From assembly GCA_021904315.1 (NCBI GenBank), contig CM038917.1:8168041-8232040 (forward strand): a stretch of 64,000 nt of DNA. Direction: 5' to 3'. Each line of letters opens with the position of its first letter. Positions within the stretch are counted from its first letter, which is position 1. A program made the position numbers and the translations under genes. The notes below the pieces were generated by a model. The model searched no databases, was not told where the DNA came from, and saw nothing but the letters and a program-made list of their open reading frames with translations. Positions 1 to 64,000 of this stretch are shown here, one piece after another. This stretch comes from Sphagnum magellanicum. Taxonomy: Eukaryota; Streptophyta; Sphagnopsida; Sphagnales; Sphagnaceae.

Positions 1-710
1 GGCTAAGGTCTAGGTGCACCCCATATAGGTGCCTAAAAGGAAAACAAAAGAGAAAGGTGGGGTGAGGTAGTGTCACATAATTTATCACCTAAGGAAAAAA
101 AAAAGGGGGGGGAATCTATATAAACCATGCTAAATAATTTTGAAGTTTAGTAGTAGGCAAGTAGTTAGGTCATTCAATAAATGAATTATACAAGAAAATT
201 TCGCATCATTCATGTATATGATTCAATCAATCAAAACAAACAAACCCAACAATTAGCATCTTTGGGCAAAGACATGATTTTCTAGGTGGTTTTTCTTATT
301 ATGAAATCCCATTCCCTAAATACCCATTAACATTATCATTGACTTTTTCTTCTTGGGTGATAATTTGTGAAAGTAGTACATGTTGAGAATCAAGGATACC
401 TGCCAGCTAGTGGCTACTTACTGATAGTGTGTTTGTTCATTTCTTATGTTTTGGTGGGAGCGAGTTCTTGGGTGGCTGTGGAGCATGATGGCATTGTAAG
501 TTTTTAACTTGTTGCAAAAGGTTTTAAAATTTTCATTTTTATTTACTTGTCAATCAGCACATGAGCTGAAACTTTGTGTGTGTGAAGAATGCATGGCACA
601 AAGTGAAACCAATTTATGTCCATTGTTTAGACTTTCTATTTGAAAGAAAAAAACCTGGATTCAAATTAAAAACATGGGACCCTGCGGAGACACACAGGGA
701 CACAGAGTGA

Positions 711-752
<42 letters not shown>

Positions 753-3700
753 AGGGGCGGGCTGCTGACACTTACTTATAGGGTCTGTATATTCTTTAAG
801 TACTTTTGCTTTGATTAAATGCTCTTCTTCCTGGCTTGAAAATCAAACAATGTAGGTAGTGATGCCTGACCAGTTTTTGATAGTACAGGACTCCTGTCCA
901 TGCATGGCAGATCGTCAAAATAATGTGAAAGCTCTGATCTCACTCACAATTTTTAAGAATGACAAAGATTTGGGGTCCTTTACAGCTGCTTTTTTTGGCT
1001 AAATTTTTGGCAACCTGGGGAATTTCTTGGGAGACAAATTTGGAAAAAAGATGTTTTTAGGGTTTAAGGGTTTTTTGGGGAAAAATTGTCAGGTTTTAAT
1101 CAAGCTCACAAATTTTATAAAAAAAATCCCTGATCCTTACATACTCACATTGATACTTCAACTACATAGGAGTAATGTGGATGTTATTTGTTAGGGTTGA
1201 TTTTTGGTCTGTTGGATGATGCATGTGTGGTGACCAAAATACTAGTCAGCGATCTAGCTAGTTACCTTAATAATAATGCATTACTTCTAGAGAGTGGGAC
1301 TCTGGAGTCTGGGCCTGGCAGACAATTTGCAGCTTGCAAAATTGCAAAATGGGCATCACTGGATCCTGAGATGAGTTTCCTGAGTTCCTGATGTTGGCGG
1401 TCTTCCCCATGGATTCACTTTAGTACGTAAGCAGATTTGTAGAGTGGAAGTGTGCATGTACCAAGATGAAATGTAAGTACTCTGCCTACCTAGATTGGCT
1501 TGCAGACCAAACACGAGAATGTAAACAGTGGCAATACAGAAAGAAGCGAGGCATTTTATGAAGGAGAAGAAAAACCCACAACAAGTAAAACCTTGACTTG
1601 ATTTTATTTCAAGTTTTCTCCCATTTAGTGACAATGTTGTCACAAGAGTTGTTGGAGGAAGGAAACTGACCGCAGTTGATTATGGGAACAATCCAAGCTT
1701 AACTTTGTCTGGAGTAAGGTGATTCGGTTGCCTGGGTGGGTTGGTGGGGTGACGTTATACTTGTATACAAGGGAACTTCAGGCGTCTTCATTGTGGCCAA
1801 AGTTCAACAATAGTCACCAGTGCACCATGACAGATGGACGGTAGGACATGGATGGGAAACACTTTTCCATTGGGTTTCAGTCCTGTAGCTAAACATAGTG
1901 GTTATCTCAGTTTTTTGTGGGCTCTACTTTCTGGATGACAAAAGGGGTTTAGGGTTTAGAGATAATCTACTTGCCTGAAATGCAAGTCTTCACACCTGGA
2001 TGAATTAGGTAGGGTATTATACTTTTCAAAAGTGATATTAGAGACTCTTGATGAGTAATTACAAAGTTAATACCAGGAAAGTACAATACTTCGTCGACAT
2101 GGGTACTTTCCATGTAGACCATATTTTCATACCTTCTCATTTACCTACATGGCCTATTTTTTACATGAAAGCTTACCAAGATGAAACCCAATGTCAATTT
2201 GCTGGAGTTCATCTATAACTGAGTCATAGCAGGCTTCCAATGGATGGTGCATTTGTGGCTGTTGATTCACTCTGGCCCTTCATTGTTTGCAGTCTTTGGA
2301 GCTCACAACATCACTGCAGCTTCTTGTGATCACTCATTGATTACAGGTTTGCAAGCTAGCTACATACCCTGGGGCCTGCTCCCTGAAGGCTGACACAACT
2401 TACAAGTTGAGCCTGGAAGAAGTTCATATACTTTCAGGTAACTTCTATGGGAAGAAAAAGGAGCCAATATTGATGAAGATGCCAGTATGAGGCAATCAAA
2501 TTTCACACGTAACCAATATTGGGTCACCCAAAGATGTAATGATAGGCAGACTAGTCAAGTGGATATATGGAGACCAAATCTCCTCTTGTAAATGCCAGGG
2601 GTCTGGAGAGTCAGGACTCAGGAGTGCCCTTTAAAAGGGAGCTTTTGTTTTGGTTAACGTTTAACACCTGATTTATATCTTAACAACACATAGAAAAAGC
2701 CTTTTTTCCTCTCCTCTCAGTGAATATTTACAGCTAGCAGCAAGCGAAACAGAGAGATGCATTAAATATTTTAAACTTATTTTATTCCAATTTGAAAGCC
2801 CTAGATCCCATCGATGGTGCAGAGATCACAGCAAGTATGCCTGTTGGCTGACAATGGGGTGATAATCAACAAAATCATTCGGTAAAATCAGAATCTTGAT
2901 GTACATCCCAACATCCCACATAAATCTACAGCTCACACTTGGGTTGGCGTGGGCATTTCCAGCCCACCAATCTTATAGATGCTAACCCCTTGTGAATTCA
3001 AACTCCACAATTTCCATTTGTAATTTTCTGCAGAATATCATAATTAAGACCCCAGAGTGATTCATTTGGAGTTAATTGAACATAATTATAGGAGCTCAAC
3101 TGTACATAAACGCCTCAAGAGCAACTTCACCTGGCACCAGTGCTCAGTAGTTGACCCTGCAAAGTAAAATTGAACGAAGAAAAGGCAAAACATGTGAGTT
3201 TGGCTCAGCAAAATGGTTGTGGCCCAGCATTTTTTCACAGTTTTCTGAGGGTAGTGAAAGGTACAGAAAAGCCCAACACCTACTATTAATTGGCTACATA
3301 GTTTGATAGGTTTAGGTGGATTGCTATAAGAACTCTCCCACCTATTTGCAGTCTCAACTTTAGTTTTATGGGCGGAGTTGGAAAAAAGTAAATAACTAAA
3401 CGTGGATGCAAGAAACTTTTTTGCAGGGTCCCCTACCAAGCACAGCTGGAGATGCTCTAAGGTTGGAGGGAATTTGAAGCTTAATTGGATACATTTGGGA
3501 CTGAGTTACATGGCTCGCAATTCAGGTTCTATATCCGGATTCCAATCACCTTAGAAAATGTGTTTTTCCTCAAGATCTCTTCTCAAAAAAGTTTGCTAAG
3601 ACAGTCCAAAGAAATTTGTAGATTGAAAATTTGTGATAATCTGGTGTCAGTAGTTGACCAAATAGCAAATTGATCATGTCAGCTACTATGAGTGAGGTGT

Positions 3701-4680
3701 TTTGTGTTCTGCAGTAACTTACATCAAGTGTGCAGCACCTACGAAGTCTGCGTCAATGGGGAAGGACAAGGACAAGGCATATTATACAAGAGTTTCTCAT
3801 GCTTTGAGTCCCAAGGGCAGTGCATCTTACCCATTTTCTAAAACACCCAGATGCACTTCGATGGCAGAAGAAACTGAGGATTCTGCCAAGCCTTTAATTA
3901 AATAATCTCAATTGAGCTTTTATGCAGGTTTGAATATTTGCCTGTCATGCAAAATGTCTGGGTCTGAATGCTATTGACTGCCAGAAAACAGATTTCAGAT
4001 TGGTCCTCAAATGATGAGAAGCTGAGAATTTGCATTCAAGGGGTACTCTAAAAACCTGGGGGAAGGGTAACAGCCCAGGAGCAGGGTGTTCCTGAAATAA
4101 GCGCTCAACCAAGGCAGAGCCAAGGGGCACTTATTTTGGGAATGCACTGCTCCAAGGGTATACCTTTCCTGAAGCACTGGCAGCATTTTTCTTCATTTTT
4201 TTCCCCCTTACACCAAGCAGGTATCACAGAAAAAAAAGAAAAAGAGGTGAGGCATTTTGAAAAGTGAAATGGTCATTGAGCATTTTGGAGAGCGGAATCC
4301 CCATTGGAGTGGGTGTTTCAGTTTTTCTAAATGCCCTGCTGTTTGCAGAGGACAGATTCCACTTGATAATGTGACCTCCAGACACTAAAATTCTACTGGT
4401 GCTTTACAAGGTGAAAAACAGGCTGCCCCAAAAAAAAAACCCCTAACAAAATGCAGCAAGGCAAAACAGCTTTGACAATCTTTAATCAAACATTTTAGCT
4501 CCAAGTTTACAACTATGGATAGATGCTTCTTGTTGATCAAACTTGCACATATGTGATCTACTAAAATAGCCTCGGAGTACCAAGTTCTGGATCATATAAT
4601 TCATGGATCTCCATCACCTATCCAAAGAGCCTGCCTCCGAAGATGGGTGTATCTCTATCAACAATGTAGTACACTCCTAT
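1..4680. other. AT-rich intergenic DNA, no supported gene
   Basis: I find no exon chain or recognisable domain here. The left edge (1–40) has the CTAGGTG/CCTAAAAGG vocabulary that is expanded at 5.0–6.0 kb. A short open frame at 3702–3905 (plus) follows a TTCTGCAG acceptor-like site and encodes a polar, lysine-rich peptide. It could be a last exon, but no partner exon was found and I do not call it. Confidence 0.5.
711..752. repeat. (GT)n–(GA)n compound microsatellite
   Basis: About eleven GT dinucleotides (711–732) run directly into about ten GA dinucleotides (733–752). Confidence 0.95.
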
Positions 4681-4717
4681 TAAGCTGGGCTTCAGCTAGT
4701 GTCTTTGTTACCATGGA

Positions 4718-4718
<1 letters not shown>

Positions 4719-4749
<31 letters not shown>
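4719..4749. repeat. (AC)n microsatellite
   Basis: An uninterrupted AC dinucleotide run of about 15 units. The cysteine/valine-rich peptide it would encode on the minus strand is an artefact. Confidence 0.95.
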
Positions 4750-4750
<1 letters not shown>

Positions 4751-5029
4751 GCCGACCAGAGAAAGAGGCAAGTAGTATCAGGCTATAGCTCACTTCTTCT
4801 ATTACATAACTGTGGTCACTGACAAAGAGTTGACAAACTACTGCAATCAGTTTCAAAGTACAGACAACTGGATTGAGAAACCTTATCAGCAAGCTCCTGA
4901 GTCCTTAGTCCTTAGTCCTCACTACTTTGACTGGATACCCTAGAAAATCTGAAACGCTAACCTGGAGTATCTGAACTTTCCTTGATGGAGAAAAAATGTG
5001 CTGATCAAAGGATGCACCATGATCCTATG

Positions 5030-5990
5030 AAAGGTCCTTTGATCAGGGCCTATCTATGGGCTACCTACCTTCCTGCCCATGGGTACCTACCTACTCACTC
5101 ACCTGTGGGGTACCTATCTACCTACCTACTTACTCACTTTCTTACATAGGACAAGGACAATGAAAAGCTTACATGGGGGGCTACATATGGCTTTCCTAGG
5201 GACCTTGTTAAAAGCTACCTAGGGTTTACTTAGAAACTTATCTAGAGGTTACCTAGGGACTACTAAGGGGCCTACCTAGGATAGGGAACACCTAGGGATC
5301 ATTAAGGGAGACTACATAAATAACCTAAGGGTTTATTTAAGAACCAACTAGAGACCACCTAGGGGCCTACCTAGGTTATGGGTTATTTAAGATAAGGGCT
5401 ATCAAAAGCTTACATAGGGACATACATAGGGACTACTTAGGGTGCTACATAGGGGTCATTTAGGGACCTACCTAAGCTAGGGATACCTAAGGGACTATTT
5501 AAGGGTCTACATAAGGACTATGAATCAACCCTAGGTAGTCACCTATGTAAGTTCTATGTAATCCCTTTTGCACTATGAGTCAACCCTAGATAGCTCCCTA
5601 AATAATCTCTATATATCATCTAATTTAATAAATCCTTAGTTGGTCCCACAAATAAGATCTATGTAACCACCTAAGTAACCATTAGGTATCTCATAACCTA
5701 GGTAGCCCCCTAAGTATGCCCTAGGTAGTCTCCGAAGTAGCCCTTTAGGTAGGCTTTACGTAGCCTCTTATGTAAGCTTTTGATAACCCCTAAGCAGTCT
5801 TCTAGGTAGGCTTTAATAGTCCTCACATGACCCATAACATGGGTAAATCTTTCAGTGTCTTTGTAGGTTTCCTAGACATGCCTTAGATAGTCCTTAAATA
5901 ATCCTTAGATATCCCATAACCTAGGTAATTCTTTAGGTGTCTTCCTAAATGGTCCCTAGGTAGGCTTAGGTCACCCCTAACCTAACTAGT
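5030..5990. repeat. Degenerate long inverted repeat built on a CCTAGG module
   Basis: The left half (about 5030–5520) is dense in forms of CTACCTAGGG, CTAAGGG and ACATAGGG. The right half (about 5530–5990) is dense in the reverse complements, such as CCCTAGGTAG, CCCTAAGTAG and CCTATGTAAG. Some longer pieces match across the centre: TATCAAAAGCTTACATAGG near 5400 pairs with TATGTAAGCTTTTGATA near 5780. It therefore looks like a decayed foldback laid over a short tandem module. There is no coding potential. Related short patches occur near 33.8 and 52.85 kb. Confidence 0.7.
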
Positions 5991-6189
5991 CCCTTGTTTC
6001 ATCTTCATTAAAAAACAACAAGAAGTTCAATTCCTTTTCACAGATCTGCTCGACTTTAAATCTCCAAGTTGACTGTATGTATTAACGTGTGCTATTATCA
6101 TTAGTGATATCTGTCCATGTGCATCAATTGTTCCAGACAACATTGCTGTTATGTAGCTACTAGCTGGACATTGATACTGTAAAAGGAGT

Positions 6190-6354
6190 AATGGCTAGAG
6201 TCTAGAAGATGGTGGAAGAGATGATAAATTGCTCTCTCTCTCTCTCTCTCTCTTAGGAATCCAAAAAACAAATGTTTGTCTAGACTCTAGAAGATGGTGG
6301 GAGACATGATAAATGCTCTTTCTCTCTCTTGAAGGAATCCAAAAACAAATGTTA
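6190..6354. repeat. Two-copy tandem duplication with a (CT)n core
   Basis: Two adjacent units of about 80–90 bp each contain, in order, TCTAGAAGATGGTGG, an ATGATAAAT(T)GCTC block, a CT run (6232–6253 in the first unit, shorter in the second) and GGAATCCAAAAA(A)CAAATGTT. The copies differ mainly in CT-run length. Confidence 0.85.
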
Positions 6355-8560
6355 GTAAAGATCACCTATTGTAGTTTGTAGCATCCGTTCACAAGTTCAT
6401 GCATGGTTCAGGACTCTGGACGTTGTTTTCGTACCATTTGGTCTGCTGTAGCTTGATTCTTAGTAGCCAGTGAAGTGGGTAAGTTATGGTCCCCTTGGAG
6501 CTTCAAGAGTCCAACTCGGTGTTGGCCGGTTCCTGATCGGTTGGGTCCAGGTCTAGAGTGTTTTTCTTAATGGAAGATCCTCTGGCTTTTGGTCTAGAGA
6601 ATCTTTTCAAAAATTAAAACCCATCAGTTCTGGGTGTGGACCAAATTTTCTTGGTTCATGGTTTCAGATCCAATGAGTCCAACTTTCATAAAAACCTTTG
6701 GTTTGAGGTTTGAGCTTATTCTTAGGGATGGTTCCAAACCTTGATTTCTAAATGGTCTTCATTTCTTTTTTTAATTGGTATTAACAAAGCATTCCTACCA
6801 AGCTTTCAAAAAGTTCCCATGGTGTTCCCTTAATTTCCCAATGGGTTTCCAAAGTTTTAAAAATGTTTTCCAACATATTCCCAAGAGCAAAATAAGTAAC
6901 ATAAGGAACAATTAACCAACAATTGTCTTCACCCACATGGGCTCTATTTGAGCCTTTATCCAACATAATGAACAACATAAAGCACATCTTCACATATTTG
7001 GGTAAAGGTTATTTAAGTGCTACCATTCAAGATTCCCTTATATATTAATACTTAGGGCTAGGACTTAAGACCCTAAAACCCTAGAACCAAAGACCTTAAA
7101 CCTTATTTAAACCTAAGACCCTAGCCCCTACCTAACCTTATGATTTGAACCCTATAAAAAATCCTTAAGACTAGCGGGTCTAGTTATTGATTGGTTCTAG
7201 CTTTTGACTAGGTCAATTGGAGATCAAATTTGAGTATTTTGTTATGATCTGTAGCATACAAGGCCTTTAAAAAAATTAGATTATCAATTACTTGGACCAT
7301 TTATTATCATTAGCCAAATAAATTTCCAAATGCATTTTTATTACAATTTTCAAGATTGATGAAAATTCATTCAATATTTCATGATTCATTTTTTGAACCT
7401 TTTCATGAATCTATCATTCAGAAGAGACATATGTGATGCTCTCCATTAGTTGAAATTGATAGTGAAAAAAAATTTGAATTGAAAAAACATTGAATTCACA
7501 AGTTTCCCATGGATGTTTGGAAAACCTAATCCATTGGCATGGACATGATAGCAAACATACACGGAAACTGGCTTTTAACTTAGTTAATGCATTGCAAAAA
7601 AATTGAGAATTTCATCAACAACATCCATCCAAACCTAGATCAATGACATGATCAAGTGTTGCCAAGTAATCTTTTCATCACCTTTCATATGTTTTAGAAT
7701 TTTGATAATCAAATTCAGAAGTTTCTAGAATATGCAAGCCTCCCATAAAAGTGAAGGAAGAACTTTTTAAAATTTTTGGATTTTATAAATGATAGAACCT
7801 TTCTTGTCCATCTTGTAATTATTCATGCAAAAAGTGATGGAGATTCAAGAAGTTGAAGTCACATTGTCCAAAAACAAGAATTTTTGCTTATAGATTTCTT
7901 AGAAAAAAACATTTCAACCATCTCAACCAAGGAATTAACAATGACAACCTTGACATGAAAAACTACTTCAACATGAAAATAGTAATGGATCAATTACATG
8001 CATCTAGTAGTTGTTTTCAAAGTCGAACCTACCCATGGAAGCCATCTAGAAGGCATCTTTGAAAGACATTTTACAAATGAAGATGTAATTTTTTTTATTT
8101 GGTTAGTAGAAGGCATTGGTCATTATTGTTGGTTGCATGAATCATTGAATGTTTTATCACAAGAACAAAAATTATGTTGTAGAACTATGTGACATATTTT
8201 CAATTTTCTTCAAAGTTATGATTCATTTTCATCATTCTTTATGAACATGTCACTAAAGGAGCGGGTAATGTCATAGACATAAAATATTTTTTAAAATTAT
8301 TAAAAAATTCAAAGAATATGCTTATAAGCTTTTAAAAGACTTAATTTTTAAAAGGATAGTTGTTAGAAGCTTTTGGTGTGTTCAGATCAAAAAGAGCCAC
8401 AAGACATGTAACCAATGTTTAATTTTAATGTCAAAAATTGTACTAATCTTGTAAGTTTTTAATTTGTTTACATGGCAGAGCTCGGGCACTAACGTCTTCA
8501 CACCAAAGGGCTCTCTATTGGTTGCGCAAAGAGAGCTTTTTGAGGCTTCGTTTTCAAACC
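6355..8560. other. AT-rich intergenic DNA, no supported gene
   Basis: Low-GC sequence with several CCTAAGACCCTA-type simple motifs near 7050–7150. Short open frames at 7853–8192 (plus) overlap in two frames and match no family I recognise. Confidence 0.5.
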
Positions 8561-8616
8561 CATCAAGAGCAAGGCATGATATTACCTAGTAATTGCATAA
8601 TAAAAAGCAGGAAGTT

Positions 8617-8868
8617 GATTTGTTGAAATGTAGATCTACAAATTTGTCGAAATGATTTTTTTTGTTCTAGTTTCCAAGATATTTCTTGAGCAATTAGAGA
8701 AGCACTTTGATAGACAGAAGCTATTTTGACTAGCCTAATTGAAGTATTAGTCTTTGTTTGATTTGATAAGAAAGATTGTATCTTTTTCCAATAATAATAA
8801 CGACTGAACGAAGAGTGAACTTTCCTCCATTCAGCATCCCTTAAAATCAAGGGAGCACCGAAATCCAA
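8617..8868 (-). pseudogene. rps3: Mitochondrial rps3 fragment inserted in the nuclear genome
   Basis: A minus-strand frame of about 84 codons reads as an internal part of plant mitochondrial ribosomal protein S3. Diagnostic pieces are SNQTKTNT, VKIASVYQSASLIAQEI and KLEQKKSFRQICRSTFQQI. The last two correspond to the S3 segment that in bacteria has the pattern LVAENIARQLE–RRVSFRRAM. Similarity stops after FQQI, so the SGRLNGAEIA-type C-terminal core is absent, as is the N-terminus. The sequence lacks the strong CpG depletion of its surroundings, fitting organellar origin. A cox2 piece on the same strand lies 1.05 kb away. Read as a NUMT fragment, not a functional gene. Confidence 0.8.
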
Positions 8869-9411
8869 TATAGACCAGGGATTGCTCTGATCTTTGTCAG
8901 AGCCCCCAATAGTTTAAGGTCCTTGCACACTTGCTCGATTGCTTAAGCTGGTTCCTATGTTGAAATGACTTGTGGCTGTTTGACAACTATGACCGCTCAC
9001 TACATTAGTCAAAGCTTTCGCCCAGATTGGGTCTTGGGTTACTTTGCCACACATATACTGACGTATTTTGCTTGAGATATATAGCCCCTTTTCAGGCAGT
9101 GAGTGCGTATCAAGTTGGTTAACCTAACCTTGACCACCCTAGTTAAAGGACAACACCAAGAAAAAAAAAAATCTTTTAGCCTCCCCATTGACCAACTGCT
9201 CGCAAACATGATGGATTATTGGCCCAAGATGCATTTTTGTAGATCTTTAGGTCAAATAAACAACTATAATATTTACACTTCCACCGTAAGTCAATTTTCT
9301 GTGACCTTTAAGTTTCTGCCAGAATTCCTCAACGTCCCTTGCGAGCAGCCAAGACTCCGACAAAATATAAGCGCTGGTCCCCTTTGGTAAAGTGCTTGTT
9401 ATTATTGTTAC

Positions 9412-10124
<713 letters not shown>

Positions 10125-10999
10125 CTAATCTCTTACACAGTACACATCACCTGTAGGTCTATAAACTAACTAAGCTTCCTCTTGGCTAGCTATTTGAACC
10201 AATGTCTTATCATACGATTTTTAAAACCCTAGTTTGATGAATTAAAGACGAATTGATTTCCAAAGGAATCTTTTTGTCAAAGCTGCCAGTACGGGAGGCA
10301 ACTGCTAGAAATAAGGTCCTAACAGAATTGTCGTGTAGCACGATGCGAGGTCGACTAGAAATCTGTTGTCTGCCGATAAAGCTGAGCCAAAGAGCAGACT
10401 TAAGTTAATATCAATAAATGGTGAATACAACCGCAAGAGCTAAATTATGGTATAACTGCTCATAGATTGCGCATTTATATGATAGATTTATACAATAAGT
10501 ATTGAAAAATGATAGAGCTGAATAAAGGGTGGCCTGTTAAATGGAAAATATCTTACCTAATATTTTGAAAACAAAGAAATCTAGAAAATAGTAAATAAAT
10601 TCTCAAGCACACACTATTAGATAGAATATATCAAAAATTGATTTTATCTTTCGATACTCAGGTCAAGGTCCTGAAAATGAGAGGATATAACCATATTGAA
10701 GTCAGAACACTCCTTTTTGAAAATCTCCAATTATTACTAGAGCTTCGTGCTTTTTCGATTTTCCCAGACTAAATTTACGTGTCAAGTTCGTTATCCTGAT
10801 CTTTCCTTATGCTTTGTTGAAGCGTCCTAGTGAGGGCAGTCTCAATGTTCTTTGAGTTTCACATGATGCTTTCGGGGCAACTTTATTGCTAAAAATGTCC
10901 CACCTGTGTAGCTCACATCCTGACGATAGAATGTTTTCATATATTATGTAAACATGTGATATGATTTGGAATGAATATAACGAAGATAAAATATTCAAA

Positions 11000-13638
11000 A
11001 AGACTTATTAAACATTATAAGAATTTCTATTTTTGGAATTAAAAAAAATAATGACATATTTTAAGATAAAAATTTTAAACATATATTTATAGAATAATAT
11101 AATGGAACATTATGTTTAGGTCATAAGAAAATTTTAATGATTTTTAAAAACTTATAAATGGATTATTCGAATAAGTATTCATGTAAGTGGCTACATGTGG
11201 CTATTAGTGTGAAAACACCTTTTTAGAAAACATAAGTTGGCATAACATTAGAAAAAATTAGAAAAAATAAGCTAGTTTTTACCTTTACTTAAAGGTTAAT
11301 TTAACTGATAGGGCTGATAACTTTTAAAGTTATTGATAGGGTTTACCTATTATCTTCATTTATGGTGGAGGTGATGGCAATTAGTTTCATTAATTTCTAA
11401 GAAGGGGTAGGTAGAAAATCAACCAACTAGTTTTAATCAATTCTAAAATGAATAAATTGGTTAACTAATTGCCACCTTACATGAGAGCTAATTGGGGGCA
11501 AATTTGGAGGGAAGAGGTTGATTATTTTCATGGGAAAATAATGGAGGAGATTGGGACTTTAAAAGGGGTTGTGGGCCCTTTTGGCTCTCAAATCCTCTCA
11601 TCATTTTTAATTAATTTTTAAATTTTCTCTTTTTTTCACCTCACTTTCTTTTTGGAATTTTTCCCCTTTCTCCTTTGCTATCACAAGGAAGGTAGTTATG
11701 TTGTATTCCTTTTTGAGCCTTGAGGGCATAATAAAAAGGCACATGGATGGTACAAGTATAAGGAAACTTGTTTTCTTTATTTGTGTGTTAATAGTGCAAA
11801 CATAATAATAATTTTAGATGAAATAGGAAAAAGTAACTTATTATGTCAAAAGAAAGCATGGTACTATTACATGGCAACACATCTAGGAATTTTTTTTCAT
11901 GTATCTTGTTGAAAATAAGTCTTGGTGACTAGGGCTAGGCAGTAATTCTACCTAGGGAAAATTTACCATCACTACTAGTATTTTTTTACCTTTATAATTT
12001 TTTAATTTTTCCCTTCGAATGTGATGTTAGTACTTTGGTGACCAAGAGGTAGTTATGTTGCAAAGCTAAATTACCATCCTTAAGAATCTTATTTTCTCCT
12101 TTTATGAATACTTTTTATTACTTTATTTTATGAGTAGTTGTAATATAATTATAAAAAATAAACTATATTTTTTCTTAGTTAATTATATCATCTTTCTTAG
12201 CATTACCATTAGGTTGGACAATAATTGTTGGGCCTTTTGTTTGGGCCTATTTACAAATAATGACTCAATTTGTGACTAAATTTTAGTCAAGATGGACACC
12301 TACAACTGTAAAATGTTTTAGTTGCTTAAGACAAGTGCCATCAAACAACCAATCGCAAGAGGCATGTGTGGTCTAGCCTCCTAGATTACCTAACCTATTA
12401 GTCTTACATAAACTAGGTAGGTTATTAAACATATTTAGCTGAACTTAATTACCTAATCTAATTTAACCTATGAGGCCTTCATAATTTAACCTACTTATTA
12501 AACAATAAATGAACTTGTATACTTTGAATTGTAATAACAAAAATGCCACATGTCATCTAATCATTTATTATAATTATAAATATAGCTGCAAAAAAACTTG
12601 GTTATTTACTATTATGGATGTGACAAATAATGATTGACATATGTTCATTTTTCATCAATCTTTTCATCTAAACTTATGATAATTATAAATTATAATCACA
12701 CATATGACTAAAATTTGAATTCTTCGTAATGTAATCATGTATGTAATTACAAGCATTTGCAACTATGGCGACACATAAGACTATTATAAATGTAGTTGCA
12801 AAATTAATTTGGACAATAGTTGTACATAAGTTGTAAACATAACATCAAAATGGGCAAGATTTCTAATGGAAGTTTCTAAAAATTTATCTAATAGAAGCTA
12901 ATAGAAGGTTAGTTAATAGAACATTCTAAAGGTTGATGAACTTTTTGAAATTTCCATAGGATAATATAGGTATAGGTTTTGAAGGTACTACCTTTCAATT
13001 TAGTTAACACAAGTTGTGGTCCTTGTACATCTATTTGATTTCATACTTAGCCTACATCATGTTTTGTTCAAACAATAAAATCTTATGGTTACAGTTCATT
13101 GTCAAGTTCTTTGTTTTGTTAAATCCATGTATAATCTTTTCATTGTATTTTTGTTTTGTCCTTGATAATTTTGTAAGGATTGTACAATTATGGTGGATGT
13201 TCATGAAGGAGGAAAGATTTCTTAGGGAGTGAGTTTTTCTTAGAATAGAAAGGTTTCCCAAAGATTATTGTTGTTGTTAATGGTTCAATAACTATATGCA
13301 TGTTTACATTTTTAGTAAATGTTGTAGTCACCTATAAGGTGCGGATTTGATACTTCCCCAATTAGGTTCATATAATTTCACAATTATGTTGCTTTGATAT
13401 CATGGAGTTCATCCTCATGTTTCATGGGTATGTCTAAACTACTATACTATGTTGTTACATATGTGGTTCAATTCATTGTTTGAAAGAATTGGTTTCCAAC
13501 TTTGTCATGTTTTGAACAACCATTGTTTTCAAGAAATGATTTACATAGTAATCATGTCCACTACTTTCCAACTTTGTGTTCGTATAAATGCTTGATGTTA
13601 CAATTGAGGACATCATAAAACATTGTATTAAAAAGACA
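11000..13638. other. AT-rich intergenic DNA, no supported gene
   Basis: Very AT-rich throughout. No exon chain, domain or terminal repeat was found. The overlapping frames at 13014–13261 lie on opposite strands and look like composition artefacts. Confidence 0.5.
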
Positions 13639-14479
13639 TACAATGACGCGCTCCCAAGTCACGGGGTGAAACACACTTGAGGGTTTCACAAAGTCAAGTT
13701 GCGGAAAGTTGAACTTGGTAGCACGCTCCCGGCTTCCAACTCTAGAAAGGGGTAGAGGGTCGAGTTGGGAGCCCCGGGATTAGACTAAGAAGAGGGACTA
13801 GCTTAGCTTGTGTGATTCTGCATCCAAAAACCAACCCCACGAGGTTAGTTTAGCATTCGAGACACCCTTTGGTGTTGGAACTTGCCACGGGCACTTGGAC
13901 ACACAAGACTCACCACGGCCCGAACTCGGGGGAAGCCACCACCTTCCCCCATATAGTATTCTCTGCAGCTCGCCACCGAGGCTACATCCAAATGGCACAA
14001 ATTCCCGGGACTCCCAAGTTGGAGTCCCGAAATTGTCCCGAAATCGTCCCGGTTGGAGTCCCGGGACTTTGGGAGGTCATATCTTCTCGCCCTGACCTCC
14101 GATCGCGACGAGGTCTGAAGCAAAGTTGTAGCCCTCGTCGAGATCTTTCCAACGCCATGTCGCACGCTCAAATCGGATGTCGGGAAGAGGTCGATTCCCG
14201 ACTTTTAGTGGTCGGGAGTCAAACTGCCAGTTTGACTCCCGGCCCTTCTTTTGCCCATAACTTGGGCTGCAGATGTTCCAATTGCCAATGCGAGGGCATT
14301 TTCGATATCTACGTTTCAAGACCTTTCCAATGACACCAAGAACACCCCAATGCGAGGTGTTTTGCCCCTTGCTGTCGAGCTCTGAACATTCGGGAGTCCC
14401 GGAAGACTCCCAACCTCCAACTTTTCCAAGTGTTGGGCTTCACCCCCACACTTGGCCAAAGTGGGGTTGCGACATACAA
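13639..14479 (+). mobile_element. Solo LTR with 5-bp target site duplication (copy 1)
   Basis: The element proper is 13644–14474 (831 bp). It begins TGACGCGCTCCCAAGTC and ends GGGGTTGCGACA, the TG…CA ends of an LTR. It is flanked on both sides by the same 5 bases, TACAA (13639–13643 and 14475–14479). No internal retroelement sequence or second LTR adjoins it, so it is a solo LTR. It is much richer in G+C and in CCCGGGACTCC-type motifs than the host DNA around it. A related copy lies in the opposite orientation at 49325–50144. Open frames inside it on both strands are by-products of its GC content. Confidence 0.85.
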
Positions 14480-17390
14480 TGAATGATTTGTGAAGTCAAC
14501 AAGGTTTTTTATCACTTATTTGATTTTATTGCATTGTAGATTATTTTTCAAAGAACATGAGCCACTCAGAAGACCTCGATCAATAATTCCTTGACTATTG
14601 AATGGATCATTCATCTCTTGGTTGTTATTCACCTCTACTTTCCATAACACAATCGACAAAGTTCAATTATCAAGTCTACCTAAGAATTTAATAAATTAAA
14701 ATTTCAGATTAAATTAAAACTTTCAAAGAAAAAAATCTTGATCTTGAACATAAAGGAAACCATTTGAACATGGTGTAATTTGAAAAGAGAGCTCAACTAT
14801 TGTTACATTTTTTATAAAATGTTTGATGAACTAGTGAAAGCCAAAATTTAAATAACTTAATCATGCAAGTACATAAGTAGAAGCTTGGTTAAAGTGCATA
14901 AGTAATTAAATAACAATTTATGTAGGTGGGGGATGTATGTTTCCTTGGTGATGGAATGATATCTTAAAAAACTCATAGTATAAAACATCAACTAATGTTA
15001 CCCAACTGGTAAACCTTGCTATTTTTTTGCACTGATAGTGGCAACTTTGACCTTCATAGTATAATAACTATGGTAATTTATGTATACCCAATGTTCTTCC
15101 TAGTACCATGGTAGACTATAATGAAATATAAACTAAAATTCATGCCATGCTATGACTTGAAATATATTATGTATTGTAGTAAAACAAACTTTCCTCCATT
15201 GTGAACATGAAAATGAAGTTCCTATATGTGTGGTAATTTGAAGAATCAATAAGTATTCTTGTAATGATTCCCCTAAACAAGAGTGGAACCCAAGAGATTT
15301 TATAACTTATTTTGAAAAAACCATAGGATATAACTAAGCTTGGAGTCCCCCTTGTTGATGTGTGGCAAGCTCGAATTTTTTGTGTTAACCCCATTATTGT
15401 AAATGGTGTCCCTCCAATTTTACCCAATATTTTAATTGACTCATGAAGCTTTTCAACATTTGCAATAAACTTTTGAAAGAGTTTTTAAATACTCATAAAT
15501 CTTATGTATGAAGTTGTAAGCAATTAGTTCAAGTTTTGTCATTGTAAGTTGTGGTTGTTTATACTCGATTGCAATAATTGTCTTATTAGAATGTGCAATA
15601 ACAACACAACAATTTGAATATGTTGATTACAATAAAACTTTACAAAGTAAATATAAATACCACACAATGACATAATTCAAGTAGTACAATTTATTAGTAA
15701 AATATTTAGGGCCCATGTAGAGATTTATATTTACCTTCCATATTTTTTGGCTTACTTCCAACCAAACATTTCCACTAGACTAGACTCCTTTCACTACCCA
15801 TCATGTCACTTAACCATAAAACCTAAGCAACATTCTTTAATGTTTTATCTTTCATGATCCCTTTATGGCAAATGATTGTTATAATTTGATCACCATCCAT
15901 TAAAAATGTGGAACCACACAATTTAAAACTCTTATTGAACTTTTGTTCCTAATCGAAATTGCTTCACTTTTTCAAAGTCTAACACATTATTAGGTTGCAC
16001 AATTATTTTAGCATTATTCGAAACACCAAACCCAAGCTATCTTTATTGATGAATCACTTCATCACTTCATTAGTGTAATGAGACAACTACCAGTATTTCA
16101 TCTATAAACAACACACACCAATGAACAAAAGATTTAAATCTTTGATTTAAAATCGTTAGTCTACCATCATAAACCAAAAAATGCAAGATGATCATGTCTT
16201 TCTTTCTCTTCCATTTTCTCAACAAACACATGTGCACAAATCCCTCTCATGTGTGTGTGTGTGTGTGTGTGTATGCTTTGAGGATCTTATGATAATAATT
16301 CTTATTACTACACCAACATCGCTAATTTGGTCTTGCACTCTTGTAAATTTTTTCAATAGTACATAGTACATGTTGAACTACATCGTTTTCTTTCAAATGA
16401 TGCACATACTAAAATACCAAGAATAAAAAGCAAATGATGCATATTCTGGACTATTTTGTGGTTGCAAAATGTGGCAGGTGTTTGGTCAAAGTGCATATCC
16501 AATTGTGGGGATTCTTCATTATGGCCACCTCTTGTAGCTATTATCATTATTTTGACATCCAGTTGGTGGGTTTTGATGTTTCCCAATGATGGAAGGAATG
16601 ACTTGTTGTTGTGCCATAATAGAACTCACATGTGTTCTAGACTCTAGTAGAGTTGTAATATACATAACCAATAGTAGGGGGCATCTTGATGATGTGTCGC
16701 TTCCTAATTGGACACCCACACAACAATTATATGACCTATCCTATTGAGCTCATGGATGTGAATCACTTCTCATCCACATACAAAAGATCAAATATTTGAT
16801 TCATGGATTTTTTATTTATTTATGTAATTATGTTTTAAATCATCCATTTTAGATAAAACTCAAAAGGGGATCGAACCCTAGGCAAATCCTTTGCCCAATG
16901 CAACTTGAGGCTTATTTACAAACAAAATGAATTGTGATAGATCTTTTCTAAGATTATGTATACAAAAAATCAATGTAACAAAAAATGTTTATAGTCTCAA
17001 TGTGTATGTTTTTTATGTTTTTAATGAGACAAAATATAGATTTATACAAAAGAATTAACCTAAAAAAATTTCTAGCAAACTTTGAACTAAACAAATTGTA
17101 ACTTCCAATTTCATATATTTCCTAGGCCTTTCTGAAGCTATTTCTTTGATCAATAATAGAAGAATTTGGGTATGAGAAATTGAACACTTGAATCTATCTA
17201 TATCACCAGTAAATTAATTATTGGAAGAAGCTTGAACTTCCAGTTGAACATGATAACCATCATTAGATCCATTGACCAAGTGTGGCTATGGAAAACCACC
17301 AAAAAGATCATGATCCCTAAATCTAGAATAGTTAGGAGAAAGAAAAAAACCCTTACCACCCTCAATATTCACAACCAAACCAATCACATT
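14480..17390. other. AT-rich intergenic DNA, no supported gene
   Basis: No gene or element could be supported. It contains the (GT)n run at 16249–16272. An isolated pol III B-box-like motif on the minus strand near 16880 is discussed among the rejected items. Confidence 0.5.
16249..16272. repeat. (GT)n microsatellite
   Basis: A pure GT dinucleotide run of about twelve units. Confidence 0.95.
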
Positions 17391-17984
17391 TGTTGATCCT
17401 AAGGAATTTTCACAAAGAACACCAAGAGGAGTAATTGGTGCTTGACATTTCACTTAAAATGATGGTTCAAATTCAAAATGTTTTGACACAGTAGCCCTAA
17501 ACCTTTCAAGTTCTTCCATTAGTTGTTTGTTCTTCAACCTTTCACATTCTACTTCTATCCTCAATCTTGTAACCTCTTCTTCTCATTTCCTTTTAGCATT
17601 GAGCCTTTTAGCATGAGCAATAAACCGTTCCACTTCCAATTCGAAAAGTAAATCATCTTCAACATCACTTGTTCCATTGGTAGCAAGTTGAACCAAAGAA
17701 GTATGAGAGGAGTAGAAATACAAAAGACAATTGGCAGGCACTTGAACAATTGGGTGTACATTAGCGATTGTGTGAGAATATGGACCTCAATTAGCTTGTA
17801 CTTGAAACTTTGGAAGACAATTTACATGTGCATGAATAGATGGAAGTCAACTAACAACTTCTTGAAATTGTAATCGATTTGTTTATTTAGATGGAAACAT
17901 ATTCATTTGTAAGGGGTCAAATGGTTTCAACTAGTAGCCACTTGGAAAAATGTTGGATATATGTTAGATGTTGGAGGTTTGGAA

Positions 17985-18590
17985 ACCTTGCATAACATCG
18001 TAGGTTGTGGCAAAATCAAACTACCATGTCCACCAAATGCACCTACACAATGACAAAGTTAGAAATGTTTTCAATGGAATGACACATCACATATTATGGA
18101 AGACCATATGTATTTCCAAGATGTTGTACTACAAAGTGCAAAGGTCCAATTTGATAATAATAACCTTGAATTGATTATGAATTTCAACACTCACCAATAT
18201 CAAAGGCGTATGCATGGCCATCAAGTTTCTACATTGGTGTTCTTATTGCAATGACAAATGGTCTCGAGAGGAATATCCACTTGGACAGATGTTTGAAGTA
18301 ATTCAAAAACCTTATGTGTTATAAGTTGTGGCAAAATTGAACTACCATATCCATCAAGTGCACCTACATTGTGGTGAAATGGGAAATGTTTTCAATGGAA
18401 TGACACATCACAGATTATGGAAAAGCATTTGTATTTTCAAAATTTTGCAATGTGTAGTGTGTTTAGGTCCAATTTGATAACAATAACCTTGAATAGATTG
18501 TGAATTTCAACACTCACCAATATTAAAAGCATTTGTGTAACCATCAATGTGTGCATTGGTGCTTTTGGCACAATGATAGGTTCTCCATTT
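17985..18590. repeat. About 300-bp direct duplication inside the Crypton-like element
   Basis: Two successive units (about 17985–18262 and 18310–18586) share GGTTGTGGCAAAAT, TTTTCAATGGAATGACACAT, GGTCCAATTTGATAA and AATTTCAACACTCACCAATAT in the same order. The copies have diverged by scattered substitutions, so the duplication is old and was probably part of the ancestral coding region. Confidence 0.85.
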
Positions 18591-20109
18591 CACTCAATCC
18601 ATGAGCTATTTCCTTGTTGCACTTGGTACAACATTAGTGGTTCCTATGCACTTAATCTTTACTTCAATGCATTTGATGCAAGGTCCATAGTTTGATGCAA
18701 TGGTACATTCAACTCAACCACAAGAAGAGTAGAAGGATTGACAATTGGAATAGATGTGTTGCCAATGATAGGTGGCCAATCAAAATCTATCAAAACAACA
18801 TGTTTGACTAATGATGTGCATGGTATAATACTCATCATAGAAAAAAATGTAGCCAATTCATGGATCTTCTTCTTGTGAAATAACTATAATTGTTCATTGT
18901 AATGATGATCAAAGTCTAGAAACTCTTCAATCTCTTCATCGTAAGGACATCGAGACAAAACTTGTGTAGCAAAATGCTTTAAAAAGATACTCTCGTCATA
19001 TTTGCCAAGTGTTTCAAGTTCTTGTGTCCTATTGTCAATGCCATTATTTTAGGTGACATTTGAGCAATAACCATTTTTGTAATGGAGGTAACATGTCCAG
19101 ACTTGTTTGTGACATCCTTGTCAATTCCAATAGATTGAGCCATTTGCTTCATCCAATGTCACATGTTTCTTTCACCAACATTGATCCCTTTCTTAAACCA
19201 AAAAACATTTCTTGAATTGTGTTTAATGGTAGGAAATAGGTTTCCCTCTTAAGCAATAGGCGATATGTGTGAAACCAATAAATATTGAAAATGGTCAAAG
19301 CAAATCAAAGTCCTAAGAATACATTGTTGGATGCATTTGCTCCACTTGAAAACACTTGGTGCTAACTTTGTAATTCTTGGAAGTAGATTCATCATACATC
19401 AAGAATTTCTTCTTTTTGTTGTCAATACTAGCAATGAACTTATTCAAATGAGTTCCCCAAAGCTCACTATTCCCTTTGATGAGAAAAACAACAAAATAGT
19501 AAAATGCAAAGTGTTTTTTATAAAGAGAATTCAATCCACTCCCTATGGATGAATGGTGTGGTTTTCATAATGATAGAGAATGTTTCTCTTTTCCTCATAT
19601 GTAATCCCTTCCAATTTTCTATGTGTCACATTTATTCCAAAATCACGATTTAGGTTCAAGGCCACATTGATGACTCTATTCACTTTGATGAATAAATGAT
19701 TCAATCATTTTGAATCAAGCTTTAGTCACACTTGTGGAACAAATTTGATTTTCTTGAGCTCTAACTAAGATTCTATTCACTAACATGTACAATTTCTTCA
19801 ATGAAGGGGTAGGATATCTCGATCCATCTTGTTTACACACCATCACAAAAAATCTACACAACATCTTGAACAATGACACTAATGACAATTCTTCAATCTT
19901 CTTGCTACAATCCAATTTCATCATCTGCCTCCATGCACCAAATTTGTTCCAACACCATGTCTCACTCTTCTCACTCGGAGTTGTAGATTGTTGAACCATT
20001 TGATTCCACTCTACTTCATCAAATGTTTTGAAATCCAAGCATGCAAGTTACAACATCAGGTGAGGGTCTTGATTCCATAGGAACCATAGTTGTAAGACCT
20101 TCATAAAGA

Positions 20110-20270
20110 GGACATTTGTAAGCAATGTCTGTTGCAACCTCACAACAAGAATGAGGAGTATCCTTCTCAATGTATGTTGTGACCTCACTACAAAAAATAG
20201 GAGTATTGCTCTCAGTGTTTGTTGCAACCTCATTGCAAGAAATAAAAGTATCATTCTTTGCTATATGACG
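20110..20270 (-). repeat. 51-bp tandem repeat encoding a 17-residue peptide unit
   Basis: Three units can be aligned on the minus strand as FISCNEVATNTESNTP, IFCSEVTTYIEKDTPH and SCCEVATDIAYKCPLY, with C.EV.T as the constant core. They lie just upstream of the recombinase-like N-terminal domain and in frame with a short leader, so they may be a repeat domain at the start of that element's protein. Confidence 0.75.
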
Positions 20271-22900
20271 AGTTAAATGCAATTGTGATTTCTACATCTT
20301 GAGAAGTGGTAGATGCATCAACAAAAGTCGAATCCACATAATGACGAATAGGATGACAAAGATTGTTATTAAAGCAGCCACACCCACAAACTTTCCACAT
20401 TGTGTTCCCTCACGGCTATAATCACTGAGCACAGGTTCTCTTCTTCTGTGCTCCCTGAGAGTGCCAGTAGTTGCTGCTCTCCTGACATTCATCATTCTAC
20501 TCTATTTTCATGCACACCTGATACACACCTCTTCTTGCTGCATCACTGTGATCTTCACAGGTCTCGCGTTTGGCAGTAGCTCATCTATAGCCAGGTCCTA
20601 GCCATAGTTGCAACAAATTATGATTGGACTGTGTAATCACTAGTCTTCTAATTTCTTTCTCACTAGTTAGCCACAGATTATTTCATGCACTACCTGTAGC
20701 TCATGAATATTATAGTAGTAGGAATTGGAGTCCCAATCAGGAGGAGCCCTGGGGTGCTTAGCAATCATCACATATCCATAGCCTTAAGATCCGGGTGATT
20801 TTTGACTTGCTTTTGGTCAGAGATGGTAATAGGTGTGTTGACAAAACCCATGTCCAATTTAGTGATTTCATGCTCCAGTCCCTCCTTTGTACAATCTAGA
20901 TTTTACTAGTAGCAATGGTTGATCAATAAAAGAAAGCAATATTGACTTTGACACTCGGCATTCTTATGAAGAGCTGTGGTCCCAAACCAGTCTCAAAGCA
21001 AATTCATGTATTGAACATTTGACAGACATAGCCAAATACAAAGTTTCATGGAGCATTACAGGATGCCACCCATTGACAAGTCATTCTGGCAATAGGTCAA
21101 GCTAATGGAAATCACATTGTGTAGGTTATCCTCCCAAAAACTTGGAAAGTGTGGCAAGCTCTCAGTTGCATAATAGTATGCTGAGCTCATCTGTACACTT
21201 TGACAAAAAAGACCCCTGGATACAAACTCTAGTTGATGTAGTCCACCTGAATTCAATGTCCTCACTCTGATGAGATGGCGAGTATAGAAAGATGAGATTA
21301 AACAGCTGGCCTCCGTCCACCACCCCTCCTGCGGCCTCCCTGTTGAGCTGGAGCTACTTGCTGCACATTATTGCGGATACTTGCAAAGAGAGAATCCAAT
21401 GTCTTTGGTCTCTGGTTCTGCACCTGATTCTGTCAACAAAGTCATGGTCAGTTCTCCAGAAACACTGCACAACACAAATGAGCTCAATCCCTTTGTCCTT
21501 CTCACTCATTGGTGGAACTCTTCAAGCTAGCTGAATAAGGATGCCCACATTCATAGTTTGAAAGCCATGTATAGGAAAATACTTCTGTCAATCCTTAAAG
21601 CTGACAGAGTTAATGGATGCCATTGTAAGGTATACAAACAATGCTCAAATGCAGAGTTTGAACTGTACGTGACAGGCTCAATGCAAACAAAATGTACCAG
21701 ATTGGAGTTCTGAGTTACTGTTGTAACTTGCTGCTTAGGACCAGTCATTGTCTTCCTCCTAAGTGTGCCTGCAGGCCTGCCTGCTCCATTTCTGCACATT
21801 ACTAAGACTTGTTATGCAATCTGCCCAAAGATCATGCTTCAAATGCAACTCTCCAAGGAACCAGACTTTGTGATAACAGAGTAGAAAATTTTCCTGCAGA
21901 CCACATTTTCACCTCAACAAGCTTTCTACTTCCAAAGTAGGTTCACATAGAAGAATACAAGGTACAGGAAGAACAAAGGTCCCTGCTGTTCAAGGCTTAG
22001 AAAGAGATCCAACATCTAGCAGCTGAAGATCCACTGGTAGGTGAATAAACCAGCAAGGTACTAACTGGTTTGCCCAGAGGCTCAATCCTCAGGCAACCAG
22101 AAAGGCACCATCATCTTTGAGGCCATCCATTGGGTCTGGTAGTAATCAAGCTCATGCAATCCTCAACCAAGAGATACCATTGCAACTTCCAGTCCATGCA
22201 AAACAGGTGTGCAACCTTCAATGCATTATGGACACCAGTGGAGGCATGACAGATGTAGATTTCAATCAACAAATAACTTTCTTCCAGGGCCCACTATCAC
22301 CAATATACTTGTGTCCATGGTCAGGAGAGAAAGGGCCCTCAGTCATATGCAACCTTCCAGATGTGAACTTACAGTTCTTGTGATAGAAGACCTCAGCAGA
22401 ACCTCTAAAAACAATCTCCACCTTCATGAACATAGGCTGAAGTAGCTTCAAGCCATAAATTTCACTGATGAGAAGTATCTTTGATAGATCAGGGGGGAAA
22501 CATAACAGGTTGCATGCACAACATGCAACACCACTACACAGGCAATTTGGTAGCTGCTCAGCGAGGATTCAATCAAAGGAACTTTGATCATGCCAGCCAC
22601 TCACTTGCTAGAGTTGTTGACAACCAAAATCTTCATGTTTCCAGCACCAGCAGCAAACGTGTTTGCAAGTTTCTGACTGTTGTGCCTCCGTGAAGGAGCA
22701 TTCCCCCATCCAGATTCACTGGCAACCCACAATATGTGAGTAGAATAGACTGCTCAACAGCTAGCATTCGATACACCATGAGTTTGGGAGCACTTATTTT
22801 CTTACTCTTATGTGCTTTACAGTTGTGTGGAGGGAAGGAGAAGTGGCAAGTAAACTAAAGTGTATGTACTTGAATGGAGGATTCAACACATCATGGTAGT

Positions 22901-24119
22901 TCAGGACCTAACAAAGCTGCTCCTGTTGTTCATGAATTGTCTGCTTCTTGTATTGACTGGAGTAGCAAAAGCTTTCTTGGAAGCGGCCTGAGTTGCAGGG
23001 AAACTCACAGCTCCATTGTTGGATCTTGCTTGAGCAAGCTTCCCCTGCTCATCAAAACAAAGGTGAAAATTGTCAGGGTGCGGAAAGCATCTTCAAAACA
23101 GAAATTCTCCATACAATTCAAGTTGATCCAAACTGAATGAGAGATGACCAGATAATAAGTCTACAGAGATTTCAGATGTGAAAACCTGTCAGTTTACAGG
23201 AAAAGAGGAAATCTAACCCTAGAAAACAGAGAAAAACTGAATAGAAGTCTGCATAGCGGTGACAGTCACAAGCATGAGCAATGACCTTCAAAAGCAACAT
23301 TACAAAAGGCACTTATTACTGAAGAGTTGGAGACGGAGATAAAGAATCCAGAGACAAAACCTATAAAATGACAGCAGCCAGCCAGCCCCTGAGAGTGAAT
23401 AAGCTTCAGGTCCGAGTGCCCTTCACAATTATTATCTTCTGAACAGAAAGTACTGGAAGCCAGAGTATCCTTGCCTGTCTGATGCTTGATGAGCGTGATG
23501 CCACTGACTTCTGAAGAGCAGCTTTTGCACCGGGACCATTTAACTTCCTGTTCCCATTCTTGATCTGCAAAAGGAGACAAGGCCTACAAGTCTCAATACA
23601 AACGCTGTAACAGCCGATGCAAAAGAAATACAACAAGCACTTTGAAAGAAGCGATATACATATATTCTACGAGGAGTGATATACTTACTGCAGCACGCTG
23701 CATCTTCCCCTTCTCTTTCTTGGTATGTTTGATGATGTCGTCTGCATTCATGCCCCCGTGAGCACACATGTAAAGACCTCCGCGACGAGAAACCAGAGAA
23801 ACTATTCTCTCGCACTCCGACGAGACCGTCTTTTTGCTATCAACCGCAACAAGATCACTAGGTGTGCCAGCGACAAGAGTGTGCAGGGTATACGGCCGCA
23901 CCGTGCAACTCCACAGTTAGAACAAGACGGAGAGTAGAACAACAAGGAAGTCAGGCAGTTCCTTCACTACTGTGAAGAAAATCTGACAAAACGACCTCTC
24001 TTCATCCCTACACTTCCTGGGAAAAGAAGTGGGAAGTGCTTACCGAGGCTCATCGCCATTTTCTGCTCCGTGGAACCCATGGAGAAATCCATACTCGTCG
24101 GAGGATTGAAATCTGCCAT
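22901..24119 (-). CDS. UAP56-interacting mRNA export factor-like protein, 120 aa, four exons
   Basis: Exons: 24044–24119, 23689–23741, 23475–23564 and 22901–23044. Total 363 nt with every junction in frame. The ATG has a good context (CCATGGC) and is followed by MADFNPPTSMDFS. Residues 21–30 read MAMSLDDIIK, the UAP56/DDX39-binding motif of ALY/REF, UIF/FYTTD1 and plant UIEF adaptors, formed across the exon 1/2 junction. The rest is basic and rich in Ser, Gln, Arg and Asn, with SSSIRQGKLAQARSNNG across the exon 3/4 junction; there is no RRM. I infer a nuclear adaptor that helps load the RNA helicase on mRNA for export. Donors are GTAAGC and GTAAGT for introns 1 and 2 but GCAAGG for intron 3. 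Exon 1 lies in the most CpG-rich stretch of the window, consistent with an active promoter. The exact C-terminus could extend if another exon exists. Confidence 0.75.
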
Positions 24120-24800
24120 GGTTTCTTCAAGGGAGCACCAATATCACCCAAATCCCCTCCTCCCCTTTGAAGCCACAACCGACCGGCGACGAATGTAGGA
24201 AAAACACAACACCGATAGCAGCAGCAGCAACAGCGAGACCTTCTATCTTCGGCAAACGCTATTCTGAGGCTAGTCGGAACCCCGCGAAAAAAAACCGGAT
24301 CAGAGGAAGTCTTCTTTCCAGGCTCACAGACGACACATGCAGGCGTCCTTCTGACGCTTCTTCAAAAACTCCAAAGAAAATAAAAAACAATTCTCCGGGC
24401 AACAACTGCTTGCTACTCCGGCGTGAAACATGGCCCCGCGACAAATCTCTGATGCACGAAAAGTTCAACAGACGCGAGATCGGAGAGATCGGATTCCGAA
24501 CACCTGCAGGCAAGGGGAGATGGTGAAGGCGTTTGCCCTCCAAGCAAGCTCGCGACCACGGGACGAACGTTGCTGGTGTTTGGTTTTGCCGTTCGTCTGC
24601 AGCAATTGCGAATCCCGGAAATGCAGTTCTCAAACACAACACAACAGAGCCAAGAGAGCCGAGGACGGATGCTGCAACTATCAAGGTCTTCTTCTATTGT
24701 TGCGAGGTTTTGAAGCCTTTTTGTGTAGTTGTTAAGACTTCAACAGGAAGGAAGGAAGGAGGAGCTACAGACACATCACGACAGCTCAAGGCTTGGTAAT
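24120..24800. promoter_or_regulatory. CpG-rich promoter / 5'UTR region of the export-factor gene
   Basis: The roughly 700 bp upstream of the minus-strand ATG keep many CpGs (for example CCGACCGGCGACG near 24180 and GAGATCGGAGAGATCGG near 24477), whereas the surroundings are CpG-depleted. Such islands usually mark unmethylated promoters. Open frames on both strands here begin at non-ATG codons and show no domain, so I read them as composition artefacts. I could not place a TATA box. Confidence 0.5.
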
Positions 24801-25514
24801 GAGCTCCCAGATTTGCTCTCAGAGAAGATATCAGCATCAGCCATACAACTGCAACAGAATATCCTGAATGTGATGAGCAATACCGTTTGAGCTCCTTGGA
24901 GATTCTGCTAACAGGATCAGTTTGATGAGAGCCCAGGGAATAACACATAGGGTTGGCAGCAGATACTACATACAGCAACCTCTCCACTTGGAAGGTTTGG
25001 AGTTCTGCCTTCAGTATGGCAACCGTGCAGTGGTTTCTTGCAGCTAGTTGCCGGATTTCACAGTGTACATGCAATTCTGCCGTGCTGGAAATTGGTTGGT
25101 TCACTTTCATAAAAAACGCAGGATTCCTGGCAACTTGATGTCATTTATTGGAGTGCACAGCAGTTCCTGCGTTAGGAAGATGTGGAATACTGCACACCAC
25201 TTCTGCTGCCCCATATCAAGGCTTATGTAATCAAGCACAGTTTAGTAGCACTATCGTATGAAGGATAAATTCCCAATTTGCAGATCAAACACATCCACAA
25301 CGTATCCCGCAGAAATGAATGGGGAACCATTCAAAGGTGGCTTAAAAATTCGCCATATTTGCTTTCTGTTTTGCAACCTGACATCCAACAATTCCAGGGC
25401 ATGATCAACTTGTAGAGGACCACTGGCCTTGTGGAGTTGCTTGCGCCTCATGGAAAGCTTGAGGGATATGTTACTTCCATGAAATATCTCCAGGCCATTG
25501 TGAAGAACACTGCA

Positions 25515-26960
25515 TTACCAATAATCCCTGCAAGAACAAAGACCATCCTTGAAGTGATGGAAGCAATTGGCATCCCTAACTATCTTTGCAATGAACTTGG
25601 TGGAAGTGTGGCAGTCCCCACATACCCACAGATTCTTGAGAAGGTGGGGTGTTGTTCCAGGAGGTGTGCAGATGAGACCAAATGCAATAGTCAGTTTCTC
25701 ACTATGGTGATGTAAATGAAACACCTTTTCTTCATCCTCTACATCATGCAAAGCAAATTTTGTATCTGGCACATACCCAGCAGCTTTCATCTGGCTGAAC
25801 AACCTTTTTAGCTCTGCATGGATTTCAATCATTTGAGGATGGTCTTGATCATCTACTACAAATGTATGCACTTCATTATTTACTTCAATCCATGTGCAAC
25901 CCAACTTTTTCTTGACATTCCTTTTTCCTTTCTCTGTTGCTGAACCTTTGCACTGAGTTCCCACTTGCCACCAGCAGCATAGATGTTTGATAGTAGCACA
26001 TAGCCTGTGGCATTTCTGGGGTCTACTTCAAGAACTCACTTTACAATATGTTCTACCATCTCTACATCGCCATGAATTCTGCAAGCACCAACTAAGAGTG
26101 GCCAAGAAGATCAACCATGCAAGCATAGTGATTCCCTGTTGGGAGGATACTGTAAACTGTACCCATGGAATTAAAGTGGTGCAGGCCTTCAAACAGCAGG
26201 CCTACATGACTACAAGCTGACAGAAGACAAACAAACATGACACTATTTATCTCCACACCTGCTTGACACATCCATTTGAAATGTGCAAGAGCTTCCTTAC
26301 CATAGCCATGCATGGCAAAGCCCTTTAGCATGGCTCTCCAAGAGACGACATTTTGTGTGGGCATCTTGTCGAACACTCTCCATGCCTCCATGTTTCCACA
26401 TTTAATGTAAATGTGAATGAGGCTATTGCCCACAAAGAGATCTGAATCAGAACCACTTTCAATTATACATTCATGAGCATGTCCACCCTCTTCAAGTGCC
26501 ACTACACTGGCAAATGCATTCAGGACCCCCCACAAAAGTGACTGCATCTGGCTTGACACCTTCTAGTTGCATTCAGTGAAATAGTTCCTATGCCTTCTGC
26601 CCTTGCGCAGATTTCACATATCCCAGAATCATGGCAGTCCAAGAGACAACATAATGTGTGGCCATCCTGTGGAACACTCTAGAAGCATTTTCCGTTCTCC
26701 TACTCTTGGCATACATGTCAACAAGGCTATTACCCACAAAGACATCTGACTCAATAACCTGTTCATGAGTGTGCCTGCCCTTATCAAATGCTGCTCAACT
26801 GGCACACGAATTCAGGACCTCCACAAAAGTGACAGGGTTTGGCTCCATTCCTTCATGTTACATTTGTCGAAATAGTTCCAATGCCTTGTGCCCTTGCCCA
26901 CATTTTGCATATCCTAGAATCACAGAAGACACATGTTTCTTTGTGCAGAACACGTCGTAA
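25515..26960 (-). pseudogene. PPR protein of the PLS–DYW class, truncated and frameshifted
   Basis: The C-terminal part (25515–25964) is an E/E+ plus DYW domain. It has GCTWIEVNNEVHTFVV, AAGYVPDTKFALHDVE, the zinc/deaminase motif HSEKL…CGDCH, and an exact C-terminal CRDYW before the stop. Upstream (26092–26559) are PPR units such as VFDKMPTQNVVSWRAMLKGF and GNHYACMVDLLG. Between about 26560 and 26960 further units (FVGNSLVDMYAK, VVSWTAMILGYVK) are split by stops and frame changes. A TGA also interrupts the segment at about 26035. Compared with family members, about six residues are missing between FIAKIV and RDAN in the DYW domain. Family members are organellar RNA-editing factors; this copy cannot make one. 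No start or transit peptide was found past 26960. Confidence 0.9.
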
Positions 26961-27392
26961 TTACAACCAAGAAAGCTATATTGTCTTCCTTGATCAACAA
27001 GAGAGCAGTTCTCCCCAATTCTTAATTTCTTCCCTTCTCTGATCTATCTATGCTCCCACCACTGCCAAGGATCTGAAAAGAAATTCCACCCAAGTTCCTT
27101 TCTCTGGCCTGCACGAGATGCAGACCTGGATGCGAAAATACAATTCTCAGATGCCAATCCCATTGACAATGTCATAGGCTACAATTCGAATAATTTCACT
27201 CCTCTTATGACAATCATAGTAGATGATGAAAAAATAATAATTTCAAATTCATAAAAGAGAATTTTTTTTTAAAAAGGAAAATTATTCGTTTTGTTCATTT
27301 GGAAACTGACCCTAGGCAATGTATTATGAATCAGAATATACACCCATACTCCCATAACCTGTCATTAGCCCAAGTCAAAAATGGTCATAAAT

Positions 27393-27438
27393 AGTGTGAA
27401 GAATAGAAACCCTTCAAAAAATTTCTATTCTTCACACT
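27393..27438. repeat. Perfect 17-bp hairpin
   Basis: AGTGTGAAGAATAGAAA (27393–27409) and its exact reverse complement (27422–27438) flank a 12-base loop. A T-rich stretch follows. It could be the core of a small MITE. Confidence 0.85.
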
Positions 27439-27602
27439 CTAGTATGTTGTCCTTTTTTTCCTTTTTTTTTCACTACTCCTCGTTGAGTCCTTGTCTTTCT
27501 CAAGCACCAATAAAGCACCTTTATGTGTCTCCTATTGTTTAGGCACCTTTCCCCTTGCATGTACTTATAAAAAGGGGGCCAAAGGGAAGGCATCGGGCTT
27601 CT

Positions 27603-27750
27603 ATTTTGGGGAGTGAGGGCCTTGTGATGAGCATCTTTGATTGGCCCATCACCAAAAAGTTAGTGTTGGGTAGCTCAATTTGATGGCCCAATTTTTTTGG
27701 CCATGGACCAATCAAAGATGCCCATCACAAGGCCTCCTCCTCCCAAAATA
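27603..27750. mobile_element. MITE-like foldback element
   Basis: The left arm (27603–27650) contains GGCCTTGTGATGAGCATC and TTTGATTGGCCCAT. The right arm (27701–27750) is its near-perfect reverse complement, with GATGCCCATCACAAGGCC. The spacer of about 50 bp has weaker pairing. The arms extend into ATTTTGGG/CCCAAAAT. No clear target duplication was seen. Confidence 0.75.
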
Positions 27751-28769
27751 TGTGAAAATTTCCTAGATCCTGTTAGAAATGATCAATGAGATATTCTTGA
27801 GTGTCAAGTTACTTAACATGTATGCACATAAATGAAATAGTTGGTCTATTGTTCATTTAATCAGGTATTTTGGTTGAAAAACCTCATGTGGTGGACAATC
27901 CACACGTGTATGTGTGGAATTCATCATTAAATGTACAACATTTTGTAGACATGGCTGTCAAGAAACAAATACATGACAAGTGCTATGTTGGTTAACCCCA
28001 TGAAAGTTTAAAATTCCTAGTCCCAAGGGGTCCCCAATTAGTCTCAATTACATACTCCCAATTAAGGAGAAGGAAATTTTATAATTTTGATGGAAAGGAC
28101 CTTTAAACTTTTATTTTTGGAACCACACAAATATGAAGACATCTTTATTTTCAAAAATATATTTTGACATTTGAATTTTGATGTCATTGTTCAATTCTGC
28201 TCTATTTAAATATTTTTAAATATATGAATGAGTGTTCTACATTGCAAATTTGGATGTTAAATTCATGGTGGGCATAAGAAGAACAAAATAAAGTGTTGTT
28301 CATGATCATGTAATGAAACTAAAAAGTTTTGGTTTCCAGAAATTAAGACTATAAAAAGTAAGTCGTTTGTTGATCTTGAGAAGATTTAGTGTTTGCATCC
28401 AAACATTACAGTAAAATATGTGCAAATAAAGGAATATCAGAAGTTAAAGTCAAGAAACATGGGGCACATTGTTTTGTTATTGAATGGAACAATTGGAAAT
28501 CATTCGAGATCTGCAAGTGCGATGTCTCTTCAAGCTTGTCACTTTTGTTGGAGCAGAACATGTGCTGTCCACAACATTCACAACTTTTGGTGTTTGAGGT
28601 TGTTTTAGGCTTGCTTGTATAGTTGGTGGCTTTCCTGCACCTCACACCTTTCACTTGAAGTATCCAAGTTGTGGATATGAAATTGTGAACCACATTTCCT
28701 GTACATTCTCTCTTGGAAGTCTTGCAATAAATAAGTAGAGGATTGATGCATTATATGAGTGATGGTTAG

Positions 28770-30659
28770 CTATTTATGTATGATATTTTCATTAAACAAG
28801 GATCGAGTAAGTAATGGACCTATGATTGAACGAGGAGTGTATTGCAAGCTGCATGCATCTCTTTGTAGGTACATCTCTGCTAAATACTCAAACACTGCAA
28901 CTCCATGCTAACCAAACATTATTATGATGGACTTGGAGGAATGTTAACCACAAGGAAAACATGCAAGTATCCTTTTAGATAATATTAGCTCTACAAAAAT
29001 TTATAAAGGGTGTTTCTAATGAATTTTTTTGACATTTTAACATACCAACTGGCAATATTTTAGCTTGATATACAATGCATTTGATGTTGGCAATTGGACT
29101 TATTAGCTTGCCCAAAAGCAAAATATCAAATGTGAGATTTGTATAGAGAGTTGGAATGACTGACCTTCTGAAACATAGAGATTCTGCTTCACACAAATGC
29201 GATAAAATCGAAGCCCTAGGTCACTTGCCAAAGCTTCTGCTTCTTGCCTATAGCAGTTGATGAAAAACATGTAAATATTGGCAAGTTAACCTCAATATCA
29301 AAAGGTTGTCCTAAAATTATCTGGATTTAAAATGAAAATTGGCCAAATGTCAACCATTGGATTTACAAAAAAATAAAAATTGCAACATTAGATATAATGA
29401 CTCTACCTTGAAACAGCAGCATGTTCAAGCAAATCGACCTTATTTTGCACCAATACCATTGGTACGATCCCACACTCTTCTTCGACCTATATAAAATGTA
29501 CATGTAGTTTAGGGTATTTATGGAGACCAAGATCATGACTTAGTAAAAATGAGTATGCAGGGACACTAATTAGGTTGCAGCTGAATCCCCCAAATCCATA
29601 TTCTCATGATTATTGCTTCTCAATAATTTGTCACTACCTATATGTATGCTAAATGTTTGCTGAAGTCAGCTCCTGATAGGTTTACAACTTCACGTGTTCC
29701 CACCTCACAGTTTGGCAAAAGGTGTTGATCAGCACACCCTTCAATCAAAATAACAAACCTAGTACATAGTTGATCCTTGTGTAGAATGTCACATGTTGGA
29801 GGATCTATACATGTTTACTAGGACAGGAACAACCTTGTGTTTCCATATTGAAATTGCCTCAAATGATGCCCTATCGGTGGTGGAGAATGCTAGCACGGCT
29901 GCCTTTGCACCTACATAAGAGCAGATTGTCATATGTTTATATCATTTGATTCCATTTTGGTAGCTTCATAGCACAATTTATAGTTTTTTTTCTTAACATG
30001 ATCATCTAGGTATGTTTGTACATTTCAAAGCATAATTTCCCCCCATAACCATGCACCTACTTTGACCAAGCAAAACTACAAAGAAAAGACCTCGGTAATA
30101 TGCACGAGTCATTGCATGAAATTGCTCTTGGCCTGCTGTGTCCCATAACATGAGCTTCACCTCTTCCTCAAGTCCTTTTATGTACCTGACAAAGTCACAA
30201 CATAAGCTTTTCTTTGAGAACCATATTGCAAAAATGTATGCATCCCAAACCCTAAGCTAGAGAGAGAGAGAGGGGGGAAAATTCCACATCAGGCAATTGT
30301 AAACAAGAGCATCTTCATCTCACTGCTACTGACCCCTGACAGGGGTAGGCTTTTTACAAGTTACCAAAAGCACAGACTGGAATGAGTTACAAAGATCCCC
30401 TACCACAAATCAAAGGGGAACATTGTCTCAGGAGAGGCAGTGCAAAATTTTGTATTGATTTTATTACTGTTTATTTACATTCCATTTCTCAATTTGTATG
30501 GAATGGAGAAGAGAGATTTTTTTGTTTACTGGTGCTTCTCAAGAAAGTCCACACCGATTGTTTTCTTATAATTGTTGCAATATTGCCCTTTGCAAAATTG
30601 ACGAATCATGCTTGTTTTTCCTACATTTCCATTCCCCACCACTACCACCTTCACTTCCC
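28770..30659 (-). CDS. RAB23: RAB23-like small GTPase (first exon not found)
   Basis: Six exons: 30530–30659, 30091–30185, 29834–29910, 29407–29486, 29165–29247 and 28770–28894. They join in frame to give 195 residues and a TAG stop. Exon 1 as listed starts mid-codon after a GTGCAG acceptor, so a short upstream exon with the Met is missing. Domains in order: P-loop GNGNVGKTS, switch I TIGVDFLE, switch II WDTAGQEQFHAMTRAYYRG with the catalytic Gln, LAFSTTDRASFEAIS, the guanine motif QNKVDLL, then QEAEALASDLGLRFYR and VFEYLAEMYLQR. STTDR.SFEA, EAEALA…LRFYR and the FEYLAE helix are hallmarks of RAB23 and not of the usual plant Rab clades. All donors are GT. The C-terminus has no terminal Cys for prenylation. 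In animals RAB23 acts in ciliary traffic and signalling. Confidence 0.88.
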
Positions 30660-30999
30660 CTGCACAAGCAACCGCAAAGTTTCACAAATGAATTAAGTGA
30701 GCATTGCCTTGCATAATTGCACATCATTCTACAAAAACATGAAACTTTTAAGGTAGTCTCCAAAGGGAAATGTAACATTGTTGTGATGGTAATCCATCGC
30801 AGTCTTGTTCAACAAGCTTTTGTTCTATAGGGTTTAGAGGGAAGGAATTTGAAATTTTATTTATGTCAAATAACACAAATTAATTCCTTTCTTGACACGA
30901 TTTGAGCATTCTTGCAATTAGGTTTAATTTGTTAATGCCCAAGTTTCCTTTTGCTGCTAGATTTGCTTTTGGAAGGGGAATAGGTTGTGGGTAGGGACA

Positions 31000-33900
31000 A
31001 CTCACTTTGAAAATCCTCCTCCTGCATTATTGCCAGCATTTAATCCAATACTCAGGATTTTAGCAGGTGTAAAATGCAGCATCAGAGCTTCAATTCAGTA
31101 GAGGTATAATTCAACATTTGCTCCAATACCATTTAGAGTTTTGGCATTCAAATTGTCCTCCAGAAATTGAAAAAACCATAGGAATGGTTCAGCATGTGAT
31201 AGTCTTGGCTCTAGTTCTTCCTCTGCCTTTTAGTGTGTCTCTGTTTGCATGTCAAATTAGGCAATAAGCTTGCGGTTTGTCAGCCTCCACATGTTTTTGG
31301 AAATAGCTTCAAAGGAGCCCAAACAATGAGCATAATAATATTTCCAAATAGACAAGGAAAAAATTCTCTTCATGAATTCTGCATGGAATTTACAATTTTC
31401 CTATGACTCAACTTTGGTTCTCAATTGTTAAAGTGGCGGGCTACTGATTTAATGTAATAAGACAATTCAAAGATTGACATTTTGCAACAAAACCTTCACT
31501 TCAAGAGCATACTCTATTGTAGACAATTTCCCATTTGAAAGGCTATCCCAATGCTAAAGTCAACTGGCACAGGAAGCCAGAGTTATGTGGTTTGAGGCAT
31601 CCATGGATGGACTCAAAACAGGGGTAGTTATGCTCCCTGGCTCAGTGACAGTTCTATGGAAATATTTTGTAGGGTTAACAAGCTTGGGGGTTGGGGTCCA
31701 GTTCAAGTATCTATGGAATGGGTATATTTGTTTCAAGAGATCCAAAAATGTGCTCTTTTGTTTTAACCCTTAAGGATCCTCAAGACCCTTGGAGAAATAA
31801 TTTCTCTATTTGGGTTTTCCTGGATTTAAGAATCTTTGCACCTACCTGGCTCAAATTTGCTGGATCAGCTAAGTCACCAATTCTTGGTTGATTAACCTTT
31901 GGCCCTCAGCTATGGACAGCAAACATTTCAATTAATCCCAACAGAAATCTTGAGGCCAATATGACTGAAAATTTTCATGCTATTGCTGTACTTCAATTTC
32001 AAGGATGGTTATGAATTTTTTTCAGTCATTTCCAATTTACACCTCCATCTTCTTCTGCTTCTATGATCCCCTTGGAATCCATGATTTGCAAATACACCCT
32101 TTGCTCACACTAATCTAAATTCACTATTCATATACAAATGGTAATCATCATTATCTTCATGCTCATCATCTTCAACATACCACCATTTTCTGGGGGGGCA
32201 GTGTAACAACTTGTGTTGAAAAGTTCAACAAGACAACAAAATTACACTGCTAGCAACCAACTACAAATCTAAATACATGGAGGAAATGGGTCTATGTTGA
32301 CACCCTTTTGAAGGTAGCTTGAGATACTGGCCTCAACAGAGGATAGTGAAGATTCAGGAAAATATCTCATCAGTCAAAACCTTCTCCTGCATGACAATTC
32401 AGCAAATTCCGGACTCATCTTCAGAGATGCAACTAGTGATAGTTGCAAATCAAGAGCTTGGTTGAAGATTTTCACTGTTAACATATCGGGTGAAATTGAG
32501 ATTGTTTTACAAGTAGGATTGAAATTCACCCATCCCATGTGAACAATTTTGTCATCTCTCCATCATGGTGCAGCTAGAGTAATAATTACCAGCTTGAGAG
32601 TAACCATAGAGACTTTTGGTGCTGAGATTTAGAAAGTCTGAATGTCATTTTGCTGGAACTAGAATGAAATGTTAGTTTGCATCAATTGACAAAATTCACC
32701 AGGTTAACCTTGAAATTGAATAATGATTGCCTTTGGCATAAGAGAAACTTCAAGATGAACAACTAGAGTAATATTACAAATTGAGAGATGCAAAAATTAA
32801 TAACATGCAAAAAGGCATGATTGGTTTCACCAATGTAATCGGGATGATGTTGCAAAAGATGACCAATCAAAACATCCTCCAACTGACCTGCACACCAACA
32901 CACACAAGAAGATAGATGCATGCAAGTGAATTACAAAGAAAAGTTTGAAGAGCAATTGAAACTTTGATTAGGACTATATAAAGTTTTTCAATCGATTCTA
33001 TATTTCATTTCTAGCTCAATCATTCATAATTCAAATGACAATTTGTTCAAGCATTTTCAATTGAGGATGAAATTTGAACTACAATACATGTTTCAAACTA
33101 TGTTTATTTGTCAAACAAAACCTATTTTGAGATTTGCATGTCATTACGTTCTAGATGTCTCATGTCTTTCAATAACTAAAGACCTTTCATCAAGTGCATG
33201 ATTTTGCATCATGGTGTTTTTTCTTTTCTATCACCTTCCAACTTGGGGCATCATATATTCATCTACAATCGCTTTTAATTCTAAAGTCTACAAAATGTTT
33301 TACATGTCTATTTCATTGCATCCAAGGAACATATTATGCAATATACAACAACAAGTCACCTTGTCAAGGACAATAGTAACATGTACATCAAATTTTTCGT
33401 GAAGTTCATGAAATGTCTTTTTAAGAATTCCAAAATCATTTTCAACTATAGACCTTCCCCTCGTGTTTTTTTATTGTACAATCTCTTGAGAATGTTATGC
33501 TCCTCTTCTTTTCATGGTATCATGATCTAATCAATCAGAGGGTAGCCCTTACCCCCAAACAAATAAAAAGGGATGCCATCTTGATAACCTCTTTTTGGAT
33601 TAAACAATTTATGGTATTGTGCTTGCATAGAGACCAAATCTTTGAAGAACCCATGAATCATTGACATTCTCAAGTTCTCTCACAAATGAATCAATGAATT
33701 GCTTCCAATCATCAACATGCTACAACATCTAGTCTTGTGGTAGTAATAATCTTCATTGAATGACCTTGTAAGTTTAGCTATGGCAAAATGTGTACCATTT
33801 ATAGCCCCATGGACACTTGGAATTCTACTAGCCTACCATAGGGACTATGTAAGTTATCTATGGGTTACCATATGCCTATGGGTTATGTAGGCTACCTACG

Positions 33901-36900
33901 AGCTACCAAGGGCTACCTTATACAATAGTCACAAAATACAATGACTACAAGATGCATTACAAAAGAAAAGTATTCACTATAGGAAATCAAAAAGTGAATA
34001 TAACTTTACTGCAAGATATGAAGATTTATGTTTTGCCCCTTTTATGTCATTGTCTTTGAGTCTCTACTTTCACACAATTGTTGCAATGATTTCCCCTTAT
34101 CCTAATCCTTGATTTGATCCTCTTCCTAACTAGATTTTAAGGGGACATTTCAAAAGGTCATCCTTGATTTGTTTCAAAATCCAAATCCATTAAACAACAC
34201 TACCAATTTTGAATTTTTTTTATCATCAAATACCCTATTTACTTGTTACCCCAAAATTTATTGCAAAAATGTTTACTACAAGCTAATAGGTAGCCCAAGT
34301 ATGTAGCCTACATAGATTCTTAAAGTTCATAAGCATGGTTTTCAAATCATCAAAAATTTGGTTTTGGTATACGCAACCATGATTTTCATTTTTTGAAAAA
34401 AAAAAAAAACTAGCCATAAAATTGTTAATTTTTCCATAAAAACCATAGGTTTTTTAAAGGTTTTGAAACAACTTGGACTAGCAATTCTTTCATTTTGATT
34501 TTCTTTCAAGGAATTGAAACCCACAATTTTTTTGTTTTTGGGAATATTTTTAAAATCTAGAACCAACAAGTATTTGAAAATAATTGCCAAGCATTGATTG
34601 AAACTAGTGTTGCCCAAATATGAAAATTTGAAGCACTACTTAAGTTACCTATATGCAATATTCTCCAAAAAATTAATAAGGATATGCATAAGAAAAATAA
34701 GAATACATTTGATTAGTTTTTTCATTTAGCGGATATGTATTTAACAATTTTCAAACTCAAACTAATCACATGATATGTACAAAAGTTAGGAATACATCCC
34801 TAGCTTTGGAATTAATTTTCTTATCATAGACTTGCCCCACAAGAGCAGAAAAATATATGCAAAACCAATAATTTGTGGGGGAGTTGAACTTCAATTTTTT
34901 AAAGAATCTTACCCAATGCAACACAAGTTTCTTGCCCCAACTACACCTTGCATACACCCCACCTAACCCATAAACACACACACCACAACCAAAAGCCATC
35001 CCTACTCTTGATGAGTTTTATAAATAACCTTTATATGAACAAAATGACCAAGTTGTTAGTTCTTTAAAATGTAGCTATCATTTAAGTTTTGCAATCCCAA
35101 AAAAAAACAACAAATTTTGAGCTCACCTTGCCAAATTAATCATTGTCCAATTTTAATTGTTCAAAATAATTTGATTCTTCAATCAAATCATAAGTATTTT
35201 CAGCCAATGAAAATTAAACTTTCAAAAAGTCTATTAAATCCTTATGTTGTGAACAATTCAAACATGAATTATCAAGCTAGTTCTTCACCATGGTGATGAT
35301 TCAATTTAAATTATCCACTTGTAACCTACATCATTTTCAAAATTGTCAAGTAACACACTAACAAGACTAAACACATGTGTAGTTTCAATTTGTGACCCTA
35401 GAATCCCCAAGATTTATTTGGCAAAGAAACTAACATTCATAATGAAAAAATGGGGTGATTTGCAACCAACCTTGCAATTGGGTTTCTAAGTTGCAATGAC
35501 CATTTGCAACTCATTGCAATTCAACATATTTTTAAGAATGAATGTTATTGGACAAGTTGCATCAATTGCAACAAATGTAACTCATTGTACGTGAAACCAT
35601 ATGCATATGCAACTCATGCAAGTCATTTACAACTATGTGGGAACAACTACTATGCAAGTCTAATGCAATTAATTTGTAGTTATCATGGTAATGTTCATCA
35701 ATCCATCATGATTATATTTTTGGTTGATATCATGTTTAGTTCGTAGATGAAGTTCATCCATTAGTCAAATGTAGTTGACAAGATCCTTTGATTATATTGG
35801 TAGAATAATTTTCAACTAAATTGACAAGTAGTGGCACATAGTGGCTATTGTTATGGTGTTGACATGTGGCATACACTTTCGACTGTAATTTCACTTTTGA
35901 CTTGTACTTTTTGACATTATTGGTTAACAGTTGTAAAAAATATTTCTTAGTTATAAAAAAAATTGCAATTATATGTGTAGTTTTTTACTTTGTTTGTAAT
36001 TGAATAATAGTTAAAAACGTAATTGCAAAAGGGGGGGTTTTCTACTAGTGAAACTCACCAATAATCATGCCTCCCTACTAGTAATGTGTTGGATCTATTT
36101 CATCAACAATGGCCAAGAGGAGGAAAGTAATAGAAAAAAACTAATGCAAGATGATGACCAAATGCATGGAGGACCTTAAGGTGGGGTACATGTGTAAGAC
36201 AATTTCTAGCATAACAAAGCACATGAAAACCAAGATTGCAGCTCGAGGAAGGAGATGGTGAAATCAACAAAAAAAAAGAATTGATATTCATAAAAACAAT
36301 ACTAGACTGTAATCTTGAACTCTTGTTTTCACAAATTTAGTTGCAGATAAATGCATCATCATTATGCATCCAAAAATCGAAGCAACAATCGTAATGGCAT
36401 ACTTGGAACTTGGAACCAAAAATTGCTTTTGTTATGTTGTTCGATGTTGCTTATGAAAAGCACCGAATCTACCAAAGCTCAAATGGATCACCTTCTCTAC
36501 AAAAGAAGCAAATTCTCTTAACAAAAGTGGCAATAATCTAAATTCAAAGAAAATATTTCCAAATGTGGGGATGAGAACACACTCTCTAGCACATAAAGTT
36601 CGTGAAAAGTAGGCAAGGCACGAAAAAAGAAGAAATTCAGCTAGATCTGCTCTCTCTGAAATCTTTCCCATGAAATCTTCGAAATGGTAGTAATGTATTC
36701 TCTTTTGTGTGAGAAAGATGTGAGAGAACTTTAGGTAGGGCAAAAGCAAGCAACAACAACAAGGAGGTTTGATTCTTAAGAACCTAGTGAAAAAAAGAGT
36801 GGAGATTGTTTTTTTGCATCAATGTTCTTGTTGCACAATATTGTAATCTCTAAATCTTTTTATCTAACACAACTAGAGTGCAATGATGACTTTCTTGAGA

Positions 36901-38280
36901 AATGGCTGTAACCTCCACGCGCTTGCATCTTGTGAAAGTATCATCACTACTTAAAACTCCAATGTCATCTAAGAAATAATCAAAGAAATCGAAGAAAAGA
37001 ATCTCTACTTGATCCCTAACTCTTTCCACAATTCTCTTGTCTTCCCAGTGAATAGGACGTCATGCAAGAATTGAGTTTTGAACTGAGCAACCAAAAACCT
37101 CAAAGTGCAACAGAAGTACCTAAATCTGTTCATCCAATTCTGGATCTATGGAGTTGTGATGTTCCAAACTATTATTTTTTTCTTATATGTTGAGAGTCTT
37201 CCCCTTTCAACCTAAACCCATTGAGCGATACTTTTCCCCGATGCACATGCCTTGTCTTAGCGCACGTTGTGGAATAGATTATTGCTATCTGCATCACTGC
37301 CTGCTGATTCCAAAGTATGTCATGAAGTGCAATCAAAACAACTTTGCTCATTGTTTGCATTGCTAAATCGTCGTCTCAGGTTTGAAAACATTGTCTTTTG
37401 AAGCATAAGACTAGTTTTTTTGCTTTCTCATCATCACTGTTGATAACATCATCCGTGACTAAGAAATTGGCTAGAGGCTTTTTGTTTTGCATTGATGCCC
37501 ATACATGATCGTCACTCTGATTTTTTGTTTGGTAAGAGTTTCCTGCTTCTAGATCGCTTTGGACATTTTGTGTCTTTTGATTTTTGTAGCAGTCACTTGT
37601 TTCATTGCTTTGTGTGGGTGTGTATGATAGACACATTTTGTAGTTCGTTATTCTGATGAAAGTTCATCATAAGCAATGCTCACCCGATGCGTTTTCAATC
37701 TAGACTCCAATTCTGGTCCTGTGCTTGTGTAAGCTTTGTTTAATGTTGCGGTATGCTATGAAGATCATTCAAGGTCTTGTAACGTGTTTGAAGGGAGGGC
37801 TTCAAAAGACAACCGTTTCTTGTTGAAATTTTTTCGCCATGCCTGATAAGATCAACCTCGGGATGAGTTTGCAAACTGTAGTACGATGTAAGTTCTCAAT
37901 GCAACCTTCTTATTCCACCCCCCCCCCGTCTTGCCTGTTCAATTTCCTAGCTAGGTGGATCCCTTATTTGATAGCTCCTCTATTTTAGACTCATGATTCT
38001 CGTCCTATATGTATAAGATTGCCATGAAAATGACTACACTTGTATGAAAAAAAGCTTATGACACTATCGTTCTAAAGGTTCTGGCCTACGGCACACCACT
38101 ATAGTGAGAGTGATGACCATGTGTAGGCAAGGACAGTGCTACACATAAAGGACTCCCTGTGTTCTGTAGCAATTTTTTCTTCATTTGTGTTAATCTACCA
38201 TCCACAGAAAATGACCTAATTGTAAGGTTTCCTAATTAAGATGAGGCTAGAGGATGCCTGACTGAAATTAGGCACAACTT
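31000..38280. other. Intergenic DNA, no supported gene
   Basis: The missing first exon of the RAB23-like gene may lie at the left end of this stretch, but I could not fix it. Near 33780–33940 there is a patch of the CTATGGG/CTACC module that is expanded at 5.0–6.0 kb. Minus-strand frames at 36432–37636 are polar, with an acidic VINSDDEKAKK segment at 37.4 kb and FFDFFDYFLDD near 37.0 kb. They look more protein-like than their surroundings but match no family I recognise and lack a continuous frame. Confidence 0.45.
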
Positions 38281-38283
38281 TGT

Positions 38284-38362
38284 TAGGTAAAGACCCTTGG
38301 GTCTAGACCTGACAATATTTTGGGTAAAGACCTTTGGGTTTAGACCTAACAATATTTAGGTA
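38284..38362. repeat. 38-bp tandem duplication
   Basis: GGTAAAGACCCTTGGGTCTA then GACCTGACAATATTT is repeated with period 38 as GGTAAAGACCTTTGGGTTTA then GACCTAACAATATTT. A third partial GGTAAA follows. Confidence 0.9.
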
Positions 38363-38659
38363 AATCCCCAATGCAGGATTCCACTCAATCCAAATGAGTG
38401 TTGCCGTCAAGAATTTAAGCAAAATAAAGAGTGTGCTAGACTTGCATTCACCTTTGACGCTTCCTAAATCAGAAATTAAAGTTTGAGTTAGAACATCTTG
38501 CAGAGCTGGAATATCTGGATTGCACAAAGATCAAGTGAAGGCTCCGATTTCAATATTTATGCCCATAAAGTGTTAGTGAACCTCATTGCTCACTTTTCTG
38601 TTAGGTTCAAGAGATGGGATGCAAGCTTTTAATGCAGAATTTTTTTTTGTTATTTTTTT

Positions 38660-39600
38660 CAGTCTTTGAAGCATGTTAATGTATCCACATCACCATCAGA
38701 AGATGATGCAGTCATTAGGGAGGATTGGTAGCTTATAATCACTGCCATGCATGATGGAGGTGACAGTCTAATTCTTTTTCAATGACAATCACAATGTTGT
38801 GGTCACAATCTTAACTGCTAGTGTTAGTTTAGGTTTTGCTTCGAATAATGCAATAAGTTTTATGTTACAAAGCATCAATTTGATATGACTGGCCACTTTG
38901 TTAAATAGTGGGTTCAAATCACAACTATGTCATGGTATATGCCTCCCCACAATAGTGAACACAACCACAGTGGGGTCAATAGTTGAATTAGTCTTCTAAT
39001 GTGTGGTACCTACAAGCTTGTGAGTCCTTAGGATGAGAAGGCAATCACATCAACTTGAAAGTGTCTACCTGGAAAGAGGAGGCAGTGGCCTTTAGGCTAA
39101 AGAGACATTAAGTCACACTTGGTTGCCATTTTCTACTTCTAGAGTTTACCATGTTGCAAAGTTTCTTTGTGCAATTGTAGGAAGAATTGGATATGTGTTT
39201 CACTTTTGACTTGTCTATGAACGTCAACCATAATATAATATCTTCACTACAGGGACAAGCTAAGCTGAAATGAAGCTTGTGCAGCTCGAATGAGGATACT
39301 ACTGACTTTTTTGATTAACTATGTCTCTTGAGTGCTACCCATTATGATTGAGTCTTCTCGTTGCTTCTAGAAATGCAACAGAAACTCAAGATGGGGATTT
39401 TGTATAATGGTTTCTCCAGACCTTTGGTTGATTATCATATACTTATCTAAACCCACCATGGGGAGTTGATGAAGTCAGTGGGTAGTCATGGCAGATTATC
39501 ACTATTGTTCACCTTGTGATGAGCAACTCTTATAAGGCTCTAATTGCATTCCATAATGTGTCTTCTTACAAAATCTTATAAGTCTTTTCCATGGCACTTA
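38660..39600 (+). repeat. Copies of a dispersed repeat also found in the UBTD gene intron
   Basis: Two stretches (about 38675–38790 and 39270–39560) match 55.0–56.8 kb. Shared landmarks are GAATGAGGATACT, CTCTTGAGTGCTA.CCA, CTTCTAGAAATG.(A)ACAGAAACTCA, TTTTGTATAATGGTTT, CTTATCTA.ACCCAC, GATGAAGTCAGTGGG and GTCATGGCAG. No terminal repeats or coding frame could be defined. Confidence 0.75.
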
Positions 39601-41075
39601 AATGTGTTCAGAATGTCAAGAATTAAAGAACAGTGATCGTGAATGTGATAGTTGGGGGCAAATCATCAGGGCACCATCTATAACTTCTCTGCAATATGTT
39701 GTAGTGTTTGATTGTTGAATGCGTGGAGAAATGGATAGAGCTGTTGCTTCTGGCTCATCTAACCAGAGAATGTATAAAAATGCTTGTTGTTTTGTGAGTT
39801 AACTTCCAACATGCACTTCAACTCACTCCTCGTCTTCTTGAAGAACTCATGAAGGTATGAAGGTTCTTTTGTTGCTTGTAGTCCAGTCAAAGTTCAGTGC
39901 TTAGGTTGAAGGTCAATGCAATTAATGTGAAGTTATAGTAGGCCAAAGATTGACCATATGAATGGCATAGATGAGTAATGATTTTTCAATTGTTGAGATT
40001 TAGCACAGAATGAACCAAGAGTGGTGAACTTGCATTTGGGTTTTGGGAGTTTGCAGTCAATAGATCAGAATAAATCATGGTAGAATATTTGTTTTCTTAC
40101 CCTTGTACACACACACATATATGGTATATATATACATGAATAGTCCAAAGTATAATTTGACTTTTGATCCACGTTGATATCCTTCACCATGTAACCAATG
40201 TTACTTTATAATAGGTAATTTAGTGAGCTTGATAGTGGAGGTGTACTGTCACATTTTTCTTGTTATGATTGTGTATTGTAGAATATCAAAAGTCAGTTGG
40301 TTGTTAGTAATTCCACAAGGATTTGTGTTTGTTGATAGAGGACAGAGGTGGGAGATGAAAAATGTGAAGTTGTTGGCATTGGGAGCACATTGGCAGGAGA
40401 ATGCTTTGGCATTTCTACTATACTCTGTATGTGGTACCAAGGTGGGTGCAATGCATTTTTTGATTTAGGACCACAAGCAAAAAATGTTTTTTGGTGTGAA
40501 GGATTTTGTTGGCAAGAGAATTGTGAATGTTTCTTTCAGGATTGAATTTTAGGCTTTTTATTTTCAGCTGTGGAGCCTCATATTTTGTGAAGGAGCTGCA
40601 TGTATGTCTTGCTGGTATCTGCTTACTTTGTTGGAGTGAAGATGGTAACAACCATCCTTTCAATAATCCAATATTCTGGGGGTGTGGGTATAGGATGGAA
40701 TATTCCAAATTCTTGCATTTGGGTAAGCTTGGATGTAACTATAAGTCTAGGGAGGTTCTAGATACTAGATGAACAGCAAGCCCAAACATTGGGTTTTTCC
40801 AAAGCCATGGTCATCCTTGATGGAGGTACATTGCACTTGTCATGTCCACATGATGACATGCAGAAATTGATCAAAAATGCACCTATCTCTTTTAAACGAG
40901 TTATTGAAAATGGTATTAGCAAAATGAGACTGATACAGAAAAGCATAAAAGCTCACATATGTTATTCAAGCTTGGACATGCCAACTACTACCCTCTTCAA
41001 TTTGAAGTTTTGATAAAGATCTGGAAGATACCCTACTCAACATGTTTGACTCAAAATGAAATTTATTACTTTCAG

Positions 41076-41705
41076 GTGGAATCAATCCAAACAAAGTTCA
41101 ATGTGGAATCAAGGGCATTGGAGTTTACAAAAGAAGAAGCAGTCTAGGTGGATGCAATAAATGATTTTCAGACCTCCTATTTTGGACAAGATGTTGATGT
41201 TGTCTTCTTCCAAAACTTTTTGGCTAACAATTTGTCCTTTAATGCTCTAGGAAATTGAAAGGCACAAGACAGTTGTAATGTCATTTCATGCCAATATCAC
41301 AAATAGGGAGCAAGTTCTCTTACAAGAAAAGGTCAGTGCATTTATGTTGGGACCAAGGCTAATGACACGAGCTGGTTCATAGTTTTTGCTTAGCAATACT
41401 GATAACTTTTGTATTCCACATGTGGCTTCAGGAGGCAGTTCAACAAGTTCTTAGTGGCAAGATAGCTGCATTGAAATCTAATGTTGCAACACTGCAAGTG
41501 ATCTCTCCTCTTAAGTGCAACCCCATTGCTTCCTCCACTCTTGCTATTGAGCACAATTATTGGTCCCCCTTTTCTCAGTGCAAGAACAAATCTTCTGCTC
41601 ACACAATCACTGACATTGAGATGTTTTACATTCTTACAGAGTCAACTAGAAGGCAAGTACAAGGAGCTTGTCAAAGCAAGGAAGTTTGCTGAACTATACT
41701 TCTAG
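41076..41705 (+). pseudogene. Coiled-coil protein gene fragment, four exon-like segments
   Basis: Four segments bounded by good splice sites are all phase 0: 41076–41147 after TTTCAG, 41251–41331 between CTCTAG and GTCAGT, 41432–41497 between CTTCAG and GTGATC, and 41640–41705 after TTACAG, ending in a TAG stop. The joined peptide is heptad-like and rich in E, K, Q and V: VESIQTKFNVESRALEF, EIERHKTVVMSFHANITNRE, EAVQQVLSGKIAALK, SQLEGKYKELVKARKFAELY. The first segment ends GCA-GTC-TAG immediately before GTGGAT, which looks like a CAG splice-edge codon mutated to TAG. I do not recognise the family. It could be the 3' end of a real gene whose upstream exons were lost or missed. Confidence 0.45.
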
Positions 41706-42049
41706 CACTCTTGCATTCATCTTCAAGGTTATGCAAAGCTTGGCCACCACTAGCATGCTTGTCCATGAATTATCCCTGCATTATCCCATTGTGCATCCAT
41801 TGGGACCTTGAGGCTGCCAAAACACACATTGTAGATCCCTGAGACTTGTAGAGAAAAATCTCTCCACCAAACACACTGTGATCTTCACTTTGATTGCGGA
41901 CATGAATCCCTAGATCCAAGATGGCTGGACAGGAAGATCATCACTCTTTCTGTTCTTGATGCTCAATCTGTAAACTTTCACTGCAAGGACTTTTAAGAGT
42001 TTCCAACATTTTTTTTTGGCATTGCATTTGTTTGATCCCTCACATTTTT

Positions 42050-42575
42050 CTCAAAAAGCTTTACACTCTGCTGTAGATGTCAACCGGTAGGGACTTGCTG
42101 CAACAAGCACATGAAGAAGGGAGCCTTGGACTCCAACTCCTCTCATCTTAGAGTGCACCCTATCAGCTTCCACGACAAGATCCGTAGTGACTAACATTTT
42201 CTCCATGCTCCCTCTGGATCGCCCAAACTCCGCACTTTCATCCTCTGGGTGCAGACACTGCAAGGTCTAGTCGACGTGGTGAGAGATCACTATAGGTGCT
42301 CGTCGAAACCCGTGTGGATGAGCATTGTTGCTAGTTTTGCTTGCAGAATCGCAACATCCTTCGGCCTAAGCATCATCCTTCGACGAATCCTGGATATGCA
42401 AAGCCAACACACCCATGATTCCCAAGCTTTCAAATTCTCTGTGCCTACATGGTTGTCTGGTCGGTGCAAGGGTCCAGACAGCATCCTTCTAGTTCACATT
42501 CTGCATGCAATGTGCAGCGCGTGCGCCGAGCATGACTCTCCAGCTTCTACAACTTTTTTGTCTTAACATCAATCG
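42050..42575. other. CpG-richer segment without a supported gene
   Basis: This stretch retains CpGs (for example TCGACGTGG near 42271 and GCGCGTGCGCCGAGC near 42517) unlike its flanks. Frames on both strands are open for 60–105 codons, which is expected from composition. No domain is recognisable. It may be an old promoter island or a recent insertion. Confidence 0.35.
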
Positions 42576-42718
42576 CATCCATCTGTGTTCGGCGAGCAAC
42601 ATGATCAGTAGCATTCCATCTATGTTTGGTGAACAACATGATCAGTAACATTCCATTTGCGTTTGGCGAGCATTGTCAGTAGTAGCGTTCCATTTGTGTT
42701 TGGCGAGTAGCGTCAGCG
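42576..42718. repeat. 37-bp minisatellite, four units
   Basis: Consecutive units of about 37 bp follow the pattern CATTCCATTTGTGTTTGGCG then AGCAACATGATCAGTAG. The first two units are most alike; the last two have diverged at their 3' ends. Confidence 0.85.
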
Positions 42719-42719
42719 T

Positions 42720-45700
42720 GACTTGTTCCAATAATCACCCCGTGCTTCTTCCACATTTGCCCACATCCAAACTTTGCATCCAATGTTGATTTAGTTTAAC
42801 AATGTATTTAGATGAAATGCATGCGAACTTTACATCCAATATTTACATCCAATTTAGGTTGTGTCCATCTAAATCTAACTTGTCTATGTCAATTCCATGG
42901 CCACAATGCTCTCCCATTTGAATCCCATTTGATTTTTTTTGCAAAATTGAAAAGGAGTTGTTATTTGTTACAATGTGCTTTCGATGGTTAGCATCAACGC
43001 AAGGGGGAAGGTGTTGATAGATTGTGGGAATTTGAAATGGTGTAAAATAGTTGAAGCTTGTTTCTTTGCAAGAGGTTGTGATTGATAGTGTATGCCTTGT
43101 GATTAATGCACACAACAGCTCTAAGTGTATCATCACAACGTTCTATGTACAACTTCAATTTCTTTTAACATAGGGCACATCTTCAATCAGGGGTGAGAGC
43201 TCAAACATAATCTCTCGTGCACAAACAATTTCTATCTATAATTTGCTTTCAAACTCATAATCTTGTCCAACATGCTGATTAGCTGCTTAGCATAATTCTA
43301 ATATGATAAATGTTTTAATTTGAATCTTAATTTTCATTTGTATTTGTCACTTAGTTAGCAATGTTCTATAGTTTATTGTTTATGAACATGTGCTATGTTT
43401 TTATGTTTTTTTGTGGGAACAAAAAACAAGCTTGGGAGGATTTTCATGTGCGCAAAGCAGAGCCAAAAGAATTCAATGGAGCTTGTAAACCTATTAACAA
43501 AGAAAACCTATTATGTTAAGCTTTCTCAAACAAATCCGATGAATTTTGGAGTGACCAGAAGGATGAAGTGAGACAATAGGTAGGGGACCTCATGTTTTGC
43601 ACAACCAAGATTTGTTTGCCAAATTTGCTACATTGTAACATTCATAGCAAAGTGTTATGAAAGCTTTTGTTCTCTTCTATAGTAACCTATCTTGGTGAAT
43701 ATTGATTGTTGCAAAAGTTGTTTAAGTAAAAATGTGAATGGATATATAATATTTGTTTAATGTTTGAAGAAGAAGGTAGTTTGTGTCAAGGCAATATGTG
43801 TTAATGTTTGAGGTATGCCTTGACATAAAATGTGTTTGTATCAAGTTTGTGTGTGTGTGTGTGAATGGCTTGCTCTTATTGTTATTGACAATTGCACTCT
43901 TAGGTTTGTTTTGAGATACTTTGTAAAAGTGTGATTGCATTTTTTGTGGATTCTAAAGGTGGAGGTCACAAGAGCTTCAAGTTCAACATTGTTATATCCA
44001 CCATGTTTCATTCACGGGACATGCAAATGTGGAGATATCACATGCCTTAATTGACATCGACTAATATTTGAGGAATCTCCACTTGATCAACATGAGTCTT
44101 CCTTAGATAGTGTTTTTGGTCATGAAAAGGACAATCAACAAGAACTTAATGCAAATCATGTGACTCTAAATGCAATAGAATGTATGTTACTGCAAAATCT
44201 AAAAAAGGATATAGATGAGCAGAGGAAACAAATTAATGATTTGAGTCATAATATTATTCTTGCCATGGAATTTTTTTAAAAACTTTTTGAATTCGTCGAT
44301 TGGCAATACATCAAGGTAACCTCATGTGAGTGTTCTTTTCACATGTGGATGAACAATTTAGTTACACTTTGAACTTTACTAACAATCTTTTTTTGTTGTA
44401 GCACAAAAGGAAATTCATAGCCTGATGATTGATACTTGGATTTGGAGCACATAATTCCATTTATTGTAAATTTACTGCAATCAAAGATGAAATGTTATGT
44501 GCATTTGACATAGATTTGTCAAATGTAAATGCCAAAAAACTTCTACAACAACAATGGGGCATTCTAAGCTTGGTTTACAAAAGTTAATTCTGCGGTATTT
44601 GCAAAATTACTAGGGCAAGAACATTGGACACCTATGCACTAAGCTCTATCATCATCTTCATATTAGCAAACCAAGAAGAGGTTCCACTACAGCTGAGATC
44701 AACGAATGGCAAGTGAGGTTGAACCTTGCCTTTGCCAATGACTCTTGGTGAACAGATGGGAATGATCCATTTGGATTTGCTATAGTGCATGCAATAGTTT
44801 CTTTCATCATGAAATTAAGGACCACACCACAATGATTAGCATGTGGAGATAACATTGGATCATGCAGGATTCTTTTTGCATGTGGTGAGTTGCATTGTAT
44901 ATATTGTAGTAATAATTGTTTCAGAATACAATTTTAAATAAAATGTTAACCCATTTTTTTTTTTTGCAACTTGAATTAACAATGGAAGGGTGAAATTTGG
45001 ATCCAGAAGACCAATTATGGCACTTCAAACAAATGGAAGAAATGGAGTCTTGCATTTTTATTTTTGGTCATTACATGCAACGAATCATTGTGGTGGAGAA
45101 GGACATTGGACCAACTCCATGGTATGTAGCAATCAACTTCTTGATAGAGATTTTCTTAGTGTTTGTTTGTTGCATTTATATTTTTACTAACATCAATTCT
45201 TTGGACTTGTTACAATGATTACAATGGAAAAGTATGAACCTACTAATTGATTTCAAGATAAAGATTTTTCGACACTACATTTATTTGTTACATTTGTGTT
45301 CTCTCTACCATCAATTCTTTGGACTTCTTATAGACACAAACATTGTTACATCTGTTACTCTACATATGATACCTTCTTTTATTGTACTTCTTTGGGAAGG
45401 ACCAAACATGTATATGGTCAATCCATGAACTAGGTAACCTTCTTGGCTTTTAGTTTCTTGTTTCAAGGAAGGTAATGACATTTGCTTGATGCCTAATGAG
45501 TGATTGGCATTGTAAATTGGCATGGAACATTTGTGCTTATTTTTTTCATTTGCCTCATAGTTCTATTAGTGCTAACTCTTTTTCTACTTTAAGGTATTTT
45601 GCTTGCACTTCATTCATCTTGTTTGAACTCTGACCAATTGAACACCTTCTAACACAATTTCTTATAACAACTAATGTTGAAATGTTTTTTTACTTTTGTA

Positions 45701-48700
45701 TGTTTGATATTCTGTAACAACATTTTGATGTTATCTTTTGTTGGCATTTCCTTCATGAAGCACATGTGCATGGGACATACTACCTATCATTGGGGCTGGC
45801 AAGTTCTTATTCCCACCATCATTTGGCCTTTTGCAAGACATGTCCTATAGTTGGATAGTTGGTTGCAACAAGATTTCGGGCCTTCATTCTAAAGAGAAAT
45901 CACAAATTTTTTTTGTGGTTATCATCACCACATTCATACTTTTTAGTCATTTTTTTCAGTTACTTGTGAAATTTAACTTGACCTGCCTCTTTTTATTTAT
46001 GTGTTATGTAGTTACTAGCTCATTTGGAGCTCATATTGAACATATGCACCAAAGATTCATGAGCCAAACATTGTGTATGGTGTGGCAACATCACACAAAT
46101 TATGGAGTGTACTTCCTTGGTTGCTTGTATTTGAGCATATGAAAATGGTTATTATTTACTTTAATAAATTGTTAGAGATTTTCACCTATTTTTGGCATGT
46201 GTTTCACCCTTTGATCATGACAATGCACTCTTGGTTATTGGCAATAACATCCTATTACATGAAATTTTTGGTCAAAGTTCATTAATTAAATAAAATGTTG
46301 GTGGGCATTTCAATGTAATGATGAATTGGAAATTAAGACACATGTTCATATGATAGTCATTAGCATCTTTCCAATTGTATTTTAACGGCTCCAACTTGTT
46401 GACTCCAGAATCTTGGGTGTGTGCCTAAATAACATAATCCAACTACAATGTTGCATTACATATGTAGGGATTTTGAAACTTCAAGTTTGTTAATGGTATG
46501 TTTTGGCCCTATTTCCTCATATTTAGATTTTTCAGTTGCTTCCCTCTCATTAGTTGTTTAATACAAAAGAGGTGTAAAAGAACTCATGATGATTGTTATT
46601 ATCCACTTAGCTTTTGCAAAATGTGATGTTGTTTGCTTAGCCTTTAAAAACAACATTATTTTAAATCTTGTTAATGAGTGGCCCTATTGTTTATACCCAA
46701 AATGAAAAATAGGCCACTACAATGTAACCTTAGATGTTTTCAACAGTTATGAATTCTCTGATTACTATGCTTGTCTTTTTTCTCATCATAGATATATGTG
46801 TTCTATATGGTGCAACTATTGTTGAAGCAAGGAAGGTGCTATTGGAGGGATATGTTGCAATGCAACATGGTGATGTAATTCTAGGGACCAAAGTTGGTTA
46901 TTGTATTATAATATAACAACTGGAGGTTCTTATTTACTTACTAAAAACTATTGCTTGCTTTCATTGTAAATCAGAAGTATGTTTTCAACTTCATTTAAAT
47001 GTAGCTTATTCTACTACAAATCCTTGTTACAATGCATGTGTCTATCTAGTTTAGGATACAACTTACTTGTAATTTAGTAAAATTTTTATCATGGGAAAAC
47101 ATTACACAAACAATGATTTTAGTAATCATAGTGACAAAGACCAATTTTACTTAACTCCAATAATTCCAAGTTGATGTGTAATAGTTCAAACCAAGTTTAC
47201 TTGTGCAAGTTGATGTGTGTACATATGCATCAATTTTGTTTATATATGTCCAAGAAGAATGGTTCATGAATAAACTTGGACATTTTAGATTAGGCCATAA
47301 CATGTAAGGGGAGGAAGGCAACTTTTGAATACTTCTATTTTCAAGTGAGTTTGTTATGTCTTAGCCTCCAAATTTGGTGACATGCTGAATATCTTAATGT
47401 TTTTGGAATTGGCATCTTGAATTTTATGTGAGATAATCTAGTTAGTTAAATAGTAAAACACTATGTATGCTAGTTAGACTTGTTTGTCTTGCAAGGTAGG
47501 TTTTTTTGTCATTATACCAATCTCTGCAATCTTTCGTTAATAATATGTAAAGCCCTTTCTCACTATTTCATCCTTTAATGTTTGTGCTCCCAAAAGTCTC
47601 TAGCATAAATCTTCACAATCTTTTAAAATTTGTTTAGGCTCTTGGAAAATTTGGCAAATCTTTGCAATTGTGATTCCAATGATAAATATGGGAAGGTCAA
47701 TATAAAAGTGTTCATGTTTGGTGAGAGCTATGGTAGAAATTGCACCAAGTTGATGTAATTGACCAAGAATATGAGGCCAATGTGGATAAGGAATAAGATG
47801 AAGACCCAATTTGTGGATGAAGTGATGTTTAAGGTATGTGCCAAATTCATTTCTATTGTTGTATTAAATGAACAATGCTTGTTTTTGAGTTCATGCATCC
47901 ATAGATTATCTCATTAAGAACATTGGCTCTTCTCTTGTTATAGAGGAGCCAAATATTGATTTTGATTAAGAGAGTATAGATGGATTTGCAACTTTACTGA
48001 TCAAACACCTTGCAAGCTTGGGGGTTGATGATAGATATTGGAAAGATGGTTTTGGAGATGCTATAGATGTTACCAAATATTAGGTTTGTGGTGAGTAGAC
48101 CATGTGATTGGAGACCTTAACATGAAACTAGTGTCTAAATATATCATTTTTTGTCTTTGCAAGTTGGTGTTACCTATTCTAAATATTCTTATGCATAATT
48201 CGTTTTTCCTATGTTAAAACATTTTTTAGCAATGTAATCAGTTAGCCATTAATCAATTCCGATTGTTATAAAACTAACTTCTTGGTTTTCCATATGCATG
48301 TAGATCAACAAATATTGTATGAAAATGCCCCTGTTACTTGATCTTATGGATGAACATCTTAGCTTGGTTAACCAACCCATTATGTTTGATTAAAAGACCA
48401 TTCCATGAACTTTCTACTACAGACAACAAGGATAATTGTGTTATTTACATTTTCAAATAGTGATATTCATAATTTTTCAACTAATGTACAAAGTATGTTG
48501 GACAAAATGTTGGATCATTAGTAGAGTTAGGAGTAAACATAGAAGTAAACACAAAGTTCACAATGTGCATTACTAAATGGAGAAAAAACATTAGTGTTGA
48601 TCTACATGAGAAGGTGTAGGCTATAGGATTCCAATCCCCCATTTGACACCCCTAGCTATCTACCAATAACAATTTTTCCAAGACCTCACTTCTTTAATAA

Positions 48701-49319
48701 CAATAACCAAGGGTAGTTGACATTTGCAAGTTTGATGAAGGGCAAATTAAGTCAAAAGGTTGCAAATCACTTTTTATACTTTTGCAACTATTATCTTTTG
48801 CCCAATTTTGGTGCATAAATTAGGACTAGATCATTATGATATCTTAACTAAAGGTGCATCTAGAGCAAGTGACAATGATTTGTAGCAAATTGGTAGGGCA
48901 TGATTGTATTGCAATACAATTGAACAATACACTTTTAATTCTTCATTAAGGCCAACTTGCCATTTGCCAATGTTAAATCAAGAAGTTATCAATGTTGAAA
49001 CATATTGGTTCAATTTTTGTTGATTTCAAAAGTTTAGGGAGAACATGTGTTGTGTACCATATAATAGATACCTAGTAAATATTTAAGGCATATGTATTAA
49101 TGGAACCATATTAACACTAAATTTGTATGCCATACATTAATAACAACATTTATATTACTTTCGTGTGAAATCTTTAAAAAATGAATACATGGCAAAACAA
49201 CATGGACACAATGTGGGGCATTCATTTGGTGTGAATGTTACACTAAAACCTTGAACATTTATTGGATGTTAATGTTATGGGAATATCATTGTGCATTGTT
49301 TTAAGATGATGTAAACACG
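42720..49319. other. Decayed DNA with scattered protein-like fragments, no supported gene
   Basis: Plus-strand fragments look coding-like but are broken. At about 44070–44275 a 60-codon coiled-coil frame contains LQNLKKDIDEQRKQINDLSH. At about 44650–44830 there are STTAEINEWQVRLNLAFAND and DPFGFAIVHAIVSFIMKL. At about 47680–47820 there are KYGKVNIKVFMFGESYGRN and MRPMWIRNKMKTQFVDEVMF. At about 47950–48080 there is LLIKHLASLGVDDRYWKDGF. They share one strand and could be remnants of one old element or gene. I recognise none of them. Confidence 0.4.
43846..43864. repeat. Short (GT)n run
   Basis: About nine GT units within AT-rich DNA. Confidence 0.9.
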
Positions 49320-50149
49320 GAATATGTTGCAACCCTACTTTGGGAGAATGTGAAGATGAAACTCACACTCCCGAAATGGGGACTTGGGAGTCCTCCGGGA
49401 CTCCCAAAATTTTAGAGTTCGATTATAGGGGTCAAAACATTTCGCATTGGGGTGTTCTTTATATCATTGGAAACCTATTGAAGTGTAGATGTTGAAATGG
49501 GCCTCGTATGGGCCATTTGACATTTATAGCACAAGTTATGGCAAAAAGAAAGGTCGAGAGTCAAACTGGCAGTTTGACTCCTGACCACTAAAAGTCGGGA
49601 ATCGACCCAACCCCGGTGCGTGCAGGTGAAGTGTCACACACCTTTGGAAAGTTCTTGAGAAGAGCTACAAGTTGCTTTAGACCTCATCCCGATCGGAGAT
49701 CTGAGCAAAAAATTATGATCTCGCAAAGTTTCGGGAGTCCAAACTGGGACAATTTCGGGACTCCTCTTTGGGAGTCTCAAGACAAAAAGCCATTCGAATG
49801 TGGGTGCCACGTAGAAGCACATAGTATACTATATGGGGGAAGGTGGTGGCTTCCTCCAAGTTCAGGCTATGGTGAGTTTTGTGAGTCCAGAGTTGCTCGT
49901 GGCTTGTCCTAACACTAAAGGTGCTCCAGAAAGTGAACTAACTAACTTGTTGGTTGGTTTGATGTAGGTTCGAGTAAGTAAGTAAAGCTTGTCACTCTTC
50001 CTAGTCCCATCCCGGAACTTCAGCATGCCCCTCTACCCCTTTTAATGCTGAGAGCTAGGAGCATGCCCCGAGTCGCTCACAATTCCGTAGTTTGAGTAAC
50101 TTAGACCCAACTTGGGGGCTAACTAGGGACTTGGGAGCGCGTCAAAATA
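49320..50149 (-). mobile_element. Solo LTR, inverted relative to copy 1 (copy 2)
   Basis: The element is 49325–50144 (820 bp). On the plus strand it starts TGTTGCAACCC and ends GGGAGCGCGTCA, so on the minus strand it begins TGACGCGCTCCCAAGTC exactly as copy 1. Internal matches include GAGTCAAACTGGCAGTTTGA, CACTAAAAGTCGGGAATCGA and ATACTATATGGGGGAAGG. The flanks GAATA and AAATA agree at 4 of 5 bases, a plausible decayed target duplication. No internal retroelement region or partner LTR adjoins it. More substitutions and weaker flanks suggest it is older than copy 1. Confidence 0.8.
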
Positions 50150-51249
50150 CATCATGCACGGATTTCATACACATTCAACATGACATATTGACCATGAAAA
50201 AAATGTGTAGTTAATGTCATTCTCATGGTTGTTAATTATGTGTTAATTTCACATTCCAAAACCAATAGTATTAACACGCTTTTATGAATGTATGAAATTT
50301 GTGTCAATACTATTATTATTTTGTTAAAAAGTAAGTTTGTGATGTTGCCATTTAACTCTGTGTAGTTTTGGGATAGAAGTTCTGACCATTTTTTATGAAT
50401 TTTTAGTGGTAGGGTTTATATGTTGTTTAATAATTTTTAGCTTTTATTTTTTAAGTAGTCAAATGAGAATAAATTATCCATCCAATCCATTAATCTTTAT
50501 CAAACCCCAACATTTCCACCTTGTCATGAAAAGTGTGAAAAATAGTTATACTAAACTATTTTCTCATAGTAAAAATTAAAGATTCGTGGAAACAAATGGT
50601 TATAAGATTGAAATTATATATTTTTATTAAATAATTATGAGGATCTATGTTCTTGTTTGCACAAATATCTATTCACATATCTATTTTTTATGTATAACTA
50701 TTATGCCATAACCATTTTCCTATCATGGATTTTACACATTCACAAACTATGCCAAAACTTTTGAACATTAATCTTTCAATTTTTTTCACAGGTCTATTTT
50801 ATAAAATTTTCAACTTTTTGTAACAAGTCGTTATCTTCAAGTGAAGGTGTTTCCAAAACTTCAAACACCCATTTATATACTAACTAAAAGGAAGTTAAAT
50901 ATGAAAATTCTTAAAAATTTTACACTTCATAACGCTCACCATGTGATTCAACATGCATATTAATTTGTGTCATGATTTTTCTAACGAATTATCATTTTTG
51001 AATCATGCACATTAATGTGTGCAAAAAATTTCTTAATGAATTATCATGTTTGAATCATGAAAAAGCCATAATTAATTGACGATGATTCATCAAACCATTA
51101 TTAAATTATGAAACCCCATCACTTAATAAATTACTTATGTTAACCCTTGAGTAATTACATAATTATCAAACTATAGACCATAATCTACACCACCTCCCCA
51201 TTATCTTTGTCTCCTCATTAATGTTGCTTGTTTCTTCATACACAAAAAT

Positions 51250-51527
51250 CTTGGCCCTTAAGTGGCTTAAGATCATTTTGTCATAGGATCTTGGGTTTTG
51301 TCACTGGCCCACCATGTCTTGGGCCCCAAGTAGGCTATGATCACTTTATCATGGGCTTTAAGCCAAAATATGGTAAAGAAGCTGCAAGGGATATTTCTTA
51401 AAACCATATTTTGGCCTAAGGCCCATAATAAAGTGACCTTAGATTGCTTGGGGCCCAAGACAGGGTGGGCTAATGACAAAACTTAGGGGCCTATGACAAA
51501 ATGATCTTAAGCCACCTAAGGGCCAAG
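51250..51527. mobile_element. Foldback element with arms of about 130 bp
   Basis: The left arm starts CTTGGCCCTTAAGTGGCTTA and AGATCATTTTGTCATAGG. The right arm ends with the near-perfect reverse complement CCTATGACAAAATGATCTTA and AGCCACCTAAGGGCCAAG. Pairing continues inward through GGGCCCAAG…CTTGGGGCCC, AAGTGACC/GATCACTTTATCATGGGC and CCAAAATATGGT/ACCATATTTTGG, with a loop of only about 30 bases near 51385. There is no coding capacity. The transcript would fold into one long hairpin. Confidence 0.85.
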
Positions 51528-51529
51528 AC

Positions 51530-53220
51530 ATGATGGTTTGAGGTCTAGGACAAGGTCACATTGGGCTCAGACAAAATGAGCTTTCACTAGTTGGGGGCTT
51601 GGATGTGATGGCCTAGAGCCCATCATGGGACATGCACAATGTATTGAACCCCGGTTGGGACTCTAAATCAAGAGAATATTTTGATGCCTACATGAAGTCC
51701 AAGCCAAAATTCATAATGTTACCATGGATGGTGTTTTTGGATGTAGTACATGCGTATGTAAAAAATATGGATTACATTCAATTGTTCTCAATATGTGTTC
51801 CTAATGACCCTAGGTAGCTCGGGGTCCAAGGTAAAATGGTCTTTGGCCCAAGACAAGACATTGAGAGGAGGAAGGGTATGGAACATGTCCATGAACCGCA
51901 GCCAAGGGAATCTTTTGCGATGTACCCTTGAGCCCAAGCCAAAACTCTAAATTTTTAACTTCCTCACATGCGTCGAATTTAGGAATTCTGTATGAACTCA
52001 ACCCAAGATAGATACCAATGTTGTACAACCCAAATGGAATTGGCCACCTGACTAAAGCATAACCTGCCGGCCACCTCATCCCAAGATTGGAGATTGTGTG
52101 GAGAGGTTACCAATGTTTGTACAACCCAAATAGACTGAGGCACACCCTGCTGGCCACCTTTCTGAAGAAAGTAGCTTACTAGTTGCTTGTCACTTTGGTT
52201 GAAACAGCACCCACGTTGGTACCGTGGTAAAAATGCCAAAATCCATTTAAATTATTTCTAAATATTACAAATATCCCCTGCTTAGACTGGTTCAAGGTCT
52301 CTGAGTTCAAATCTAACATTTTTAGGTCTTAATATGGCCACTAACAGTCACCTTTGATGAGGGTTCAAAGTCCAATGACGTAGAAAAATCCTATTGGTTG
52401 AGAGCCACAAATTGGACCCATGACCTTTAGATGAGGGTCCAAGACCAAAAAGTGGCAAGTCGAGGCTAAAACCTACACGGCACCATTTTGGAGGGGAAAT
52501 CAATTGGTTCACACCCCCCCAAAAAAAAAAAAAAGAAGCTCAGAGGAGAGCTCATGATTTGGAGAACCAAGATGCAAGTTAGGGTCCAAGGCATGGTCGA
52601 ATTCAAGGATTCAATTTTCTTGAAATGAGTCCAAATTGGTTCCTAGGAATTTGGACCTTGGACCCCATCTAAAGTTGGGCCTAAGATGCCTGGCTCAAAA
52701 AGATGAAGGTATCTCTGGTTCACCTTGGCCACGTGCTTACCTAGAAAACTGAGATTCGTGTGAAAGCAAGAATGTGGTCCTGTTCCAACAGCAGGCTAGT
52801 TCCATGGGTCCACGGTGAACCAACAGCCTCCAGAAGTCCTATACCTACATAGGTAAATAGGTAGGAAAATAGATGACTAGTAGGTAAGTAGATGGTTTAT
52901 AAGTAGATACAAGGGCTGTCTTTACTACCTACTAAGTAGGTTGTCTTGTTGGTTGTTAGTAGGTAGGTAATAAATAAAAAGCAACTGAGCTAACTACCAG
53001 GGTTAGGAGTTAACCACCATGGTTAGCTAGCTAGGGAACTGGAACCCAACAGAAAACTGTTTCCTGACCACTCACCATCCATCCTTCATGGTGCACTGGT
53101 GGGTGCTGGTTCACTCTGACCCATTTTCTCCCCTAGTCTGTCCATTACAGGCAGAGCCAAAAACATCATGTTGAATGATGTGTTTTTTTTCATTGAATTA
53201 AAGTTGGTAAAAGTTTTGGT
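51530..53220. other. Intergenic DNA, no supported gene
   Basis: It is rich in GGCCCAAG/CTTGGGCC-type words like the adjacent foldback, which may mean related elements have decayed here. A patch of TAGGTAGG/CTACCTAC repeats lies at about 52845–53000. Confidence 0.5.
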
Positions 53221-53223
53221 TAT

Positions 53224-53604
53224 GAGGCTCCCTTTACACTAGGAGTCAGGGGCAAAAAACATTTGGGGCCAACTTTGAGCATTTTGGGGTTGCAAATTGG
53301 CCCCAAGTTACTAATAAATGCTAGAACACTTACGTCAGGATATCAGTAAATGCTGAAACATTGGCCCCAAGGGTTGCAAATTGGCCTTCCAAATTTGATG
53401 GTATCCTTTTTTCTGCCTTGGGGCCAATACAAGCCCATAATGTTCAGCATTCATTACTGACTTGGGGCAGATTGAAAAGTTCTTTTCTATGTCAGCCTTG
53501 ACTCCTAGTGTAAAGCCCTCGGGCTTGATTTCAACTTTTGCACCAATAGGAATGCTGGATTTGGGTTGAACATTGGCCCTGACTCCTAGTGTAAAGCGGG
53601 CCTC
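53224..53604. mobile_element. MITE-like element with 28-bp terminal inverted repeats
   Basis: The left end GAGGCTCCCTTTACACTAGG-AGTCAGGG (53224–53251) and the reverse complement of the right end (53577–53604) agree at 26 of 28 positions. An extra copy of the right-end core, GACTCCTAGTGTAAAG, lies inside at 53500–53515, so a second element or an internal duplication may be nested. TTGGGGCCAA/TTGGCCCCAA words recur within. There is no coding frame. The target duplication is not clear. Confidence 0.8.
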
Positions 53605-53849
53605 AAACAGGTGATGATAATTATTAGAGAAGCAGAGATAGATGCTCATGCAAGAAAGAACACCCAGTTTTTACCTGTGTCATTTCCCGTTCGCTAAAGT
53701 TTTGGTTTACACAAGGTTTTTCATCAAATGGAAAAGAGATAATGATGCTCATGTGAAGAGTGTGAGAAATTCCAGTAGAAAGATACAACAACAACAACAA
53801 AGATTGCAACAGCAGCACTTACAACAAATATTTTGGTTATAGCAATTGT

Positions 53850-54031
53850 CCTCATACCTTCTTAGCACCCAACACAATGCAATAGAAGAATGGTGGAATA
53901 AATGTGGGTGGAGAGGAGGAGGTAGAGATTTGAATACAATTGTCACAAGTTGTTGCTGTTGTGTTGATTAGGTCACATTGAGGAGACAAAGGAGCGGTGG
54001 AAGTTGGGTGGGTGTGGGAAGGAGAGAGAAC

Positions 54032-54070
<39 letters not shown>

Positions 54071-54194
54071 CGGGGTAGTAGACAAGTCAGAGATAAGAGC
54101 AATGTGATGCAGAGAGAGTGATGATCCATGGCAAGAGCTAGAGAGTAAGGATCCCGACCACGCCACTTTCACGAACGAGGCTGAATTCCACGCC
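53850..54194 (+). promoter_or_regulatory. Promoter / 5'UTR region of the UBTD-domain gene
   Basis: This region directly precedes the start codon at 54195 and carries a (GA)n tract at 54033–54068, a common feature of plant 5'UTRs and core promoters. Some CpGs are kept near 54145–54195 (CCCGACCACGCC, CACGAACGAGG). A transcription start could not be placed. Confidence 0.45.
54033..54068. repeat. (GA)n microsatellite in a likely 5'UTR
   Basis: An uninterrupted run of about 18 GA units, 127 bases upstream of the ATG of the UBTD-domain gene. Confidence 0.95.
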
Positions 54195-57100
54195 ATGGGG
54201 TGTGTGGGATCCTCGGCTAAGGGTGGTGACAGTGAGTTCCTCCCTCTCCCCCCTCCTCCTCCCCTCCCAACTCATTCCTCATATTCCTCATATTTGTTGT
54301 TTCTCTGTCATCATGGCACTGAGCGTTGAAGGAGTTTTTGTTTTGGGCCATGGGTGGTTTCCTCTATTGTTTTTTTTGGAATCACCTTGTTATGGTCTGC
54401 TGTCTTTTATTAGGTTTCGTGATTTTTGTGCAAACTTGCATAGTACAGGGGAGTTGTGGTTCTGGAATCTGCCTACTTATTACAGGGTTTTTGGGTTCCC
54501 ACTTGTGGGTTGATGGTAGGTTCAAGCTGTTGGGTTTGCATTGTCTTTGGTTTTTTTGTTTTTGTTTCAGATTTTGTTTGGCACTATGTCTGAGGCTTGA
54601 AATGGTGGGTTTTATAGAGTGCTTTCTGAAGGCTCTTTGGAAGATGCTGATTTTTTTTTTCCAGGTTTTGGGGATTTTTTTAAAGGCATGGTTACTGTTT
54701 GCAATGTTTGAATTGTCTGCAGATCTCAAGATGTGGTGCTAGATTGTGCTTGCTTAAGGGTTTGTGATGATTGGTGAGTTTGTACAATTGTTTGTTTTGC
54801 ACTCAAAGACATGGCTTCCACTTTTCTCTTTCTCTCAAAACAGCAGACATTACAACTTGTGCTTTTCTTGTAGTATTGTTGCTTATGTGTTGTTGTTAAG
54901 AGGCCATGATCTTTTACCAAGTAGTTTGGTATCTTTCGATGAGATACACCCATTTCACCTTTCTTAGGGTTAGATTGTTGTGGAGATTGACACACACTAC
55001 GAGTCCTGGAACTCCAGCAGAAACTCAGGATGCAGATGGGAAGAATTAGGTGATGTACTTATCAACACCCACTGCTGGGAGATAATGAAGTCAGTAGATA
55101 CTAATGGCAGCTTGCCACTACTATTTGTGATGAAGGTGATGGTCTGACACTTTGTGATCGATTATTATAAGGTTATGATTACATTCATTGTCATGTTAGC
55201 TTCAAATTGTTGTTTTGGAGATTTCTCTGCAATTCACAGATATTTGTTTACACTCACACTCCCTTTCCAATTTCACTCACAGCTTTTCTGCATCCACTTG
55301 AGAGTTGCCAAGTTCAAGGTTTGCATGGCATTCTGAATTGGGTCACTGTGACCTGCATCAATGCTTGGGAACTGTGTCCTGTAAAACCACAGAGGGAGTT
55401 GGTAAGATCTTGCTTAGTTTTTTACTATTGTGATGTTTCTGATGTTGCTATCTTAAGTTGGCGTCACTTCTGTTTTGTGTTTCTGTGCTGCTAGATGCTG
55501 TCATATGTAAGAAAATGTTTGGAGGCCAATTGCTCTCTGAAACATTGTGAATTGGATTTCAAATTGGTGGTACTGTTCTGGCAGTCCTGAGTGGGAGCCT
55601 TAATTCAGATCCTTCTTTCTTCTCAACAGATCATGCTCTTACAATTCTGTCTCTAAAGTGCTGGCCATTATCATTGAAGGCAAACTGTGTTGCTATAAGA
55701 GGCCCTTGCATGAGTTGTTTGCTAAGGGAGTCTCACATAGTGGCATATGGCAGCTGTATGGTCACTGCTGACCAACCTCTACAGGCCTATTCACCTTCCA
55801 AAATATTTTCTGGATGCATATGCATTCATATCAATAAGCAGAGTCCAGAAACCCACAACTTATTTCTCCACTCCTCACATTGCAGGGACTTCTGCAGGTG
55901 AGATCCTTGAATTACAAGTCAAGTCATTTTATGTTATCTGCTGCTCCACGTTTATTCAGGGTGCAGGAGGCCCCAAGCAATACCCTCTATGTAGGCTGCT
56001 TTATGCCTTCACATGGATGCTTGTTTGTGCAGTGGCAAGCCAAAATGAAATCAAACTTACTCTCAGAAGCTTATTGCAAGTTGAATGAGGATACTCTTGA
56101 CTTTTTTTTAGTGCTATGGCTCTTGAGTGCTAGCCAATGTTATGACTATGTCTTTGCATTATTTCTGGAAATGTGACAAAAACACAGTATGAAGTCTTTT
56201 GTATTATTGTTTGCTAGAAATTTTGGGCAGATTATTAAGCTTATCAACAACCACTATCAGGGTCTGATGAAGTCAGTGGGGGGTCATGGCAGATAGTAAA
56301 CACAATTTGTGATGAAGGTGATGGTCTTATACTTCGGTATAAGGTTATGATTACACTCATCTTACTATTGTTAGTTTTGATTTTGCTGGAAACTGACACA
56401 ATGGGTACCTTCAAAGTGTTATTGTGCAGTCCATTTCAATCTTAAAGCTAAGTTACAAGCTGGGTGTTGCCTTAGGTAGCCTTGTCTTGCTTCAAGAACA
56501 TGTGTGTTTCTAAGAATTATTCATGTGTGAGAAAATCATGCTTCAAGTCTTCCCTTTGCTTCCAGAAATGTGACAGAAACTCAGGACGCAGACTTTTGTA
56601 TAATGGTTTGCCTGAAATTTTGGGCAGATTCTTATACACTTATCTACACCCACTGTTGGGAGCTGGTGAAGTCAGTGGGGAGTCATGGCAGGCTGTCACT
56701 GCTATTCATGATGAAGGTGATGGTCTGACACTTTTGTGATTGACACTCATAAAGTCAGGACTACTCTCATTCTTGTCATGTTGCCTTCAAACTGTTGTTG
56801 TGGAGTTTCTCTCAAATTGTTATTGTGGAGTTTCTCTGCAACTTCATTGATATGCATGTGTGAGAAAATCTTCCAGTGCAGTCTTCTACTTCCAAAAGAG
56901 ATGTAAGAGCCTATCAACATCAGTAAATGGATGCATGATTTGGAATTGTTTGAATGCCCATCTTGGCTAAAAGTTGGGTTCAAAGAATGGTGAAGAGAGG
57001 AGTGATGAATTTGGTTGTTGGGTGGCAGGGCGTCAAAAGAAGGTGAGGAGGCCAAAACCATGGAAGCATACAGAGGTCATCACGAAAGCCCAGTTGAAGC

Positions 57101-58386
57101 AAATGCGAGATGAATTCTGGGATACTGCTCCACACTATGGTGGACAGAAAGGTGGGTGCTGACAAGTGTCAAACCCAAACACCCATGGTTATCTTGACTG
57201 GTTGAGGCTGTAAAGTTCCTGCCAAACCTCTCAGAGAAAACAAGACTCCTGAGACTTTATTGAAAGTTTGCATAGAGTAATCAATTGATAATGATAATCT
57301 GCAGCCCTATTTGACTTGGACCTTTACATCCATCTGCTTCAACAAGCAAAAACATTTTATTGGAAGCCCATATAATTCTCATGGAACAGAAGGTGAGGGG
57401 TCATGGAAGTAACTGATGAAAATTTTACAAGGTCATATCCTATTCCTGTCTTGCTAGTCAGATCAGAGCCTATTAGCTGTTGCGAGATTTTTTCTCACAT
57501 ATGAGTATTAACCTTACACCTTGAATGCTGCACAGAAATATGGGATGCTCTTCGAGCAGCTGCAGAAGCTGACATTCATCTGGCTCAGGCAATTGTGGAT
57601 AGTGCTGGCATCATTGTCCAGTCTGAAGACTTATCCACATGTTATGATGAAAGAGGTATTGGTAGCATGATGTCTATCTGCACTTTATTTTGCCTAGTCC
57701 ATTTTGGGTTTCTGTGACGTGGGTTGAAGGTTGGATCCGATTTAATTGAACCTTAAAATGTTTGCAAGGCCATGCATGGCTTGAGCTCACAAGCTGTACA
57801 TCTTTAGCTTGTCTGGATGAGGGTATAAGCGAATGGAATAAGCATGTGGTAGTGGATAGAGTAATTGTGCTTGCATTTGCACGAGCCCATTGAATAAGCA
57901 CATTTCTGGGAGGCAGATGACACAGGATCACAACAGAGAAATTCTGTTTTACTGTAGAATCTGCTAGGTGGGTCATCAGGGTAGAACTGAATGGATATGG
58001 AAAAAATCTTCAAAGATCCAAAGTTGCAGAAATTTTTATTCTTTTAATGATTTGCAATAATGTTTAAAAGCACCCTTGTTACTGGAAGAAGCTGTTTCTC
58101 AATTTCAGACTTTTTTCATCAACATTACAAGCCTTTTCCCTTGAAGTATTGGCAGGATTACCAACTACAAGTCCAAATGGTTATCTACCATTGATTGAAG
58201 CCAAACTCAAGGTAGATGCAGAGCCTGAAGCAAGTTTAGTTAAGTGTAAATCGGGGATTTAACATGATGTAACACAGTTGGTCATATTCTTACATAAGCT
58301 AATCTTGTTTTCTGGCTTTGATAGGTGCCAAGTATGACCTCCCAAAGTATGTGCTGAGTGAACCCACGAACATCAAAGAAGACTAA
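54195..58386 (+). CDS. UBTD-type ubiquitin-binding domain protein, 113 aa, four exons
   Basis: Exons 54195–54231, 57029–57151, 57536–57655 and 58325–58386 total 342 nt and join in frame. The start MGCVGSSAKGGD matches plant relatives (MGC…) and offers a Gly-2/Cys-3 site for possible N-myristoylation and palmitoylation. The body is the DC-UbP/UBTD2 N-terminal ubiquitin-binding domain: RRPKPWKHTEVITKAQLKQM, RDEFWDTAPHYGG, EIWDALRAAAEADIHLAQAI, VDSAGIIVQSEDLSTCYDER and GAKYDLPKYVLSEPTN. Plant members are this short and lack the C-terminal ubiquitin-like fold of animal UBTD1/2. Molecular role in plants is poorly defined; ubiquitin-linked regulation is inferred. Intron donors are GTGAGT, GTGGGT and GTATTG; acceptors are GGCAG, CACAG and GATAG. 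Intron 1 is about 2.8 kb and filled with a dispersed repeat. No disabling change is seen. Confidence 0.92.
55000..56800 (+). repeat. Three tandem-like copies of a dispersed repeat inside intron 1
   Basis: Copies at about 55000–55200, 56060–56380 and 56560–56790 share CAGAAACTCAGGA, TATCAACACCCACT or TATCTACACCCACT, GTGAAGTCAGTGGGGAGTCA, GTGATGAAGGTGATGGTCT and TTATGATTACA(C/T)TCAT. The same family is at 38.7–39.6 kb. The repeat unit may be about 500–700 bp. Confidence 0.8.
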
Positions 58387-58389
58387 AAA

Positions 58390-61200
58390 GTGTCACCTAC
58401 TTTCTGCCTTGGTGGGCCATGTCGCTATCTTTCACAGCAGTATGCAAGGAGCTACTGAATGGTTTGCTGAACCATGAATCTGGTCTGATCTGTTGAATCT
58501 TTGCAGACCATTGAGATTGCTATAGTTCCAGGGGGAATCAACACTCTGCAATCATAGAAGTAAGAGATCAAAACTACCCTGGGAAAACGAAAGCATTGCT
58601 GGGTTGCAAGGATGCCTTTTGCCATCCTTGATTCAGGAGATTTGTAGTAACTGTGCTGTGTGTGTCCCAGTCATTGCATGCAATATTTGTTGTGCAAAAA
58701 TTGGGATTAGTGAAGCCTTTAATTGGCACACATCTGGTTGCTGAATGCTTGTATCCCTTCCAATTTGTGGGCTTATCAGTATCTTGATGGCTTGTTTATC
58801 TTGTAAATAAAACTTTTCGTTCTCTTTTCATCTTTTCCTGAGTTCTGAGTTGTAGCATTTAGTGTCTACTGCCCAAAAACAGATGGGAGCCGTGTCAAAT
58901 AGCATAGTCAGGAGCCATACATCAGACATCATAACAAATATCAACAATTTTTCTTTAGACATTACAATGTGCACATAAAATACCCTTGTGATTGACATCG
59001 AGCCATTTGGTTGCTATATGCCCAAGCCAGTGAGCTTTATTGTTTAGAGTTCTGAATTTCCCTAGATAGGTGACCAGGTGATTCCATTCAACAGAATGCT
59101 TAAAATGAATTGTTCTATGATGGATAAATTATTTATTGTGTTTATAACACTAAAGTCCATGAAGTAGGAAAGTTTGTTTTCCCCTTTGCAACAAGTTTGA
59201 ACAATAGGTTCTACACAAAGACTTACCAATTAGATTTGTAAGTGTTGACATGTATTGTATATTGGGGTGCCATAAACCATGTATTTTCATAGTCAATTCC
59301 AAAAAAACTCGATTATGAAAAAGCATTTTGTTATTCTTTTATAAAAGGGGAAATAGAATGACCAATGGGAAATTACTCATGTTTCCCCATGGGATATGAG
59401 AAGGAAAACAAAATCACCTTTGATTAGTTGAAATGATTCAAGTCTTATTGGTCAAATTATGAAGCAAGTATGAATAGGACGCCTTATTTATCCATGTGTG
59501 AACTCAAGTATCATTGGTCTAAGTGTTAAGATTTGAGATGTGAAAGGGCTAACAAAAGGGCCCATATGATGAAGAAGCATTGATTGGGTACAAAATTATT
59601 TTTTATTTTTAAATTATTTTTAATGATGAAAATCACTCTAAATTCAGTAACTTTTGCAGGTTTGAAAATTATGAAATTACAAACATGCACATTGCCTCCT
59701 CAAGGGCTTTCTACCCATACCAAAAGTGCAACAAGGAGCCTCATGGTACAAGAGGCCTCACAGTCCAAGAGGGTCAAACTGTGGTCACAAAACAAAACAA
59801 ACACTTGTCTTATATATAAATTGTTGCACACAAAAGATTTTGCCATTCGCCTTTGTTTTCATAGGGTGCATGAGATCAATACATAACCAGTTTGGGGAGT
59901 CTTAAAATTCTTGGATACTTTTTTCTAGGGTTAAAAAAAAGCTGGGATCCATTTTTTTTCTCATTTTTCTCATTTTATAAAATTGGCAAATGCTTGCAAA
60001 AAAGCCAGATTTTACAGAATAAACACATGTTTAAAAAAAATTCGTCAATTTTCTTTTCAAAATAACGAAAATTACCCAAAAGAAGTCATTGAGTGGGATG
60101 AGTGCTGAACTGCTGGTTCCACTTTTGGTTTTGCCAGTTCCGCTCATGATGCGAGTGAACAGTGGGCAACAGTGGTTAAGATCTGGATCAACAGCCCCTA
60201 GGAGAACCCTTATTACCTGATGGAATTCCTCTCACCCCACTCTGGCCAGAAAGTATAAACCCCAAGTTGATTTCTAATGCATTCTTCTCTGCAGTTTGGT
60301 GTTTATACTTGCTGGTTAGTAGATTGTTAGCTTCCTTATTTACATTGTGTGCTGCTCCCTGCTGGGACTTGAGATGTTACAAGGACTGTACATTAAAAGA
60401 ATTTCAAACCTCACTGATCCAGAGTAGGTTATTTGAACAATTCTTTGAACAATCCATACTTCAAAATTAACACGGTTAGAAAATTGATTTCTCATCATGA
60501 TTCTAAGTCTAGGATGTACACAAAATAGGCTTGCATGTACTAGCCCAGCTTTCTGGTTACATGATGTGCATTCCAGAAAACTCAAGCTTTGGTGATTTCA
60601 TTAGTTTCCTCCCACCAATGCTTCAACACCTTGCCATATGCACCATGTGACCAATATATGCAAACTGCACATAACTCTGTACAAGTTGTCAGAGTTATTT
60701 CCTAGCAATGAGTATATTTGTTTATGCCAACTAGTGTTATTTTAACATATTGATGAGAGACTAGTGTCAATGTTGGTGTTAACTCTGGTACAAAGTATCA
60801 CACTAGTTTGGTATCAGCTAACAGCAGTACCTAGCAGATTTTGCTTGTATTGACCTAATATTGTGTTTACAAATATCCCACAACCAGTTTCGTAGGTGGT
60901 TGAAAATTTGGTAACCAGCAGTAATAACATGGCTAGTTTGTGAGAAGAAACCTAGGTGTGAGGATGCTCTCAATTCTTACGCATCAAATTTCAAAGTCAG
61001 CAACACATATGGCAGAATATTCATGTGGCTCTTTCAATGAGCAATGTGAAATCGAGTTTTGGTAAGTTGTTGTACCAGCAATTGGTGTCAGATTCTCCTA
61101 TACTTATTATCATTCAATAATTTTAATGAACTATGCAAATCATATCAATGCATGTTATGATATATTTTGATACCATAGCTTTGGTTTCTAAAAATTCTTG
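58390..61200. other. 3' flank of the UBTD-domain gene and intergenic DNA
   Basis: The stretch to about 58850 is the likely 3'UTR; possible poly(A) signals such as AATAAA occur near 58806. Beyond it I find no gene. The frame at 59584–59886 shows no domain. Confidence 0.45.
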
Positions 61201-61779
61201 CTATTGATATCAGATAACACTATTCCAAGGGCAAACATTGAAAATGCACATGGAGGAGAATGCCTGAGCAAGGGTTAGATGGGCATGCATCATTATGCCC
61301 ATTGCAAAAGGAGGCTTGAAAATTCTAGACCCCCACCATATTAGCAGAACTAGTACCCAGAAGACTTGCACCAGGTTGGGCCCCTTGGAAGTTGCCATAA
61401 AGCAGAGAGTGCAAGTCCACTCCAACTGTGAAGAATGGGGCCTAGCACTAGCTGGATTATTACAGCAGCAAAACTTGGGAAAGAGGGCTGACCTCTTTGG
61501 CAAGCCATCCTTTCCGCTTGGACCTCCTTGCAGCAAGACCAAGAGCAGCTTCAACCTGACTCCAAGTCAGCCAGACAACCTATCTGCGGCAACAGATTCC
61601 TCTACAACAAATAGGGGATCAAATGGGGGATGGAAAAGTTTTCAGGGTTTCTATTGTGTTTTCAAAAGGGATTTTCTAAATAGTGGCTGTTGTACAAGTG
61701 TTGGATGAGAGATTGGTCTCAAGAAAGTTGGATTGGAGATGTGTTGAACTGATGCAGCAGACATTCCTTTTTTCTGCAG

Positions 61780-63880
61780 AGCTCTATGAGCAAGCCATTA
61801 AGTCTGAGAAGGGTTTATATGCCACATCAACTGATGCTTTGCTACTCTATCTGGAGCAAAAACTGGTCAATCTCCAAATAATAAGCATGTCGTAGAGGAA
61901 GAGACTTCAAAAGATGATTTGTAGTGGGGAAAGTATGTGGTCCTGAACTTGAGACACAACTATTCTATAAGCATATGATGTTAGGAATATTCTTTAACTG
62001 AGTCTTTGTATGTCATGAACCTTCTATCTATCCTCCACCTTTTGCAGAAATGCTCCTAACATTGAAATGGACAAGAAAACATTCTTGGTGAATTGTGACA
62101 GAGCAGTGGAGTACCTGAATTCTCTTGAGAGGTCATCAGAAAGATGTTTCTGACACTTGACCAGTTTCATACTTCTCCAATTGTCTCTTCTGTATTCTGT
62201 AAAAAATTATTTGCCAGTTAATGCTTTTTTCCATGTTCTTATGTGCAATTACCATTTTTTTTTATCCATTTCAGTATTCTATACCCTTTGGTTCCTTCTG
62301 GTGCAGTTTCACAATTTTCACACAGCGTGGATTTGCACATACCACCAGGTGTTTGTCAATGATCAGTTCTTGAACTGGGATCCAGAGAATTGCATCAAAG
62401 TTTGCATCATATTAGCTTGAGCATACCATTTGCTCTTCATGCACAACATGTGAGTAAAATTCAAACTGAAACTCCCTCTGCTTAAGACTCTTCTTCAGAA
62501 CTGTTTTGGAATCACTTCACTGGCATAATCACTGCTCATCAATGTGTAAGGTCACTGGTTCTGCCAAAGGGATTGAGTGCTTTTGGTGAAAGCCAGGACG
62601 CAAAGGAGACACATACATTGGCCCTGCATCATGGAGGGCTTCCTCTAGGCGAGTCCTAGAGAGAGATATATTTTGGTTGATGTTTGCTTGTGTTTGGTGT
62701 GCTTGCTGGCATTAAGAATATGGGTGGAAGGTGCGTCTGCCCTACACCTGAAGAGCTGGAGGATTTTGGGACTCCTGACTTCACTATCTACAATGCTAGT
62801 CAATTCCCATGCAATCGATACACACATTATTAAACATCTTCAACTAGCATCAGTTTGAGCAAAGGTCATTGTTTTGATTTAGCGAATGTTACTGGTTTCA
62901 AGGAGAAGTCTGGTTGTTTTGTATACCTGAATTTTCTTTGCTCTTCGAAGGTTGCAAATGTTGAATGTTGAACTAAAGCATAGTGTTATATGACAGTGTT
63001 GGAGAATCTTGTTTTTGAGGAGCACAGCAGAGAGGTTGATTACCTTGATAAATCTGTCACAAGTGTTATCTTAGTGTGCACAGACTTCAATTGTGGCAAA
63101 TTGTCTCCACAGAAAGGAGATTTTTTTAGTGTATTAACCAGATAGTGTGGTGAACCTGGCACATAGTACATGCTACTTTGCACATGATTTAGGTAATTGA
63201 ACTCTTAGTATTGAGCTTTTTTTGGTTGGAATCAGAGTTGGAATTGTGGTTAAACTATTCTCAGTAGATCACATTTCTTGAGCCCTATTTTGTTCTAGGT
63301 TGTGGTAATTCATACTGTGGATGGCATGAAGGAGCCAAGTCCCACATTTTCAACGTGTTTTGGAGCAGCTTTCATGCTGCTATGTTGGCTGACAAAATGA
63401 GAAGGCATGGTGCCACAGCTGGTTAACATTGGCTGGTCTGGAGGCAGGTATGTGAGAGACTCTAGATGCTCATTATTGATCAACCTTGTTAATTAGGTTC
63501 CTGGATGCTTGCTTGTCATTCTCTTGCATCCATGACAATAACGGATACCTTAAACACACATAGCCAGCACGTGAAATTGTCTGTTGTGAAATGTCACATG
63601 CATAAGGTCATCACATCTGATAGTGTTGCTGTTTTTAATACGGAAGCTATGGTGTTGGGAAGAGAATGAAGTTTGAATACATACAGAATTGTTGACACTA
63701 GTCATGATTGGTCTCTGTTGGAAGCTGAGTATGAATTGACTCCCATATTCAACCTGGCTGTTCCAACCGAGGTCAAACGTGTACCAACTGAATTGCTGCA
63801 CCCTGAAAACTCAGTAAGCAAAGTGTTGACATTGTTTTCTAAAAGCGTGAAGATGCAGCTTGATGTGGATTTGCATTGAG
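61780..63880 (+). pseudogene. PCK: ATP-dependent phosphoenolpyruvate carboxykinase pseudogene (continues toward right edge)
   Basis: Exon-like pieces are collinear with plant PEPCK: 61780–61932 (ELYEQAIKSEKG, then after a 1-base shift TLSGAKTGQSPNNKHVVEEE), 62048–62131 ([24 protein letters not shown]), 62349–62449 (VFVNDQFLNWDPEN, AYHLLFMHNM), 62731–62855 ([30 protein letters not shown]), 62997–63063 (VLENLVFEEHSREVDYLDKS), about 63304–63447 (DGMKEPSPTFSTCFGAAF, LVNIGWSGG) and about 63700–63879 (VPTEVKRVPTELLHPENS). Introns keep splice-like edges, so this is a duplicated gene and not a retrocopy. Stops, frameshifts and the loss of the P-loop (GLSGTGKTTLS region) and of the block before TVDG disable it. 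The usual GRSP substrate-binding Arg reads Gln. No N-terminal exons were found before 61780. Confidence 0.9.
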
Positions 63881-64000
63881 TGCTGTAGACTGTTGTTGTG
63901 TATGAAATGTTTTCACAGATACAAATTGTTTCTGGAGTTTTGGTGTCCTGAACCTTCCCAGTAGAAATTTGGCTTCAACTTTCTGGTTGTTCAGGTATCT

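Follow-up and report, generated by a model that had tools for sequence, protein, structure and literature searches.

Does the Sphagnum magellanicum stretch analysed here (the window, 64,000 nucleotides) carry the remains of a Crypton-type tyrosine recombinase, and if so, what kind of element brought the gene there? A first-pass annotation had proposed such a remnant at 17400..20280 on the basis of a few short protein motifs. All of these motifs do lie on the minus strand and in the order given, with CKQDGSRYPTPSLKKLYML in the open reading frame 19715-20047 and FLIKGNSELWG and DESTSKNY together in 19313-19564. The same genome has a spliced gene of 639 aa, and in a frameshift-tolerant alignment the region matches its residues 252-605 at a score of 461, across 4 stops and 5 frame breaks. 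The same comparison gives at most 62 with 30 shuffled proteins, at most 65 with 44 other 2-kb pieces of the window, and 49 on the opposite strand. The window copy has no significant Pfam match, as would be expected if the motifs resembled a recombinase by chance, but the control scores and a match to a copy on contig C17 (E 9e-33 in the genome search) leave that explanation next to no probability. The remnant is real.

The remnant does occupy the interval first proposed for it, and the DNA match to the C17 copy (L013) shows that its true extent is wider, from 16,662 to about 20,355. What the minus strand carries across 16,662-20,355 is a decayed homologue of the spliced gene used for the alignment, which itself has five exons and looks intact. 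The remnant runs 5' to 3' towards lower coordinates, and its parts are listed below in that direction.

16662..20355, minus strand: the decayed element copy as a whole, the block in common with C17 copy L013 2404-6202 (80% and 76% identity)
20048..20291, minus strand: N-terminal extension, with a 45-bp tandem repeat (20123-20252)
19715..20047, minus strand: N-terminal (QRICH1-like) part, holding CKQDGSRYPTPSLKKLYML; 14.3 bits to PF25561 QRICH1, below the cut-off
19313..19564, minus strand: start of the catalytic domain, holding FLIKGNSELWG and DESTSKNY
19012..19278, minus strand: box II and the GH motif, 23 residues apart, with the His at ~19024-19026
18885..19011, minus strand: candidate catalytic Tyr (LGKYDES; Tyr at ~18998-19000), beyond a frame break, and the C-terminal ...PYDEEIEEF
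17460..17786, minus strand: downstream coiled-coil-like open stretch, also in the C17 copy; at most a putative part of the recombinase protein
16662..16764, no strand assigned: the 3' terminal ~100 bp of the element, which short MITE-like repeats also have as their left end

The two identity values refer to the two main blocks of DNA that the window and C17 copies have in common. The stretch of the N-terminal extension above 20150 also aligns to the C17 copy, and the N-terminal part 19715-20047, used as a genome query, returns 11 matches, the C17 copy among them. The 5' (right) end of the window copy appears to be missing. As for the trailing coiled coil of the first-pass annotation, a stretch of that character does lie 3' of the motifs, at about 17.46-17.67 kb as judged by eye; its link to the same protein is putative.

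Profile searches support assignment of the family to the DUF3504/Crypton type, as the annotation had read it, and they do so through other members than the window copy. The gathering threshold of Pfam DUF3504 (PF12012) is 29.7 bits, and the copy L064, read through, exceeds it at 31.6 bits (E 2e-7). The gene L010 on contig C16 gives 16.6-18.1 bits to DUF3504 and 14.7-16.1 bits to QRICH1; both are below cut-off, and the QRICH1 match precedes the DUF3504 match, which is the order of that family. QRICH1 is the N-terminal domain in the animal relatives. The window copy itself reaches 14.3 bits with QRICH1 only, and as a joined read it gives no DUF3504 match in Pfam and reaches no curated family. 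DUF3504 is likewise absent from all nine unjoined pieces of other copies searched against Pfam, from 10 of the 12 reads in alignment A6 at E<=1, and from the protein of the C6 gene L009, which taken alone matches no Pfam family. A search of this genome with the PF12012 profile gave no matches; 14 controls likewise gave none, so the result is uninformative.

Searches by structure and in other collections returned little. Two structure models, neither of them confident, have mean pLDDT values of 48.9 and 58.2, the second with a pTM of 0.35, and for the second model no tyrosine recombinase is among the 30 Foldseek matches listed or the VIA-align matches listed. A PDB profile search with alignment A1 gave no matches, a PHROGs search with A1 gave no E below 0.07, and two viral-contig scans found no relatives. 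The sole molecule matched in the PDB by A6 was Son of sevenless 2 (four rows, best E 0.0092), which we take as spurious.

If the family encoded a tyrosine recombinase, its catalytic tetrad R…H..R…Y should be recoverable from the family as a whole. The pattern does emerge at regular spacing as R, [K or H]xxR, H and Y, with [K/H]xxR-23-H-9-Y kept in part of the copies, and each of the residues is lost from part of them. The first Arg is retained in two of the eight copies examined; the window copy has Lys at this position (FLIKG, ~19475-19477). Box II could be located in 12 copies, whose first residue is Lys in nine, His in two and Met in one. The second Arg is present in 4/12, and of the other eight codons seven could become Arg in a single step. 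His at +23 is found in 8/12. Tyr at +32 is found in 3/12, and in the window copy too, past a frame break. The box II of the window copy reads N-K-S-G-H, against a family form of N-[K/H]-x-x-R. The Lys of SKN, at ~19376-19378 in the window copy, falls in a column that does not vary among the 8 rows of A1 and hardly varies among the 12 rows of A6.

How the copies came to be dispersed bears directly on what the family is. Protein searches with three queries gave 11, 84 and 123 genome matches, which merge to at least 125 related loci on 19 contigs, the window and two genes included; this count is a lower bound. Nearly all the loci examined are decayed, and two look intact. These are L009 and L010, multi-exon relatives that have no Tyr at the catalytic position. 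An unrooted family tree has one well-supported split (100/100), with L009 and L010 on opposite sides and Tyr-bearing copies on both. Frame-consistent GT-AG introns are found at the intact genes' positions in the dispersed copies L063, L064 and L015, and a GT..AG pair is visible by eye in L018. The introns retained at these positions in three dispersed copies argue for spread as DNA, with no RNA step in the history of those copies.

One could instead regard the dispersed copies as segmental or processed duplicates of two cellular genes, with no mobile family at all. The window and C17 copies have lost all four introns, as expected of a processed copy, and every dispersed copy aligned is decayed. 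Codon-position bias is found in neither of two copy pairs (in one, the window and C17 copies, none that is clear, with no formal test); selection on a mobile protein is thus not detected. We nonetheless consider this explanation improbable, since the loci number at least 125, other copies keep their introns, one copy pair has sharp ends, and the expected Tyr occurs in copies on both sides of the split and in neither of the supposed parent genes.

Intron retention also argues against a remnant of a tyrosine-recombinase retrotransposon of the DIRS, Ngaro or PAT type. Such elements carry a reverse transcriptase besides the tyrosine recombinase, and those of the DIRS and Ngaro types also carry RNase H. 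The best-delimited copies, L064 and its partner on C1, are homologous over 2.55 kb (81%) with sharp ends, which leaves little room for a reverse transcriptase. Pfam scans of stop-tolerant frames, made on the recombinase strand of window 13.6-23.5 kb, L063 and L068, found neither retrotransposon domains (reverse transcriptase and RNase H among them) nor a DDE transposase domain; their sensitivity to decayed genes is low, and they also missed the recombinase. DIRS-type elements are known in Viridiplantae (PMC4157794), but taken together these observations make a retrotransposon origin very improbable.

The ends of the elements give a more divided picture. In the L064/C1 pair, no terminal repeats, inverted repeats or LTRs are seen by eye, and in the copies inspected by eye no consistent target duplication or direct repeat is found. 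The first-pass annotation had named LTRs, DDE motifs and terminal inverted repeats as signs of another superfamily. The first were not seen in the L064/C1 pair and no DDE domain appeared in the scans, but inverted repeats do occur on short elements that share an end with the window subfamily. Of 33 genome match rows, 22 fall within the terminal 16662..16764, and 20 of those have no adjoining longer match; moreover, 22-33 bp from the start of this terminal part recur inverted at 8 loci. Within 16500-20700, a search found 9 inverted-repeat pairs, none of which links the two ends of the element. Some ends start with TC, which brought a Helitron into consideration; inspection by eye revealed no CTRR end.

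These shared ends raise the idea that the recombinase gene of the window subfamily was caught inside a terminal-inverted-repeat element with MITE-like ends, which another transposase moved in trans, the recombinase being uninvolved. The 20 short repeats and the inverted recurrences fit this, as does a 51-bp, 80% match of the C17 copy to the right-hand end of the short repeats, 280 bp past the common block. However, that single match is the whole of the right-end link, and a genome search with L013 5700-6560 brought back that segment and the window alone. The lack of consistent target duplication in the copies inspected by eye, and the L064 lineage's ends without visible inverted repeats, also speak against capture. 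The short elements could also descend from the recombinase element as non-autonomous derivatives, as has been reported of a Rhodnius Crypton (PMC3212892, in the part of that account available to us). On balance we regard capture as unlikely, though with some real weight.

We therefore favor, as the probable explanation, a dead Crypton-like DNA transposon of moss, of which the window retains a copy truncated at its 5' end and whose family also left two possible domesticated genes. The ancestral element would have encoded a DUF3504/Crypton-type tyrosine recombinase and would most likely have moved as DNA; by analogy with Cryptons, the enzyme may have cut and rejoined short sites at the element ends, excising a circle that was then reinserted. 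Cryptons have an R-H-R-Y tyrosine recombinase as their only transposition enzyme, excise and integrate as circles, and lack terminal inverted repeats and LTRs. Fungal and oomycete Cryptons have terminal direct repeats of 4-6 bp; to our knowledge none have been found in animal Cryptons.

According to the part of Kojima and Jurka (2011, PMC3212892) available to us, DUF3504 originates from Crypton tyrosine recombinases, and Cryptons occur in fungi, oomycetes, a diatom and animals. The moss family resembles the elements described there in its DUF3504/recombinase homology, in a copy pair of ~2.5 kb that shows no terminal repeats to the eye, in copies that keep introns, and in its possible short non-autonomous derivatives. 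It differs from them in its moss host, in having mostly Lys for the box-II His, in a window subfamily that has one end in common with inverted-repeat elements, and in that no intact copy was seen.

The two intact-looking genes invite comparison with host genes of similar descent. L009 and L010 may be domesticated genes, perhaps for DNA binding. L010 resembles the domesticated Cryptons QRICH1, ZMYM2/3/4 and WOC of animals in its QRICH1-like and then DUF3504-like matches, its lost Tyr and its introns. Unlike in those genes, MYM zinc fingers are absent among the Pfam matches of L009 and L010, and the two lie across the family split, each adjoining decayed copies in the tree. As spliced, L010 continues from the DUF3504-like stretch into a BTB domain (E 7.5e-17), and is probably a fusion to that domain. 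The same order is found in KCTD1 isoform b (DUF3504 and BTB/POZ), from which L010 differs in a weak BACK-like match behind the BTB domain (E 0.044) and in a DUF3504 match below cut-off. We rejected the notion that dispersed copies carry the BTB part along, as among the loci compared it was matched by L010 and its continuation L053 alone. Within plants, the ALOG regulators, derived from the DNA-binding domain of DIRS1-type elements according to the part of PMC3537659 available, are a likeness in that plant genes there, too, descend from a tyrosine-recombinase element.

A bolder and distinctly tentative proposal is that land plants had a large Crypton superfamily, of which two branches in one moss each left a domesticated Tyr-less gene, one of them BTB-fused and so independently repeating vertebrate KCTD1. 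If the Crypton-like reading is true, a large dead family in a land plant would widen the range of Cryptons, and it would serve as a fossil record with which to date Crypton loss. The two genes, as plant candidates for domesticated recombinases, would in turn make repeated recombinase domestication testable.

The motifs quoted by the first-pass annotation, which had proposed a Crypton/DUF3504-like tyrosine recombinase remnant, are present in the stated order on one strand, the minus strand of the window, and the feature is probably a dead Crypton-like element. The window covers 8,168,041–8,232,040 of contig C11. As a query against the moss genome (438,994,042 bases, 31 contigs), the 110-aa ORF at 19715–20047 returned 11 matches, itself counted, one of which lies inside the intact-looking gene L009 on contig C6. 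Spliced by eye at GT-AG borders, L009 has five exons and encodes 639 residues. A frameshift-tolerant alignment of the window with residues 252–605 of L009 reaches a score of 461, crossing 4 stops and 5 frame breaks; control scores in the same alignment are ≤62 for 30 shuffles, ≤65 for 44 other window pieces, and 49 for the opposite strand. Within its N-terminal part, the decayed gene also holds a 45-bp tandem repeat of ∼3 copies (20123–20252). A second feature of the window, whose PPR and DYW matches are in keeping with land-plant DNA, is as follows.

25515–26562, minus strand: PPR-DYW (RNA-editing type) protein fragments, with DYW_deaminase (E 3e-33) and PPR repeats

The suggested DUF3504 homology was borne out in a profile search for the joined read of L064, a decayed copy on contig C5, but most other joined reads gave no match. 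Read through under the guidance of L010, the second intact-looking gene (contig C16), L064 matches DUF3504 with 31.6 bits (E 2e-7; cut-off 29.7). The same kind of guided read matched DUF3504 in 2 of 12 rows and QRICH1 in 2 of 12 rows of family alignment A6 (E ≤ 1), and each of the two in 1 of 8 rows of alignment A1 (E ≤ 10). Since other copies read likewise do not pass, guided reading alone does not create the match. It does depend on the joined read, as none of nine unjoined pieces, L064's own three included, matched DUF3504; two of the nine gave other weak matches.

The R-H-R-Y tetrad is recovered in part: its residues stand at regular spacing, but each is kept in only some of the copies. 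Box II was read in the 12 copies where it was located, the remaining aligned copies not being read there, and follows the pattern N-[K/H]-x-x-R, with K at the first catalytic place in nine, H in two, and M in one. The second Arg is kept in 4/12; in seven of the eight copies without it, the codon is a single step away from one for Arg. His occurs at +23 from the box II place in 8/12 copies, and Tyr 9 residues after the His position in three (L064, L066, and L012). Spacings of 23 and 9 are the usual ones, as in XerD. The window copy has Tyr at the expected place after a frame break (LGKYDES) and Lys in place of the first Arg, which is kept in 2/8 copies. All rows of A1 and nearly all of A6 carry the Lys of the SKN motif. 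L009 has QxxR, His at +23, and Asp at the expected Tyr place; in L010 the pattern is KxxR, and Ile and Pro replace the expected His and Tyr.

Two AlphaFold models have mean pLDDT values of 48.9 and 58.2. The second predicts helices and, after them, three strands in the region of the SKN Lys, a layout that would be compatible with a tyrosine-recombinase catalytic domain; no tyrosine recombinase is among the Foldseek or VIA-align matches listed for this model. A tree of 13 rows, midpoint-rooted for drawing only, separates the window copy, L013 (a copy on contig C17), L012, L017, and the L009 gene from L010 and seven copies, with split support of 100/100, long branches, and a deviating composition for L010. 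Possibly, L009 and L010 each derived from their own set of copies.

With the L010 recombinase region as query, 84 matches at 76 loci were found, and with L064 at least 123 matches at ≥105 loci (119 of 346 candidates scored). The union of these two queries and ORF 19715–20047 comprises at least 125 loci on 19 contigs, with matches ≤3 kb apart merged and the two genes and the window counted in. By our reading, L010 has the same four intron positions as L009; its spliced reading gives a 794-aa protein with these features.

QRICH1-like stretch: 14.7 bits, below cut-off
DUF3504-like stretch: 16.6 bits, below cut-off
BTB: E 7.5e-17
BACK-like: weak match

Splice signals suggest that the recombinase and BTB exons form one gene, and this predicted fusion of a DUF3504-like stretch with BTB (L010 and its continuation L053, C16:559963–564209) is reminiscent of vertebrate KCTD1b. 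Two adjacent genes are a possible alternative. Other loci of the genome also hold relatives of the BTB part; for the one on C5, no recombinase part was recognised in the 901 bases inspected, which hold its upstream part.

Frame-consistent GT-AG introns occur at the intact genes' positions in three decayed copies, L063 (intron 1), L064, and L015 (both intron 2). L018 has a GT-AG pair at position 1 by eye, and several other copies have insertions at intron positions without clean splice sites. Judged from these sequences, the family would have spread as DNA. All of these introns are lacking from the window and C17 copies, a state that, on its own, a processed origin could also explain. L064 matches a C1 copy over 2.55 kb at 81% identity with sharp borders in the aligned ends, where inspection by eye found no inverted repeat, long direct repeat, or target duplication. 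Codon-position bias is absent from a 321-bp piece of this pair, where first, second, and third positions carry 13, 20, and 18 mismatches (p 0.87). Stop-tolerant frames on the recombinase strand of window 13.6–23.5 kb, L063, and L068 gave no Pfam domain at E ≤ 0.5, which is weak evidence since the same scans missed the recombinase too. Adjoining the element at L064 is a ∼707-bp repeat, perhaps an LTR (L064 reverse strand 1–707; 39 further match rows, 71–91% identity).

The stretch 16,662–20,355 of the window is common to L013, mainly in two blocks of 80% and 76% identity. Differences are spread fairly uniformly over the shared stretch with no clear codon-position bias (judged without a formal test), and on this pattern the decay of both copies from a common parent appears neutral. 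That the window subfamily moved as a passenger rather than by its own recombinase is rather unlikely; the reading stays viable because the subfamily's end is shared with short repeats. The element's left end in the window is also theirs: its first ∼100 bp hold 22 of 33 DNA match rows, 20 of the 22 without an adjoining longer match, and 22–33 bp of it recur inverted at 8 loci. The right-hand end of the short repeats is palindromic and also used by other repeats, and L013 resembles it over 51 bp (80% identity) at a point 280 bp past the shared block. Window 14–23 kb gave no match of this kind, and against a right-end link, L013 5700–6560 as query matched only itself and the window. Many of the short repeats L026–L048 and L054–L061 end in the strongly palindromic right end ...CGGCTCGAGCAGGCCGGTTAC...GTAGTCCA, joined to differing left parts in different repeats.

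A figure legend of Kojima and Jurka 2011 (PMC3212892) places Chlamydomonas under plants. Among the literature matches listed, from a search with Repbase and subscription papers outside its scope, none describes Cryptons from a moss. Moved, we infer, by its own recombinase, the Crypton-like element is apparently new for this host.
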